Positions 1-54,071 of a stretch of 54,071 nt of DNA are shown here, piece after piece (the stretch's first letter is position 1; each line of letters begins with the position of its first letter). The position numbers and the translations under genes were made by a program. Source of the DNA: a virus; IMG/VR virus record IMGVR_UViG_3300042387_000502, positions 1 to 54,071 of that record, one strand, 5' to 3'. The notes beneath the pieces were generated by a model. The model did no database searches. It worked only from the letters and a program-made list of their open reading frames with translations, and was not told where the DNA came from.

Positions 1-1
1 T

Positions 2-1087
2 TGTCCGACTTACCGACCAGATCCAACTGGTTCTGGACAAAGATGTAGTGATTCCTGTACTCCAAGCACAAATACAACATATCCTTGCACTGGCTCAGTT
101 AGCAATTCAACTAGTTGCCCAGATACTGGATCACTTGCTGGGGATAGGTGCGGAACATGTTCACAAAGCGGAGGAACAACATACGGTTCATGTAGATCAA
201 CATCCCTTACTCCAGTTTGTCCTTCTTGCCCTGGCGGAACTACAAGTTTTGCTAGATATAATTGTACAACTGGAAACTGGCAATGTAGATGTGTTCAGCC
301 TATTAGATATTCTTATTCAGTAAGACAATCAGTCAGTACTACAACTTATTCATATACAGTATCTAGCTCTACAACTACATATTTATGTGATGTTCCAGTT
401 ACAGGAAGTGGACAATGTCCAACAAGTCTTCCAGCTTCTGGCAGTGGACCAGGGCAAAGATGTACCGACTGTATATCATACTCATCAACCTCTTATGTAT
501 CTTATTACACATTATCTACTGCACAAAGCTCTTATCTTTGTGAAAATTATACTACAGGGCAATCAAGTTGCCCAGGTGCTGGCAGCGGTCCAGGAGAAAG
601 ATGTACCGATTGTACTGTTACAACAAGCAACTATTATAAAACAAGGATTGCAGAAATTCAAACAAGATATAAAACTAAAACAAGTACAACATTAACATAT
701 AATAATTATAAAACTAGAAAATATTTGGGGGCAGTAGTTAATAAATCTTGGAAAGAAGTAGAGGAAACTACTGGAGATAAATATACTTATAATGCTAATA
801 TAAATATATACTCATATTCATCTGGTACATTAACATTAAAATCTTCTGCTATTGTAAGCACATATGCTGCTCAAGCTGGAACTGAATTTAATAGTACTTT
901 ATATCCAGATATTACTACAGTTACAGCAGTAACAACTGGTAACTCAATAAATGCAACTGGCTGGGTCGGATCAGAGTTTAATGTGGCATCAAGCACAAAT
1001 ACTGAGACAAAAGGAACGGCAGTAGGTGTAGTGGGCATCCCAGTTACAGAAAATATAGGCACTAAATTAGACAATTTCTCAGCCTAA
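2..1087 (+). CDS. Cysteine-rich repeat protein, 5'-truncated (probable appendage or structural protein)
   Basis: The frame is open from base 2 to a TAA at 1085-1087, 361 residues with no start inside the first 720 bases, so the gene begins outside the window. The first 210 residues carry about four copies of a pattern like GSGPGQRCTDC, rich in Cys, Gly, Ser and Pro, which looks like disulfide or metal knuckles. From residue ~240 the protein becomes Thr/Ser/Val-rich and beta-like, as in tail-fibre tips. Position ahead of other small structural genes suggests a virion appendage; this is inference. I do not recognise a named family. Confidence 0.75.
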   Translation, partial: CPTYRPDPTGSGQRCSDSCTPSTNTTYPCTGSVSNSTSCPDTGSLAGDRCGTCSQSGGTTYGSCRSTSLTPVCPSCPGGTTSFARYNCTTGNWQCRCVQPIRYSYSVRQSVSTTTYSYTVSSSTTTYLCDVPVTGSGQCPTSLPASGSGPGQRCTDCISYSSTSYVSYYTLSTAQSSYLCENYTTGQSSCPGAGSGPGERCTDCTVTTSNYYKTRIAEIQTRYKTKTSTTLTYNNYKTRKYLGAVVNKSWKEVEETTGDKYTYNANINIYSYSSGTLTLKSSAIVSTYAAQAGTEFNSTLYPDITTVTAVTTGNSINATGWVGSEFNVASSTNTETKGTAVGVVGIPVTENIGTKLDNFSA

Positions 1088-1093
1088 CCGCTG

Positions 1094-1122
1094 TAGACAA
1101 ATATACATATATTATGTATAAT
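1094..1122 (+). promoter_or_regulatory. Sigma70-type promoter
   Basis: TAGACA (1094-1099), 17-base spacer, perfect TATAAT (1117-1122). It lies in the only gap between the truncated appendage gene and 1141, with a ribosome binding site AAGGAG at 1131-1136. Confidence 0.65.
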
Positions 1123-1140
1123 ATATAAAAAAGGAGAATA

Positions 1141-1413
1141 ATGGCAGAAACAAACCAACCAAATTTACCGCCAGTAAAAATTGCATTTATTATTGATGGT
1201 GAAGTTGTAGATATTTTGCATACAGACGAAAGATTGGGTGCAATATTTACAAGTAATCCAATTATGAAAAATGTTACTGGCAATCTATACACTGATGAAG
1301 GTGGGGTAGTATCAGTAGGCGCTTTATATAATTCAGAAACAGATCAGTTTTCACCAGTACCAGAACCAGAGCCAGAACCAGAGCCAATACCAATTATAGA
1401 ACCAACGGAGTAA
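1141..1413 (+). CDS. Small phage protein with Pro-Glu tail
   Basis: 90 residues. The start is set by AAGGAG 5 bases upstream. The N-terminal ~70 residues read as a compact beta/alpha domain (KIAFIIDGEVVDILHTDERL), the C-terminus is a PEPEPEP run likely to be an extended linker. Unassigned; it sits between an appendage-like gene and a zinc-binding protein. I infer a virion-associated or assembly role only from position. Confidence 0.7.
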   Translation: MAETNQPNLPPVKIAFIIDGEVVDILHTDERLGAIFTSNPIMKNVTGNLYTDEGGVVSVGALYNSETDQFSPVPEPEPEPEPIPIIEPTE

Positions 1414-1416
1414 ATA

Positions 1417-1692
1417 ATGTCAGAAAAAACACCTTTTCAAATATGGAAAGAAAAAAATGCTGGGGATAAAGTTCGTCCTTGGGATTTATTAAATCCAAAA
1501 ATTGGAAGAGTAGATGATGAAACATTTAAATATAGATTTGAAAATCATTGTTTAAATTGTCCATCATTAATTAAAGCAACAAAAACTTGTAAAAAATGTG
1601 GATGCTTTATGACTGAAAAGGCAAAGTTACCACATGCTAGTTGCCCATTAGGAAAATGGGGAGCAATTACAGGAACTGAGGATGTAATTTAA
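1417..1692 (+). CDS. Zinc-binding small phage protein
   Basis: 91 residues with Cys in CLNCP, CKKCGC and ASCPLGKW contexts, a probable zinc-binding cluster at residues 45-80. The CKKCGCF...LPHASCP layout is typical of a small phage family often found beside tail genes (resembles DUF6171). The stop overlaps the next ATG by one base (TAATG), so translation is coupled to 1692. Confidence 0.72.
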   Translation: MSEKTPFQIWKEKNAGDKVRPWDLLNPKIGRVDDETFKYRFENHCLNCPSLIKATKTCKKCGCFMTEKAKLPHASCPLGKWGAITGTEDVI

Positions 1693-1916
1693 TGGATTTG
1701 GAAAAACAAGAAAAAATTGATATTATTAATGTACATTTAAAAAGTGTTGTAAGTAATATTTTTAATATAAATATGTTAATTATTCAAGAATCTGCAGTGA
1801 CTCCAATTAATCAAGACTCAGTAGATGCTTTAGAATTACAGCTAGAAAATGCATTTGCAAAAAAACAAGCATTACAAAGCGAATTAGAAAAGGTAACAAA
1901 TGAACCAGGAGAATAA
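1692..1916 (+). CDS. Small coiled-coil protein
   Basis: 74 residues, charged and helical with heptad-like Leu/Ala spacing in the second half (LELQLENAFAKKQALQSELE). Coupled to the previous gene by a one-base overlap and overlapping the next by 17. Function unknown. Confidence 0.65.
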   Translation: MDLEKQEKIDIINVHLKSVVSNIFNINMLIIQESAVTPINQDSVDALELQLENAFAKKQALQSELEKVTNEPGE

Positions 1917-2088
1917 AGCAAGCTTAGTCATTACAGCGTTGCAACAAAGAATAGGTGAATTGGTATCAAATTATGAAACTCAAATTGCAATATTACGTGC
2001 AGAGATTACACAACTTGTGGAAAAGGAAAATGCTAAAGATCAAGCAAAAGAAGAATACTCAGAGCATCTTAATAACCTCTCCGACTGA
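1900..2088 (+). CDS. Small coiled-coil protein
   Basis: 62 residues, almost entirely helical (IGELVSNYETQIAILRAEI). It starts inside the end of the preceding gene with AGGAG-like sequence nearby. Either a stand-alone oligomerising peptide or the N-terminal coiled coil of a protein continued in the next frame at 2088 (see findings). Confidence 0.6.
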   Translation: MNQENKASLVITALQQRIGELVSNYETQIAILRAEITQLVEKENAKDQAKEEYSEHLNNLSD

Positions 2089-2434
2089 TTTCCCTTCAGG
2101 AATTGCTGTTAAAACAGACAAGGGTACTTACTGGATTAAAGACGGAAAAAGATACAAGTTGATATCTAAAAGAGCAGAGGAGTCTTGGTCTTTTACTACA
2201 GTAAATGCTACAGAGTCTGCCTTATCTTTAATTAAACAGTCTGGTAAATTAGGGTTTAGAGATGGCGCTTTGATTAAGAACATTGCAGATGGTAAAATGT
2301 ATTTAATATCGCAAAATAAAAAGCGTCATATTGTGAACCCAGATTCATTTTCTAAATATGGACTTAATAGGTCTAATATTGTAGAAGTAAGCGAATCGGA
2401 AATAAATTCACATGAACTAGGAGAAAATTTATAA
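2030..2434 (+). CDS. Phage structural-type protein, start uncertain
   Basis: The protein-like part begins near base 2070 (TDFPSGIAVKTDKGTYWI) and runs to 2434: a repeat-like beta domain with motifs KLGFRDGALIKNIADGKMYL and KKRHIV, as in phage tail or baseplate accessory proteins. The ATG at 2030 has AAGGA only 2 bases before it and its first ~17 residues look like frame noise. A TTG at 1955 is also possible. A frameshift fusion to the 1900 gene or a non-canonical start is not excluded. The stop overlaps the next ATG (TAATG). Confidence 0.55.
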   Translation: MLKIKQKKNTQSILITSPTDFPSGIAVKTDKGTYWIKDGKRYKLISKRAEESWSFTTVNATESALSLIKQSGKLGFRDGALIKNIADGKMYLISQNKKRHIVNPDSFSKYGLNRSNIVEVSESEINSHELGENL

Positions 2435-2865
2435 TGGCAGCAGAATGGAACGTTGTAACATTTAATGAGGGTGCCCCATTTGACCCAAATGATTTAAATC
2501 AATTACAATTAAATTTAACAAATGTTTTCACAAAATCCACAACTCTTTTAAATGCTACAAAGGACTCTAGCGGAACAAGCAGAGTGGCAATTACCGATCA
2601 AGGATCGGCTTCAATAGTATTAAAAGGAACAACACCAGCTTCGACAACGGTAACATTTACACCCTCATTTACTGCAGGCACAGATACTGGATTTGTTGCT
2701 TCAATGGGACAAGCTTTAACATCAACAACTGGTAATGTATCGGTATCCGCAGTAATAAATTCAGATAAAACGGGTGGAACAATATATGCAGTAAGCAGTA
2801 AGGCAACAACTTCAACAATAAATGTTAATTGGATAGCAACACAACTAAAAGATATTAGTGCTTGA
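2434..2865 (+). CDS. Phage structural protein (tail-fibre or baseplate type)
   Basis: 143 residues. The N-terminus EWNVVTFNEGAPFDPNDLN is followed by a helix and then a Thr/Ser/Ala-rich beta region ending GTIYAVSSKATTS, the usual composition of trimeric fibre or wedge proteins. Start coupled by one base to the preceding gene. Its stop codon TGA lies inside a TTGACA promoter element. The assignment as structural is inference from composition and position. Confidence 0.65.
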   Translation: MAAEWNVVTFNEGAPFDPNDLNQLQLNLTNVFTKSTTLLNATKDSSGTSRVAITDQGSASIVLKGTTPASTTVTFTPSFTAGTDTGFVASMGQALTSTTGNVSVSAVINSDKTGGTIYAVSSKATTSTINVNWIATQLKDISA

Positions 2866-2889
2866 CAAAGCATATCAATATGTTAAAAT
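2862..2889 (+). promoter_or_regulatory. Promoter overlapping a stop codon
   Basis: Perfect TTGACA (2862-2867) containing the stop of the preceding gene, 16-base spacer, TAAAAT (2884-2889). The predicted RNA begins near 2896 and immediately meets a terminator hairpin at 2904-2928. Confidence 0.6.
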
Positions 2890-2903
2890 ATAACATGTTC
2901 AAT

Positions 2904-2928
2904 AAAGTCACGAAACCGTGACTTTTTT
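2904..2928 (+). terminator. Intrinsic terminator (or leader attenuator)
   Basis: Nine-base-pair stem AAAGTCACG / CGTGACTTT with an AAAC loop followed by a T run (2923-2928). It separates the structural genes from the metallophosphoesterase and sits ~10 bases after the start site of the 2862 promoter. Confidence 0.75.
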
Positions 2929-2944
2929 AATTTAAGGATATTAA

Positions 2945-3760
2945 ATGTCTAATGATTTAAAGTGGATGCTATCATCGGATCAGCAATTTCCATATCAAGA
3001 TGATAAAATGATTGAGCTTTGGTTTAAGGTTATGAAGTGGTTTAAGCCAGATGTTGTAGACTATCTTGGCGACACAGATGATCAGGCTTGCTACAGTAGA
3101 TTTACAGAAGGAAAGCCAACAGAGTTTTTAAAGGCATACAAGAATGACGACGTAACAAATGATTTAGAGTTAATGCTAAAAGACATGAAGTTTGAGGCAA
3201 GTGGTGCCCGTGAATTTTATGAAAGAACAAGAAAGATGCTTCCCAACGCACAGCTATTCTCAGCGTTAGGAAATCATGATATTAGAATTTTTGATTATTT
3301 AGATAAGAAAATTCCTGAATATGCAAAGCATGTTACCCCAGAAGCTTTATGGAGTTTAGATTCATTAGGATATGATTATATTTATTATAATGAATTGCCA
3401 AAGAAACGTTTTGGAGATATCCACGTCCATCATGGAATTTCAATTTCAGCAACAGGGTCGGTTAGAAAAGACATGGAAGATTTACAAGTATCTTTAATTA
3501 GAGGACATTCTCATAGGATTGCATCTCATTTAGTTACTTATGAATTAAGAAATAAAGGCAAGGGGGAAACTTTGCGTGGATATGAGATTGGTCATATGTG
3601 CGATGAAAAGGGACCAGGAATGAAATACACCCAGCATCACGATTGGCAAAAAGGATTTGCCATAGCACATATTGAAGGTGGCAAATATCCACACGTTAAC
3701 ATGATTCACGTATCTCCAGAGTATACTTGTGTTGTTGACGGAAAGTTGTTTACTTTATAA
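2945..3760 (+). CDS. Calcineurin-like metallophosphoesterase
   Basis: 271 residues. The dinuclear metal motifs are visible in order: YLGDTDD (~41-47), LGNHDIR (~112-118), VHHG (~160) and RGHSHR (~188). The first motif is SSDQQ-like rather than the classic DxH. Phage members of this superfamily hydrolyse phosphodiesters or phosphomonoesters; the substrate here cannot be read from sequence. It opens the replication arm and its stop overlaps the next ATG by one base. Confidence 0.85.
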   Translation: MSNDLKWMLSSDQQFPYQDDKMIELWFKVMKWFKPDVVDYLGDTDDQACYSRFTEGKPTEFLKAYKNDDVTNDLELMLKDMKFEASGAREFYERTRKMLPNAQLFSALGNHDIRIFDYLDKKIPEYAKHVTPEALWSLDSLGYDYIYYNELPKKRFGDIHVHHGISISATGSVRKDMEDLQVSLIRGHSHRIASHLVTYELRNKGKGETLRGYEIGHMCDEKGPGMKYTQHHDWQKGFAIAHIEGGKYPHVNMIHVSPEYTCVVDGKLFTL

Positions 3761-3945
3761 TGTGGTGTGCAAAATGCAACGGCAGAGTTTTTGTAGATAG
3801 AGTTTTTTCCCAAAAATTGCACGTAGAGCTTTTTTGTCTCCTATGCGGAAAAAGATGGATGATCAATAAAGAAACGAATAGATTTGGAAAATGGTTAGAA
3901 AAAAAAGATCGAGAGTACGCAAAAAATTTCTCTATTTCTTCTTAA
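3760..3945 (+). CDS. Zinc-ribbon microprotein
   Basis: 61 residues with two CxxC knuckles (CAKC, CLLC) about 25 residues apart and a basic C-terminus (KWLEKKDREYAKN). Probable nucleic-acid-binding zinc ribbon. Coupled to the phosphoesterase; its end overlaps the next gene by 55 bases. Confidence 0.7.
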   Translation: MWCAKCNGRVFVDRVFSQKLHVELFCLLCGKRWMINKETNRFGKWLEKKDREYAKNFSISS

Positions 3946-4370
3946 ACAATAAATTACATAAAGTAATTAGATTGTCTAGAGCTAAAGACGAAATTGTTGC
4001 ATGGTGCTACCCAGATAAAAAAAGGGTAATGTACTCATACTCCGATGCCGAAAAAAATATGGAAACTGCTTATACTATAAAACAAGTTGGTCAAATATTA
4101 GGCAGACACAAAGTAACAATTGAAGAATATATTTTGCAGGGTAAAATACAAAAACCTCAAAGAGTATATCCAATAAGCAATCCAAGTAGCAGGTGGTCTA
4201 AGTTTATGCTTAGTGAATCTGACATACTTAAATTACATGAGTATATATTAGAAGCTGGTTACACAAAAAATATACCTTCTAAGGCAGAACTAAGGGCACT
4301 TCTCAAAAACAACATTATATTGTATACTAAGACCGACTCTGGATTTGTACCAGTATGGAAGGCGGAGTAG
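3891..4370 (+). CDS. Helix-turn-helix DNA-binding protein
   Basis: Up to 159 residues. The central part has a MerR-like or excisionase-like helix-turn-helix (YTIKQVGQILGRHKVTIEEY, ~62-81) followed by a recognition-wing segment (SESDILKLHEYI). The first ~15 residues encoded inside the upstream gene are very basic and may not be translated. I know similar small HTH proteins beside phage replication genes; the target is unknown. A candidate regulator of this arm. Confidence 0.65.
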   Translation: MVRKKRSRVRKKFLYFFLNNKLHKVIRLSRAKDEIVAWCYPDKKRVMYSYSDAEKNMETAYTIKQVGQILGRHKVTIEEYILQGKIQKPQRVYPISNPSSRWSKFMLSESDILKLHEYILEAGYTKNIPSKAELRALLKNNIILYTKTDSGFVPVWKAE

Positions 4371-4480
4371 TGTCTAGTAGATTTGTTGTATGTGATATTT
4401 GCAACAAAGAAATAGAATTACGCTGGGCCATTTTTGGAAGCGATACTTTAAGCAGGCATAGAAAGGCGGAGCATAAATGA
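4370..4480 (+). CDS. 36-residue C2H2-type zinc-finger microprotein
   Basis: GTG start at 4370 shares its G with the preceding TAG, and the TGA at 4478-4480 overlaps the next ATG (ATGA). The peptide has CDIC near the N-terminus and HRKAEH at the C-terminus, a single classical C2H2 finger. Tight overlaps on both sides argue it is translated. Function unknown, probably DNA- or protein-binding. Confidence 0.6.
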   Translation: MSSRFVVCDICNKEIELRWAIFGSDTLSRHRKAEHK

Positions 4481-4680
4481 AAACAGTAGTTAAAATAGAT
4501 TTATCATTTACTAGAAATCTTGGTAATTTTGAAAGTATTAAAATTGGAGTTGGAGTAGAAGACTCTGTTAGAGATGGCGAAACTGTTAATGATGCTACTG
4601 AAAGAGTATATAAATTTGTTGAAAATAAATTAATAGAAAAAACTCAAGATATAGAAAAAGAGTTAAAGAGTGGCAAATAG
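4477..4680 (+). CDS. Small conserved-type phage protein
   Basis: 67 residues, beta-beta-alpha pattern (VKIDLSF...KIGVGVED...ATERVYKFVENKL). Position between a zinc finger and helicase genes suggests a replication accessory role. No family recognised with certainty. Confidence 0.65.
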   Translation: MKTVVKIDLSFTRNLGNFESIKIGVGVEDSVRDGETVNDATERVYKFVENKLIEKTQDIEKELKSGK

Positions 4681-4990
4681 CAAAGAGCCCTATATTCTAT
4701 TAAGCATATATCAAAATATGTATCAAAACAAATATGGCAAGATGCCATCGTTAAATAAATATAGAGAAAAATGGGCAATGCAAGATGTAATTGATAGCGT
4801 GGGATATAGTCGTGCAAAAGAGCTGATAGAGTATTATTTTATTACAGGGAAAAATGGACATCCGTTACAATTTTTCTTTTTTAACTTTGATAAAATTGAT
4901 ATAATGGAAAGAGAAATTAAGAAGGATAAAACAAATCGTCGCATTCTTCAAGAAGCAACTAAAAAATTAGTAGAAGGCGAAAACGAATGA
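4670..4990 (+). CDS. Replication accessory protein, possible helicase loader
   Basis: 106 residues, helical and strongly charged, GTG start at 4670. It overlaps the DnaB-like helicase by four bases (ATGA), the arrangement expected for a stoichiometric partner. The loader idea rests on position and size only; no AAA+ motif is present. Confidence 0.6.
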   Translation: MANSKEPYILLSIYQNMYQNKYGKMPSLNKYREKWAMQDVIDSVGYSRAKELIEYYFITGKNGHPLQFFFFNFDKIDIMEREIKKDKTNRRILQEATKKLVEGENE

Positions 4991-6225
4991 ATACAGAAGC
5001 AACGTTAATATCGGCAGTATGTAAAAACAAAGACATCAGTACATTGCTTGCAGATAACGTTGATGACCTATTTACTTCACATAGAGATATATGGGAAGGC
5101 TTAAAGTCATACTATTATAAGTTTAAAGCAGTTCCTGAAATTGGAGTATTGCAAGAAAAGTTTAAAGACCTAGAGCCAGACTTAAATGCAAAAGCTGAAA
5201 CTGGATATTATTTAGATAAATTAAAAAATGAGTATTTGTCAGCAAGATTAAAAAGCATTATTCTTCAAGGTGGCTCTGCACTAAAAGAAGATGCAGCATC
5301 TAGAGTATTGGCAGACATGCAAAGCAAACTTGCTAGTCTTTCTAGATTTACAAACAATGTAAGAGACTTAGATGTCACAGACTTAGATGCAGCAGAAAGA
5401 CACTTTATGTCTGTTAAAGATAGATCATTAGTAATGGGTGGAAGTCCAGGAATTAAAACAGGGTTTCAAGCAATTGATACAGCATACCCAACTGGCATGG
5501 CTCCAGGACATTTAATTGTTGCAATTGGTTGGCCAGGAAAAGGTAAGACATGGTTTACTTCATACCTTGCATGCAAAGCATGGGAGCAAGGATTTAAGCC
5601 AATGATTATCTCTCTTGAAATGTCTCCAGAAAATATGCGTGATCGTATTTACACAATGCTTGGATCAGGTTTATTTAAAGCAAGTGATTTATCAAAAGGT
5701 GACATTAACATTGATGACTTTAAGTCATGGGGTAAGAAAAAATTTGAAGGTAAAAATAGTTTTGTTTTAGTATCAAATGAGGGAGCAGGAGATGTAACTC
5801 CAGCAACTATTCAAGGTAAGATTGATCAGCATAAACCAGATTTAGTTATCTTAGATTATCATCAATTGTTTAATGACAATAAACGAAGTAATTCTGAAGT
5901 AGAAAGAAATAGAAACGTATCTCGTGAATTTAAATTATTGGCCGTAACAAACAACATACCAGTCATAGATATTACTGCAGCAACGGCAGATGATATTTCT
6001 GATCAAGACAATCCGCCAATGATGAGTCAAGTTGCATGGTCTAAAGCTATTGAATATGATGCTGATATGGCTATGGCTGTTCATAGATATCCAGGAACTA
6101 ATTTAATTGAAATTGTTTCTAGAAAAAATCGTCATGGTCATGAGTTTGATTTTCATTTAGATTGGGATATTAACAGAGGTATTATCAAAGAATTGTATGA
6201 TTATGTACCACCACAAACCAATTAA
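4987..6225 (+). CDS. DnaB-like replicative helicase
   Basis: 412 residues. N-terminal helical domain (1-140), then a RecA-fold ATPase: Walker A GWPGKGKT (181-188), ISLEMS motif after it, Walker B PDLVILDYHQL near 280, and a C-terminal arginine/sensor segment VSRKNRHG. ATP-driven hexameric unwinding at the phage fork; the primase is two genes downstream. Slightly shorter than bacterial DnaB (~470), as common for phage versions. Confidence 0.88.
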   Translation: MNTEATLISAVCKNKDISTLLADNVDDLFTSHRDIWEGLKSYYYKFKAVPEIGVLQEKFKDLEPDLNAKAETGYYLDKLKNEYLSARLKSIILQGGSALKEDAASRVLADMQSKLASLSRFTNNVRDLDVTDLDAAERHFMSVKDRSLVMGGSPGIKTGFQAIDTAYPTGMAPGHLIVAIGWPGKGKTWFTSYLACKAWEQGFKPMIISLEMSPENMRDRIYTMLGSGLFKASDLSKGDINIDDFKSWGKKKFEGKNSFVLVSNEGAGDVTPATIQGKIDQHKPDLVILDYHQLFNDNKRSNSEVERNRNVSREFKLLAVTNNIPVIDITAATADDISDQDNPPMMSQVAWSKAIEYDADMAMAVHRYPGTNLIEIVSRKNRHGHEFDFHLDWDINRGIIKELYDYVPPQTN

Positions 6226-6496
6226 AAGATTTCAAATTGACGTAGAGTTTAAAGATGATTCAGACATCATTAGACTTAAAAATCAATATGAAAATATGTT
6301 AACTCATAAAATGAGAGACATTGGGTACTCTAGGATACTTGACATAGACACCGCATTTTCGGTAGAATTTACGGGTACAACTTGGAAGTTTTTAATGACT
6401 CTTCATGGAATATATACGGGAAGGCGGAAAGCATGGCAAGCAGAGGGAATAACACAAGGCAAATTAGTTCCACGCAATATGCACCTAACCATATAA
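6197..6496 (+). CDS. Small phage protein between helicase and primase
   Basis: About 97-99 residues; ATG codons at 6197 and 6203 are both possible. The FQIDVEF...AFSVEFTGTTWKFLMTLHGIY pattern gives an alpha/beta fold. It overlaps the helicase end by 29 bases and the primase start by 64. Placement between helicase and primase is the only functional hint. Confidence 0.65.
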   Translation: MIMYHHKPIKRFQIDVEFKDDSDIIRLKNQYENMLTHKMRDIGYSRILDIDTAFSVEFTGTTWKFLMTLHGIYTGRRKAWQAEGITQGKLVPRNMHLTI

Positions 6497-7428
6497 AATC
6501 AATAGTAAAAGAAATTGGTCTAAGGATAATTAGTGAGTCTAATAATAACCTAGTTGTATATTGTCCATTTCATAACAATACACATAGTCCAAGTTTTTAT
6601 ATTAGCGAAGAAAATGGGGCATGGCTTTGCTTCAATCCAGCCTGTGGAGAAACTGGCAACATAATTCAGCTAATTAAAAAAATTACAAACAAGAATGACT
6701 TTGAAGCAATTAGACTAGTCTCTTCAAAAGAATCACAAGCATTAGACGACTTTGATGAAGTTCTAAATAAGATGTTTGAGGATAAACCAGAGTTTATAGA
6801 ATTTGATAGTAAAAAATTAGAAGATTTATCTTTAGGACTTACATTTAGTAAAGAAGCAAGAGACTACTTTGAATCTCGTGGAATTAACCATAACTCAATG
6901 TCTCATTTTAATTTAGGATATTCCGAATCTCAAGGCATGGTAACCGTTCCAGTGCATAGCCCAGACGGCACCCCAGTTGGATTAGTAGGAAGATCTATTA
7001 CAGAAAAAAGATTTAAGAATAGCACCAACCTTCCCAAAAATAAAACTTTATTTAATATACATCGTGCTAAGAAAATTGGCGATCATGTAATAATTGTAGA
7101 ATCAAGCTTTGATGCAATCCGTGTGCATCAATCTGGTTTTCCAAACGTGGTTGCCACTCTTGGCGGTCATATGTCACCAGACAACATTAATCTATTAAAT
7201 AAATATTTTAATAAAATTACAATCATGACGGACGCAGATCAGGCTGGTAGAGAATTAGGAATATCAATTTCTAATAAATTAAAGAATAAAGACATCTTGT
7301 GGGCATCTTATACTTATGGTAAGATATATCCTCATGACGCAAAAGATTCAGGAGACATGACCGAAGCAGAAATTCAATCTTGTATCAAGAATGCAGTTTC
7401 TGATGTGGAATACAAATCCTGGAATTAA
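6433..7428 (+). CDS. DNA primase (CHC2 zinc finger plus TOPRIM)
   Basis: 331 residues from the ATG at 6433; an upstream ATG at 6382 would add 17 residues that look like frame noise. Zinc finger CPFHNNTH...CFNPACG (~40-75), then TOPRIM motifs VESSFDA and MTDADQAG. Makes RNA primers for the DnaE-type polymerase. The DnaG C-terminal helicase-binding domain is absent or reduced, normal for phage primases. Confidence 0.88.
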   Translation: MASRGNNTRQISSTQYAPNHIKSIVKEIGLRIISESNNNLVVYCPFHNNTHSPSFYISEENGAWLCFNPACGETGNIIQLIKKITNKNDFEAIRLVSSKESQALDDFDEVLNKMFEDKPEFIEFDSKKLEDLSLGLTFSKEARDYFESRGINHNSMSHFNLGYSESQGMVTVPVHSPDGTPVGLVGRSITEKRFKNSTNLPKNKTLFNIHRAKKIGDHVIIVESSFDAIRVHQSGFPNVVATLGGHMSPDNINLLNKYFNKITIMTDADQAGRELGISISNKLKNKDILWASYTYGKIYPHDAKDSGDMTEAEIQSCIKNAVSDVEYKSWN

Positions 7429-7463
7429 TGATATAATAACCGTACAGATGGATATATACCATC
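7429..7463 (+). promoter_or_regulatory. Extended -10 promoter with 5' leader hairpin
   Basis: TGATATAAT (TG at 7429-7430, TATAAT 7432-7437), no good -35. Just after the expected start site a GATGG/CCATC hairpin (7447-7451, 7459-7463) precedes the AAGGAGA ribosome binding site. The same promoter-leader design recurs at 36883-36919. Confidence 0.65.
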
Positions 7464-7478
7464 ACCAAAGGAGATAAA

Positions 7479-8147
7479 ATGAGTATAGTAAAGGGTCTAA
7501 AAGACCTAAACAAAGCGTTAGACAAACCTGTATATTCAGGTGGAGAAGACAACAAAGGTCGTTGGTTAAAAATTGAAGACGGAGAAAGCGTAAAGGTTAG
7601 ATTTCTTCAAGAGTTGGATGCAGATTCTCCCAACTATAATGACAAACTTGGATGCGGATTTATTGCATTAGAGCACACAAACCCAAAAGATTACAGACGT
7701 AAAGCTTTAGACACAATGGAAACAGAAGGACGTGACTGGGCTAATGAACAACATCGTAAAGATCCAAAAGCTGGATGGAAAGCCAGAACACGTATTTATA
7801 TAAATGTATTAGTTGATGATGGAAAGAACGAGCCATACGTTGCAATACTATCTCAAGGAACCAGTGGAAAAACAATTACTCCTACCCTTATTGAGTATGC
7901 TGGTGAAATGGGAAGCATTACAAATTTAATGTGGCGTATTAAAAGAAATGGCAGTAAGACAGATACAAGTTATACAATAATCCCGTTAGCAAAAGATGAG
8001 ACACCTTTTGATTTTGCAGCGCTTGAATTGTTTGATCTTGAAAAAACTGCCGTAAGGCATGTTCCGTATGCAGAGCAAGAAGCTTTTTATATGGGAGATA
8101 GCAATAATGAAGAAACTCAAGGCTCATCAGGTAGCGTAGAGTGGTAA
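7479..8147 (+). CDS. Single-stranded DNA-binding protein (gp32-like)
   Basis: 222 residues with a long central beta-rich domain and an acidic flexible tail ending EW, the signature of phage SSBs that use the tail to contact helicase and polymerase. It is the first gene after its own promoter and has a strong terminator right after it, fitting a high-abundance single-gene unit. Lies between primase and polymerase. The gp32-like call is from layout and neighbours, not a diagnostic motif. Confidence 0.7.
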   Translation: MSIVKGLKDLNKALDKPVYSGGEDNKGRWLKIEDGESVKVRFLQELDADSPNYNDKLGCGFIALEHTNPKDYRRKALDTMETEGRDWANEQHRKDPKAGWKARTRIYINVLVDDGKNEPYVAILSQGTSGKTITPTLIEYAGEMGSITNLMWRIKRNGSKTDTSYTIIPLAKDETPFDFAALELFDLEKTAVRHVPYAEQEAFYMGDSNNEETQGSSGSVEW

Positions 8148-8159
8148 TTTAATAATCTG

Positions 8160-8188
8160 GGGGGTGGCTATTGCCATCCCCTATTTTA
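8160..8188 (+). terminator. Intrinsic terminator after the SSB gene
   Basis: GGGGTGGC (8161-8168), TATT loop, GCCATCCC (8173-8180) with one G-T pair, then CTATTTTATTT. Its 3' arm contains the -35 of the next promoter. Confidence 0.8.
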
Positions 8189-8199
8189 TTTAGTAGAAT
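8171..8199 (+). promoter_or_regulatory. Leaderless promoter embedded in a terminator
   Basis: TTGCCA (8171-8176) in the terminator stem, 17-base spacer, TAGAAT (8194-8199), then only 6 bases to the ATG at 8206, so the mRNA should begin at or next to the start codon. Confidence 0.6.
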
Positions 8200-8205
8200 C
8201 AATAC

Positions 8206-8412
8206 ATGCAAAATTACGAGATACCAGACCCATTTATGGAGTTTGTTAGAAATAGAAATCTTAAATTATCTGGAGCAATATACGATTATTTTGCTAAAGA
8301 GTGGAGTTACAAATGCAGTACTTGCCTAGATGTACTACATGCTCCAAGTAAAAAAACAATAACTAAAACTAGGCTTAGTCACACAAGAAATATTTGTTTA
8401 GGCGGATACTAA
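8206..8412 (+). CDS. Small zinc-finger-like protein
   Basis: 68 residues with CSTC near residue 37 and H/C in RLSHTRNICLGGY at the C-terminus, a possible C2HC site. No Shine-Dalgarno; predicted leaderless. One-base overlap with the polymerase gene. Confidence 0.65.
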   Translation: MQNYEIPDPFMEFVRNRNLKLSGAIYDYFAKEWSYKCSTCLDVLHAPSKKTITKTRLSHTRNICLGGY

Positions 8413-11400
8413 TGAGTTTTACACATCTTCACGTACATAGCTACTACAGCCTTATGGATGGATTAAATTCTCCACTAGAGTTAGCACAGGCTGCAAAAGA
8501 TGCTGGCCAAACATCTATTGCTATAACAGATCATGGTACACTGTCTTCACATAGAGAAATGCAATTGGCTTGTAAAGAAATTGGCATTAAGCCAATACTT
8601 GGCGTAGAAGCATACATATCCCCAACAGATAGATTTGATAGATCTTCAAAAACAGATAAAAGTATTCAGGCATACAATCACATTATTTTATTAGCTAAAA
8701 ATCAAAACGGTTTAAAGAATATAAACATACTTCAAGAGTTGGCTTGGAACGAAGGATTTTATCACAAGCCTAGAATTGATAGGGAGGTTCTAAAAGAATA
8801 TGCAGAAGATATTATTGTTCTTTCTGGATGCCTTAATGGCCTTATTAGTAAATGCATTGAAAAGGGAGAATTTGAGGAAGCGGAAAATATACTTAAAGAC
8901 TTTAAGAAAACTTTTGGCAAAGATTTTTATATTGAGGTTCAATCTCATAACCCCGAAGAAATAAATAGTAAGCTGTTAGAATTAGCGGATAAACTAGATA
9001 TAAAGCCAGTGGCAACAGGTGATGCTCATTATGCTAAGGGTGAAGATAAAATATTAGAAGAGGCAATGCTTATATTGTCTACATCACCTAAATCAGATAA
9101 AGAAGCAGACTTTGAAATGTCTAGAAATATGAATAATATGTTAGATAGATTTAATTATCTTTATCCAGATAGAAGAATATCATTTCAAAATTACAATTTA
9201 TTTATTCAGAGTAGAGAAGAGATAGAATCTGATTTTAATAAATGTAATATTAAACGAACAGACATTTATGATAATACTATTGAGATATCTGAAAAAATTG
9301 GAGAATACGATTTTAACAGGGGTCTAGACCTTTTGCCAGTACCTAAGACAGATGCAGACGAAAAGCTCTCCCAGATGGCCTTTAAAGGCTTAGAAACACT
9401 ACACCTGACCTCGTCATGGCTAGGAAATGATACATATGAGCAAAGATTAATTGAAGAGTTAGAAATAATTAAAGATAAATCATTTGCTTCGTATTTCCTA
9501 GTTGTAGCCGATATGATTAATTGGGCTAAAGAAAATAATATTATGGTTGGTCCTGGACGTGGATCTGCTGCAGGCTCACTAGTATGTTATGCGCTAGGAA
9601 TTACCGATGTAGATCCAATTGAATATGACCTATTGTTTTTCCGATTTATTAACCCTGAAAGAAATGACTTCCCAGATATTGATACTGACTTTGAAGATCG
9701 TCGCCGTAAAGAGGTTAAAGACTATCTTAAAAAGAAATTTAAGCACGTAGCCTCTATTTCAACCTATACTTATTTTAAAGACAAGGGTGTTGTTAGAGAC
9801 GCTGCTCGTGTATTTATGGTCCCGCTTTCAGATGTTAATCGTGCCATGAAATCAATTGATACATTTGAAGATTTTATAGAGTCTCCTAACACAAAAGAAT
9901 TTAGAATGAAGTATCCAGAAGTTGTATGGCTTGCAGAAAGATTACGTGGAAAGATTAGAAGCGTTGGAGTTCATGCTGCTGGAGTTGTAGTTGCAAAAGA
10001 TGATTTAAGAAATTTTGCACCTATTGAATCTCGTGAGGATGCTCAAGATAAAGTTTCAGGAAGAATACCAGTTGTTGCTTACGATATGGATACTGTAGCA
10101 GATATTGGTTTAATTAAATTAGATGCTTTGGGTTTAAAAACACTATCGGTAATTTCAGATACAATAAAAGCAGTTAAAGAAAGACACAATAAAGAAATTG
10201 TTTTATCTAGTTTACCATTTGATGATAAAGATGTTTATAAAACATTGAGCGAAGGATACACAAAAGGAGTATTCCAAGCTGAAGCAACTCCCTATACAAA
10301 TCTATTAATTAAAATGGGAGTAGACAAATTTGAAGACCTTGCTGCATCTAACGCTTTAGTTAGACCAGGAGCAATGAATACAGTGGGTGCCTCATACATT
10401 AGTAGAAAACATGGACTAGAAGCAGTTAGCTATGTTCATGAAATAATGAAACCTTTTACCGAGAATACATATGGTGTTATCATATATCAAGAGCAGGTTA
10501 TGCAGGCTTGCGTACATTTAGGTGGTATGTCTTGGTCAGAGGCTGACAAGGTCCGCAAGATTATTGGAAAGAAGAAAGATGCAAAAGAGTTCGACCAGTT
10601 CAAGGATCAATTTGTTGATGGGGCTTCAAAACACATTTCTAAAAAGAAAGCGGAATCCCTATGGCATGATTTTGAAGCTCACGCAGGTTATTCTTTTAAT
10701 CGTAGTCACGCTGTTGCTTATTCCATGCTTAGTTATTATACGGCTTGGCTTAAACATTATTACCCGCTTGAATTTATTTTTTCAATTCTTAAAAACGAAA
10801 ACGATAAAGACAAAAGAACAGAATATTTAATTGAGGCTAAAAGATTAAATCTTAAAGTATTGCTGCCACACATTAATGAGTCAGATGTATATTTTTCATT
10901 AAAAGAAAAAGCAATTCAATTTGGTTTAGCTGAAGTTAAATTTATCTCAGACAGCATTGCAAATAAAATTATAGAAAGAAGGCCATATGCCAATTATTCC
11001 GATTTCGTACAAAAAGCCTCTGCGAAAGGCAGCGGGATTAACAGTAGGGCTGTATCTGCTCTTAATGCTATTGGCGGTGCTGCTTTTGAGGACAATCTCA
11101 GAGACGGTAAGGAAAAAGAAAACTACTACGAATACTTAGGTATTCCTACATTTAATTTAGAATCAATACCACCAAGAATTAAAGCTCAAGCAAAACCAAT
11201 TCAAGATTTTGATGATTTAGGATCATTCCCAATGTTTGGAATGGTTAAAAGTATTAAGCGTGGTACTGGGTGGGCAAGAGTAGAATTAGTAGATGAAACT
11301 GGATCAATAGGTTTATTCCATAATGAGCAGACGCAAATTGAAACAGGGCAGATGTATTTTATTCTTGTTGGAGATAATCGTATTGCAAGGTATATTAAAG

Positions 11401-11693
11401 TAAATGATATAGATCCAAATGGGTCAGATCTTTTTGTAGACTATTTATATAGAAAAGAATATGATTTAGAAGATGACGAACAATTAGTTATTAACTTTAA
11501 TCCATATAAAACTAAAGCTGGCAAAACAATGGCGCATATTGTTATGACAGATAAAAACAAACAGCTCACACGAGCAATAGCATTCCCAGCAATGTATGCT
11601 AAGGTGTTAGCAAGAATGCGTGAAGGAATGAAAAGCAAACCCGTTCTATCAAAATTAGAAGATGGAACCCTAATGATAAAGGAAATAAAATGA
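8412..11693 (+). CDS. dnaE: DNA polymerase III alpha subunit (DnaE-type)
   Basis: 1093 residues from the ATG at 8412, which overlaps the preceding stop by one base. N-terminal PHP domain (HLHVHSYYSLMDG, later TGDAHYA), then the C-family catalytic core GPGRGSAAGSL and PDIDTDFEDRRR near residue 420 with the two palm aspartates, and a C-terminal OB-like region. A full-length replicative polymerase, slightly shorter than the bacterial ~1160. Together with helicase, primase and SSB it gives the phage its own fork. Confidence 0.92.
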   Translation: MSFTHLHVHSYYSLMDGLNSPLELAQAAKDAGQTSIAITDHGTLSSHREMQLACKEIGIKPILGVEAYISPTDRFDRSSKTDKSIQAYNHIILLAKNQNGLKNINILQELAWNEGFYHKPRIDREVLKEYAEDIIVLSGCLNGLISKCIEKGEFEEAENILKDFKKTFGKDFYIEVQSHNPEEINSKLLELADKLDIKPVATGDAHYAKGEDKILEEAMLILSTSPKSDKEADFEMSRNMNNMLDRFNYLYPDRRISFQNYNLFIQSREEIESDFNKCNIKRTDIYDNTIEISEKIGEYDFNRGLDLLPVPKTDADEKLSQMAFKGLETLHLTSSWLGNDTYEQRLIEELEIIKDKSFASYFLVVADMINWAKENNIMVGPGRGSAAGSLVCYALGITDVDPIEYDLLFFRFINPERNDFPDIDTDFEDRRRKEVKDYLKKKFKHVASISTYTYFKDKGVVRDAARVFMVPLSDVNRAMKSIDTFEDFIESPNTKEFRMKYPEVVWLAERLRGKIRSVGVHAAGVVVAKDDLRNFAPIESREDAQDKVSGRIPVVAYDMDTVADIGLIKLDALGLKTLSVISDTIKAVKERHNKEIVLSSLPFDDKDVYKTLSEGYTKGVFQAEATPYTNLLIKMGVDKFEDLAASNALVRPGAMNTVGASYISRKHGLEAVSYVHEIMKPFTENTYGVIIYQEQVMQACVHLGGMSWSEADKVRKIIGKKKDAKEFDQFKDQFVDGASKHISKKKAESLWHDFEAHAGYSFNRSHAVAYSMLSYYTAWLKHYYPLEFIFSILKNENDKDKRTEYLIEAKRLNLKVLLPHINESDVYFSLKEKAIQFGLAEVKFISDSIANKIIERRPYANYSDFVQKASAKGSGINSRAVSALNAIGGAAFEDNLRDGKEKENYYEYLGIPTFNLESIPPRIKAQAKPIQDFDDLGSFPMFGMVKSIKRGTGWARVELVDETGSIGLFHNEQTQIETGQMYFILVGDNRIARYIKVNDIDPNGSDLFVDYLYRKEYDLEDDEQLVINFNPYKTKAGKTMAHIVMTDKNKQLTRAIAFPAMYAKVLARMREGMKSKPVLSKLEDGTLMIKEIK

Positions 11694-11926
11694 CACAAAA
11701 TCCAAATGAAATATTTCAATCTATGAATATTACAAAAATTTTATTAGCTATTTTAGAAAATCAAAAAGTAGTTAATGTGCCAATTGATGTTTTTATTAAT
11801 GCTGGTAATGAAGAAAAGGGTTTAAATGTTGAATACAATGAAGAAACAAAAGAATTTGTATTTCAATTAAAGGAGAAAATTGAACAACCGACTGATAATC
11901 AGGATGTTGCTACAGAATCAAATTGA
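11690..11926 (+). CDS. Small acidic protein after the polymerase
   Basis: 78 residues, ATGA overlap with dnaE. Alternating pattern VPIDVFINAG...FVFQLKEKI and an unstructured acidic tail. Unknown; translational coupling suggests a replication-linked role. Confidence 0.6.
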   Translation: MTQNPNEIFQSMNITKILLAILENQKVVNVPIDVFINAGNEEKGLNVEYNEETKEFVFQLKEKIEQPTDNQDVATESN

Positions 11927-12050
11927 TGATCCTTTGACTCCTATTTTAAATAATAGATCAAATGACTTTTGCTATAAAGAAGTAAATCCTTATTTTAATG
12001 ATATAATAAGTATACGTAGAGAGAAGATCAATGACAATTTTAATAGATGA
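11904..12050 (+). CDS. Possible 48-residue protein ahead of recA
   Basis: ATG at 11904 to TGA at 12048-12050, overlapping both neighbours (22 and 20 bases). AGG directly precedes the ATG. The DPLTPILNNRSNDFCYKEV stretch looks protein-like, but the reading frame also covers the recA promoter, so it may be fortuitous. Confidence 0.35.
   Translation: MLLQNQIDDPLTPILNNRSNDFCYKEVNPYFNDIISIRREKINDNFNR
11999..12007 (+). promoter_or_regulatory. Extended -10 promoter of recA
   Basis: TGATATAAT with flanking bases AA upstream and AAG downstream, nearly identical to the 7429 promoter. RecA starts at 12031 after GAGAAGA. Confidence 0.6.
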
Positions 12051-13035
12051 TATATTATCAAAATTAGATCCAAAAACAAGAGCAAGAGTACAGTCAGCAC
12101 AAGATATAAAAGTAGAAAAACAACTAACACCAAGCATTGGTCTTAATATGGCGTTAAAAGGTGGACTAGGTTTTGGCAGACAGGTATTGGTTTGGGGCAA
12201 TAAGTCTGCTGGTAAATCTTCGTTTTGTTTACAAATGATTGCTATGGCTCAAAAAGAAGGCAAGTCTTGTGCTTGGATTGACGCAGAAGCATCATATGAC
12301 CAGTCGTGGGCAGAAAAACTTGGAGTAGACTCATCTAAATTAATATACTCATCCGCAAAAACGGTAAATGATATGGTAGATGTTGCAACAAAATTAATGG
12401 AAGCAGAAGTTGATATTATTGTTGTGGACTCCATATCAGCATTGCTGCCAGCAATTTATTTTGAAAAAGATGGAAATGAATTAAAAGATTTGCAGGATAC
12501 AAAACAAATAGGCGCAGAAGCAAAAGATATGACACATGCAGTTAAGATGTTAAATTATGCTAATAAAAATACATTACTTGTTTTAATTTCTCAACAAAGA
12601 AATCAATTTGGATCCATGCATGCTTCACATATACCAACAGGAGGAATGGCAGTAAAATTCTTTTCTTCTACTGTTATTAAGCTTTGGTCTTCTGAAGCTG
12701 AGGCTAACGCTATTAAAGACGGCGTCAAAGTTGGAGATAAAGTTATTGAACAAAGAGTTGGAAGACCAGTTAATTGGATTATTGATTATAATAAACTTGG
12801 TCCGCCAAATTTGTCTGGACAATATGATTTTTATTACCAAGGAGAAACTTTAGGAGTAGATCAAGTAGGAGAATCTTTAGATGTTGCAGAAATGTGTGGC
12901 ATTGTAGAAAAAGGTGGCGCTTGGTATACAGTTAATGGAGAAAGATTTCAAGGTCGTGCTAAAGCAGTTGCGTATTTAAAAGAAAATCCAAAGGTTGTTG
13001 ATAAACTAGTTAAGGATATAGATGCCAAATCTTAA
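12031..13035 (+). CDS. recA: RecA-like recombinase
   Basis: 334 residues. Walker A GNKSAGKSS (~56-64), AWIDAEASYD (the RecA 'DAE' segment), Walker B DIIVVDSISAL (~130-140), the L1/L2 region with ISQQRNQFGSM. Strand exchange and repair, probably recombination-dependent replication with the Cas4-like nuclease and RuvC-like resolvase downstream. It lacks an obvious bacterial-length C-terminal domain; some UvsX-like divergence. Confidence 0.9.
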   Translation: MTILIDDILSKLDPKTRARVQSAQDIKVEKQLTPSIGLNMALKGGLGFGRQVLVWGNKSAGKSSFCLQMIAMAQKEGKSCAWIDAEASYDQSWAEKLGVDSSKLIYSSAKTVNDMVDVATKLMEAEVDIIVVDSISALLPAIYFEKDGNELKDLQDTKQIGAEAKDMTHAVKMLNYANKNTLLVLISQQRNQFGSMHASHIPTGGMAVKFFSSTVIKLWSSEAEANAIKDGVKVGDKVIEQRVGRPVNWIIDYNKLGPPNLSGQYDFYYQGETLGVDQVGESLDVAEMCGIVEKGGAWYTVNGERFQGRAKAVAYLKENPKVVDKLVKDIDAKS

Positions 13036-13213
13036 AGAGTTTTTTGATAAACCTGAAATTTTACAAAAAAACGGAGTTGAAGAAATACCTGGAACAAAGC
13101 CATGTTCTAAGTGTGATAAAGATGCAGAAAAAGCATTTTGGGATCCAGCAACATTTACTATTTCTTGGAAATGTCCAGATGGACATGACAATCAATTTAA
13201 GGTTAATGGCTAA
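13022..13213 (+). CDS. Zinc-ribbon microprotein
   Basis: 63 residues; CSKC at ~28-31 and a C/H pair (CPDGH) at ~51-55, a small treble-clef-like ribbon. Overlaps the recA end by 14 bases and shares one base with the next gene. Unknown role in the recombination operon. Confidence 0.6.
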   Translation: MPNLKEFFDKPEILQKNGVEEIPGTKPCSKCDKDAEKAFWDPATFTISWKCPDGHDNQFKVNG

Positions 13214-13527
13214 TGTCGGAAAGATCAGAGGCTAAAAGAGATGGCGCAAGACAACAAAAAAATAGTGGACGTGGTGATTATCAAAAAGGTGACGCTCAAT
13301 GGAAAAATTTTGTGGTGGATTATAAAGAGTACGAAAAATCAATCTCTATTTCAAAAAGTATTTGGGCTAAGATATGTACAGATACTTTTAAAGTTAGTAG
13401 GGATAAGAATCCAGTACTCAAACTCATCCTTGGCCCATCTAGTAGCAAAATCAGGCTAGCAGTAATTGAATGGGCTTTGCTAGAACAATTAGTAGAATGC
13501 TGGGAGGATAAAAATGGGAAGCAATAA
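13213..13527 (+). CDS. Possible PD-(D/E)xK nuclease / Holliday-junction-resolvase-like protein
   Basis: 104 residues. Basic N-terminus (RDGARQQKNSGRGDYQKGDA) followed by FVVDYKEY, which could supply the D...DxK catalytic set of the restriction-endonuclease fold, and a short helical end. The length fits archaeal-type resolvases, and the neighbours (recA, Cas4-like, RuvC-like) fit. Catalytic assignment is inferred. Confidence 0.45.
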   Translation: MSERSEAKRDGARQQKNSGRGDYQKGDAQWKNFVVDYKEYEKSISISKSIWAKICTDTFKVSRDKNPVLKLILGPSSSKIRLAVIEWALLEQLVECWEDKNGKQ

Positions 13528-13639
13528 TAAAATACCTTTTAATAAAACAATTATTAAAAATGGTAGAATTATAAGACTTAGAAAAGATGGCACTATTAAA
13601 GCCGATCTTGGTCCATATAAAGTAAAAAAGGATAAATAG
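13514..13639 (+). CDS. 41-residue basic protein
   Basis: ATG at 13514 overlaps the previous stop by 14 bases, and its TAG shares a base with the GTG start at 13639. Lys/Arg-rich with alternating hydrophobics (TIIKNGRIIRLRKDGTIKA). Unknown; continuous overlaps support translation. Confidence 0.5.
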   Translation: MGSNNKIPFNKTIIKNGRIIRLRKDGTIKADLGPYKVKKDK

Positions 13640-13974
13640 TGGAAGATAAAAATACATTAGAGTTAATTAATTCTATTACTGAGTTTAACGATCTTCATGA
13701 GTACATGAATGATGAACAGTTAGATAAAGCGTTGGCTATTGTAGTAAAGTTATTAATGAACCCAGATGTTCCATCTGCTAAAGCACCATATTTAATTATA
13801 GAGCTTCAAGCTATGTCAACTAAATTTTCTATGATGGCGTCAGTATATTCTACTATTGCAAAAGATAAAGCAGGAACTGTAAATAACAATAAGAAAAATA
13901 TTTATTATTCAGCAAAAGAGTCTATAGACAAACTTGTAGATGCACTTAAGTATGTCGTTAGGTATAGCTCATAA
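13639..13974 (+). CDS. Helical phage protein of the recombination operon
   Basis: 111 residues, GTG start. Almost all helical with a Met-rich central helix (IIELQAMSTKFSMMASVY). One-base overlap with the nuclease gene downstream. Unknown; possibly a structural partner of the nuclease. Confidence 0.6.
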   Translation: MEDKNTLELINSITEFNDLHEYMNDEQLDKALAIVVKLLMNPDVPSAKAPYLIIELQAMSTKFSMMASVYSTIAKDKAGTVNNNKKNIYYSAKESIDKLVDALKYVVRYSS

Positions 13975-14759
13975 TGGGTAGAGATATAGTAAAAAATCTT
14001 AAATTTAAAAAACATACGGGAAAGCATTTTGACCCAGAACGATTTGCACAATTGCTTGATGAATCATATAGAAATACAAAACGTGCTGATGGAGAAATGA
14101 CAAAGAAGTCTTTTAGTCCAAGTTCTTTAGGGTATGGTCATGGAACTTGCCCAAGATATTGGTACATGGCTTTTTCTGGCGCAATGTTTATTGACGACAA
14201 CGATGCTGTTGCAGTTGCCAACATGGCACAAGGTACGCAAGCCCATGAAAGACTACAAAATTTAATTAAAACAATGCCAGAATGGAGAGCGGAAGAAGAA
14301 GAGATAGTAAATGAATATCCTCCAATCCGTGGCTTTATAGATTTAATTATGGAATACGATAATGAAACAGTAATTGGTGAAATTAAAACTGCCAAACAAG
14401 AGGTTTGGGATGGAAGACAATCAGAGATGAAGCCGACTGCAAATCATTTGCTTCAACTGTTAACTTATATGAAATTAAAAAATGCTAAAGAAGGATTCTT
14501 TTTGTATGAAAACAAAAACACCCAAGAGCTTATAGTAATACCAGTTTCAATGAATGAAAAAAATACTAAAATTATTGAAGATACTTTTTTATGGATGCGT
14601 GAGGTTTGGGATAATTTTAAAGACGGAGACCTACCAATGCGCCCAAAGGGATCATCTAAATCTAAAATGCCTTGTACCTATTGTCCAATTAAAAAGGAAT
14701 GTTACTCAGGCCTAATAGGAACAGTACAGATAGATCAATATGAGGTTCCTAAAATATGA
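13974..14759 (+). CDS. Cas4/RecB-like PD-(D/E)xK exonuclease
   Basis: 261 residues. RecB-family motifs in order: GTQAHERL (His), GFIDLIMEY (Asp), VIGEIKTAK (ExK) and QLLTYM. One Cys near the N-terminus (GTCPRYWYM) plus CTYCPIKKEC at the C-terminus make the four-cysteine iron-sulfur cluster of Cas4-type nucleases. Probably resects DNA ends for RecA. No CRISPR genes are nearby, so a recombination role is far likelier than adaptation. Confidence 0.8.
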   Translation: MGRDIVKNLKFKKHTGKHFDPERFAQLLDESYRNTKRADGEMTKKSFSPSSLGYGHGTCPRYWYMAFSGAMFIDDNDAVAVANMAQGTQAHERLQNLIKTMPEWRAEEEEIVNEYPPIRGFIDLIMEYDNETVIGEIKTAKQEVWDGRQSEMKPTANHLLQLLTYMKLKNAKEGFFLYENKNTQELIVIPVSMNEKNTKIIEDTFLWMREVWDNFKDGDLPMRPKGSSKSKMPCTYCPIKKECYSGLIGTVQIDQYEVPKI

Positions 14760-15034
14760 TCTGTTTAAATAAAGAATGTAATAAAGACTTCAATCCAAAA
14801 ACACATAATCAAAAATATTGTACTGATGAATGCTGCAGGATTGCAACCAACAAAAGAATTATGGAAAAATATTACGAAAAAAAAGCTATTAAAAATGGTG
14901 CGGTTAGATCTTGTAAACATTGTAAAACAAAACTAAGTAGATATAATCAAAATGATATTTGTGCTACATGTGAAAAAAATATAACATATGAAAGTAAAAA
15001 AATGATATGGGGTATATTAGGTGAACTTAGCTAG
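14756..15034 (+). CDS. Double zinc-finger protein
   Basis: 92 residues with four Cys in the first 27 residues (CLNKEC, CTDEC) and a second CxxC pair set (CKHC, CATC), linked by a basic helix. Probable nucleic-acid-binding protein; ATGA overlap with the nuclease. Confidence 0.65.
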   Translation: MICLNKECNKDFNPKTHNQKYCTDECCRIATNKRIMEKYYEKKAIKNGAVRSCKHCKTKLSRYNQNDICATCEKNITYESKKMIWGILGELS

Positions 15035-15587
15035 CCTAGTTAAAACAAAAGCATATCGTGTACTAGGCATAGATGCCTCTACTACTTCAGTTGCGTTTTG
15101 TTTAATGGAAAATAATATTCCTTTAAAATGGGGAAAAATTGAATTATCTGGTGCAGACATATACGAAAAAATACATGATGCAAAGATTAAAGTAGCAGCA
15201 ATGTTAGATAATTTAAAGTCAGATTATATCGTAGTAGAAGGAGCAATCCTTGTCAGATCACCTGATGCTGTGATAAAATTATCATATGTATATGGAGTTG
15301 TTATTGCTGAGCTTATGTCTACTGGCGCTAAGGTTATTACTATTAGCCCATCCTCGTGGCAGGCGTTCATTGGCAACAAAAATCCAACGAAAGATGAAAA
15401 GTCTGAAATAAGATTAAAAAATCCTGGTTATGCAGAATCTTGGTATAAAAACCAATTACGAAATATGCGTAAACAAAGAACTGTAGATTATTTTAATAAT
15501 AAATATAAATTATTATTAACAGATTTTGACGTAGCAGATGCATTTGGCATCGCACATTATTCAAATGAGGTGTTAACTAAACGATGA
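15021..15587 (+). CDS. RuvC-like Holliday junction resolvase
   Basis: 188 residues, GTG start. RNase H fold acidic residues: GIDAST (D18), VVEGA (E73) and DVADAFGIAHY near 170. Cuts four-way junctions formed by RecA or replication before packaging. Typical RuvC length (~170). Confidence 0.82.
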   Translation: MNLASLVKTKAYRVLGIDASTTSVAFCLMENNIPLKWGKIELSGADIYEKIHDAKIKVAAMLDNLKSDYIVVEGAILVRSPDAVIKLSYVYGVVIAELMSTGAKVITISPSSWQAFIGNKNPTKDEKSEIRLKNPGYAESWYKNQLRNMRKQRTVDYFNNKYKLLLTDFDVADAFGIAHYSNEVLTKR

Positions 15588-16204
15588 GCGAAAGAACACA
15601 AACAAATAATAACTTTAATTTAGAATATGGAGATAGCGATCAAGAAAACTTTATAATTAAAATTTTAAATAAAAAAATAAATGGTTATTATGTAGAGTTA
15701 GGTGCAAATCATCCAATAGAAGGAAGTAATACCTATTACTTAGAAAAAGAATTTAAATGGAATGGTCTATCCCTCGAGATATTACCAAAATACCAACTAC
15801 TACATGCTGATGTCAGAATAAATCCATGCCTTTTAGAAGATGCAAGAAAATTTGACTATAAAAAATATTTTGTTGAAAACAATTTTCCAAATCAAATAGA
15901 CTTTCTTCAAATAGATATTGATGCTGGTTTTGATAAAAATGCAAAACAATTAGGAGATAATGCAAGTTCATTGCATGGATTAATTCAAATTCCATTAAAT
16001 GAATATAGATTTACTGTTATAACGTATGAGCATGAAGCCCTAAATGATTTTAAAAAAAATTCGGAAAGAGATGCTCAAAGAGAAATACTGGATTCATATG
16101 GATATGCACTAGTAGTAAGAAACTGGCATGAAGATTGGTGGATAGACCCAAATGTTATACCATATAATCAATTTAAACATTTTTATAAAATGGCAGCTCC
16201 ATGA
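15584..16204 (+). CDS. FkbM-like SAM-dependent methyltransferase
   Basis: 206 residues. YVELGANHP (SAM-binding loop), NTYYLEKEFKWNGLSLE and DFLQIDIDAG are FkbM-family landmarks. Such enzymes O-methylate sugars, fitting the glycosyltransferase, nucleotidyltransferase and epimerase that follow. Substrate not readable. Confidence 0.7.
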   Translation: MSERTQTNNNFNLEYGDSDQENFIIKILNKKINGYYVELGANHPIEGSNTYYLEKEFKWNGLSLEILPKYQLLHADVRINPCLLEDARKFDYKKYFVENNFPNQIDFLQIDIDAGFDKNAKQLGDNASSLHGLIQIPLNEYRFTVITYEHEALNDFKKNSERDAQREILDSYGYALVVRNWHEDWWIDPNVIPYNQFKHFYKMAAP

Positions 16205-16347
16205 AGCTATATCAAAGCAAAGACTGGCTATATCGTAGATATATTATTCAAAAGAAAACAGTTACTGAAATTGCTATAGAGTGCAGTGTTTCTGCTATGA
16301 CAATACAAAGATACTTAGACCAGTTTGGTTTAATTAAAAGGAGATAA
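16201..16347 (+). CDS. 48-residue helix-turn-helix microprotein
   Basis: ATGA overlap with the methyltransferase, TAA at 16345-16347 one base before the next gene. A single HTH with VTEIAIECSVSAMTIQRYL as helices 2-3. A minimal DNA-binding regulator or the DNA-binding remnant of a larger protein. Confidence 0.6.
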   Translation: MKLYQSKDWLYRRYIIQKKTVTEIAIECSVSAMTIQRYLDQFGLIKRR

Positions 16348-16348
16348 T

Positions 16349-17110
16349 ATGAGTATAGAAAAAAAGATCTGGCAGACTTACGAAACAATTTTTGATGAAT
16401 TGCCAATTTACGCTAAAGAAAGCGTAGGGACATGGACTCATCAAAATCCAGGATGGGCTTATGGCTACATGAGTGGACAAGACAGGGAAAACTTCTTTAA
16501 GGAACACTTCGACTCAAAAACATATGAGACCTATGTAAATCTGCCTTTAGGAGTAATGAAAGCTGGCTTATGGAGATTTGCTATTCTTTATATTCACGGT
16601 GGGATATATACAGACATGGACACACACTGCAAGACTCCAGTAGATACTTGGTTAAGCCCTGAATACGATATGATTTTAGATATCGAAAGGGATACCCCAT
16701 GGCTAGCAACTCAAACAATTGCCGCTAAAGCTGGGCATCCGCTATTAAAAGCAGCTATAGACCTTTGTGTTGAAAGATGTTCTGAAGGAATTACTCAACA
16801 TAATCATATGGTTCATTACTATACTGATGTTCAAATGTTTACAGATGCACTATATAAAAAATTAGGAGTTGAGCCTTATCAAAAACATATCAATGAGTGG
16901 GCCCCAGAACTTATGGAAATGGATTTTCTAAAAGAAAATAAAGTAAAAATTCTTTGTGGAGAAGAAGCCAGAAGGCTATTAGATAAAGATGTAGTCCATC
17001 TTTATTGGGGAGATGACAGAGAAGCAGGATGGATTGCTTGGAAAAAAGATCCTCGTGTAAATGAATCTTATCCTAATGGATTTAATCCTCATGAATGGGA
17101 AAAGGAATGA
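16349..17110 (+). CDS. DXD-type glycosyltransferase (GT32/OCH1-like)
   Basis: 253 residues. KIWQTYE at the N-terminus, and GGIYTDMD with the metal/nucleotide-sugar DxD at D89-D91. Likely transfers a sugar to phage or host glycan; strong ribosome binding site AAGGAG before the ATG. Part of the glycan cassette. Confidence 0.8.
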   Translation: MSIEKKIWQTYETIFDELPIYAKESVGTWTHQNPGWAYGYMSGQDRENFFKEHFDSKTYETYVNLPLGVMKAGLWRFAILYIHGGIYTDMDTHCKTPVDTWLSPEYDMILDIERDTPWLATQTIAAKAGHPLLKAAIDLCVERCSEGITQHNHMVHYYTDVQMFTDALYKKLGVEPYQKHINEWAPELMEMDFLKENKVKILCGEEARRLLDKDVVHLYWGDDREAGWIAWKKDPRVNESYPNGFNPHEWEKE

Positions 17111-17772
17111 GTGTTATAGGAGTATTGCCAGCATCTGGAAAAGCTTCTAGAATTGGTGGCATTCCTAAATTTTGTTTACCTATATCAGATGAAAGATCTC
17201 TTTTACAATGGCACGTAGAGCAAATGCTTGAAGTGTGTGATGAGGTTAGGGTCTCCACAAGAGCTGAGTGGGTTCCAATTATTCAAAATATGGACATGAA
17301 TATTAAACTAATTGTTCGTGAGCCTACAACAATGTCAGATGCGGTAAAGTTTATGGTGGGAGAGTATAACGATACAGTGCTTATTGGAATGCCAGACACA
17401 TATATATTAAACGCACCTGGAAATATATACAGACCTTTATTTAAAGATAATACCGCCGACCTTATTCTAGGAATTTGGGAATGCGGAGAAGTGTTAAAGG
17501 GACGTGTCGGTCAAGTTTTAGTATCCCAAGATAAAGTAATTGGTTCAGAAGATAAGGTAGATAATTGTGACTACCCAGATATGTGGGGCACCATGCTATT
17601 CCGAAAGAATATGATAAGATACATAGATACAACACTAGATCATCCAGGAAAACAATTAAAGGAATGGATATCTAAGGGTTCTAATATTAAGGCGGTAAGA
17701 CCAGGCGGACAGTATATGGATATTGGAACGCTAAGAGGATTAAAACAATTATATAAAGAAATGGATGCGTAA
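17107..17772 (+). CDS. Sugar-phosphate nucleotidyltransferase-like protein
   Basis: About 221 residues from ATG 17107 (ATGA overlap); ATG 17095 is an alternative. N-terminal loop LPASGKASRIGGIPKFCLPI is the NTP-transferase signature, and IGMPDTY supplies the metal-binding Asp. It should make NDP-sugar for the glycosyltransferase. No left-handed beta-helix acyltransferase domain. Confidence 0.75.
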   Translation: MSVIGVLPASGKASRIGGIPKFCLPISDERSLLQWHVEQMLEVCDEVRVSTRAEWVPIIQNMDMNIKLIVREPTTMSDAVKFMVGEYNDTVLIGMPDTYILNAPGNIYRPLFKDNTADLILGIWECGEVLKGRVGQVLVSQDKVIGSEDKVDNCDYPDMWGTMLFRKNMIRYIDTTLDHPGKQLKEWISKGSNIKAVRPGGQYMDIGTLRGLKQLYKEMDA

Positions 17773-17778
17773 TGTTAA

Positions 17779-18684
17779 ATGAAGTCATTAGTTACTGGAG
17801 GTGCTGGATTTATAGGGTCTCATATTGTTGATAGGTTACTAGATCTAGGGCATGAGGTTGTATGCATAGATAATGAAAGTGCTGTATCAAATGAAAAGTT
17901 CTATTGGAATAACGAAGCAAATAACTATAAATATGATATATGCGATTATAATTTAATTGAACCATTGTTTAAAAATGTAGACTGTGTATTCCATTTAGCT
18001 TCAGATGCTAGAATTCAAATTGCTATACAAAATCCAAGAAAATCAATGCACATTAATGCTGTTGGAACATTTAATATTTTAGAGGCATCTAGAGAAAACA
18101 ATGTAAAACGTGTTATATATTCAAGCACATCATCTTCATATGGCAAAAAAAATACTTTACCAAATATTGAATCTCAAAATCCAGACCCATTAACCACCTA
18201 TTCATCAGCTAAAATATTTGGAGAAAACTTAATGAAGGTGTATTTTAATTTGTATGGGCTAGAAACTATTTCTTTAAGATATTTTAATGTGTACGGAGAA
18301 AGGCATCCATTAAAAGGACAGTATGCTCCAGTAGTTGGTTTATTTTTAAAACAATTTAAAGAAGGATTACCATTAACTATAGTTGGAGATGGAACTCAAA
18401 AAAGAGATTTTACATATATTAAAGATGCAGTAGAGGCTAATATATTAGCAGCTAACTCTGACAATCAATCTATATTTGGGGAAACATATAATATTGGTAC
18501 TGGTAAAAATATATCTATATTAGATATTGCCAAAACTATATGCAATAATGTACAATACATAGAAGATAGGCCAGGTGAAGTTAAAGAGACGTTGGCGGAT
18601 AACAACAAAGCAAAAAATGATTTTGGCTGGGAACCAAAACATGAACTATTAGAATGGATCTATAATGCTAAAGCCAGTATTTAA
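17779..18684 (+). CDS. NAD-dependent sugar epimerase/dehydratase (GalE-like SDR)
   Basis: 301 residues. Rossmann GGAGFIGS at 7-14, SSTSSSYG at ~115-122, catalytic Y141xxxK145, and RYFNVYGERHP, all typical of extended SDR sugar epimerases. Completes the NDP-sugar supply. Its end overlaps the next gene by 20 bases. Confidence 0.85.
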   Translation: MKSLVTGGAGFIGSHIVDRLLDLGHEVVCIDNESAVSNEKFYWNNEANNYKYDICDYNLIEPLFKNVDCVFHLASDARIQIAIQNPRKSMHINAVGTFNILEASRENNVKRVIYSSTSSSYGKKNTLPNIESQNPDPLTTYSSAKIFGENLMKVYFNLYGLETISLRYFNVYGERHPLKGQYAPVVGLFLKQFKEGLPLTIVGDGTQKRDFTYIKDAVEANILAANSDNQSIFGETYNIGTGKNISILDIAKTICNNVQYIEDRPGEVKETLADNNKAKNDFGWEPKHELLEWIYNAKASI

Positions 18685-18988
18685 AGATGTAAAAGAATTT
18701 AGATATGAAGACCTATACTTACATGCAGTCAGTGCCCCAGCGGGAAATAAAATATTAAATTCTTGTTTAGAAATTGCTCAAATGTTAATTGAAAAAAATA
18801 TATCCTATGGCAATTCAGCCCTAGAGCCAATTAGAATATTTTCAACGGCGGACTCAACAGAACAATTAAAGGTAAGAATTGATGATAAATTAAATAGGGT
18901 AAAGAATAATAAAGGATTTGCTGGAGATAATGATATAGATGACCTAATAGGCTATCTAATATTATATAAAATAGCCAAATCTAATTGA
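18665..18988 (+). CDS. Nucleotide-modification-associated domain-like protein (DUF1599/Nmad1-like)
   Basis: 107 residues. The pattern SYGNSALEPIRIFS, then VRIDDKLNRVKN, then DDLIGYLILYKIA matches my memory of the Nmad1/DUF1599 family linked to modified-nucleotide metabolism in phages. Here it sits between sugar genes and terminase. Family assignment from memory. Confidence 0.55.
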   Translation: MLKPVFKDVKEFRYEDLYLHAVSAPAGNKILNSCLEIAQMLIEKNISYGNSALEPIRIFSTADSTEQLKVRIDDKLNRVKNNKGFAGDNDIDDLIGYLILYKIAKSN

Positions 18989-19013
18989 CTTTTTAGTCAA
19001 CTAGAATTATAAT
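18985..19013 (+). promoter_or_regulatory. Leaderless promoter of the packaging genes
   Basis: TTGACT (18985-18990, containing the preceding stop TGA), 17-base spacer, TATAAT (19008-19013). The ATG at 19022 lies 8 bases after the -10 box and no Shine-Dalgarno is present. Confidence 0.7.
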
Positions 19014-19021
19014 ACACATAT

Positions 19022-19555
19022 ATGGAAATTGAATTATCAGATCATTTTGATCGCATGAATAAAGTTGTTGCCGAACTTTTAAAGGGCAATAATCCGACCC
19101 AGATTGCCTCTCTGACGGGCTATAAGCGGTCAGACGTAGTAGAACTTATAGACGAGTGGAAAACTGTCGTATACAACGATACAAGCTCTAAGGAACGGGC
19201 CAAAGAGGCTATCTCAGGAGCTGATCAACATTACTCTATGTTAATTAAAGAGGCATGGAAAACAGTGGAAGATGCAGATCAGGCAGGTCAATTAAATGTT
19301 AAGGCTAACGCTCTTAAATTGATTTCAGATATTGAAACAAAAAGAATTACTATGCTTAAAGAAGTTGGTTTATTAGATAATGCCGAAATGGCAGCACAAA
19401 TTGCAGAAACAGAGCACAAGCAAGACATTCTGGTTAAAATATTAAAAGAGGTTACAGCCTCTTGTCCAAAATGTAAAATGGATGTAGCAAGAAGGCTATC
19501 ACAAATTACAGGAATTGTAGAACCAGTTGTAATAAATTCTGAAGAGGTAGTCTAA
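19022..19555 (+). CDS. Candidate small terminase subunit
   Basis: 177 residues. N-terminal HTH (NPTQIASLTGYKRSDVVELI), then long helices for oligomerisation and a CPKC near the C-terminus. HTH plus coiled helices one gene before TerL is the usual TerS layout. It would recognise phage DNA for packaging. The call is by architecture and position. Confidence 0.65.
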   Translation: MEIELSDHFDRMNKVVAELLKGNNPTQIASLTGYKRSDVVELIDEWKTVVYNDTSSKERAKEAISGADQHYSMLIKEAWKTVEDADQAGQLNVKANALKLISDIETKRITMLKEVGLLDNAEMAAQIAETEHKQDILVKILKEVTASCPKCKMDVARRLSQITGIVEPVVINSEEVV

Positions 19556-20136
19556 TGTTTGATAAAACCAATTTTGAAAAACTTGGAGAAGACATATACG
19601 TATATCATAATTTTGCAACAGATAATGAATGCGATAGGATTATACATTACTCTAATTTAATAGAAGAAGATCTCTGGCACGACAATTTTAGTTTCTATAC
19701 ATCAGATATTTCTATAACTACAATTTCTGAAATAAAAAAAAGATTAAGCTATCTTTTAAATGATAATATTTTTTTAAATGAAAATAATGGATTAATAAGA
19801 ATGCAAAAAGGGCAGTCGTGGGGCCTGCATTCAGATAATCACGACTTTTTACAATTAAGAGAAAAGGCGTCTTTATACAAAGAAGGTGATGTTTTTCATT
19901 TTGAAAAAAATAATTTGTATGGATTAATAATATATTTTAATGATTTTGAAGGTGGTGAAGTTTATTATCCAAATCAAAATATAGAATATAAACCTAAAAA
20001 AGGAGATTTGCTTATACACAGCGCAGAAGAACATTGTTTGCATGGGGTAAAAGAAGTAAAAAGTAAAGTGAGGTACTCACATTCAAGCAATCTGTATAAT
20101 TATATAAAAGTTCCAAGGAAATACAATGTCATTTAA
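19555..20136 (+). CDS. 2-oxoglutarate/Fe(II) oxygenase (prolyl-hydroxylase-like)
   Basis: 193 residues. Facial triad H92-S-D94 and H163, with R173 for 2-oxoglutarate. The core YFNDFEGGEVYYP and KPKKGDLLIHSA are P4H-type strands. Shares one base with the terminase small subunit and overlaps TerL by 11 bases, so it is expressed with packaging proteins; a virion-protein substrate is a reasonable guess. Confidence 0.8.
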   Translation: MFDKTNFEKLGEDIYVYHNFATDNECDRIIHYSNLIEEDLWHDNFSFYTSDISITTISEIKKRLSYLLNDNIFLNENNGLIRMQKGQSWGLHSDNHDFLQLREKASLYKEGDVFHFEKNNLYGLIIYFNDFEGGEVYYPNQNIEYKPKKGDLLIHSAEEHCLHGVKEVKSKVRYSHSSNLYNYIKVPRKYNVI

Positions 20137-21925
20137 CTTTTCCGATATAATAGATATTTTAGATAATGAAGAGTTTGAAGAAAGACCAGTAGACCTACAA
20201 ACTTTTGTTACAAACCCTAATTACTTAGCCTTACCACCACTTTCAAATTATCAATATACACTAATTGAAAAGTCATCTCAAATATATAAAGAGTCTACAT
20301 TAATTAAATTATTTGGAGAAGAAGAAGGCTCTAGAATATTTAAGCAAACAGCCAACGAAGTAATTGCTCAACTTGGCAAAGGTTCTGGCAAAGACTACTG
20401 CTCAACAATTGCAACAGCTTATATTGTGTATTTGTTATTATGCCTGAAGGACCCAGCGTCATATTATGGGAAACCACCAGGAGATGCAATCGATATTTTA
20501 AATATTGCTATTAACGCACAACAAGCAAACAATGTTTTCTTTAAAGGTTTTAAGACACGTATTGAAAAGTCTCCATGGTTTACTGGAAAATACACAGACA
20601 AAGCTTCTGAAATGAAATTTGATAAATCTATTACAGTTCATTCTGGTCACTCTGAGCGTGAAGCTTGGGAAGGGTATAACGTTATTGTTGTTATCCTTGA
20701 TGAGATTTCAGGTTTTGCTACAGAGAATACAACTGGACATGATCAAGCTAAAACTGCAGATGCTATATACGAAATGTACAGAGCATCAGTAGACTCACGT
20801 TTCCCAGATTTTGGCAAAGTAATATTACTTTCTTTTCCAAGATTTAAAAATGATCCAATACAAAAATTTTACGAATCTGTTATTGCTGAAAAAGAAACTA
20901 TAGTAAGAAGCCATAATTTTAAAATGGATCTCGATCTCCCAGACGGAACTGAAGGTAATGAGTTTGTAGTTGAATGGGAAGAAGACCATATTCTTTCTTA
21001 TTCTATTCCAAAAGTATATGCATTAAAACGTCCGACCTGGGAAATTAATCCAACTAGAAGCATTGATGATTTTAAAGTAGCATTTTATAAAAACTCTATG
21101 GATGCATTAGGAAGGTTTGCTTGCATGCCGTCAGACGCAGTAGATGCATTTTTTAAATCAAGAGAAAAAATAGAAACAGCATTTAATAACACAGCAGTTG
21201 CTATTGATCAATTTGGAAGATTTGAAAATTGGTTCGCACCAGACCCAGATAAAGAATATTTTATACACGTAGACCTTGCACAAAAGCATGACCATTGTGC
21301 AGTTTCTTTAGCACATGTTCAAAAATGGGTTAATGTAAAAGTAAGTGATACTTATACACAGCCAGCACCAATAGTAGAAGTAGATGCAGTAAGATTTTGG
21401 ACCCCAACACCAGATAAGTCTGTAGACTTTACAGAAGTAAAAGATTACATATTGTCTTTAAGAACAAAAGGATTTAAAATAAGACTATGTACTTTTGACA
21501 GATGGAATTCTCACGATATGATGCAACAACTAAAACAATACGGCATCAATACAGAAATTCTATCTGTCGCTAAAAAACACTACGACGATATGGCGATGAT
21601 AGTTTTAGAAGAAAGACTAAAAGGGCCACACATTCCTTTACTTATAGATGAATTATTGCAATTAAAAATTATGAGAGATAAGGTAGACCACCCAAGAAAA
21701 GGATCAAAAGACTTGGCAGATGCTGTCTGTGGATCAATATTTAATGCAATACGTGGAACTAGATTTGATTCAAATGAAGAAATTAACATACACACATACG
21801 AATCAATGTCTTATGATAATGATTTTAGTAAGGATAACCCAGACGTATCTTCAGTAAATATGATAAGGGCACCAAGAATGCCAAATGAACTTAAAGACGC
21901 AATGGATAGGATGATGGTAATATGA
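20126..21925 (+). CDS. terL: Terminase large subunit
   Basis: 599 residues. ATPase: Walker A GKGSGKD (84-90), Walker B VVILDEIS (~189-196). Nuclease: FIHVDLAQKHDH, CTFDRWN, and KDLADAVCG carrying the acidic residues of the RNase H fold. Powers DNA packaging and cuts concatemers. Full length. Confidence 0.9.
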   Translation: MSFNFSDIIDILDNEEFEERPVDLQTFVTNPNYLALPPLSNYQYTLIEKSSQIYKESTLIKLFGEEEGSRIFKQTANEVIAQLGKGSGKDYCSTIATAYIVYLLLCLKDPASYYGKPPGDAIDILNIAINAQQANNVFFKGFKTRIEKSPWFTGKYTDKASEMKFDKSITVHSGHSEREAWEGYNVIVVILDEISGFATENTTGHDQAKTADAIYEMYRASVDSRFPDFGKVILLSFPRFKNDPIQKFYESVIAEKETIVRSHNFKMDLDLPDGTEGNEFVVEWEEDHILSYSIPKVYALKRPTWEINPTRSIDDFKVAFYKNSMDALGRFACMPSDAVDAFFKSREKIETAFNNTAVAIDQFGRFENWFAPDPDKEYFIHVDLAQKHDHCAVSLAHVQKWVNVKVSDTYTQPAPIVEVDAVRFWTPTPDKSVDFTEVKDYILSLRTKGFKIRLCTFDRWNSHDMMQQLKQYGINTEILSVAKKHYDDMAMIVLEERLKGPHIPLLIDELLQLKIMRDKVDHPRKGSKDLADAVCGSIFNAIRGTRFDSNEEINIHTYESMSYDNDFSKDNPDVSSVNMIRAPRMPNELKDAMDRMMVI

Positions 21926-22167
21926 GTATATATCAAGAAAAAGCTAAAGAGTGTAAATGTTGTGGAAAACATGTTCCTCTACCAACAGTTTTAAAAGAGT
22001 ATAATGGTCTTATGATTTGTCCAACAACATTTTCAAATATAATAGAGTATACAAGAATATGGAATGCAATTGGATCAAGACCACCTGGAAATGTTAGAAA
22101 GCATTTTTCTGAGTATGTCCAGCAAATTGTAGAAGCAAATATTTCTGGGGGTAAAAATGCTATCTAA
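21922..22167 (+). CDS. Small Cys-containing protein
   Basis: 81 residues; C11-x-C13-C14 (CKCCGKHV) and a later Cys (MICP) may bind zinc. ATGA overlap with terL and 11-base overlap with the next oxygenase. Unknown. Confidence 0.6.
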   Translation: MSIYQEKAKECKCCGKHVPLPTVLKEYNGLMICPTTFSNIIEYTRIWNAIGSRPPGNVRKHFSEYVQQIVEANISGGKNAI

Positions 22168-22801
22168 ATTTATTAAAAATGGATATAGTGCTAGATATGT
22201 AATAGATGAAGTAATATTAGTAGATGATTTTTTAAAAAAAGAAGAAATAGAAACTTTGCTTAAAGTTGCTGAATCTACTGATGATGATGGGTGGAGAGTA
22301 GAGTATTTAGCAAATTTAAAAAGATTTTGTTTAACAAAATTTGGTAGAGATGATGTAGATAATTTAGTTAAAGAGGGCAAATTTGAAGTAACAGATAATT
22401 GGGCAGATAAAATAATAAGTACAAACTCTTTAGATGAAAGACATGTAATTACTCAAAGACTTAAAGATATTTTAAAAGATTTTCCAGAGCTAGATATCCC
22501 AGGATTTGGAAGTATTCAAAGACAATATGATGGGGTTCCATTAAAAGAACATACAGATGTACACACAGATCCATCAATACAATATGCATCTATTATTTAT
22601 TTAAATGATAACTATAATGGTGGAGAATTTTATTTTGTGCACAAAGAATTTCAAATAAAGCCAAAACCTGGTTCACTTTTAATATTTCCTGGAACAGAAG
22701 AATTTAGGCATGGAGTAAAAGCACCAGAGGCTGGCCCAATGAGATATGTTTTGCCTGGATTTATTCATACAAAAGATTTTTATAAGCATAATAAATTTTA
22801 A
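22157..22801 (+). CDS. 2-oxoglutarate/Fe(II) oxygenase
   Basis: 214 residues. Two overlapping HxD candidates (H132-T-D134, H136-T-D138), distal H185, 2-oxoglutarate-binding R196. YLNDNYNGGEFYF and KPKPGSLLIFPG are the conserved double-stranded beta-helix segments. Second of eight oxygenase-like genes. Ends just before the tRNA promoter. Confidence 0.82.
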   Translation: MLSKFIKNGYSARYVIDEVILVDDFLKKEEIETLLKVAESTDDDGWRVEYLANLKRFCLTKFGRDDVDNLVKEGKFEVTDNWADKIISTNSLDERHVITQRLKDILKDFPELDIPGFGSIQRQYDGVPLKEHTDVHTDPSIQYASIIYLNDNYNGGEFYFVHKEFQIKPKPGSLLIFPGTEEFRHGVKAPEAGPMRYVLPGFIHTKDFYKHNKF

Positions 22802-22805
22802 GCTA

Positions 22806-22834
22806 TTGACCTACTCAGATATAATATATATAAT
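22806..22834 (+). promoter_or_regulatory. Promoter of tRNA-Met
   Basis: TTGACC (22806-22811), 17-base spacer, TATAAT (22829-22834); a second TATAAT at 22820-22825 lacks a well-placed -35. Start site near 22841, 7 bases before the tRNA. Confidence 0.65.
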
Positions 22835-22847
22835 ATATTAATTATGA

Positions 22848-22921
22848 GCAACAGTAGCTTAGTTGGTTAAAGCCCCGAACTCATAATTCGGTAATCGTAG
22901 GTTCAAGTCCTACCTGTTGCA
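22848..22921 (+). tRNA. tRNA-Met (anticodon CAT)
   Basis: 74 bases. Acceptor GCAACAG / CTGTTGC, D arm with AGTTGGTTAA, anticodon stem CCGAA / TTCGG around loop CTCATAA (CAT at 22882-22884), T arm GGTTCAAGTCC. No encoded CCA. CAT could also be a lysidine-modified Ile tRNA. It is followed directly by a ribosome binding site and gene, suggesting a joint transcript. Confidence 0.92.
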
Positions 22922-22933
22922 CAAGGAGATGCT

Positions 22934-23227
22934 GTGGAAGAGTCTGAAGATAATGATCTATTTAATTACTATATGGAAATTGGCGCAATAGAATTGTCTG
23001 GTATAGATGAATCTGGAGAAATAGTTTTTAAAGTTACAGATACGGCAAAAGATATGGCACCAGAGTTATGGAAAGCACATACCGATTACGTAGATGATAC
23101 ATTACTAGAATTGTACAGCAAGGATTTGATATCTGTAGAGTACGATGAAAATTTACAAGCAACAATTAGTTTAACGGAAGAAGCTCAAAGAATCATTGAA
23201 GACAAAGGGATTATGCCACTTGAATAA
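22934..23227 (+). CDS. Small acidic phage protein
   Basis: 97 residues, GTG start preceded by AAGGAG 5 bases upstream, which begins in the tRNA 3' flank. Very acidic with an alpha/beta pattern and a winged-helix-like end (DLISVEYDENLQATISLTEE). Unknown. Confidence 0.65.
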   Translation: MEESEDNDLFNYYMEIGAIELSGIDESGEIVFKVTDTAKDMAPELWKAHTDYVDDTLLELYSKDLISVEYDENLQATISLTEEAQRIIEDKGIMPLE

Positions 23228-23232
23228 TATGG

Positions 23233-23294
23233 TACAATATATATAGGTCGCCGAATGGGACCTAATTTAACTTATTCGCTTGAAGGAGGAATAA
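23233..23294 (+). promoter_or_regulatory. Promoter and structured leader of hsp20
   Basis: TACAAT (23233-23238); TAGGTC/GACCTA hairpin (23244-23249, 23259-23264) at the predicted 5' end; then TTATTC (23272-23277) complementary to GAATAA (23289-23294), with the GGAGG ribosome binding site at the loop/stem edge. Confidence 0.5.
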
Positions 23295-23295
23295 A

Positions 23296-23712
23296 ATGGT
23301 AACAACATTCCCTATGGATCTTTTTAATGATCCATTTTTTATTGGTTTTGGGAGAAACCTAGAACGAATCACATCTAATAAAGATCTATTTGCAACTAAC
23401 TATCCGCCACATAATTTAATTAAAATTGATGAGGATAATTTTAGAATTGAACTTGCAGTCGCAGGATTTTCTAAACAAGATATTTCAATAGATCTATTAC
23501 AAAATGAACTTAGGGTATTCGGAGATAAAGAAGAAACTGAAAATAATTCTTTTGTACATAAAGGAATTGCATCACGTAATTTTCAAAAATTTTTTGCTCT
23601 TGGAGAATACATTGAAGTTGTTGAGGCTGAAATGAAAGATGGCCTACTTGTGATTTCTTTAAAGAGAAATACTCCAGAAGCCCAAAAGCCAAAGACAATC
23701 AAAATAAAATAA
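23296..23712 (+). CDS. Hsp20-family small heat-shock protein
   Basis: 138 residues with an alpha-crystallin domain: NFRIELAVAGFSKQDISIDL, ELRVFGDKEE, SRNFQKFFALGEYIEV, then MKDGLLVISL and a C-terminal IKIK anchor. ATP-independent holdase; in phages thought to assist capsid assembly. Strong GGAGG ribosome binding site, possibly masked by the leader. Confidence 0.88.
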   Translation: MVTTFPMDLFNDPFFIGFGRNLERITSNKDLFATNYPPHNLIKIDEDNFRIELAVAGFSKQDISIDLLQNELRVFGDKEETENNSFVHKGIASRNFQKFFALGEYIEVVEAEMKDGLLVISLKRNTPEAQKPKTIKIK

Positions 23713-23714
23713 GA

Positions 23715-23815
23715 TATAATAGAAGTCTGCACCCCGTCACTGGGGAGTCGCAGGCTGTTCGGGTTGCTACCCGAAGGATACACCTGAGCATGTGTATAAA
23801 CTGCTCTCTAACATT
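23715..23815 (+). ncRNA. Structured leader RNA, riboswitch- or attenuator-like candidate
   Basis: TATAAT at 23715-23720 is followed by three clear hairpins: TCTGC..CCCC/GGGG..GCAGG (23726-23754), a perfect 7-bp TTCGGGT/ACCCGAA (23758-23775) and ATACAC/GTGTAT (23778-23797). GAGCA (23786-23790) can instead pair with TGCTC (23802-23806), breaking the third hairpin, and CAGG (23751-23754) could pair with its loop CCTG. It ends just before AAGGA and the ATG of 23824. I do not recognise a known class. Confidence 0.55.
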
Positions 23816-23823
23816 AAGGAACT

Positions 23824-24603
23824 ATGTTTAACTTTCATTGGCTTGCTAGAGAAAACTATTCTATAAAAAATTTAATTGAATTGTCTAATGAACTAGAATC
23901 AGTGGGATACTATTCTGTTTTATTAACATATAACTCAAAAACACCAGATTCTTTTATTAAAATTCCACATATTATTAATAAAACTCATAAACTTAAATAT
24001 ATGATTGCAATAAGGCCACACGCAATAAGTCCAGAGTATTTAAAAATGCAGTGTGATGGATTTTATGAAATACAGCCAAATAGATTAATTATAAATTTTG
24101 TAGCTGGAGATTTACTTCAAGATGAAGATGTGCCAATTCCAACTGTAGATAGAATTAATAGTTTTATGGATTTAGAATCAAGAAGAAATCATTTAAATAT
24201 TTTTTTAGAAATATTTAAAAGCTTGCCAGGTGAAAAACCAGAAATAGCGGTTAGCGGATCTTCTGACCAGATACTAAATTCAGCCGAGCAACACTCAGAT
24301 ATTTTAATAACTGAGCTATCTCAATATATAAACAAAGGACTATCAAGTAAAAATATAAACAAAACGGTAGTTAAAATTAATGTATGCATTAGAGATACTC
24401 AAAAAGAAATAGATGAAATTATTAAAAATAAAACAATTCAAGGTCTAGACCCCGAATATTCTGGAACTAAAGATAAAGTTATGTCAAGTATATTAAAACT
24501 GCAAAATATTGGAATAAAGGATATAATGGTATCTGCAGGATTTGGAGATTTACAAAAATATAGAATACATGATTTGGTAAAAACAATAAAGGAGATAAAG
24601 TAA
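23824..24603 (+). CDS. Luciferase-like (LLM-class) flavin monooxygenase homologue
   Basis: 259 residues in a TIM-barrel layout: FNFHWLARENYSIKNLIELS, then ELESVGYYSVLL, KYMIAIRPHAISPEYLKMQC, and later EIAVSGSSDQ and DIMVSAG. This is the bacterial luciferase superfamily (F420 or FMN dependent). Substrate unknown; rare in phages. Stop overlaps the next ATG by one base. Confidence 0.65.
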   Translation: MFNFHWLARENYSIKNLIELSNELESVGYYSVLLTYNSKTPDSFIKIPHIINKTHKLKYMIAIRPHAISPEYLKMQCDGFYEIQPNRLIINFVAGDLLQDEDVPIPTVDRINSFMDLESRRNHLNIFLEIFKSLPGEKPEIAVSGSSDQILNSAEQHSDILITELSQYINKGLSSKNINKTVVKINVCIRDTQKEIDEIIKNKTIQGLDPEYSGTKDKVMSSILKLQNIGIKDIMVSAGFGDLQKYRIHDLVKTIKEIK

Positions 24604-25007
24604 TGTTTGAATATTATGTTAAAAAGGTAAGTAAAGTTGTTGACGGAGACACTATTGATGTAGATATTGATCTTGGTTTTAATATATCATTTAGCTCAAG
24701 AGTAAGGTTAGCAGGAATCGATACTCCTGAAAGCCGCACCACAGACAAAATAGAAAAAGCGTTAGGTCTTGAATCTAAAGAATATTTAAAGAAAGCAATT
24801 GATTCCTCTAAAACTGTTGTAATTAAAACAGAAAAAATGGACTCATCAGAAAAGTATGGACGCATCCTTGGATGGGTATTTTTAGACGGATCAGAAGTTT
24901 CAATAAATCAAAAAATGATTAACGAAGGATATGCTTGGGGATACATGGGGGAGACTAAAGTAAAAGATTTTGATGCTTTAGCAAAACAAAGAGCAAAGAA
25001 GAAGTAA
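24603..25007 (+). CDS. Staphylococcal-nuclease-like thermonuclease
   Basis: 134 residues. VVDGDTIDV, VRLAGIDTPE and KYGRILGWVF give the Asp/Arg/Glu active site of the SNase fold, and INQKMINEGYAW is the conserved C-terminal helix. No signal peptide, so intracellular; may degrade host nucleic acid. Confidence 0.88.
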   Translation: MFEYYVKKVSKVVDGDTIDVDIDLGFNISFSSRVRLAGIDTPESRTTDKIEKALGLESKEYLKKAIDSSKTVVIKTEKMDSSEKYGRILGWVFLDGSEVSINQKMINEGYAWGYMGETKVKDFDALAKQRAKKK

Positions 25008-25190
25008 ATGCCAATATATGAATACTCATGTGTAACATGTGACAAATCATTAGAGATTACTCGAAAGTTTGATGAAACAGAAGTTGTACCACCTTGCCCT
25101 TCTTGCGGATATGGAATGGTAAGATCATATGGAACAGTTGGAATACAATTCAAAGGAAATGGTTTTTACAAAACAGATAATCCTAAGTAA
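25008..25190 (+). CDS. FmdB-like zinc-ribbon protein
   Basis: 60 residues. MPIYEYSCVTCDKSLE...PPCPSCG is the canonical FmdB start with two CxxC knuckles. Usually annotated as regulatory, function undefined. Begins directly after the nuclease stop. Confidence 0.85.
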   Translation: MPIYEYSCVTCDKSLEITRKFDETEVVPPCPSCGYGMVRSYGTVGIQFKGNGFYKTDNPK

Positions 25191-25215
25191 CTAAGACTAT
25201 TTAAATAAACAAACA

Positions 25216-25249
25216 TGATATAATCTCTATGTAACAAAAATTTTGTTAC
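25216..25249 (+). promoter_or_regulatory. Extended -10 promoter with perfect inverted repeat at the transcript start
   Basis: TGATATAAT (25216-25224); GTAACAAAA (25231-25239) and TTTTGTTAC (25241-25249) form a 9-bp perfect inverted repeat around one A, beginning at the expected +1. Either an operator or a 5' stabilising hairpin for the large secreted-protein mRNA. Confidence 0.6.
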
Positions 25250-25261
25250 TTGGAGATCCAA

Positions 25262-27868
25262 TTGCATAGAAAGTTAAAACTATTTTTAGCTAGCCTTTTT
25301 GTAACAGGTTGGCTATTTTTTATTGGTCCAAGTTATGCGTGGGCTACAGATAATGGCGGACAAGAACAAGTTGTTGTAAGTCCTGCACAACAAGCAGTTA
25401 ATTCAGCCCTCGCAACAGCCACCACAGAAGTTCAACAGGCTATTGCAGCCACGGACACTGCCACTGCCACAATAGTAACAGCGGTTGCTGAAAGAGTAGA
25501 AGCTCAAGAAGCGGTAAACATAGTAACAGCCGCAGTAACAGTAGCGCAATCAAATGTAGCTTTAGTAGACACCGCCACTGCTACAGTTAATAACATAAAT
25601 TTAGCCGTCACACCAATAGATCAAAGTTCGCAGATAATTGCAGATGCAAAAAATACAATTACAACAGCACAAACTTCTATAAATAATATTGACACATCAA
25701 CTGCACAGGTACAAATATCTGAAGCCGTAGTTGCAAAAACAGAAGCAGTTACAGCACAAGCAACTGCACAAACAGAATTAACACAGGCAAACCTTGCTAT
25801 TGATGCTGCTCAAACAGCAGTCAATAATTTACAAGCCACTATTGGAACTAGCACAAATGTTTTGGCTGGAGTAGATGATGCTGGTGTTCAAATGAATCTT
25901 CCGTTCGGAATGCAAATGGGTGGAACTGTTTACAACAATGTATTCGTTGGATCAAATGCAACAATAACATTTGGAACAAATGAAGGATGGGTTTATCATA
26001 CAACTCCAGGAGCACCTTCAGTATCTATTGCTGGATGGGACTGGACTACTTGGAGTACAGGAACTGGAATTACATATTCAACTACTGGAACAAGTTTAGA
26101 TATTGCTTGGGATTTAAGACCATTTCCACAACAAGATGCTTCTACTCAAATGGTTCAGGTAAGATTTAATGCTGATGTAAATCCAAATGATGGTGCATGG
26201 ATGGCAAATGTAACTGCTAATGGACCAATACCAGATCAAGCGAGATTTAATGTTAGAGAAACAACTAACGGTGCACTCATTCCAATTACAGATACTAATG
26301 TTGGAGCAGGTTTTGCTGGACAAATAAGTCAAGGTGCAGCATTTACTCCGTATGTAGACCCAAATACAGAAACAGTTCAGGCAGCGGTTGACTCAGCAAA
26401 TGCAACTATTGCACAATTAAACTCAAGCCTTACTCCAGTAGTTGCTCAAAATACTACAAACACATCTAATATAAATGCTATTAATACAACATCTTTAACT
26501 AATACCGTAAACTCAGCGGTATCAACAAAGACTTCTTTACAGTCAACATTAAACACTAAAGCAGGACAACTTGTCTCTGCTATTAATAACAACATTCCAA
26601 CACCTGCCCCAATAATATCTCAAGCAGTAGTAGATGGATCAACAGTAACTGTTATGCCAGAATTACCATCTGGATATACACCAAACACATGGTTCTATCA
26701 AGTAGTAACTGAAGATGAAAATGCAGAAAATCCATATGAAGGACAAACATTAAACACAGACGGAGCGCCAGAATTTATTCAATTAACTGGATTAACAGAA
26801 GGTGCTTCATATACAATTAGAATTGCAAACTGGTCTGGTCCAGTAAGTCAGTATGTTGAAACTATTATTACAATTCCACAAGAAGAAATAATTAGTGTGC
26901 CGTCACAGCCATCTTACATAACACCAATAGAGCCAATCATTGATGAACCTGTTATACAAGAACCAATCATTGATGAACCTATTATAGAAGAACCAATTAT
27001 TGATGAACCTGTTATAGAAGAACCAATTATTGATGAACCTGTTATAGAAGAACCTATTATTGAGGAACCTATTATTGAAGAGCCATCTAACGAAGAAATT
27101 TCTGTTAGCGAAGAAGCAGAAATTGTATTTGAAGAAAGCGAAGCCTCTATTGAAGACATATCCGAAAGCGGTGCAAACCTTTCCGTAGAAGATGTTCAAG
27201 AAATTATTACTGATTTAATTAGCGATAGCGATTTAGATGCATTTGAAGTTTCTGCAGTGCTAGAAGCAATTGCTGAAGGCGGAGAGGTGTCTGCAGAAAT
27301 CGCTGCTGAAGTATCTGAATCTTTATCGGAGGGTGGGCTGACAGAAGCAGAAGCAGAATTTATTACAGAAATGCTTTCTGCAGATGGAGAAATAACAACT
27401 GCAGAAGTTGTTAATTTATCTGAAGCCTTATCTGAAGACGGTAAATTTACTTTAGTAGAAAAAGATTTAGTTGCAGATGTACTGGTAACTTCAGCAGAAG
27501 GAGCACCTGTAACTGCTGCCAACATAGAAGCAGCGGGACTTGAATATCGTGATCTTCCCCCAACAATTCCAGTAGAGGTAAGAGAAGACGCTAATGGTAA
27601 TCCAGTAGTTATTCAAGCAGAAGTTGCTTCCGCATTACTTGTTTTAGAAAGCCCAGCAGCAATAGCAAATGCAATTGCTACTTGTTTTAATCCAGAAGAG
27701 GCAATTGAAGGTTTAACAGAAGAGCAAAAATGTGAATTAGGCAAAGCACTACTTAACATGGGTGCCGATATGTCTATTCCAGAACGTGAAAAAGCAGAAG
27801 ATATCGTAGTAGTAACAATAATAGCTGGCCAGATAGTTCTTGGCACAGCATATAGAAGGAAGGTATAA
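25262..27868 (+). CDS. Very large secreted/surface protein with repeat region
   Basis: 868 residues from TTG 25262, set by GGAGA 5 bases upstream. Signal peptide (basic start, hydrophobic core ~8-24, then AWA). Residues ~30-200 are an Ala/Thr-rich coiled coil, ~210-370 a beta-sandwich-like domain (GGTVYNNVFVGSNATITFGT), then another coiled coil, an Fn3-like piece, five 10-residue EPIIDEPVIE repeats, an acidic helical domain and a hydrophobic C-terminal segment (VVVTIIAGQIVLGTAYRRKV) that could anchor it. Phage adhesin or host-surface modifying protein; inference. Confidence 0.75.
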   Translation: MHRKLKLFLASLFVTGWLFFIGPSYAWATDNGGQEQVVVSPAQQAVNSALATATTEVQQAIAATDTATATIVTAVAERVEAQEAVNIVTAAVTVAQSNVALVDTATATVNNINLAVTPIDQSSQIIADAKNTITTAQTSINNIDTSTAQVQISEAVVAKTEAVTAQATAQTELTQANLAIDAAQTAVNNLQATIGTSTNVLAGVDDAGVQMNLPFGMQMGGTVYNNVFVGSNATITFGTNEGWVYHTTPGAPSVSIAGWDWTTWSTGTGITYSTTGTSLDIAWDLRPFPQQDASTQMVQVRFNADVNPNDGAWMANVTANGPIPDQARFNVRETTNGALIPITDTNVGAGFAGQISQGAAFTPYVDPNTETVQAAVDSANATIAQLNSSLTPVVAQNTTNTSNINAINTTSLTNTVNSAVSTKTSLQSTLNTKAGQLVSAINNNIPTPAPIISQAVVDGSTVTVMPELPSGYTPNTWFYQVVTEDENAENPYEGQTLNTDGAPEFIQLTGLTEGASYTIRIANWSGPVSQYVETIITIPQEEIISVPSQPSYITPIEPIIDEPVIQEPIIDEPIIEEPIIDEPVIEEPIIDEPVIEEPIIEEPIIEEPSNEEISVSEEAEIVFEESEASIEDISESGANLSVEDVQEIITDLISDSDLDAFEVSAVLEAIAEGGEVSAEIAAEVSESLSEGGLTEAEAEFITEMLSADGEITTAEVVNLSEALSEDGKFTLVEKDLVADVLVTSAEGAPVTAANIEAAGLEYRDLPPTIPVEVREDANGNPVVIQAEVASALLVLESPAAIANAIATCFNPEEAIEGLTEEQKCELGKALLNMGADMSIPEREKAEDIVVVTIIAGQIVLGTAYRRKV
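26930..27079 (+). repeat. Five tandem 30-base repeats encoding EPIIDEPVIE
   Basis: Units start at 26930, 26960, 26990, 27020 and 27050, each of the form GA(G/A)CC(A/T)AT.ATTGATGAACCT..., in frame in the large secreted protein. They encode a Pro/Glu stalk. Near-identity of units 2-4 suggests recent expansion. Confidence 0.85.
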
Positions 27869-27869
27869 T
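27864..27869 (+). promoter_or_regulatory. -10 box of a leaderless promoter
   Basis: TATAAT spans the end of the upstream gene and lies 6 bases before the ATG at 27876. No convincing -35. Confidence 0.5.
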
Positions 27870-27875
27870 AAGAAT

Positions 27876-28061
27876 ATGAAATGGTTAAAAAAATGGAGCC
27901 TAGCCGCTCTAAATGAAAACTTTACATTCCTTGGATTTTTTGTAGCCTGGGTAGTATTAGAAGGTAGCGCAAAAACCGTTGTAGGTTATGTAACCCTAGC
28001 CTCAGTAGCCTTATGGTTTATGACTATAGGAATTAGAGAAAAGGCTGAAAAAGAAGAATAG
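27876..28061 (+). CDS. Small membrane protein
   Basis: 61 residues with two hydrophobic segments (~18-32 and ~38-54) and charged ends. ATG 27876 chosen because it follows TATAAT by 6 bases. Directly upstream of the lysis genes; could assist lysis. Unknown. Confidence 0.65.
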   Translation: MKWLKKWSLAALNENFTFLGFFVAWVVLEGSAKTVVGYVTLASVALWFMTIGIREKAEKEE

Positions 28062-28082
28062 TCCTTGTAGTAATAAATTTGC

Positions 28083-28088
28083 TATAAT
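28083..28088 (+). promoter_or_regulatory. -10 box of a leaderless promoter for the lysis genes
   Basis: TATAAT 6 bases before the ATG at 28095; no clear -35 and no Shine-Dalgarno. Confidence 0.5.
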
Positions 28089-28094
28089 AGGAAT

Positions 28095-28301
28095 ATGAAA
28101 AAATTAAAAGCTATTGTTTTATCTAGCCTATTAATGCTATCATTAACAGGTTGTGGATATGATGGGCATTTTAGATACCCCTGTCAAGATCCAGCAAATT
28201 GGGAAAAAACAGAATGCAAACCACCAGTCTGTACGGCCAACGGGGCATGTCCAGAAGATTTAGTAAGCCGAGAAGAGATAGAAGGAACACAAAATGGCTA
28301 A
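28095..28301 (+). CDS. Small phage lipoprotein
   Basis: 68 residues. Signal sequence with lipobox LTGC (Cys20), then a Cys-rich soluble tail (four more Cys, likely two disulfides). Next to holin- and endolysin-like genes, so an envelope or lysis role (spanin-like) is possible, but Actinobacteria mostly lack an outer membrane. Confidence 0.78.
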   Translation: MKKLKAIVLSSLLMLSLTGCGYDGHFRYPCQDPANWEKTECKPPVCTANGACPEDLVSREEIEGTQNG

Positions 28302-28701
28302 AGAAAGATTATCGCCTCAAGATTTAGATGCAAGATTAAAGTTTATTCTAGGAATTACTTTAGGATCAATTTTATTTATAACTTCAACAGGCATTATGTA
28401 TGCTTTAATATTTGTTACACAACCAATCACTGGACAATCCGAAAATGATAAAATGTTCTTTAACGTATTAGGTAGCGTTGCTACATTTATTACTGGAACA
28501 TTGGCTGGACTTCTTATTGGTTCATCTGGCGCTAAAGATGTTATGGCAGCACAAATTGCAAACAAAGAAATTGATGCAAAAAATACACAAGCAGATAAAA
28601 AATTAGAAGCTGAAATTGATGATGCAAAGTCACGTAGATTGGCTAAACCAGATGGCGCAATGCCAGCAGAGCAACCAGTAGACACTAGCTGGGACAAATA
28701 A
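28294..28701 (+). CDS. Holin candidate (two-TM protein)
   Basis: 135 residues. Two membrane segments (~17-42 and ~55-78), then a charged coiled-coil tail with Lys/Asp. Immediately precedes the endolysin with a one-base overlap, and overlaps the lipoprotein by 8. Longer tail than classic holins. Confidence 0.65.
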   Translation: MAKERLSPQDLDARLKFILGITLGSILFITSTGIMYALIFVTQPITGQSENDKMFFNVLGSVATFITGTLAGLLIGSSGAKDVMAAQIANKEIDAKNTQADKKLEAEIDDAKSRRLAKPDGAMPAEQPVDTSWDK

Positions 28702-29285
28702 TGTCAGAGCAAGGAACTGCAGCAAAATTAGTTGAAATTGCAACAGCAGAAATAGGTACCGTAGAAGGTCCTAAAGACAATGAAACTAAATATGGTAAAT
28801 TTACCAAAGCAGATTTTCAACCTTGGTGTGGATCATTTGTTAATTGGTGTGCAAACGAAGCTGGAGTAAAGATTCCAAATACGGTATATACTCCTGGTGG
28901 CGCACAAGCATTTAAGAAAGCAAACTCATGGATTGATGGAGACCTTGCAGATCCAGAGCCAGGAGATATTGCTTATTTTGATTTCCCATCAGACGGTGTT
29001 GATAGAATATCACACGTAGGAATAGTTGCAATAGATAACGGTGATGGAACTGTTTGGTGCATTGAAGGTAATACTTCTGGAGATCCTAAAGGAAGCCAAA
29101 GAAATGGCGGAGAAGTTTGTAAAAAGCTTCGTGCATATAAAAAAAATAAAAAGAATATAATGGTTTCAATTGTTGGATTTGGAAGACCTAAATTTGGAGC
29201 AAGCATTGCTAAAAAATCTGAGCCTGCTGCAAAAACAACTAAAAAGGTAAAAACTTGTTCAGAGTGTGGTCAAGTAGTTAAATAA
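28701..29285 (+). CDS. CHAP-domain endolysin
   Basis: 194 residues. CHAP catalytic set: Cys43 in PWCGSF, His near 104 in ISHVGIV and IEGNTSG for the acidic residue. It hydrolyses peptidoglycan amide or peptide bonds. A short CSEC at the C-terminus may be half a zinc ribbon. No signal peptide, so it needs the holin. Confidence 0.88.
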   Translation: MSEQGTAAKLVEIATAEIGTVEGPKDNETKYGKFTKADFQPWCGSFVNWCANEAGVKIPNTVYTPGGAQAFKKANSWIDGDLADPEPGDIAYFDFPSDGVDRISHVGIVAIDNGDGTVWCIEGNTSGDPKGSQRNGGEVCKKLRAYKKNKKNIMVSIVGFGRPKFGASIAKKSEPAAKTTKKVKTCSECGQVVK

Positions 29286-29429
29286 ATGAATACTTATAGA
29301 GTAAAATTAGAAGTAGAGGTAGAAGTAGAAGCCTTTGACGAAAATGATGCTCTAGACTATGCAAATGATATATTTGGCGTAGATGACGAAATAAAAAACG
29401 TTAAAATAATTAACGTTAAGGAGAAATAA
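29286..29429 (+). CDS. 47-residue beta-rich protein
   Basis: ATG directly after the endolysin stop; TAA overlaps the next ATG. Sequence YRVKLEVEVEVEAFDENDAL then IKNVKIINVKEK suggests a small beta-alpha-beta fold. Unknown. Confidence 0.6.
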   Translation: MNTYRVKLEVEVEVEAFDENDALDYANDIFGVDDEIKNVKIINVKEK

Positions 29430-30091
29430 TGGCAAAAGAAGGATATAAGCCAACGTCAGGAATGCAATCAGCAGCACGTCGTGCTATTAAATTAAAAGAG
29501 CAAGGCAAAGCAAAAGGTGCTGGCACAGCAGTAGGTTGGACTCGTGCAGGACAACTAGCAAGAGGCGAAACTCTAAGTTTATCTACGGTTAAAAGAATGT
29601 ATTCTTATTTTTCACGCCATGAAGTAGATAAAAAAGGTAAAGACTGGAATAATGCAGAAAGCCCATCTAATGGAAAAATTATGTGGTTAGCATGGGGTGG
29701 GGACGCAGGGTTCTCGTGGTCCAGAAAAATAGTTAACAGGGAGAAAACAATGAAAAAGAATTTAGAATTAAATGAAATCGTAGAAGAAATTAAAGATATA
29801 CTTGATGATGTAGTAAATCCAATTACTAAGGTAATTGAGATTGAAGACGATATAGTAAAGTCAATTGATCCTAAGCTAGAAGATCTTACAGATGAAGAGA
29901 TTTCAAAGTCTTACGAATCAGATAATGAAGATGAAGATAAATGGAATAATATGGAAAAGGCTTGCTGGTCTGGATATAAGCAGGTCGGAATGAAAGATAA
30001 AGGCGGAAAACGAGTACCTAATTGTGTACCAATTAAAAAGTCTTTATTTGGCACAGATGGACCTCAAACATTAATACCTAAAAATAAATAA
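29429..30091 (+). CDS. Two-part phage protein with conserved W-rich domain
   Basis: 220 residues. The first half (GMQSAARRAIKLKEQGKAKG, SLSTVKRMYSYFSRHEVDK, IMWLAWGGDAGFSWSRKIV) is a domain I recall as shared by phage head-related proteins and short bacterial ORFs. A helical acidic linker follows, then ACWSGYKQVGMKDKGGKRVP, a second short motif. Possibly head maturation; unproven. Confidence 0.6.
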   Translation: MAKEGYKPTSGMQSAARRAIKLKEQGKAKGAGTAVGWTRAGQLARGETLSLSTVKRMYSYFSRHEVDKKGKDWNNAESPSNGKIMWLAWGGDAGFSWSRKIVNREKTMKKNLELNEIVEEIKDILDDVVNPITKVIEIEDDIVKSIDPKLEDLTDEEISKSYESDNEDEDKWNNMEKACWSGYKQVGMKDKGGKRVPNCVPIKKSLFGTDGPQTLIPKNK

Positions 30092-30100
30092 TAAAATCAG

Positions 30101-30141
30101 TTGACAAGGCCTAAAAGATCCCTGTATAATAGTATACAGGG
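30101..30141 (+). promoter_or_regulatory. Strong promoter with palindromic operator over the -10
   Basis: TTGACA (30101-30106), 18 bases, TATAAT (30125-30130). CCCTGTATA (30120-30128) and TATACAGGG (30133-30141) form a perfect 9-bp inverted repeat with a 4-base centre covering the -10. Downstream genes are 30167 and whiB. Confidence 0.75.
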
Positions 30142-30166
30142 ATTCGCCTTTTATATTTAAGGAAAA

Positions 30167-30397
30167 ATGTTACATTTAAATGAACGTGGTGTAGACGTAT
30201 TTATAAATAAATATAAATCAATTACCAATGATGCATATTGGAACAACTATGATTTAATTATTTGGAAAAAAAATAACAATGCATTTTTTAATATAAAAGG
30301 AATATTTAATAAAGCTTGGGGAATGGCAGATAGAGTATCTGTAGATAATAAAGGAATGTGGGTTCTACCTAAACAATATGTCAAATATTTTAAATAA
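30167..30397 (+). CDS. Small phage protein upstream of whiB
   Basis: 76 residues, aromatic- and Asn-rich, alpha/beta, preceded by AAGGA. Overlaps whiB by 20 bases. Unknown. Confidence 0.65.
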   Translation: MLHLNERGVDVFINKYKSITNDAYWNNYDLIIWKKNNNAFFNIKGIFNKAWGMADRVSVDNKGMWVLPKQYVKYFK

Positions 30398-30689
30398 TTT
30401 AGGGGTAGACAAAGACGATTTAGACTGGTGGCACCTTGCAGTTTGTAGAGGCATGGACACTAACTTATTTTATGATAAATATGAAAATGATCCTAAAATT
30501 GCAAAAAATGTTGACGAAGCATGTCTAGCTTGCCCAGTTATATCAATGTGTTATAAATCTGGATCTGATGGCGATGAGTATGGCGTATGGGGCGGAGTTT
30601 ATTTAAACTCTGGATCGATTGATAAAACTAGAAATTTACATAAGACAACTGATACATGGAAAAGATTGAAAAAGAAAAATGTTTATTGA
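30378..30689 (+). CDS. whiB: WhiB-family iron-sulfur transcription regulator
   Basis: 103 residues. The four cluster cysteines C23, C49, C52 and C58 have the WhiB spacing (C-x25-C-x2-C-x5-C), followed by the turn GVWGG (69-73). WhiB proteins bind the host sigma factor and reprogram transcription; phage versions have been linked to superinfection immunity or host shut-off. Only Actinobacteria and their phages carry them. Confidence 0.92.
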   Translation: MSNILNNLGVDKDDLDWWHLAVCRGMDTNLFYDKYENDPKIAKNVDEACLACPVISMCYKSGSDGDEYGVWGGVYLNSGSIDKTRNLHKTTDTWKRLKKKNVY

Positions 30690-30999
30690 TAAAGATAAAA
30701 ATCATTTTAAACATGGGATTAATCAATGGACTGGGGAACCCAACAAGCCAGTATTTTATACACCAGAAATGTCAAAAGCAATAAGAGGAATTACCAAACC
30801 AGCAAACAACTTACAAATGGATATAGTAAAGTATCCAGAATTTTTAGCAATAAGATTATATGAAAACAACTTTGTACAATTTGAAGGCGTTAAAAAAGAA
30901 ATGGTCATAGATTATGTAGCAAAAGTAAAAAAGCTACTTGAGTCATATGGAGTAAGATGTGAGCTGGAAGGAGTGCCTAGTGAAAGAATACTACGATAG
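30679..30999 (+). CDS. Small phage protein
   Basis: 106 residues, starts within the whiB end (11-base overlap). Mixed alpha/beta with a helical end (IDYVAKVKKLLESYGV). Unknown. Confidence 0.6.
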   Translation: MFIDKDKNHFKHGINQWTGEPNKPVFYTPEMSKAIRGITKPANNLQMDIVKYPEFLAIRLYENNFVQFEGVKKEMVIDYVAKVKKLLESYGVRCELEGVPSERILR

Positions 31000-31183
31000 A
31001 GTATTAATTGTATTTATTCATGATCTAGGAGTTTATGGAACTACAGAAAAACTAGGAGCATTTGCCTCTATAGTAAAATATAAAAAAGATGAAATGGAGT
31101 ACGAAGAAATGATAGATAATTCAGAATTTTCAATTATGGATGAAATTGTATTTTCACATGTAGAAGAGGAATATAATGGATAA
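30980..31183 (+). CDS. Small acidic phage protein
   Basis: 67 residues from GTG 30980, preceded by GGAAGGAG. A TTG at 30959 would add 7 residues. Beta-rich start (RVLIVFIHDLGVYG), acidic end. Unknown. Confidence 0.55.
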   Translation: MKEYYDRVLIVFIHDLGVYGTTEKLGAFASIVKYKKDEMEYEEMIDNSEFSIMDEIVFSHVEEEYNG

Positions 31184-31412
31184 GGTTCTTTGCTATTCTT
31201 GTAACAAAACTAAAAATAAGTTAAATCTTAAAAAGTCTACATTGCTTCCAATAAATTTATTTATGTGTGATGGATGTATAGAATTAAAATTTGAACCAAG
31301 ATGGCTAGTAATCATTACTGGTAGACAAAACGGGCCAGAAAGCGTTAGAGAGTTTGTTTTAAAAAAGAAATATGTTGGAGATGAAATTTCTGCTTCTGAG
31401 TTATTAATTTAG
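31176..31412 (+). CDS. Zinc-binding small protein
   Basis: 78 residues; CYSC and CDGC about 22 residues apart form a probable zinc ribbon, followed by an alpha/beta tail (WLVIITGRQNGPESVREFVL). 8-base overlap upstream. Confidence 0.65.
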   Translation: MDKVLCYSCNKTKNKLNLKKSTLLPINLFMCDGCIELKFEPRWLVIITGRQNGPESVREFVLKKKYVGDEISASELLI

Positions 31413-31442
31413 TATACATTCTACGGTATAATATGATATATA

Positions 31443-31754
31443 ATGAATCTGGATCTGAACTCTATAATTATTGCAATATCTGCTGCGATATTGTCTGGCA
31501 TGGGGACGGCAATTATTGCTGGTCTGAACGAAAATAAAAGAGAAAAAAATAGAAAACAAGAGCGTGAGCAGGACCATTTAAAGTTAGAAGTAAAAGATTT
31601 AAAAATTGAATTATATCAAATAGAAAAAGAATTAACTGAGTGGAAAGATAAATATTATGAGGCCATTCAGGAATTAATTTTAATTAAATCTGAGCTAGAA
31701 GATGCCTTAAGAAGCCTTTCAGAAATAGACTCAAATGAGGTTTTGGACAGATAA
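31443..31754 (+). CDS. Membrane-anchored coiled-coil protein
   Basis: 103 residues. One N-terminal membrane segment (~8-27), then a long coiled coil (~30-95), topology of Rz-like or holin-associated proteins. TATAAT at 31427-31432 lies 10 bases before the ATG, so the mRNA would be nearly leaderless. Confidence 0.65.
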   Translation: MNLDLNSIIIAISAAILSGMGTAIIAGLNENKREKNRKQEREQDHLKLEVKDLKIELYQIEKELTEWKDKYYEAIQELILIKSELEDALRSLSEIDSNEVLDR

Positions 31755-31772
31755 TTTTTAATTTAGTATACT
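31744..31772 (+). promoter_or_regulatory. Leaderless promoter of the Ntn-hydrolase gene
   Basis: TGGACA (31744-31749), 17 bases, TATACT (31767-31772), 7 bases to the ATG at 31780. The -35 lies in the end of the upstream gene. Confidence 0.65.
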
Positions 31773-31779
31773 AGTCTGT

Positions 31780-32349
31780 ATGACAGCAGTGGTAGCCCTT
31801 ATTCATGAAAATAAAGTCCTTCTAGGAGGAGATTCTGCTGCATCTGATGATAAAACAGGATTAATTTTTTCACGCACAGATCCAAAAGTTTTTAGAGTAG
31901 GTCAGTTTGGAATTGCATTTGTTGATAGTTTTAGAATGGGACAAATTCTTCAATATAACTGGACGCCACCAATTTACAAACCAACAGCAGGATTTAAAAA
32001 TTTAGAAAAATTTATGCGTACCAAGTTTGTTGAATCAATTAAAGAAACATTTAAAGAACAGGGATATGGTAATCAAACCGCAGGATCTACAGAAGATGGC
32101 GATGAAGGCGGAGTTTTCTTAATAGCAGTTCAAGGTGCAGGTAGAATATTTACTATGGATAGTGATTTCCATATAGGTGAAGCAGACATTCAATACATGG
32201 CAGAAGGTGCTGGGCAAGAATTAGCTTTAGGATCACTATACTCAACATCATCTATTAAAACACCCCGTAAACGGGTCAGGATGGCTCTAGAAGCGGCTGC
32301 AAAATTTAACATGGCAGTTAGAGCACCATTTACAATAATTGAAATTTAG
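31780..32349 (+). CDS. Proteasome-beta/HslV-like Ntn hydrolase
   Basis: 189 residues. The start MTAVVALIHENKVLLGGDSAASD leaves Thr2 as N-terminal nucleophile after Met removal; D18 and K36 (DPKVFRVG) match Asp17 and Lys33 of proteasome beta subunits. Later DEGGVFLIAVQGAGRIF is the second beta layer. It could be a peptidase ring or a virion maturation protease. No ATPase partner is in view. Confidence 0.75.
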   Translation: MTAVVALIHENKVLLGGDSAASDDKTGLIFSRTDPKVFRVGQFGIAFVDSFRMGQILQYNWTPPIYKPTAGFKNLEKFMRTKFVESIKETFKEQGYGNQTAGSTEDGDEGGVFLIAVQGAGRIFTMDSDFHIGEADIQYMAEGAGQELALGSLYSTSSIKTPRKRVRMALEAAAKFNMAVRAPFTIIEI

Positions 32350-32357
32350 AGTATAAT
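32329..32357 (+). promoter_or_regulatory. Leaderless promoter
   Basis: TTTACA (32329-32334), 17 bases, TATAAT (32352-32357), 7 bases to the ATG at 32365. Confidence 0.65.
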
Positions 32358-32364
32358 TAAATAT

Positions 32365-32568
32365 ATGGACATTAATAATCTTAAGCCAGAAAATTATAAC
32401 ATGGCTATGGATTTAAGAGGAACACCAACTCATGTTTGTCCTTGTGGATGCTTTATATGGAATCTAAAAGTAATCTTTGAAGATTTTGATATTGCAACAT
32501 ATTTTTTAGATATGGAATGTGCAAACTGTGGTAGTTTAGCAACGGCTCCCACCCCAACAGACAGGTAA
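32365..32568 (+). CDS. Zinc-ribbon microprotein
   Basis: 67 residues with CPCGC and CANCG about 27 apart, beta-hairpin between them, a typical zinc ribbon. Predicted leaderless. Confidence 0.7.
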   Translation: MDINNLKPENYNMAMDLRGTPTHVCPCGCFIWNLKVIFEDFDIATYFLDMECANCGSLATAPTPTDR

Positions 32569-32571
32569 AAA

Positions 32572-32742
32572 ATGAGAAAATCAGAAAGATTACGATTGTT
32601 AGAAATGCAAATAATCAAACTAGAGTTTGAGATAGATTTATTAAACAACATGCTTGCCGCATTATTAGAGGCAAACAATTTACCACAACCTCAATTAGAC
32701 GCTGGTAAATGGTACCAGAGACGGATAGATAGAAACTCTTGA
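32572..32742 (+). CDS. 56-residue coiled-coil protein
   Basis: ATG 32572 to TGA 32740-32742. Leu-zipper-like (LLEMQIIKLEFEIDLLNNML) with a basic C-terminus. The stop TGA is part of the following TTGACA. Confidence 0.6.
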   Translation: MRKSERLRLLEMQIIKLEFEIDLLNNMLAALLEANNLPQPQLDAGKWYQRRIDRNS

Positions 32743-32768
32743 CAGATTTGGGTATGTTTTAGTAAAAT
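32739..32768 (+). promoter_or_regulatory. Leaderless promoter of the subtilase gene
   Basis: Perfect TTGACA (32739-32744, containing a stop codon), 18 bases, TAAAAT (32763-32768), then 6 bases to the ATG at 32775. Confidence 0.75.
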
Positions 32769-32774
32769 GTACCT

Positions 32775-33908
32775 ATGAATAAAAAACTAATAACTGCAAT
32801 ATCAATACTATCACTAACACTATCTACTACATTTATTGCTGTAGAGGCGAAAGCTAATCAAGTACCCTCAACAATAGCAATTCTGGACACTGCATTAGAC
32901 ACTTCTCTACCAATTTTTAAAGATAAAATTGTATATGAAGTTTGTGTTTTAGAATTGGCCTCATGTCCAAATGGACAAAAGTTTATGGAAGGTCCAGGAT
33001 CTACTGTACTTCCATTTGATATTATTTCTAAAAATGGTTTTGATCACGGAACACAAATGGCATCAGTTGCAGTAGCAACTAATCCAAATATTAAAATTGT
33101 TTTTGTAAGAATTATTGGAAACAATCCATCTGGCTCAAGACAATCAACTGGCGAAACTGGTGTTTCTTTAGCATTAAAATGGGTATTAGATAATAAATCT
33201 CGTTTTAATATACAGAGCGTTGCAATGTCTCAATCAAATCATGCAATACTAACAACATTAACAGACTATTGCCCTACAACACCAATGTTGCGTGGAGTAA
33301 TATCTTCATTAGTTTCTTCAGGCACACCAGTGTTTTTTCCAGCAGGAAACAACAGAGACCTTTCAAGGTTATCTTGGCCAGCATGTATTAACGATTCAAT
33401 ATCAGTTGGAATGGCAGACCAGTATGAGCAAATAGATAACTTTTCTAACTTTGATAAAGATAGATTAGACTTTTATGCTCTTGGAAATATGAAAGTTGCG
33501 GTTCCAGGAGGTTCTGTAAAAAATGCAGCAGGGTCATCAATTTCTACGCAAGTTGCTGCTGCTACATGGGCTGGAATTAAAAGTTCAAATCCTTCTTTAA
33601 CTTATCAACAAGTTTTAGATATGCTAAATAATGCTTCAAAGCCAATCCGTGGTGCTAGGGGGCAATATGGTAAACTTATCTCTAGTGCCCCTATTGAAAT
33701 TGCACCAAGTGCTCCAATAGTAACAAAACCAGTCGCTCCAGTAACTAAAACTGCAGAGCAATTGGCTGCCGAAGCAAAGGCTGCTCTTACAATTGAGGCT
33801 AACAAAGCAATTTCAGAGGCGGAAGCAAGATACCAAGCTGAAGTTAAACTGGCTGCAGATAAACTGGCTGCAATTAAATTGGAGTGGGCTAAAAAAATAA
33901 ATGGCTAA
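32775..33908 (+). CDS. Secreted subtilisin-like serine protease (S8)
   Basis: 377 residues. Signal peptide (~1-28). Catalytic D38 (IAILDTALD), H91 (DHGTQMAS), oxyanion Asn near 192 (PAGNN) and S255 (AAGSSISTQ). The GTSMAxP box is altered to GSSISTQ. A Pro-rich linker and Ala/Lys/Glu coiled coil (~310-377) follow. Secreted proteases are rare in phages; possible targets are host surface proteins or the phage's own secreted proteins. Confidence 0.82.
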   Translation: MNKKLITAISILSLTLSTTFIAVEAKANQVPSTIAILDTALDTSLPIFKDKIVYEVCVLELASCPNGQKFMEGPGSTVLPFDIISKNGFDHGTQMASVAVATNPNIKIVFVRIIGNNPSGSRQSTGETGVSLALKWVLDNKSRFNIQSVAMSQSNHAILTTLTDYCPTTPMLRGVISSLVSSGTPVFFPAGNNRDLSRLSWPACINDSISVGMADQYEQIDNFSNFDKDRLDFYALGNMKVAVPGGSVKNAAGSSISTQVAAATWAGIKSSNPSLTYQQVLDMLNNASKPIRGARGQYGKLISSAPIEIAPSAPIVTKPVAPVTKTAEQLAAEAKAALTIEANKAISEAEARYQAEVKLAADKLAAIKLEWAKKING

Positions 33909-34107
33909 CATGACAGTGCTAGAAGAAATAATTAAAGAAATCGGTGAGGAGTTGTACCAGAAATGGTACAACGCCCTTGCAATAGAAGACAGAACAGAAG
34001 AATCTTCTAAGGCTATGTCTATAAATGCTGGAGAAACAACATTTTGGGTAGTTCAAACATTTATGAATAAATTTAATGCAGCAGCAGAGGAACTAAAAGA
34101 CAAATAA
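33901..34107 (+). CDS. Small helical phage protein
   Basis: 68 residues, helical; overlaps the subtilase end by 8 bases and thioredoxin start by one. Unknown. Confidence 0.6.
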   Translation: MANMTVLEEIIKEIGEELYQKWYNALAIEDRTEESSKAMSINAGETTFWVVQTFMNKFNAAAEELKDK

Positions 34108-34412
34108 TGCTAGAAATAAATGACGAAAATTTTGATAAAATATTAACTCTTCATAATGTTTTAGTTGTTGATTTTTGGGCAACATGGTGTAGGCCATGTA
34201 AAATGTTTTCTCCTATTTTAGAGGAAATTTCTAAAGAAAATAATATTTGGATTGCCAAAATAGATGTAGATCAAAATCCAATACAGGCTTCAAAATACAA
34301 CATAACCTCAGTTCCAACAACAATTATATTTGAAAATGGTAAAGAGGTTAAAAAAATACTTGGCGCAAAACCTAAACATCAAATGATTGAGGAGTTAAGT
34401 AAATGGCTATAG
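34107..34412 (+). CDS. trx: Thioredoxin
   Basis: 101 residues. WCRPC redox site (27-31), DFWATWC start, cis-Pro loop SVPTTIIF. Reduces disulfides; may serve phage ribonucleotide reductase-like or polymerase roles, or redox protection alongside katG. Full length. Confidence 0.92.
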   Translation: MLEINDENFDKILTLHNVLVVDFWATWCRPCKMFSPILEEISKENNIWIAKIDVDQNPIQASKYNITSVPTTIIFENGKEVKKILGAKPKHQMIEELSKWL

Positions 34413-34579
34413 ATTTTTTAGATGTTCAATCTTGGTATGAGTATGGTCGTGAAAAAAATTGGGTATCAGAGGTATTTTGCGACACACATGAAGGACCACC
34501 ACTTTCTGATGAAGAAATGGAAGAATGGGAAGAGGGCGGAGATCCTTGTAGCTTTCATGTAAAACTTTGGGATCAATAA
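34403..34579 (+). CDS. 58-residue acidic phage protein
   Basis: ATG overlaps the thioredoxin end by 10 bases. Trp-rich acidic sequence (SWYEYGREKNW, EEMEEWEEGGDPC). I recall similar small proteins in other phages; function unknown. Confidence 0.6.
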   Translation: MAIDFLDVQSWYEYGREKNWVSEVFCDTHEGPPLSDEEMEEWEEGGDPCSFHVKLWDQ

Positions 34580-34614
34580 AGACAACAAATTGCTTGGTTA
34601 AACGTTTATATATA

Positions 34615-34666
34615 TGGGTGTACACCCAAAATAGAATTCCATTTTGTAAAAAAATGGATAAAAAGG
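34615..34666 (+). promoter_or_regulatory. Palindrome and hairpin leader of 34679
   Basis: Perfect 14-base palindrome TGGGTGTACACCCA (34615-34628), then a CCATTTT...AAAATGG hairpin (about 34639-34656), then AAAAGGAGAA. The preceding ~35 bases hold TTGCTT and TATATA elements but no sure promoter spacing. Confidence 0.45.
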
Positions 34667-34678
34667 AGAAATAAAAAA

Positions 34679-35692
34679 ATGAAGTCATTAAAAAAGATTG
34701 CCGTTGCTTCGGCTGCAGCCCTAGCATTACTAGGCATTCAATCAATTAATGCATCAGCAGCACCGTTAGCAGTAACAGTTGCTGGTTCAGCAAATACTAC
34801 AACATCTACAGCGCCTGCGACTGCGAACGTTCCAGCCGACAACACAGTAGATTCAGCAGATGCCATTGCTTTAGCAGCAACAGCAGATACTGGAACTGTA
34901 GTTACATTTACAGCAACAGGTGGCGTTAAGCTAGTCACAGCTTTAAGCGCAACAAATGCAGTAGTTAGTTCTTCTGCAGGTTCAACGTCGTATTCAGTAA
35001 CTTCTGCAGGATCTGCAGTAACTGTTTATGCATTCACAACATCAACAGCAACAGGTTCAGTTACAATTGTAAATGGATCTTACTCTACAGTTGTTTTTGT
35101 TAAAGGAATTGCAGGTTCTGTATCAAACGTCGGAGTTTCAGTACCAACTTCAGTGGCAGTAGGAACCATTCCAGCAATTACAGTAAGCACAACAGACGTG
35201 TTTGGAAACGCAGTTTCTGATACCGTAACAGCAACATTAATTGGTGGAACTTGGGCAGATGGCTCAATTTCTAAACAAATTGTAACATCTACTGCAGCTC
35301 AGGTTGCAGCGGATTCTACATTAATTTTAGGATCTAAAAAAGAGAATACTTCAGTTGCAACAATTGGTAATGTAACAATTGCAGTAACTGGTGCGACAAC
35401 AGCAACAGCAGTCACTGGACTAAAAGTTCCAGTAAAAGCCGTAGTTGCGTCATACACAGTTACCGATTTAAATGGCACAATTGCACAACTTCAATCTCAA
35501 ATTAGCTCATTGTCAGCAGATTTAAATTCAGCAAAAGCTGACGCTGCTTCAAAACAATTAGTTATTGATTCCGCAACAGCAGCAAAAATTATTGCTGATG
35601 CAGCAGTAATTAAGGAAAAGGCTGATTATAATAAATTAGCTACAGCCTGGAATAAGGCATTTCCTAAAAAGAAGGTTGCTTTAAAGAAGTAA
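34679..35692 (+). CDS. Secreted beta-rich protein (host-surface-like)
   Basis: 337 residues. Signal peptide (KKIAVASAAALALLG, ~1-28, ending ASA). Residues 30-255 are Thr/Ser/Val/Ala-rich Ig-like beta repeats, then a coiled coil (GTIAQLQSQISSLSADLNS) and a Lys-rich tail (PKKKVALKK). Resembles actinobacterial cell-surface or S-layer-type proteins more than virion parts. Strong ribosome binding site and terminator imply high expression. Confidence 0.7.
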   Translation: MKSLKKIAVASAAALALLGIQSINASAAPLAVTVAGSANTTTSTAPATANVPADNTVDSADAIALAATADTGTVVTFTATGGVKLVTALSATNAVVSSSAGSTSYSVTSAGSAVTVYAFTTSTATGSVTIVNGSYSTVVFVKGIAGSVSNVGVSVPTSVAVGTIPAITVSTTDVFGNAVSDTVTATLIGGTWADGSISKQIVTSTAAQVAADSTLILGSKKENTSVATIGNVTIAVTGATTATAVTGLKVPVKAVVASYTVTDLNGTIAQLQSQISSLSADLNSAKADAASKQLVIDSATAAKIIADAAVIKEKADYNKLATAWNKAFPKKKVALKK

Positions 35693-35704
35693 ATTCTTTA
35701 AATA

Positions 35705-35733
35705 AGGGGCAAGGGAAACCTTGCCCTTTTTTT
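35705..35733 (+). terminator. Strong intrinsic terminator
   Basis: GGGCAAGG (35707-35714), GAAA tetraloop, CCTTGCCC (35719-35726), T run 35727-35733. Ends the secreted-protein unit. Confidence 0.9.
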
Positions 35734-35749
35734 ATTTAAATGGTAGAAT
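35721..35749 (+). promoter_or_regulatory. Leaderless promoter embedded in the terminator
   Basis: TTGCCC (35721-35726) in the 3' arm of the terminator, 17 bases, TAGAAT (35744-35749), 6 bases to the GTG at 35756. Same architecture as 8160-8206. Confidence 0.55.
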
Positions 35750-35755
35750 ATATAT

Positions 35756-35893
35756 GTGGAGTACATTGAAGATCAAATAAGAGAAAAAATATTAAACGAA
35801 ATTAAATATTTAGAGTTACCATATGAATGGAAACCTAACGAAGTAATTAATTATATATATAATAAATTAAGTAGAGGTAAAATTAATGAATAG
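35756..35893 (+). CDS. 45-residue protein, leaderless GTG start
   Basis: Charged helical peptide (YIEDQIREKILNEIKYLELP) ending 8 bases inside the next gene. Unknown. Confidence 0.5.
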   Translation: MEYIEDQIREKILNEIKYLELPYEWKPNEVINYIYNKLSRGKINE

Positions 35894-36104
35894 TAAAAAA
35901 AGAAGTGTTTATAAATCAATTACATGGCCAGCAGTACATATTTTGTTTGTTGGTACATTAGTATATTTATTTGAAAAAGCTATTACTGGCGAAGCACATT
36001 GGGAATATGCTGGTTCATTTGCAATAATTTATACAGCATGTGAAATGATTGGCTTTTTCTTACACGAAAGAGCATGGGAAAAATTTGGAAAAAGAGTAAA
36101 GTGA
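35886..36104 (+). CDS. DUF2061-like membrane protein
   Basis: 72 residues, two membrane segments (~12-30, ~40-58). KRSVYKSITWPAVH start and LHERAWEKFG end match the DUF2061 pattern. Function unknown. Confidence 0.75.
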   Translation: MNSKKRSVYKSITWPAVHILFVGTLVYLFEKAITGEAHWEYAGSFAIIYTACEMIGFFLHERAWEKFGKRVK

Positions 36105-36247
36105 GTTTAGTATTAAAGTCAGAAAATCCATTAGTTCATAGTATGTGTGAAAAAAATGATTGTGAAAATAAAGCAACAAGAATTATTAAAGATTTAAATC
36201 TTTATAGCTGGGTGTGTGAAGAATGCTATGGAAAATATAGGCCTTGA
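36101..36247 (+). CDS. 48-residue four-cysteine zinc protein
   Basis: GTGA overlap with DUF2061 and TTGA overlap with the next gene. Four Cys as CEKNDC and CEEC suggest a zinc site. Unknown. Confidence 0.55.
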   Translation: MSLVLKSENPLVHSMCEKNDCENKATRIIKDLNLYSWVCEECYGKYRP

Positions 36248-36867
36248 TAAAAAATATAAATAATAAAATTTATATAATTGAGGGATATATATCTAAAAGC
36301 ACATCAGATTTTTTAACAGAAACATTTAATAGTACTACATCAGATGCACCAGATTACCAGATAAAAGGTGGTCCGTCCTTAAGTCCAGAAAATGGATATA
36401 CTTTTAAATGTGGTAATCCTATTAAAAGCTACCAAGATGATAATAATTACAATATTGGAATAGACATTTTGACAATGTTATGTAATTCAATGTCAAACAC
36501 AATTTCAGACTTTTTAGATACAAAAATGGATATTAAAACAATGTTTTATGGGTTAATGCTAGAAGGTTCTGAAATGAAAACGCATACAGATAATTACATT
36601 ACACCTAATGACCCAGAAAGTATTAGAAAAAATTCAAAAGACGATTGGTCTGGGCTTCTTTATCTTAACGATAATTATGAGGGTGGGCTTTTAGAGTTTC
36701 CTCAAGAAAATTTTTCAATAAAACCAAAACCTGGAACCTTTATTTTTTTTAAAGGGGATCATGATTTACCACATCAGGTGTCAAAAATTGAAAAAGGGCA
36801 TAGAAACGTAATAATATCATTTTTTTGGCCTATAAAATATCGTGGCCTAGATACTGTTTTGGGTTAG
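36244..36867 (+). CDS. 2-oxoglutarate/Fe(II) oxygenase
   Basis: 207 residues, TTG start. H114-T-D116, distal H177, R187. YLNDNYEGGLLEF and KPKPGTFIFFKGDHD are the core strands. First of the oxygenase island. Confidence 0.82.
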   Translation: MIKNINNKIYIIEGYISKSTSDFLTETFNSTTSDAPDYQIKGGPSLSPENGYTFKCGNPIKSYQDDNNYNIGIDILTMLCNSMSNTISDFLDTKMDIKTMFYGLMLEGSEMKTHTDNYITPNDPESIRKNSKDDWSGLLYLNDNYEGGLLEFPQENFSIKPKPGTFIFFKGDHDLPHQVSKIEKGHRNVIISFFWPIKYRGLDTVLG

Positions 36868-36882
36868 TAATTTCTTAAATGC

Positions 36883-36919
36883 TATAATAAGGGTATAGAT
36901 GGATTTCTAGACCCATCTA
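36883..36919 (+). promoter_or_regulatory. Promoter with 5' leader hairpin
   Basis: TATAAT (36883-36888); TAGATGG (36896-36902) pairs with CCATCTA (36913-36919) at the predicted transcript start; RBS TAGGAGA follows. Closely resembles 7429-7463. Confidence 0.6.
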
Positions 36920-36946
36920 AATACAACAACCTATAGGAGAAATAAA

Positions 36947-37105
36947 ATGTCAGACGGAAAAGATTTAAAAGGATTTAACGAAACAAAGCCAGTAGGATCA
37001 TCACCATGGTCAACAGAATCATACACAGAGGCACCAAAAGCTGCATTCCCATCAACTGATAAGTCATCACAAGATGGCGCAGGCGTAAACAACGGCGGTA
37101 AGTAA
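36947..37105 (+). CDS. 52-residue hydrophilic protein
   Basis: ATG after GGAGAAATAAA. Ser/Gly/Pro-rich, apparently disordered (GSSPWSTESYTEAPKAAFPS). Own promoter and strong ribosome binding site suggest abundance; possibly a decoration or head protein. Unknown. Confidence 0.65.
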   Translation: MSDGKDLKGFNETKPVGSSPWSTESYTEAPKAAFPSTDKSSQDGAGVNNGGK

Positions 37106-37107
37106 TA

Positions 37108-37257
37108 ATGTGTTTTGAATGCGGATGTGAATCAGTAGGAAGTACAACTGGAATTGTTCCAGTTACAATTACTGAAGTTTCAAGAGATGGAGAGGCTGGT
37201 CTTACATTAAATATGACCGCCACTCCAGCGCAAAGAACATCATTTATCAATGAGTGA
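37108..37257 (+). CDS. 49-residue protein with N-terminal Cys cluster
   Basis: Starts MCFECGCE, then a beta-like stretch (GIVPVTITEVSRDGEAG). Overlaps the next gene by 8 bases. Unknown. Confidence 0.55.
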   Translation: MCFECGCESVGSTTGIVPVTITEVSRDGEAGLTLNMTATPAQRTSFINE

Positions 37258-37468
37258 AAATGGCACAGGTATGGCGACACCGCCAAACAATGAACCAGCA
37301 GGCGCAGTAACTTCTCAAGAAGTTGGTCGTAAAAAACCAAATCAAGGTAAATTTAGATCTGGAATTGCAAATCAAAGATCATTAACAAGAGTTGACCGTA
37401 ATAAACATGGGATTCGTAGAGAAACCAATATGGGTCCTAAAAAAACTGGTAGACCAAAGAAGGTTTAA
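37250..37468 (+). CDS. Basic phage protein
   Basis: 72 residues, Arg/Lys-rich C-terminus (GPKKTGRPKKV resembles an AT-hook). Likely nucleic-acid binding. Unknown. Confidence 0.6.
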   Translation: MSENGTGMATPPNNEPAGAVTSQEVGRKKPNQGKFRSGIANQRSLTRVDRNKHGIRRETNMGPKKTGRPKKV

Positions 37469-37470
37469 TA

Positions 37471-37572
37471 ATGTGCACAAGATCAATATCTAGTTCTTCG
37501 GATCTAGATATTGATATTTTAAATACTATAGATGATCAAATTGATAAAGCTGAAGGAACAGGATTAATATAG
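37471..37572 (+). CDS. 33-residue acidic peptide
   Basis: Starts MCTRSISSSS and continues with Asp/Ile repeats (DLDIDILNTIDDQIDK). Shares one base with the next GTG start. Low-confidence gene supported by tight packing. Confidence 0.45.
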   Translation: MCTRSISSSSDLDIDILNTIDDQIDKAEGTGLI

Positions 37573-38240
37573 TGATAGAAATTATTCATAAATCAGATAT
37601 TGTTGAGTATAAAAATGTATTTACAAAAGAAGAATGTGATTATATAATTTCATATTGGAATAGTCTTGATGACTGGATGCTCTCTTGCTTTTATAATATG
37701 TATACAATTTCTGGGAAAAAACCCCATACTAAAGAAGGCGGAGAAGCTTTAAATAAATTTAAAATGTTTTCACAAAATTTAGCCGAGAAAGTATTTAATA
37801 GGAAATTAAAACAAATTAGTGTAAGCTCTCATATGTGGCAGCCAGGTGCTTTTGCAGCAGATCATGCTGATAATGCTGAACTTGATGGTACTCCAAATGC
37901 ATGGATTGAAAATAAATTAGTTACAATGATTTATTTAAATGATAATTTTGAAGGTGGGCATTTAACTTTTAGAGATCATAAATTAGCTTTTAGGCCACAG
38001 GTTGGAAGTGTTATTGTTTTTGATGTTGGAATAAATAATGTACATGCAGTTACTGAAGTAACTTCTGGAACTAGGTATACAATGATGGCTTCTTATGACT
38101 ATGCAGATAGCGTTTATAATGTAGATTATAAAAAAATTAAAAATGAAAGTGAACCTTCTAGAAAAAAATTACAAGAAGAATGGGCAGAAGGAATTATAAT
38201 GCCTAAAAGTGCAGCTACTAGATATGACCCAATAAATTAA
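37572..38240 (+). CDS. 2-oxoglutarate/Fe(II) oxygenase
   Basis: 222 residues, GTG start. H98-A-D100, distal H158, R168. YLNDNFEGGHLTF and RPQVGSVIVFD core. A charged C-terminal extension (~175-222) is unusual in the group. Confidence 0.82.
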   Translation: MIEIIHKSDIVEYKNVFTKEECDYIISYWNSLDDWMLSCFYNMYTISGKKPHTKEGGEALNKFKMFSQNLAEKVFNRKLKQISVSSHMWQPGAFAADHADNAELDGTPNAWIENKLVTMIYLNDNFEGGHLTFRDHKLAFRPQVGSVIVFDVGINNVHAVTEVTSGTRYTMMASYDYADSVYNVDYKKIKNESEPSRKKLQEEWAEGIIMPKSAATRYDPIN

Positions 38241-38241
38241 A

Positions 38242-39105
38242 ATGTATACAATAAAAACTATAGAGTTTCCTGGATACGAAGAACTTAAAAATAACTTTAA
38301 TCAATATAAGGATATGTTTTTAAGTGACAGTATTATTGCATTTAGAAATGCAAATATTAATTTTGAAATGCAAACTAAAATAATGCATTTATTTGGAGAC
38401 AATCTATCCTGGTATCCAAATTCTTCAAATAAAAATCCTTCGGATTATATAGAAACACATCACAAACATATGGACGAAAAAAACGTTTTTGATAAAAATT
38501 CTATTATGCTTCAATGGCATCAAGAACATGTTGCTCAAGAACATAACCCTTATGTCAGTGGATTATGGAATATGATTTTATTTAAATGTGAACCAAATAC
38601 TGGAAAAACATTTTTTGTAGATATGTCTAAATTATTTAATATGTTTAATGATGAAGATAAAGATTTTTTATCAAAATGCCAAATATTAATTAAGAATTAT
38701 AGGTGGCATGGCAAAAAAGATTATTATTATTATCTTGATGAAAAAGATTCAAAAAATAATAATGATGAGTTGGTTACCTACAGTTTAGTTTCAGAACATT
38801 GGATAACTAAAGAAAAAACAATTAGAACATATTTATCTGAAAGTGAGGTTACAAGTCTATATAAATTTAATAATGAAACTCCTACCATTGAAAATATTAA
38901 TAAATATAAAGAAATATCTAAAAAAATAAATAATGAAATAAATAATAATGAAGATATAAGAATGCAACATATTTGGGAACAAGGTGATCTTTTAGTACCA
39001 GATTTATTTAAACTGGCACATGCTGTTAGCGGTGGATTTAATAAAGATCAAAGACAGCTAGACGGAATGTTCGGCACACTAAGTCCTTGGCCAAAAAGAA
39101 ATTAA
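38242..39105 (+). CDS. TauD/TfdA-like 2-oxoglutarate oxygenase
   Basis: 287 residues. H93-Q-E95 in QWHQEH, distal H260 (FKLAHAVSGG), R271. TauD-type enzymes hydroxylate small substrates; HxE instead of HxD should be confirmed. Member of the island, one base after the previous stop. Confidence 0.65.
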   Translation: MYTIKTIEFPGYEELKNNFNQYKDMFLSDSIIAFRNANINFEMQTKIMHLFGDNLSWYPNSSNKNPSDYIETHHKHMDEKNVFDKNSIMLQWHQEHVAQEHNPYVSGLWNMILFKCEPNTGKTFFVDMSKLFNMFNDEDKDFLSKCQILIKNYRWHGKKDYYYYLDEKDSKNNNDELVTYSLVSEHWITKEKTIRTYLSESEVTSLYKFNNETPTIENINKYKEISKKINNEINNNEDIRMQHIWEQGDLLVPDLFKLAHAVSGGFNKDQRQLDGMFGTLSPWPKRN

Positions 39106-39108
39106 TAC

Positions 39109-39678
39109 ATGCTTGAAGAAAAAATTAGAAAAGCAAAAGTAGAAAAAAGGCCAGTTTTATTTAAAGGGATACTTCCAACTAATTCGGACTGGAACTATAT
39201 AATGAATTATATAAATAATAAGTTTAATGAGACCCCAGAATACCCAGTTCAAAATGATAGATTTTTTAAAAATAAAAAAGATAAAACTGTTTCAATGTTT
39301 AGCAATTCTGACCTTAATTTACAGGCATGGGGAATTAAATTACCAGAATGCAAAAATCTTTCTGATACATTTTCAATAACTAACAAGGTAAATGAATCTT
39401 CATTTAAACTTTTAATAGATTTTTTAGGATTTGGAAATTTAAACAATATACATAAAGATAAATCAGAGGTATATTCTTGGACTCTAATTAATTCTGTAGA
39501 ATATAGAATATATGAAAATAAAAATGAATATCCTTTTGAAGAAACACTAGAGATTGATAATGAACCTTATGAATCTTTTATTATTGAAGCTGGTGACGTT
39601 ATGTACATGCCTAAAGGAGTTGTTCATCAATCAGTAGTCAATGAGCCTAGAGTATCATTGGTAGCATCTTTTTTATAA
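39109..39678 (+). CDS. Cupin/JmjC-like oxygenase
   Basis: 189 residues. H115-K-D117 and H173 (PKGVVHQS) in a cupin core FIIEAGDVMYMPKG. JmjC-like enzymes hydroxylate proteins (for example ribosomal proteins). Target unknown. Confidence 0.6.
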   Translation: MLEEKIRKAKVEKRPVLFKGILPTNSDWNYIMNYINNKFNETPEYPVQNDRFFKNKKDKTVSMFSNSDLNLQAWGIKLPECKNLSDTFSITNKVNESSFKLLIDFLGFGNLNNIHKDKSEVYSWTLINSVEYRIYENKNEYPFEETLEIDNEPYESFIIEAGDVMYMPKGVVHQSVVNEPRVSLVASFL

Positions 39679-39680
39679 TA

Positions 39681-40247
39681 TTAATATTTTAAAGCGTAAT
39701 TTTTATCATTACCTAACCAAATTAACATAGTGTATCTAGTGTCTACTATTTTTTTAATTTCATGGTCATAATTAAGTTCTCCATTTTGAGATGGAAAACA
39801 AAAAAGGTCCCCAGAACGAGGTTGATATTTATATTCTAAATAAGGAAAATGAACTTCACCTTCATTAAATACATCATTTAAATAAATAGAGCAGGTATAT
39901 TTAATATGGGGATTTCTTCCAAAATCGTTATCTCCATGAATTTCTAAAAATGCACCATCCGTTTGTTTTGCCAACCAAAAAGAAGAAGGGTAAAGATCTT
40001 CATAACATTGATATTCAGACCTTATCTTCTCGACACATTTTTCAAAATATTTTAATACTAAATTTTTAATTTCTTCAAGTTCATTTAAATTTATTGATGA
40101 TTCATGATAATTGTCTTTACCAAACATTTTTATAAAGTATTTATTCTCTTGAAAAGATTGAAATTTATTTAAATTATTATCAATATATGTTATTACCTGA
40201 TTAGACTCTGATTTTTCAATAAATTTATTAAATATTTTTATAGTCAT
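39681..40247 (-). CDS. 2-oxoglutarate/Fe(II) oxygenase, opposite strand
   Basis: 188 residues. H104-G-D106, distal H162, R171. YLNDVFNEGEVHFP core. The only - strand gene in the left arm; convergent with 39109. Its TACAAT box (40254-40259) is 6 bases before its ATG, so it should be leaderless. Confidence 0.8.
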   Translation of the reverse strand: MTIKIFNKFIEKSESNQVITYIDNNLNKFQSFQENKYFIKMFGKDNYHESSINLNELEEIKNLVLKYFEKCVEKIRSEYQCYEDLYPSSFWLAKQTDGAFLEIHGDNDFGRNPHIKYTCSIYLNDVFNEGEVHFPYLEYKYQPRSGDLFCFPSQNGELNYDHEIKKIVDTRYTMLIWLGNDKNYALKY

Positions 40248-40253
40248 GGTATT

Positions 40254-40275
40254 ATTGTATCATTTATGGTATAAT
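40254..40275. promoter_or_regulatory. Divergent leaderless promoters
   Basis: - strand TACAAT (40259-40254), 6 bases before the 40247 start; + strand TATAAT (40270-40275), 8 bases before the 40284 ATG. The two -10 boxes are only 10 bases apart, so use is probably mutually exclusive. Confidence 0.55.
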
Positions 40276-40283
40276 TTTGGTAT

Positions 40284-40466
40284 ATGCGTAAATTAATTGA
40301 CGGTTCTATAGTTAATTCATATAAAGAGCCAACGACTTTAACAGTTAAAACAAAAGCCCCAGAAAAATGGAAGCTTATTGATATGGAAACTGGACAGGAA
40401 TATGTTGGTTCCCCAAACCTCACTAAATATGGAATGTGGATTAGAGTTAAGGATAAAAATAATTAA
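40284..40466 (+). CDS. 60-residue beta-rich protein
   Basis: Beta pattern (TTLTVKTKAPEKWKLIDMET, YGMWIRVKD). Predicted leaderless. Two bases before the next oxygenase. Unknown. Confidence 0.6.
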   Translation: MRKLIDGSIVNSYKEPTTLTVKTKAPEKWKLIDMETGQEYVGSPNLTKYGMWIRVKDKNN

Positions 40467-40468
40467 TA

Positions 40469-41161
40469 ATGAAATATAATCTTGATTTGACTACAATTGA
40501 AGGAGATCTTCAATATATTGATAATTTTTTAACACAAGAAGAATTAGATTTTTTTAAACCATACATGGACGACCATGAGGGATGGTATACAACTATGCGT
40601 TCTCCATATAAAAATATTTTAAATAAATTTATTTCTGTTGATTTGCCAAGAAGACCAGATGGAAGCACTGGTGTGCCATCCGATGAGCCACCTATATTAC
40701 ATGATGTTTTTCATAGACCAATGGGAATATATGAAAGATTGTTTAAAGTTATGCCTCCAACATATAGGCCGCATAATGCTTTACAAACATTTAAATATTG
40801 TACAGATGAAGAAATTTTAAGAGATCTGCATCCAGACCTTAAAAAAGAATATAAAGGTAAAGAGCATGAAATTGATTTTGCTATGTCATTTCACTGTGAG
40901 TGGAGCGATGAAAGTACTGTGCCTGAATTTAATAGATCTTTGTCTATTTATTTAAATGATGATTTCGAGGGCGGAATTTTAGATTTTAAATTTAAACCAT
41001 ATAAAATTAAGCCAAAAGCTGGCATGCTAGTTTTGGTTCCAGTAACTCACGAATTTACTCATAGGGTTACTAAAATAACTTCTGGCAACTGGAGACACAC
41101 TCTTTATGGTGCTTCTTGGAATGGTAAATTTCCTCCTCCAAGCACAGAAGAAACTTGCTAA
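40469..41161 (+). CDS. 2-oxoglutarate/Fe(II) oxygenase with HxE motif
   Basis: 230 residues. Core YLNDDFEGGILDF, KPKAGMLVLVPVTHE; distal H198, R209. The metal motif reads H142-C-E144, and no HxD is present nearby, a departure from the other island members. Long N-terminal half (1-130) of its own. Confidence 0.7.
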   Translation: MKYNLDLTTIEGDLQYIDNFLTQEELDFFKPYMDDHEGWYTTMRSPYKNILNKFISVDLPRRPDGSTGVPSDEPPILHDVFHRPMGIYERLFKVMPPTYRPHNALQTFKYCTDEEILRDLHPDLKKEYKGKEHEIDFAMSFHCEWSDESTVPEFNRSLSIYLNDDFEGGILDFKFKPYKIKPKAGMLVLVPVTHEFTHRVTKITSGNWRHTLYGASWNGKFPPPSTEETC

Positions 41162-41167
41162 TATCTA

Positions 41168-41197
41168 TTGACTAAATCAATATAAATATTGTATAAT
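41168..41197 (+). promoter_or_regulatory. katG promoter
   Basis: TTGACT (41168-41173), 18 bases, TATAAT (41192-41197). A 27-base leader with GAAAGA precedes the ATG at 41225. Confidence 0.7.
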
Positions 41198-41224
41198 AAA
41201 CACCTACTAGTAGAAAGATAAATA

Positions 41225-43267
41225 ATGAGCGAATCTAAATGCCCATTTACGGGTAATGCTTTAAATAATGAAAAAACATCTAACGAGTATTGGTGGCCTA
41301 ATCAATTAGACCTATCACCACTAAGAAAACATTCAGAAAAATCTAATCCAATGACAAATGGATTCGATTACGCTAAAGAGTTTAATAGCTTAGACCTTGA
41401 TGCCCTTAAGAGTGATATTAATACACTCCTTACTACCTCACAAGAATGGTGGCCAGCAGATTACGGAAACTATGGACCATTCTTTATTCGTATGGCATGG
41501 CATTCTGCAGGTACGTACAGAACAACAGATGGTCGTGGCGGTGCAGGAGAAGGATTACATAGATTTGCTCCACAAAACTCTTGGCCAGATAATGGTAATT
41601 TAGATAAAGCTCGTCGTTTGCTCTGGCCTATTAAGCAAAAGTATGGAAATAAAATTTCATGGGCAGACCTTATGATTCTTGCAGGTAATGTTGCTCTTGA
41701 AAATATGGGATTCAAAACATTTGGTTTTGCTGGTGGTCGTGAAGATGTTTGGGAATCAGATGATACATACTGGGGTTCAGAAAAAGAATGGCTTGCAGAT
41801 AATCGATATAGTAGAGATCGTGAATTAGAAAATCCTCTTGCTGCAGTTCAAATGGGATTAATTTATGTAAACCCAGAAGGTCCTAATGGAAATCCAGATC
41901 CAATTCTTTCTGCAAAAGATATTCGTGAAACATTTGCACGTATGGCTATGAATGATGAGGAAACTGTTTCTCTTATTGCAGGTGGACATGCATTTGGTAA
42001 AGCACATGGCGCTGGTGATCCATCAAACGTTGGGCCAAATCCTGAAGCTGCACCTATTGAAGAAATGGGTCTTGGTTGGAAAAACTCATTTGGAAAAGGA
42101 AACGCAGAAGACACAATTACAAGTGGTATTGAAGGTGCATGGACTGCAACCCCTACTAAGTGGGACAACTCATACCTTAAGTTATTGTTTAAGTATGATT
42201 GGACACAAACAAAGTCACCTGCTGGTGCAACACAATGGATTCCAACAGATGAGTCTGCTGCTAATTTAGTTCCAGACGCACACATTAAAGGTAAGTTCCA
42301 TGCTCCAGTGATGACAACTGCAGACCTCGCATTGAAGTTTGATCCAGAGTACGAAAAGATTTCACGAAGATTCCTTGAAGACTTTGACTACTTCTCAGAT
42401 CAGTTTGCTCGTGCATGGTTTAAGCTAACTCATAGAGATATGGGTCCAATTGCAAGATACCTTGGCAAAGAAGTTCCTTCTGAAGAATTAATTTGGCAGG
42501 ACCCAGTTTCATTATCTAATACAAATATTGATATAGACTCTATTAAGAATAAGATTAAGTCTTCTGATATACCTATGTCATACTTTGTAGAAACGGCATG
42601 GGCTTCTGCATCTACTTTCCGAAAAACAGATAAGCGTGGCGGAGCAAATGGTGCTCGTATTAAATTAGAACCACAAAACAAGTGGGAAGTAAATAGCAGC
42701 AATGCAGTATCAACCGTTATTAATTTCCTAGAATCTATTAAAGAAGAGTCTGGTGCTTCTCTTGCTGATTTAATTGTTTTAGCAGGATGTGCAGCAATTG
42801 AAAAAATCTCTAAAGACTTATTAATAGTTCCGTTTACTCCTGGGCGTGGGGACGCAACACAAGAACAAACAGACATAGATTCATTTGCAGTCCTTGAACC
42901 AAAATTTGATGGTTTCCGTAACTACACTCATTGGAGCATAACTGTCCCAGAAGAAGTTTTATTAGTAGAAAAAGCTAATCTATTAGGCCTAACCCCAGTA
43001 GAATTAGTGCTTTTGTTATCTGGTATGAGAATGTTAAGCAATAATAAACTAGACAATAGTTACTTAATTGAATTACTTTCATATACCAATGCCAATCAAG
43101 CAAAAGGTATTCCTGTTGTAGATTTAATCATTGCGTCTAACTCTGAACTTCGTGCAATTGCCGAAGTGTATGCCTCAGATGATGCTAAAGATAAATATAT
43201 TAAAGACTTTATTTCAGCGTGGGATAAGGTTATGATGTTAGACCGATTTGATACAAGAAAAGGATAA
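41225..43267 (+). CDS. katG: Catalase-peroxidase KatG
   Basis: 680 residues. Heme site R89, W92, H93 ([11 protein letters not shown]), proximal H255 ([13 protein letters not shown]). The crosslink triad W92-Y214-M240 that gives catalase activity is intact. Each site is 15 residues earlier than in Mycobacterium KatG numbering. The C-terminal half is ~45 residues shorter than usual, missing a loop before [12 protein letters not shown]. Destroys H2O2. It has its own promoter and codon use looks less AT-rich than neighbours, hinting at host origin. Confidence 0.93.
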
Positions 43268-43269
43268 AT

Positions 43270-43374
43270 ATGTTTTATTTACTACATTCATCAGCAATTG
43301 TCTTGTTAATGCTAGGCTCATATGGACTAGGATATAAACAGGCTACAAGCAGGGTAAAATCAAAGACTAAGTAG
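43270..43374 (+). CDS. 34-residue membrane peptide
   Basis: ATG 2 bases after katG. One hydrophobic segment (SSAIVLLMLGSYGLGY) and a basic tail. Probably co-expressed with katG. Unknown. Confidence 0.5.
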   Translation: MFYLLHSSAIVLLMLGSYGLGYKQATSRVKSKTK

Positions 43375-43380
43375 TCATAT

Positions 43381-43578
43381 ATGATACCAGACCTTAGAAA
43401 TGAAACTCTTAACCTAATAGATGATTTTATATTAGATCATATAGATGACTTTACAAATGAAGAGCTATATTGGATTATAAATGAATTAGAGTCACTGTCT
43501 AATACATTTTATAAAAAGTTTAAGCCACTAATCGATGAAGATATAGAGGCCTTAATTGAAGATATTGAGGAAGAATGA
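43381..43578 (+). CDS. Small acidic helical protein
   Basis: 65 residues, strongly acidic (DEDIEALIEDIEEE). ATGA overlap with the next gene. Unknown. Confidence 0.6.
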   Translation: MIPDLRNETLNLIDDFILDHIDDFTNEELYWIINELESLSNTFYKKFKPLIDEDIEALIEDIEEE

Positions 43579-43826
43579 TAAGGTATTTTAAACTTAGAAA
43601 AGCCATGAAAGAAGTAATTAAAAATAATAATGAATTTTTAATGGCATTGGCAGAGTCTGAAAGAAATGAACAATCATCTAATTTAACATGGGATGAAGAC
43701 GGTGTATGGAAATGCTGGACCTATAATAGAGACACAAATAGATACTATTTTGATGACATAGGTAATGAATCTATTACGGGATTATGGGAAAATCAAATTA
43801 CTCAAGAAGCTAATGAAAGAATTTAA
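43575..43826 (+). CDS. Small phage protein
   Basis: 83 residues; helical start, then a W/Y-rich beta part (DGVWKCWTYNRDTNRYYF). Unknown. Confidence 0.6.
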   Translation: MIRYFKLRKAMKEVIKNNNEFLMALAESERNEQSSNLTWDEDGVWKCWTYNRDTNRYYFDDIGNESITGLWENQITQEANERI

Positions 43827-43962
43827 ATCTTATTGTAGATATTGTGAACAGGTAGTTGAAGGAAAGACTACTGCAGTAACCGTACTAGAATCTGGCAATT
43901 ACTTATATATTGGTGAATGTAATGTTTGTCTATATGAGATAAGAAGAATCTCTAGGCCATGA
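43813..43962 (+). CDS. Zinc-ribbon microprotein
   Basis: 49 residues from ATG 43813. CRYC and CNVC, ~28 apart, with a beta hairpin between. Overlaps neighbours by 14 and 4 bases. Confidence 0.6.
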   Translation: MKEFKSYCRYCEQVVEGKTTAVTVLESGNYLYIGECNVCLYEIRRISRP

Positions 43963-44108
43963 ACAAATTAACCTGCCATGGGTGCCAGAAGTCTGCTAAA
44001 TTATTTTTACATGTTATGGATGATAGTTTTATATACGCCCTATGTAGAAAATGTGTAATAGTTCAATTAGACATAGAGCACTACATGAGAAAGAATAATG
44101 AATTGTAG
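43959..44108 (+). CDS. Zinc-ribbon microprotein
   Basis: 49 residues; CHGC near the N-terminus and CRKC at ~29-32. ATGA overlap upstream. Unknown. Confidence 0.6.
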   Translation: MNKLTCHGCQKSAKLFLHVMDDSFIYALCRKCVIVQLDIEHYMRKNNEL

Positions 44109-44110
44109 GT

Positions 44111-44569
44111 ATGTCTAAAAGGCATAGAAATAGACCAGAGTGCGGTACAAGATCTGGATACGATTGGCATAGAAGAGATGCTAAAGAACTTGCTTGCTTA
44201 GAGTGTCGCAATGCTGAGGCATTGTATTGGCGGGAACAAAGGATAATCAGGGGCGATGTAATAAGACAAAATAACCAAAGAAGACGTTCCAGATACTTTA
44301 GAGCTATAGGAAAAAATACCAAGATATCTGTATTTACAGAAAAAGAAATATTAGATTTATATGGGACTAATTGCCACATATGCCACAGACCAATAGATTT
44401 AAATGCCCCCAGAGGGGTAGGTAAGCCTGGATGGGAAAATGGACTACATTTAGACCATGTAATACCATTATCTAAGGGTGGAGATAATACTATTGAAAAT
44501 GTAAAACCATCTCATGGATATTGTAATATAACTAAGAATGCTACAATTATTAGTAAACATAATACATAG
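44111..44569 (+). CDS. HNH endonuclease
   Basis: 152 residues. HNH core LDHVIPLSKGGDNTIENVKP with HGYCNITK; Zn Cys pairs CHIC and CRNAE-type context near the N-terminus. A free-standing homing or packaging-associated nuclease; there is no adjacent terminase, so homing or DNA degradation is likelier. Confidence 0.85.
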   Translation: MSKRHRNRPECGTRSGYDWHRRDAKELACLECRNAEALYWREQRIIRGDVIRQNNQRRRSRYFRAIGKNTKISVFTEKEILDLYGTNCHICHRPIDLNAPRGVGKPGWENGLHLDHVIPLSKGGDNTIENVKPSHGYCNITKNATIISKHNT

Positions 44570-44599
44570 TATATTGATCTAAATTAGTCCAAGCAAAAG

Positions 44600-44655
44600 T
44601 GCGGCGAAAAGTAGAAGCCCCCAAGCCAGTACCTGGCCTGACAATATAGTATAAT
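44600..44655 (+). promoter_or_regulatory. Hairpin and leaderless promoter
   Basis: After the HNH stop a GCCAG/CTGGC hairpin lies near 44625-44637. TATAAT at 44650-44655 is 6 bases before the ATG at 44662; no clear -35. Confidence 0.45.
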
Positions 44656-44661
44656 GGATAT

Positions 44662-44787
44662 ATGACCTGTAAATGTAATGATGAGCAAAAAACAGGATAC
44701 GGGTATGATGAATTAAAAGACTTTGATATGGGATATAGAGATCCTAGGCAAAGTAGAATAACTCCATTTAGAGGACCAATTAGATAA
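44662..44787 (+). CDS. 41-residue protein
   Basis: MTCKCNDE start with two Cys, Gly/Tyr/Arg-rich remainder. Leaderless. Unknown. Confidence 0.5.
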   Translation: MTCKCNDEQKTGYGYDELKDFDMGYRDPRQSRITPFRGPIR

Positions 44788-44789
44788 GG

Positions 44790-44870
44790 ATGAGCATGGG
44801 ATTTTTAGACAGATTAGAGGAGTGGCTGGATTTTGAAGAAGAGGTAGATCTGGAGTCAGAATCTTCATGA
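44790..44870 (+). CDS. 26-residue acidic peptide
   Basis: ATG after TAAGG; acidic amphipathic helix (LDRLEEWLDFEEEVDLE). ATGA overlap with the next gene. Speculative but well packed. Confidence 0.4.
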   Translation: MSMGFLDRLEEWLDFEEEVDLESESS

Positions 44871-45022
44871 TTAAATTTAGAAGCCCTATATACTGGGAGC
44901 ATAAGTTCAATGCAACACTGAGTATATTATGCCAAAATTGTGGTGTAAGGTTTAATACAACATTTAAGAAGTATGAGAGAAATAAAAGCTGTCCTAGATG
45001 CATGTATAAAGCAGTTGACTAG
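44867..45022 (+). CDS. 51-residue zinc-ribbon protein
   Basis: CQNC and CPRC, 20 apart, with basic residues. Its end overlaps the next promoter's TTGACT. Confidence 0.6.
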   Translation: MIKFRSPIYWEHKFNATLSILCQNCGVRFNTTFKKYERNKSCPRCMYKAVD

Positions 45023-45044
45023 AATAATATAGATATAGTATAAT
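45015..45044 (+). promoter_or_regulatory. Leaderless promoter
   Basis: TTGACT (45015-45020), 18 bases, TATAAT (45039-45044), 6 bases to ATG 45051. Confidence 0.7.
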
Positions 45045-45050
45045 TACTAT

Positions 45051-45167
45051 ATGAACCTACTTACACATCAAGAGCCATATAATCATTTAAATAGATCTAT
45101 TTTAATCATTGGCATCATATCAGTAATATGCTTAATGGTTTACGTATCCAAAAAAGGGCGGGGCTGA
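45051..45167 (+). CDS. 38-residue membrane peptide
   Basis: One transmembrane segment (SILIIGIISVICLMVYV) and a basic tail (SKKGRG). The TGA overlaps the next ATG (TGATG). Confidence 0.55.
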   Translation: MNLLTHQEPYNHLNRSILIIGIISVICLMVYVSKKGRG

Positions 45168-45355
45168 TGATAGAACTACTACTAATAGCCATTACATGGT
45201 ATGCAACTAAGGTATTTTACACAAGAGATATAAAGATCAATATCCCCCAAAGGGAGACAGATTTCATAGATGCTTTATGTGCTAAATGTGCTCAGACCCT
45301 TGTGATCCATAAAAAGCATATGAGAACTCCGTTCTACTGTTTGCTCTGTAGATAA
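45167..45355 (+). CDS. Membrane-anchored zinc-ribbon protein
   Basis: 62 residues from ATG 45167. N-terminal hydrophobic segment (LLLIAITWYAT), then CAKC and CLLC. An unusual mix of anchor and ribbon. Confidence 0.6.
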   Translation: MIELLLIAITWYATKVFYTRDIKINIPQRETDFIDALCAKCAQTLVIHKKHMRTPFYCLLCR

Positions 45356-45372
45356 TAGGATATAATTGATAT

Positions 45373-45726
45373 ATGAAGAAATATATGATTGCTGATATGG
45401 TTAAATCTGCAAGTGTTGACTACGTAGAATTATGGCGTGAAAAAGGATATCCAGAACAATTCTATTTTAAAATAAAGCCATCTAAGTCTACTTGGCGAAG
45501 AAATATGGCGGAGGACCCAGCTGAGGTAGATGCTTACCCTATATATGAATCAATAGGCGAAGATGGAGAGGATACTCCATATTATTATGTAGATGTAAAT
45601 TGGCCTAAAGGATCGACAAATGCTAAATATATTAAAACATATGAAATGGATATAGATACTATAGAATCTTGGTCAAATGATACTTCAGGCACTTATTTTA
45701 ATGCCAACATACGTGGCAAAATATAG
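45373..45726 (+). CDS. Phage protein, last + strand gene
   Basis: 117 residues, Tyr/Trp-rich acidic. TATAAT (45361-45366) lies 6 bases before the ATG, predicting a leaderless mRNA. Unknown. Confidence 0.6.
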   Translation: MKKYMIADMVKSASVDYVELWREKGYPEQFYFKIKPSKSTWRRNMAEDPAEVDAYPIYESIGEDGEDTPYYYVDVNWPKGSTNAKYIKTYEMDIDTIESWSNDTSGTYFNANIRGKI

Positions 45727-46252
45727 CCTCATATCCTAGGTTACCCTTACCCTTAAACCCCCCTCAAATAGTCTTATATGCCTTTTTAGAGCCATATCTA
45801 CTACATATCTATCAAAGTAAATACTATTAATTATAACGTAAATGTTATCGATATATACTCAGATATATATACATGTTATGGGACGTGCCCTCCATAATCC
45901 TCCACATAATACCATTTTGCTCCACATGGCATATATTACCCATATTGTCAAGAGCTTTGGACCAAATGTTATATATATGTTGTATAAATGTGTTCCAGGA
46001 TATATAAACATGTCTCGTAAAGCCATATATTTGCCCACATATTTTGCCATATTTTATATACTTTTTGTTATATTCTATATATGTTTAATAAAATAATTAT
46101 ACATTTATATTAAATTATCCTAGATTTTCAGGGATTTTTTATAGCTCTTCGTAAAGCGAACATTCTGCCCTTACGGATATATAACAAATGGGACATATAT
46201 ATCCAAGATGTACATATAGTACAAATCGGACATACTGTCCCAATATGTTTTG
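45727..46252. other. AT-rich convergent intergenic region
   Basis: No convincing gene. Contains many ATATATAC/ACATATAT runs, inverted repeats GGACATATATATCC and GGACATACTGTCC, and one copy of the ATTTCAGGG-type element (46125-46154). It separates rightward from leftward transcription. Confidence 0.6.
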
Positions 46253-46444
46253 TTATTTAGTTATACGTGTTACGGTTACTGGACCACATAGGGTATTGTA
46301 TCTATCTTGTTCCGCCGTCTTTCTTGCCTTCTCTATTTTCTTCCATTTACGGAAAGCTGTTAGGGCATGATTCTTATCTCTACCCCGCTTTGTATCCTCC
46401 CATTTCTTCGGCTTACGTTGAGAGGACCCCGTAGCTTTGCTCAT
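46253..46444 (-). CDS. Small basic protein
   Basis: 63 residues, Lys/Arg-rich, helical (KNHALTAFRKWKKIEKARKT); probable nucleic-acid binder. ATGA overlap with the upstream gene. Confidence 0.6.
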   Translation of the reverse strand: MSKATGSSQRKPKKWEDTKRGRDKNHALTAFRKWKKIEKARKTAEQDRYNTLCGPVTVTRITK

Positions 46445-46710
46445 GCGGTAGGCTCATGCATTTCTATAACCTCAGCAAGGTGGCTAGATAACATCAGAGC
46501 CTCAGAGGTAATACCCTCAGCCCAATAGGGTTCAAAGTTGCCAGCCTGATATCTAATAATTTCCTTTATCAACTCCATAAGTCTATCTTGGGTATATAGA
46601 GGAAAGTTATTTACAATTATGTTAGCGCATATCATTGGATTAAACCAATGGTTGTCTAACACTTTTGCTAATTGTTCTGCGATTTTTTCTTCATCTGTTT
46701 TTTTAGCCAT
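46441..46710 (-). CDS. Small helical protein
   Basis: 89 residues; acidic start, then helices with aromatic residues (RYQAGNFEPYWAEG). RBS AAGGCGG. Own promoter. Confidence 0.65.
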   Translation of the reverse strand: MAKKTDEEKIAEQLAKVLDNHWFNPMICANIIVNNFPLYTQDRLMELIKEIIRYQAGNFEPYWAEGITSEALMLSSHLAEVIEMHEPTA

Positions 46711-46727
46711 GTCCGCCTTTCATAAAG

Positions 46728-46756
46728 ATTATACCAAAAAGGTTGGAGAAGGTCAA
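46728..46756 (-). promoter_or_regulatory. Sigma70-type promoter
   Basis: - strand TTGACC (46756-46751), 17 bases, TATAAT (46733-46728). The -35 sits in an imperfect inverted repeat that may terminate the upstream gene. Confidence 0.7.
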
Positions 46757-46796
46757 CGATTTCGGGGGCTCGTCAACCCTCTCCAATATTTATTGT

Positions 46797-46940
46797 TTAC
46801 TTAGTTAGTTTAACTTCTGCAGTAAACTTTACGCCGTTCTTCTCTGCCTCTGACAGAGCTTGCTTAGCAGCACCTGAGAAGCGACCACGCTTGCCCACTG
46901 TAATGCCCTTGGTCTTTAGATATTCACGCTTTGTTGTCAT
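46797..46940 (-). CDS. Lsr2-tail-like DNA-binding microprotein
   Basis: 47 residues: REYLKTKGITVGKRGRFSG then AAKQALSEA. The G-x-x-V-x-x-RGR pattern matches the C-terminal DNA-binding domain of Lsr2, the actinobacterial xenogeneic silencer, without its dimerisation domain. It could compete with host Lsr2. ATGA overlap with the upstream gene. Confidence 0.55.
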   Translation of the reverse strand: MTTKREYLKTKGITVGKRGRFSGAAKQALSEAEKNGVKFTAEVKLTK

Positions 46941-47374
46941 TGTGTTGACCCTTCTAATACTACAGGCTCCGCCTTGAAGCCTGCTTCTTGCGTTCCATAT
47001 TCAGTTGTGTTATCTGACTGCACGTCGTCAGAATCCTCGTCATCTAGCCAGCCGTCTTCCTCCAGGGCGGCAAGGTAGTCGTTGTCTATCATCCAGTCTT
47101 GGATTGCCTCATCAACATACTCTGCCCCATATTCAAGGGTAAATTCAGTTGGCGGGTTATCCCAAAGTTTCTCCCAGATATTATCCAGAGTGATACCTTC
47201 AGTAACAACATAATCATTATACTCATTAGGTTCTTTATAAGTATCATATTTGTCTGAGATTACGTCCCAAACCCATAACCATACTAATGGAGCACCAATT
47301 GGCATACCATTTAAAGTCTTAATAATTTGATCTAACTGCATTTTAGTTTGTGGACCTAGATCTTTATTAACCAC
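46937..47374 (-). CDS. Acidic early-region protein
   Basis: 145 residues, Asp/Glu/Trp-rich with an acidic stretch (EEDGWLDDEDSDD); DNA-mimic-like composition. A CAACGAAAGG leader precedes it. Unknown. Confidence 0.6.
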   Translation of the reverse strand: MVNKDLGPQTKMQLDQIIKTLNGMPIGAPLVWLWVWDVISDKYDTYKEPNEYNDYVVTEGITLDNIWEKLWDNPPTEFTLEYGAEYVDEAIQDWMIDNDYLAALEEDGWLDDEDSDDVQSDNTTEYGTQEAGFKAEPVVLEGSTQ

Positions 47375-47615
47375 GTTGTTTAGCCCTTTCGTTGATAGCG
47401 AATGATAAATTATACGTCATAACATAGATTTCTGTCAATGCGTCTAGTCGACCTGAAAAATATTTATATTCAGGCATATCCTGTAATTCAGATATGTCTA
47501 ACAGTTTAGTTTCACATTCATACATTAGATTCTTCATATGTCCATGCATGATGTCTGTACCTGTCTCACCCATGTCTACAAGCTTTTGAAGATGTGTGTC
47601 AAGTTTGTCACTCAT
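47367..47615 (-). CDS. Small early-region protein
   Basis: 82 residues, helical (HGHMKNLMYECETKLLDISE). 8-base overlap downstream. Unknown. Confidence 0.6.
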   Translation of the reverse strand: MSDKLDTHLQKLVDMGETGTDIMHGHMKNLMYECETKLLDISELQDMPEYKYFSGRLDALTEIYVMTYNLSFAINERAKQRG

Positions 47616-47788
47616 AGTAATACTCCCGTCATATGAATATCTAACAGATGTCTAACTGCATGTATCTGTCCTTCTATAAATATAATATCTTCAGGACTTT
47701 TATCTAATGGGTCCCTATCTTGATTAAGACTAATTAAATATATCTTCATATACTCAACTAAGTAATTATCCGTAGTAAGTGTTTTCAT
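47612..47788 (-). CDS. 58-residue helical protein
   Basis: Start 47788, ATGA overlap with 47615. Helical, His/Asp-rich end (IHAVRHLLDIHMTG). Unknown. Confidence 0.55.
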   Translation of the reverse strand: MKTLTTDNYLVEYMKIYLISLNQDRDPLDKSPEDIIFIEGQIHAVRHLLDIHMTGVLL

Positions 47789-47933
47789 CTATATACCCTT
47801 CTGCTAGTAGGCCTTCAAAGAAGTCCCATATGGTTAATAGACCTTGCTTAACATCAGGGTCGGAAGCGGAATCAATAGCAACAGTTAAACTATTACCAAA
47901 GTTCTGTATATCCTTATATGTATATCCTAACAT
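47766..47933 (-). CDS. 55-residue protein
   Basis: Start 47933, stop inside the next gene (23-base overlap). Two predicted helices (QGLLTIWDFFEGLLAEGYID). Overlaps the upstream gene by 7. Confidence 0.55.
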   Translation of the reverse strand: MLGYTYKDIQNFGNSLTVAIDSASDPDVKQGLLTIWDFFEGLLAEGYIDENTYYG

Positions 47934-48166
47934 TCTATGTAGTATTCCTCTCCAGGTTCTACCTGCCAGTATTCATTAAATTGTTTCTTGACGGATTCAT
48001 CAGAACACATACTTGCCATTTCATAGTCAGCAATAAACATACCTTCATCTATATGACCAGTTATCCAAGAATCAAATAACTGTTCTTGAATATCTTGTAA
48101 TACAGCGTCTGATATATGCTTAGGCATATCATCAAACATACTAGGTTTATCATTTTGATATCCCAT
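47927..48166 (-). CDS. Small acidic early-region protein
   Basis: 79 residues; Met/Asp/Glu-rich. Heads a four-gene cluster down to 47367. RBS GAAAGGAA. Unknown. Confidence 0.6.
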   Translation of the reverse strand: MGYQNDKPSMFDDMPKHISDAVLQDIQEQLFDSWITGHIDEGMFIADYEMASMCSDESVKKQFNEYWQVEPGEEYYIEC

Positions 48167-48189
48167 ATATTCCTTTCGCTAGGACCTTA

Positions 48190-48211
48190 ATTATATAACA
48201 GACCACTGACA
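48190..48211 (-). promoter_or_regulatory. Early promoter with TGTCAG element
   Basis: - strand TGTCAG (48211-48206), exactly 10 bases, TATAAT (48195-48190). TATACA lies 17 bases upstream of the -10 as -35. Confidence 0.7.
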
Positions 48212-48469
48212 TTGTATATAGAATATAGGTGTGTTTCACACCACATGTCCAAGCTTTGAGATTTCAGGGAAATATATTTGACTGTCGTAAACAACATATG
48301 CTACCCTCACCCGTGAGCGCAAAAGAGAAGCCCCCGTGTATGGGATCACGGGGACTAAGATAAATGGCTGCTAGGACCTCAACGAAAGGAAAAACCTGCC
48401 TTACTTAGCATCTAGAGGAGATGCACCATTTATATAAATAGGCACAAGGCCTATTCAAATTATATCACA
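48212..48469. other. Structured intergenic region
   Basis: No gene seen. Holds the ATTTCAGGG..CGTAA element (48261-48290), a CCCCGTG/CACGGGG hairpin (~48333-48355), a + strand copy of CAACGAAAGGAA (~48380), GCATCT/AGATGC (48410-48426) and the terminator of 48470 (AATAGGC 48437-48443 / GCCTATT 48449-48455). Confidence 0.55.
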
Positions 48470-48874
48470 CTAAACGAGTAATCTTTCCAGCGCATACTTC
48501 TCACAGAACGCCGATAGGTCCATGGTAAAAATTGCTTCATTCTTCATACCAAGAACTTTGTTTTCAAGGTTTCGGTGATCGTCTTGCTCATGTAGCGAGA
48601 ACGTTTGATCTTTCCAGTTGATAACAGCAATCTTATGCTCGTTATCTCCAATTGAATTTACTTGAAGACCCCAGCCTGTTTCCATGTTCCATTGATCTCC
48701 GATTAATTGACTGATCGCAATACGTGTAGCATATGATTCATCTGTCCAACGGGGACGGGCAGCAATGACAGCATCCGCCAATTTACCTAACATGTTATAT
48801 CCAGCCCAATGTCCATACAGACATATAGTGTCGCCTGCTCCGTCTACGAATACGTAGTTTGCTCTATCTCCCAT
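48470..48874 (-). CDS. Conserved actinobacterial/phage protein
   Basis: 134 residues starting MGDRANYVFVDGAGDTICLY, an N-terminus I recognise from uncharacterised actinobacterial and phage proteins. Glu/Trp-rich later part. Stop followed by a hairpin terminator at 48437-48455. Confidence 0.65.
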   Translation of the reverse strand: MGDRANYVFVDGAGDTICLYGHWAGYNMLGKLADAVIAARPRWTDESYATRIAISQLIGDQWNMETGWGLQVNSIGDNEHKIAVINWKDQTFSLHEQDDHRNLENKVLGMKNEAIFTMDLSAFCEKYALERLLV

Positions 48875-49101
48875 TATATTTCCGCCTTTTCTAGTTGAGG
48901 GACTTTTTCTGTTTTATTTAATTCTACTATTTCTAGTGTTACTTTGTCAAGAGCCTGTTTATTCTTGTTTAAATGGTGGCTACAGAAGCTGAGCTCATTT
49001 GATGTAAGCCCTCCCACTGTATCTACATCTGACTTATTAACAAATCTAATTATCCATTTAGCCTGAGCTGGACAAGAATCGCATTTAATCCATTCGCTCA
49101 T
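48874..49101 (-). CDS. Zinc-finger protein (DUF7455-like)
   Basis: 75 residues. CDSCPAQAKW and FCSHHLNKN supply CxxC and CxHH zinc ligands. Shares one base with 48874. Function unknown. Confidence 0.65.
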   Translation of the reverse strand: MSEWIKCDSCPAQAKWIIRFVNKSDVDTVGGLTSNELSFCSHHLNKNKQALDKVTLEIVELNKTEKVPQLEKAEI

Positions 49102-49244
49102 AGTTTATTACTTTCAATCATGTCTGATAGTCTGTCTAATAACCATGAATCAATGTCAGCGATATCAATCTCCCGTAACTTCTCAATCATTTCTTCACGG
49201 GCAAACTTATAGCCTTCTTGGAATCCATCTTTATAATCAGACAT
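49098..49244 (-). CDS. 48-residue helical protein
   Basis: Start 49244; ATGA overlap with 49101. Amphipathic helices (FAREEMIEKLREIDIADIDS). Unknown. Confidence 0.55.
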   Translation of the reverse strand: MSDYKDGFQEGYKFAREEMIEKLREIDIADIDSWLLDRLSDMIESNKL

Positions 49245-49476
49245 TTAACATCCTATCATATCTATATGCCAATTCGTTATCAGCATATTTACTTTCGACT
49301 AAAACCTTAAGTTGGTGCTTAGATATTAATCTAGTTACCTTCTCAATGTTACCAGTTCCTATTTCGAAAGTCAATGTTTCTTTGTTATATGAATCAGGAT
49401 CTAATCCTCCAACCTCAGCGTCCCATATAGAAAAATGGAACGCCCTGGATGAATCTGCTTTTAATTTATAAAACAT
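49237..49476 (-). CDS. 79-residue early-region protein
   Basis: ATG 49476 overlaps the upstream TAA (TAATG). Alpha/beta. Unknown. Confidence 0.6.
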   Translation of the reverse strand: MFYKLKADSSRAFHFSIWDAEVGGLDPDSYNKETLTFEIGTGNIEKVTRLISKHQLKVLVESKYADNELAYRYDRMLNV

Positions 49477-49943
49477 TAGTTCCAATCCACATCTGTGTCT
49501 TCAATTGACCAATCATTTACTTCAACATCATTGCCATATGATGTTAATGAAAGTTCATCTCCGAGTTTGTAATGAGCGTCAAAGTTATCAATCTCATCAA
49601 GTGGGACCTGAACAGTTACTTCAAAGTTAATAGTTCCAGTTACTGTAACTGTCTTTGATAATTCAAAGCCAAACAGTTCTGATATTTGTTGAAGCGCTTC
49701 TTCTTTTGTATAATTAGGATTATACAATTCAACTAGAAGTTCCTCTAACTCATTAACTTTAAGTTTAAGGCCATTGTATAAATCATCAGCACGGCGACCT
49801 TGTTCAAGGGCCCATTCGATGTCGACTACCTTCTCTGTCGAGTAAGTTGTCTCCCCGTTAAAAATCTTCTTGTAAGTTACAAGTAGATTAGAGTTATACT
49901 CATTAGGTACTGCAGGTGTTATTGTTGCTCCATATGTTTCCAT
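49476..49943 (-). CDS. Early-region protein with coiled coil and beta domain
   Basis: 155 residues from ATG 49943 (METYGATITPAV), which follows the shared AACCAACGAAAGGAA leader and a TGTCAG promoter. A coiled coil (~55-75) then repeated beta strands (TVTVTGTINFEVTVQVPLDE). The frame also stays open upstream to 50108. Confidence 0.65.
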   Translation of the reverse strand: METYGATITPAVPNEYNSNLLVTYKKIFNGETTYSTEKVVDIEWALEQGRRADDLYNGLKLKVNELEELLVELYNPNYTKEEALQQISELFGFELSKTVTVTGTINFEVTVQVPLDEIDNFDAHYKLGDELSLTSYGNDVEVNDWSIEDTDVDWN

Positions 49944-50108
49944 TTTATTCCTTTCGTTGGTTGAGAGTATTGTAGCATCTTGCACTGACAATAAGGTGGA
50001 CCGTATCAAACAGTGTGAAATATTTGTAGCTTCCCCTTTTCGTGTTACCTCAATCAAGGCATCACAATTAGTGCAAAGGTATGTATCCTTAAACCATTTG
50101 TCAGTCAT
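49944..50108 (-). other. In-frame upstream segment with zinc-ribbon start
   Basis: ATG 50108 opens a 55-residue stretch (KDTYLCTNCDALIEVTRKGE) that reads straight into the 49943 gene. It contains that gene's promoter and leader, so it is either a small ribbon gene truncated by promoter gain, or an alternative long form. Confidence 0.4.
49969..49990 (-). promoter_or_regulatory. Early promoter with TGTCAG element
   Basis: - strand TGTCAG (49990-49985), 10 bases, TACAAT (49974-49969). The -35 is weak (ACCTTA). Confidence 0.65.
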
Positions 50109-50839
50109 ACTTTAACCTTATGAACACTGCATTCTGCCATGGCCTGTTCATCTTGCCAAGATCCTTGATTACAAAGTTCACAGAATTCACCGCATCCCTC
50201 TTCGCAGTATTCTATTGTATTGTAAGATTGACAGGCATAGCAACGATTTTGATATTCCATTAATTCGTTAACCTCACCACGGACAATCTCGTATTCTCCG
50301 CCCCAACCTGTTTCTTCCTCAAATTCAAGGGTTAGTAAAGAGTTAGGAACAAGATTACTTAGTTTAGTTAATATAGTTACAGCAGGTGACCAAGCAGTAT
50401 TATATTTATATACCAACCAGTTATCATCACCGTCTGATGTGTATTCAAGTAATTCAGTATCAGGATACTCGTCACCGTCTGATACGGCTACATCCCATTT
50501 AGTTCCCCAGTTAGTTGTATTCCATGAATACCAATCTTTCTGAGTCATAGCATGCGCTACCTCTTTAGCAAACCAATCAGGTGCACTCGTGTCTGTTCCT
50601 AGTCGTGTAGGCTGTTGAACATATTCTTGCATTGTAATACCGTCTTGTAGTGGAGAATGTATATTCCAAAATGCAAAGACAGGATTAGAGTAAGTTGATT
50701 CTGTTATTTCCATTTTCATAGTTTCCATATTCCAACTATCGTGCCATACCATAAATGGCTCGTTAAGTTTATCTTTGATAAAATCTATCTCAGACTTTGG
50801 ACCTTGGATTGTTAATGTGTTATACACCCAGTTAGGCAT
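50105..50839 (-). CDS. YubB/DUF1281-like ferredoxin-fold protein
   Basis: 244 residues from ATG 50839; upstream ATGs would include the promoter. NWVYNTLTI start, NWGTKWD, NTAWSPAVTIL and LTLEFEEETGWGGEY follow the YubB/DUF1281 pattern. A Cys-rich tail (CYACQ, CEEGCGEFCELC) may bind metal. Common on plasmids and phages, function unknown. Confidence 0.7.
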   Translation of the reverse strand: MPNWVYNTLTIQGPKSEIDFIKDKLNEPFMVWHDSWNMETMKMEITESTYSNPVFAFWNIHSPLQDGITMQEYVQQPTRLGTDTSAPDWFAKEVAHAMTQKDWYSWNTTNWGTKWDVAVSDGDEYPDTELLEYTSDGDDNWLVYKYNTAWSPAVTILTKLSNLVPNSLLTLEFEEETGWGGEYEIVRGEVNELMEYQNRCYACQSYNTIEYCEEGCGEFCELCNQGSWQDEQAMAECSVHKVKV

Positions 50840-50864
50840 ATTATTCCTTTCGTTGAATAGCGCA

Positions 50865-50886
50865 ATTGTAGCAGAGTCAACTGACA
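50865..50886 (-). promoter_or_regulatory. Early promoter with TGTCAG element
   Basis: - strand TTGATA -35, then TGTCAG (50886-50881), 10 bases, TACAAT (50870-50865). -35 to -10 spacing 17. Confidence 0.7.
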
Positions 50887-50895
50887 TTATCAAGG

Positions 50896-50925
50896 ATTTC
50901 AGGGCTTTTTATACACATGCCGTAA
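50896..50925. repeat. ATTTCAGGG-N16-CGTAA element
   Basis: ATTTCAGGG (50896-50904), 16 bases, CGTAA (50921-50925). The spacer holds TTATACACA (50909-50917), which fits the DnaA-box consensus TTWTNCACA. Confidence 0.6.
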
Positions 50926-50958
50926 AAAAGAAAAATGGCCTTTACGTCTGGGGGCTTG

Positions 50959-51032
50959 CGATCCATAACGGACTTGAACCGTCGACCTCTACCGTGACAG
51001 GGTAGCGCTCTAACCAACTGAGCTAATGGACC
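50959..51032 (-). tRNA. tRNA-Asp (anticodon GTC)
   Basis: 74 bases. Acceptor GGTCCAT / ATGGATC (one G-U), D arm AGCTCAGTTGGTTAGAG, anticodon stem CTACC / GGTAG, loop CTGTCAC, T arm GGTTCAAGTCC. Discriminator G, no encoded CCA. Probably read through from 51064. Confidence 0.93.
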
Positions 51033-51039
51033 TAGATGT

Positions 51040-51057
51040 GGGGCCCTTTCGGGCCCC
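51040..51057 (-). terminator. GC-rich hairpin terminator
   Basis: GGGGCCC (51040-51046) / GGGCCCC (51051-51057); on the - strand the loop is GAAA. It follows the DUF932-like gene and precedes the tRNA. No T run, as in many actinobacterial terminators. Confidence 0.65.
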
Positions 51058-51063
51058 AGTTGA

Positions 51064-52071
51064 TTAGGCTAACGCCTTAACCGCTTTGAGAATTTTATTC
51101 TTCTCTGCGGTAATGATTGGATCGAAACCACTTGCACCAGCATTTAGCGATTCGGTGTTACCAGTACGGGCGGTACGGTAATAATCTAAACGCTCAGTCA
51201 ATGCATTAAACGCACCCCAAGCAGTGCCTTTAATTGTGTTATTAGTTGGTGAGTTATGATAAAGGTCATCAATTAAAACAACCTTATTCTCCCACTTCTT
51301 TAATGCGCCTTTAACATCTGCTTCAGGCTTTGGGTATAGATTGCGAATCAAATCCGAGAATTGCTTATCGGTAATTGATTGCTTGAATAATTCGTCCGCT
51401 TCCTTTTGAAATGCATCTGCGTATGCAAATGTTAATCCCAATGCTTGACGGGCTTGCACAATTCTACCTTCGGCAGTTTGTGTATGACGAATCTTGAATG
51501 ATTGCTTAGCGCCCTTCATTGCAAGATTAAGAGTGTTTTGGCATACAACACGAACGGGTGTAATTGCTGCTTGAACCGCAACTGAACCGTCGTGAGATGT
51601 CCATACAATTAAATATAACTTAGTTTTATCGTTAATACCTTGTGGGTCTAATACGATCTCTCTAGGTATATCTAATGAGCCAAATACAACTTTGCCCTTT
51701 TTAATTGAGCCAGCAGATTCCCATTTAGCAGAATCGTTATCTAATACATTATCAGCAAATGCGAATAACTCTTCATTCTGAACAGTTTTGTATCGCTTGC
51801 CAACTACTGATAAAACATCAGTGCCTTGGTCAAATGGATTATCACGAATGACAAAGAAATTGTCTGATGTATTTCTCCATGTGTTTGGGATATGATCTGC
51901 AACATCTGACAAGCGGACATTCCAGTTATTCAACTTTGCTTCTTCAAGCATTGTTGCGGTAGTTACATTTTCATCTTGAGCGAAAATGCGATTTGCAAGA
52001 TTATGCCAAGCAGGTGCACCACGCAATGCAAATGCTACTTGACCATCTTGCTCTTCGAGATTATGAGCCAT
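51064..52071 (-). CDS. DUF932/TIGR03299-like protein
   Basis: 335 residues. GAPAWHNLAN start, SVVGKRYKTVQNEELFAF, ITPVRVVCQNTLNLAM and FKIRHTQT are typical of the phage/plasmid TIGR03299 family. Often abundant early genes of unknown role. RBS AAGGA, TGTCAG promoter. Confidence 0.82.
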   Translation of the reverse strand: MAHNLEEQDGQVAFALRGAPAWHNLANRIFAQDENVTTATMLEEAKLNNWNVRLSDVADHIPNTWRNTSDNFFVIRDNPFDQGTDVLSVVGKRYKTVQNEELFAFADNVLDNDSAKWESAGSIKKGKVVFGSLDIPREIVLDPQGINDKTKLYLIVWTSHDGSVAVQAAITPVRVVCQNTLNLAMKGAKQSFKIRHTQTAEGRIVQARQALGLTFAYADAFQKEADELFKQSITDKQFSDLIRNLYPKPEADVKGALKKWENKVVLIDDLYHNSPTNNTIKGTAWGAFNALTERLDYYRTARTGNTESLNAGASGFDPIITAEKNKILKAVKALA

Positions 52072-52098
52072 TTTATCCTTTCGTTTGGTTGAATGCTT

Positions 52099-52120
52099 AT
52101 TCTAACATACACGACTGACA
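52099..52120 (-). promoter_or_regulatory. Early promoter with TGTCAG element
   Basis: - strand TAGACA -35, TGTCAG (52120-52115), 10 bases, TAGAAT (52104-52099); -35 to -10 spacing 17. Confidence 0.72.
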
Positions 52121-52142
52121 TTGTCTATCTTATTTGACATGA

Positions 52143-52185
52143 ATTTGCGGGGGTTTTCCACAGGGTGCCGTAAGGCTGTGGATAA
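52143..52185. other. Repeat element with DnaA-box-like 9-mers
   Basis: ATTTGCGGG (52143-52151), 17 bases, CGTAA (52169-52173). TTTTCCACA (52154-52162) lies in the spacer and TGTGGATAA (52177-52185), the reverse of a perfect TTATCCACA, follows. Confidence 0.55.
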
Positions 52186-52213
52186 GTCCCCAGCTATTGA
52201 GGGCAGGGGAAAT

Positions 52214-52236
52214 GGGCCAGGGGACTAGGCTGGCCC
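52214..52236 (-). terminator. Hairpin terminator of 52244
   Basis: GGGCCAG (52214-52220) / CTGGCCC (52230-52236), 9-base loop, just downstream of the 52244 stop. No long T run. Confidence 0.6.
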
Positions 52237-52243
52237 AAGTTTA

Positions 52244-52456
52244 TTAGATTAAGTTATGAATCTCTTCTGGAAAGAATGCTGCGAATACTTTTTTGTTTTC
52301 TTGTGTATCAACAACATATGCTTTAACATTGCCTTGAAATTTTTTTAAATTACTTTTAACTAACTTAGTTAATGCATCACGATTATAACTATTTGCAGAC
52401 CATAACGTTAGATCATGAGCTTTATTAGCATCATAGATTTCTACACGATACCGCAT
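52244..52456 (-). CDS. Small early-region protein
   Basis: 70 residues; RYRVEIYDANKAHDLTLW start and FQGNVKAYVVDTQENKKVF, alpha/beta. Unknown; similar small proteins occur in other actinophages. Confidence 0.6.
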   Translation of the reverse strand: MRYRVEIYDANKAHDLTLWSANSYNRDALTKLVKSNLKKFQGNVKAYVVDTQENKKVFAAFFPEEIHNLI

Positions 52457-52483
52457 TGTGTTCCTTTGTTAGTAGGGATAGAA

Positions 52484-52519
52484 ATTATAACATAGGGGGC
52501 TAGATTTTGTCTAGCCCCC
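52484..52519 (-). promoter_or_regulatory. Terminator joined to a promoter
   Basis: Hairpin GGGGGCTAGA (52495-52504) / TCTAGCCCCC (52510-52519) ends the 52529 unit; 5 bases on, TATAAT (52489-52484) starts the 52456 unit. The TGTCAG site is degenerate here. Confidence 0.65.
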
Positions 52520-52528
52520 ATCTGTTAT

Positions 52529-52951
52529 TTAGAGATAACGAGCAATAGCGTTATAGGTGCTTGTGCTAACTGTTTCCTCATCGGTCATTTTGAGAATACG
52601 AATAGCATTTTCCATTTCCTCTTTCATCTCACGATAAGTGTGCTGATGGATTTGCTCAAAATCTTTTACAGGCTCAGCAGGGAAATCGCCTTCCTTAACT
52701 GTTAAATCAAAATCAACATTAAGGGAGTTGTTCCAAGAACGATAGTTGGTGCGTAGGTTTTCAGCCTTTGAGAATTGACTAATAGCCCATTTCCCAATTT
52801 CCTTTTTCCAAGCATCTACTTTCTTTTGGAACTTTGCTTCGTTTTCATCTTGCTTTGTGTAATCAGCCTCTAGTTTGGCTAATCTTGTTTCTAAGGCTTT
52901 GATAACCTTAGCAGTAGGTATTTTTACCTGTATTGCTTTGCCTCTTGCCAT
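52529..52951 (-). CDS. Charged helical early-region protein
   Basis: 140 residues: basic start (ARGKAIQVKIP), long coiled coil (~20-60), then mixed region. Leader AACCAACGAAAGGAA. Unknown. Confidence 0.65.
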   Translation of the reverse strand: MARGKAIQVKIPTAKVIKALETRLAKLEADYTKQDENEAKFQKKVDAWKKEIGKWAISQFSKAENLRTNYRSWNNSLNVDFDLTVKEGDFPAEPVKDFEQIHQHTYREMKEEMENAIRILKMTDEETVSTSTYNAIARYL

Positions 52952-52988
52952 TTGTGTTTCCTTTCGTTGGTTGGTTGTTGTTATGAGT

Positions 52989-53020
52989 ATTATAGCAGGA
53001 GGGTCTGACGACCCTCCTGC
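52989..53020 (-). promoter_or_regulatory. Early promoter beside a perfect hairpin
   Basis: - strand CGTCAG (53010-53005), 10 bases, TATAAT (52994-52989). GCAGGAGGGT (52995-53004) and ACCCTCCTGC (53011-53020) form a perfect 10-bp hairpin that probably terminates 53030. Confidence 0.65.
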
Positions 53021-53029
53021 CCTAAATTA

Positions 53030-53209
53030 CTAGCCCAGTAGCGTTTTAGCGGATACTGAAGTCCAACGAGTTTCTTTCGTTGGCATTTCTAGTAGCACAC
53101 GCACCGAGCCAGATGCCTGTGGGTGTATCTCTTTGATAACACCTGTTCTTTTTGACTTTAGGGTGGTGAATAAATCGCCAACCTGATAGAGTTTTCCTTC
53201 TATTGTCAT
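53030..53209 (-). CDS. 59-residue SH3/KOW-like protein
   Basis: ATG 53209 to TAG 53030-53032. Beta-barrel pattern (YQVGDLFTTLKSKRTGVI then SGSVRVLLE). Unknown. Confidence 0.55.
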   Translation of the reverse strand: MTIEGKLYQVGDLFTTLKSKRTGVIKEIHPQASGSVRVLLEMPTKETRWTSVSAKTLLG

Positions 53210-53237
53210 TTTTGCCTCTTTTCTTTGTTAGGTGGTA

Positions 53238-53259
53238 AGTATAACATTGGGGTCTGACA
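53238..53259 (-). promoter_or_regulatory. Early promoter with TGTCAG element
   Basis: - strand TAGACA -35, TGTCAG (53259-53254), 10 bases, TATACT (53243-53238). Confidence 0.7.
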
Positions 53260-53304
53260 TTTGTCTAGCCCTATCTCACTATTTGAGAATCTTAGCGTGT
53301 GACC

Positions 53305-53571
53305 TTAGTCACTTTCTTGTAGCCAAGCGTGGAGGTGGTGTTGGTCTACGATAGCCGATGCAGGTGCGAATTTTTCTCCACGATAAAATACGCCTTCAGG
53401 CATTTCGATCAATTTGTTGTAGTCCTCATCCCAATAAGCGTCAATAGCCTCGATGCAAGGTTGCACCATAGATAGTGGAACGGGCGGGTAATGATTACCC
53501 TGTAAGTGATAAGCGATACCTTGTTCTAAATCGAACTCGCTTGCTAAATCTAGCGCAGTGTTATTTCCCAT
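53305..53571 (-). CDS. Small early-region protein
   Basis: 88 residues, Glu/His/Trp-rich; FDLEQGIAYHLQGNHYPP then EAIDAYWDEDYNKLI. Two bases from the upstream gene. Unknown. Confidence 0.6.
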   Translation of the reverse strand: MGNNTALDLASEFDLEQGIAYHLQGNHYPPVPLSMVQPCIEAIDAYWDEDYNKLIEMPEGVFYRGEKFAPASAIVDQHHLHAWLQESD

Positions 53572-53573
53572 TG

Positions 53574-53798
53574 TTAGTTTCCTTCCGCAATAGTTACTTC
53601 AGCCCAAGTGTTATTTTCATTAGCAAGTGGTAATACATTAGACATACCAAGTGCGTGTAGTGTTGCTTCCTTGCACATTTGCTTTAGTGTTGTTTCGTCA
53701 AGCGCAATTAGCGCAGGCAATAAACTTGCAGGAATTTTATCCAAGTCAATAATTGCCTCGAATACTATTGTGTGTGGAACTTTCATTAGATTAGACAT
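53574..53798 (-). CDS. Small early-region protein
   Basis: 74 residues; alpha/beta (HTIVFEAIIDLDKIPASLLP). Leader AACCAACGAAAGG. Unknown. Confidence 0.6.
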   Translation of the reverse strand: MSNLMKVPHTIVFEAIIDLDKIPASLLPALIALDETTLKQMCKEATLHALGMSNVLPLANENNTWAEVTIAEGN

Positions 53799-53826
53799 TT
53801 GCTACCTTTCGTTGGTTGATAAGAGT

Positions 53827-53848
53827 ATTTTACACTATGCCACTGACA
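53827..53848 (-). promoter_or_regulatory. Early promoter with TGTCAG element
   Basis: - strand TGTCAG (53848-53843), 10 bases, TAAAAT (53832-53827); weak -35. Confidence 0.65.
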
Positions 53849-53864
53849 TTACCTAATCCATCCT

Positions 53865-53986
53865 CGGCGTGTCGCAGCTTTTGTGATAATACTCACAATT
53901 TCAGGGGTTGTGGATAACTCTCGTAACCCTGTGGATAACCCCCTACATATAGGGGCCGAGCTGACAATTGTCAACTCGACACGCCG
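53865..53986. other. Origin-like region: inverted repeat enclosing DnaA boxes
   Basis: CGGCGTGTCG (53865-53874) and CGACACGCCG (53977-53986) are perfect 10-bp inverted repeats. Between them: ATTTCAGGG..CGTAA (53898-53926), TGTGGATAA twice (53909-53917, 53930-53938) and palindrome TGACAATTGTCA (53962-53973), whose TTGACA is 17 bases from TATATG on the - strand. Confidence 0.55.
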
Positions 53987-54071
53987 TTATTCTTTCTCCC
54001 AACGATAGGGCACATCATCTTTACCGTCATGATTATTATCAACCTTGGCACCACGCCACACGTACATGGCT
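53987..54071 (-). CDS. Partial or 26-residue protein at the window end
   Basis: - strand TAA at 53987-53989. ATG at 54067 gives MYVWRGAKVDNNHDGKDD..., but the frame continues past the window edge, so this is probably the C-terminus of a longer gene. Confidence 0.5.
   Translation of the reverse strand, partial: AMYVWRGAKVDNNHDGKDDVPYRWEKE

Follow-up and report, generated by a model that had tools for sequence, protein, structure and literature searches.

Organisation of the locus

The window, the whole 54,071-nucleotide stretch of viral DNA that was analysed (IMG/VR record IMGVR_UViG_3300042387_000502), carries a structured leader between an Hsp20 gene and a luciferase-like gene. The features of the locus are the following.

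23296..23712, + strand: Hsp20 (alpha-crystallin) gene, the upstream neighbour (Pfam PF00011, 1.4e-18)
23710-23712, + strand: stop codon TAA of the Hsp20 gene
23692..23720, + strand: putative promoter AAGACA-17-TATAAT, -10 box at 23715-23720 (10/12 match to consensus)
23725..23755, + strand: leader module A, GTCTGC-A-CCCC-GTCACT-GGGG-AGTC-GCAGGC
23758..23775, + strand: leader module B, a 7-bp hairpin, TTCGGGT-TGCT-ACCCGAA
23780..23806, + strand: core H-type pseudoknot (covariation in both helices and compensation test in IMG/VR)
23780-23783/23792-23795, + strand: pseudoknot stem 1, ACAC/GUGU
23784-23785, + strand: pseudoknot loop CT
23786-23790/23802-23806, + strand: pseudoknot stem 2, GAGCA/UGCUC
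23791, + strand: pseudoknot spacer T
23796-23801, + strand: pseudoknot linker ATAAAC
23807..23815, + strand: G-poor 9-nt single-stranded tail 3' of the pseudoknot (base composition, 293 dereplicated copies)
23816..23820, + strand: Shine-Dalgarno (SD) sequence AAGGA for the luciferase-like gene, not part of the pseudoknot (read from the sequence)
23824..24603, + strand: luciferase-like (LLM) gene, downstream (Pfam PF00296, E 1.9e-5)

The LLM gene starts with the ATG at 23824, and its PF00296 match of 24.6 bits lies under the curated cut-off of 27.9. All three hairpins described before this gene in the initial annotation are present, at 23725-23755, 23758-23775 and 23780-23795. Module A is made of 6 bp and 4 bp flanking an asymmetric bulge; module B contains the perfect 7-bp stem TTCGGGT/ACCCGAA that had been pointed out, closed by the loop TGCT. 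The third hairpin, ACAC/GTGT, spans 23780-23795, and its loop pairs with bases further 3'.

The fold energy of 23715-23830 corresponds to a z of -3.0 relative to shuffles; over the likely transcript, 23727-23823, z is -1.6, which is not convincing. By itself, fold energy is moderate evidence here, and minimum-free-energy folding was abandoned as a guide to structure: it misses the true pseudoknot. As for the promoter annotated directly before the leader, the TATAAT at 23715-23720 stands, and a -10 box precedes module A in 81/82 distinct related leaders; the match of AAGACA-17-TATAAT alone is no better than in shuffles. Transcription is expected to start near 23726-23728, which would place module A at the 5' end of the transcript.

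Elsewhere, the window contains tRNA-Met and tRNA-Asp genes (22848-22922 and 50958-51032). Two 2OG-Fe(II) oxygenase-like genes (19555-20136 and 22157-22801) flank a 599-aa ORF (20126-21925) that has a terminase-like look and no Pfam match. An 872-aa protein encoded at 25250-27868, also devoid of a Pfam match, carries E-E-P-I-I-D-E-P repeats and a possible signal sequence.

A pseudoknot with compensatory changes in both helices

The core of the leader is an element of about 27 bases with the consensus NNNC-CU-RRRYA-U-GNNN-NUAAAC-URYYY, whose unpaired CU and UAAAC are conserved. The family was found through a sensitive search of annotated phages, as matches of 28-40 nt centred on CCTGAGCATGTGTATAAACTGCTC in phages of the Cobavirinae, where they separate the gene for class II ribonucleotide reductase from that for glutaredoxin. 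A search pattern with the loop and the second strand fixed and stem 1 left free matches no fewer than 120 viral contigs, as well as 44 of 11.3 million bacterial or archaeal contigs. Each of the three inner pairs of stem 1 is matched in 126/126 distinct viral copies. For the two variable pairs, 59-60 matched copies are expected under independence against 126/126 observed, and A-U, U-A, C-G and G-C are all in use.

Variants of stem 2 that keep the pairing were found by a geometry-only scan of the collected loci. Over all of IMG/VR, the original GAGCA/TGCTC is present at no fewer than 120 loci, the compensated AAGCA/TGCTT likewise at 120 or more, and the compensated GGACA/TGTCC at 112; the mismatched hybrid GAGCA/TGTCC occurs at 1 locus. 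Stem 1 is equally well paired across the three stem-2 sets (417 distinct copies), and TAGCA/TGCTA, CAGCA/TGCTG, GGGCA/TGCCC, GAACA/TGTTC and more are found among the same copies. In an 85-sequence alignment, 97.1% of cells are paired and both sides have changed in 148 cells. The covariation score is 0.566, compared with 0.185 in shuffles and at most 0.15 in slid controls; no shuffle reached the paired share, the double-change count or the covariation score.

These compensatory changes prove that both helices of the pseudoknot are real. Covariation among relatives, on which the initial annotation had made its proposal depend, is thus strong, and GAGCA/TGCTC, listed there as an alternative pairing, is accepted as a genuine helix because of this comparative evidence and not because of fold energy or promoter match. 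The other pairing put forward, a CAGG/CCTG pseudoknot, is not conserved: most relatives have CAGA at that place. An outer closing stem around the core, prompted by four roseophage copies, proved not to be general, its fifth pair being below expectation.

The view that the leader belongs to no known class also holds. None of the Rfam 15 families matches the window region at gathering or at E<=10, and in 20 homologous loci, examined at E<=1, none overlaps it. Sub-threshold matches to Plastid-ycf2 (RF04354) in two contigs (L028 2356-2430; L174 1534-1611), on the strand opposite a tRNA, are probably artefacts of that model.

Modular leaders in related phages

The relatives of the window share one leader order: Hsp20 stop codon, TATAAT, variable hairpin modules, pseudoknot and SD. 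The genes that follow vary and include those of a zinc ribbon, a nuclease and luciferase-like proteins, among others. We aligned 39 related leaders with the window as reference. The pseudoknot helices are paired in 100% of cells, stem 1 with compensated pairs. In module A, the outer helix is paired in 94% and the inner helix in 97% of cells, with few compensated changes; in module B the share is 87%, one pair having 17 compensated sequences. The module A pattern is found in at least 120 viral contigs and has no Rfam family match, while module B is replaced by other modules in some relatives. In the window, the promoter immediately after the Hsp20 gene would give rise to a structured 5' leader with the pseudoknot as its final module.

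The modular 5' leaders (window 23725-23775; L028, L035, L071, L089, L183-L293) have in common a conserved -10 box, module A CTGCACCCCNNTCANNGGGGAGTCGCAG, swappable modules such as GTCGGGGGAGACAGCGAC and others, and the pseudoknot.

Distribution of the element

A covariance model of the element (R1) finds a single copy in the window, at 46.2 bits (E 6e-13), and no further one at E<0.01. Its matches extend to phages of Synechococcus, Nostoc, Staphylococcus, Lactobacillus, Mycobacterium, Arthrobacter, Paracoccus, roseobacters and Moorella. One thermophilic and one crAss-like phage also have matches, as do a phage of E. coli (E 2.4e-8) and one of Vibrio (E 2.3e-11); T4 and lambda have none. Altogether, the element occurs in hundreds of phage contigs, with a maximum of 8 copies per contig. 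In Synechococcus phage S-EIVl there are 7 matches at E<0.001, including a partial one (E 9.5e-5); Paracoccus phage ParMal1 and Celeribacter phage P12053L are further cultured carriers. The E. coli and Vibrio phage matches speak against a strict correlation with RNase J hosts.

The crAss-like phage cr7_1 (L177) carries tandem copies near 2459 and 2501, the first with a differing, compensated stem 2, TAGCA/TGCTA. Four contigs binned as bacteria, Saccharibacteria or similar (L132, L145, L168, L170), have copies beside small conserved genes and are perhaps phages or plasmids of Patescibacteria.

Placement relative to genes

Copies are intergenic and mostly on the coding strand. Their neighbours are unrelated: Hsp20, class II ribonucleotide reductase, glutaredoxin, PhoH, nuclease, zinc ribbon, portal/scaffold and SSB genes, and tRNAs. 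For 34-38 copies, the gene on the upstream side is Hsp20. A site between the portal/minor-head and scaffold-capsid genes recurs for the element in staphylococcal, Lactobacillus and thermophilic phages, and in S-EIVl copies precede the SSB gene along with other large ones.

Recurrence is greater for genes upstream of the element than for those downstream of it. Where two copies have related upstream genes, their downstream genes are related too in 24% of pairs; where the downstream genes are related, the upstream ones are related as well in 56%. Hsp20 and ribonucleotide reductase dominate this comparison, which is uncorrected for phylogeny. A cyanophage group reverses the trend.

The distance to the upstream stop codon is sharply bounded. 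Stem 1 begins exactly 5 nt past the stop in 51/293 dereplicated copies and nearer in 8/293; beyond 5 nt the distribution falls off as a tail. On the other side, positions +1 to +9 after the element contain 3-11% G, compared with 16-22% further on; the same 9 nt are enriched in U, with neither A nor C depleted. This G-poor stretch of about 9 nt is close in length to the RNA-DNA hybrid inside RNA polymerase.

In Molivia, NMeng1, L026, L078, L100 and L139, a tRNA begins 3-35 nt 3' of the element; in L026 and L078 it is a tRNA-Asp, directly after the pseudoknot. In two contigs (L109, L170), the next long ORF in the ORF listing is convergent, and the element can therefore belong only to the upstream transcript; ORF calls on contigs are approximate, and greedy gene-calling is too noisy for convergent/divergent statistics.

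A candidate decay barrier at cistron boundaries

The reading we favour, tentatively and with somewhat less than even confidence, is a cis-acting boundary pseudoknot of mRNA that would fold beside translating ribosomes and act as a roadblock to exonucleolytic decay. Placed behind a stop codon, at the head of a leader, or both, the compact knot would remain folded next to the ribosomes and halt exonucleases, so that neighbouring phage cistrons would be preserved or separated; upon excision of a downstream tRNA, it would be left near the 3' end of the mRNA. From the 5-nt cliff it would appear that the knot has to keep its fold close to the terminating ribosome, as if held just outside it. Several other observations are consistent with such a barrier: the abundance of matched stem-2 pairings and near absence of the broken one, the diversity of neighbour genes, the number of copies per contig, the lack of a fixed reading frame in the stop spacing, the unstructured tail that comes next, the tRNAs shortly downstream, the recurrent portal-scaffold site, and the position after a promoter and structured modules in the window's group. 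Against it, one direction of protection cannot cover both the 5'-leader and 3'-end positions, and in some phages it is the downstream gene, not the upstream one, that is constant.

The tail is also what a leaky transcription terminator or pause site of the pseudoknot type might use, with stem 2 abutting a weak stretch of RNA-DNA-hybrid length; we regard this as rather unlikely. TTTT follows within 10 nt of 75/417 copies (18%), compared with 9-15 (2-4%) at control positions. Such U-runs fit termination better than a barrier to decay, and they are associated with a downstream promoter (p 0.006) and with a next gene that lies further away (p 0.013). However, most copies, the window's included, have no U-run, A and C are not depleted, and at 4-5 bp the stems are shorter than would be expected of a terminator. 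Moreover, in the window's group the element separates the promoter from the gene, and complete termination at this point would leave the gene silent. On balance, a decay roadblock would best explain the leader, intercistronic, pre-tRNA and convergent positions, and a leaky terminator would better explain the U-enriched tail.

An operator through which a phage or host RNA-binding protein would repress or enhance translation, on the pattern of the T4 gene 32 leader, is improbable. T4 gp32 binds a leader pseudoknot that has an unstructured region with the ribosome-binding site (RBS) behind it (PMC535899, PMC3014915), a layout that resembles ours, and one copy, in S-EIVl, lies directly upstream of an annotated SSB gene. 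No other copy was seen in such a place, neighbour genes differ, the hosts come from distant phyla, several copies lack an RBS and are followed by a tRNA, by a promoter or by a convergent ORF, and the model finds no match in the T4 gene 32 leader.

The sharp 5-nt spacing is near the 6-9 nt of recoding pseudoknots (PMC3835772) and would also suit an action on ribosomes at the stop codon, be it insulation from the next gene, control of reinitiation or readthrough. We give this little probability: in copies like the window's, the stop is about 70 nt away and a promoter intervenes. A readthrough or frameshift pseudoknot in particular was rejected, as the stop-to-element distances spread over the three frames (27/23/16 modulo 3) without preference.

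The initial annotation had proposed a riboswitch or attenuator, with flavins among the candidate ligands. The leader itself is confirmed; neither a riboswitch or attenuator of the luciferase-like gene nor a flavin sensor is supported, and a riboswitch sensing a cofactor appears very improbable. Small conserved H-type pseudoknots such as preQ1-I and SAM-II can bind metabolites, and the conserved unpaired CU and UAAAC would suit a binding site. However, the neighbour genes have no common pathway, and a placement at boundaries, in several copies and independent of gene, argues against such a sensor. An expression platform was not found either: the fold contains neither the SD (23816-23820) nor a terminator, and neither SD sequestration nor a conserved terminator/antiterminator switch is seen in the 39 leaders or across contexts.

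A small self-cleaving ribozyme or an RNase recognition site separating cistrons would account for a compact, highly conserved, intercistronic element of phages, but is most unlikely, with no Rfam match, known ribozymes included, and flanks that, the G-poor tail apart, lack conserved cleavage-site nucleotides.

We see about an even chance that the element is an undescribed class of pseudoknots, spread over phages of many phyla, that punctuates transcripts, as decay barrier or terminator, regardless of gene and host. The H-type fold is known, while the family, its spread and its placement appear new: searches by sequence strings and by topic found no prior description in Rfam 15 or in the main texts of the open-access literature. 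A few narrow patterns sufficed to collect hundreds of loci with strong compensatory support, yet the family is absent from Rfam. Such commonness suggests that phage gene expression uses a general device that has so far escaped notice, and as cultured phages carry the element, it is directly testable.

Comparison with known systems

REP/BIME and other intercistronic stabilisers are gene-independent and protect 3' ends, as simple hairpins on bacterial chromosomes. Our element is likewise intercistronic and indifferent to gene, but it is a pseudoknot with conserved loops and occurs mainly in phages.

The luteovirus-type frameshift pseudoknots (e.g. BWYV) and the MuLV readthrough pseudoknot have a 2-nt loop 1, an extruded U and an A-rich loop 3. 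The element shares these loop features, together with a position a few nucleotides from the decoding site of the ribosome. In contrast to them, it follows the stop codon, has no fixed frame and no slippery site that we could see, and the sequences are unrelated.

STAXI (RF01728) and manA/wcaG are structured RNAs of phages and plasmids; manA has been noted near ibpA chaperone genes, and STAXI is tandemly repeated with UUCG loops (PMC2864571). Like our element, they are pseudoknots or cyanophage-borne structured RNAs near diverse genes; unlike them, it has no Rfam match.

A kinship with the T4 gene 32 operator was considered and dropped, as neither the T4 record nor the gene 32 leader matches the model. 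The likeness to the T4/RB69 gene 32 leader lies in the design: in both, a small H-type pseudoknot of a phage mRNA precedes an unstructured stretch poor in G, with the Shine-Dalgarno sequence beyond it. Whereas that operator serves gene 32 only, the element described here serves many genes in many phages.
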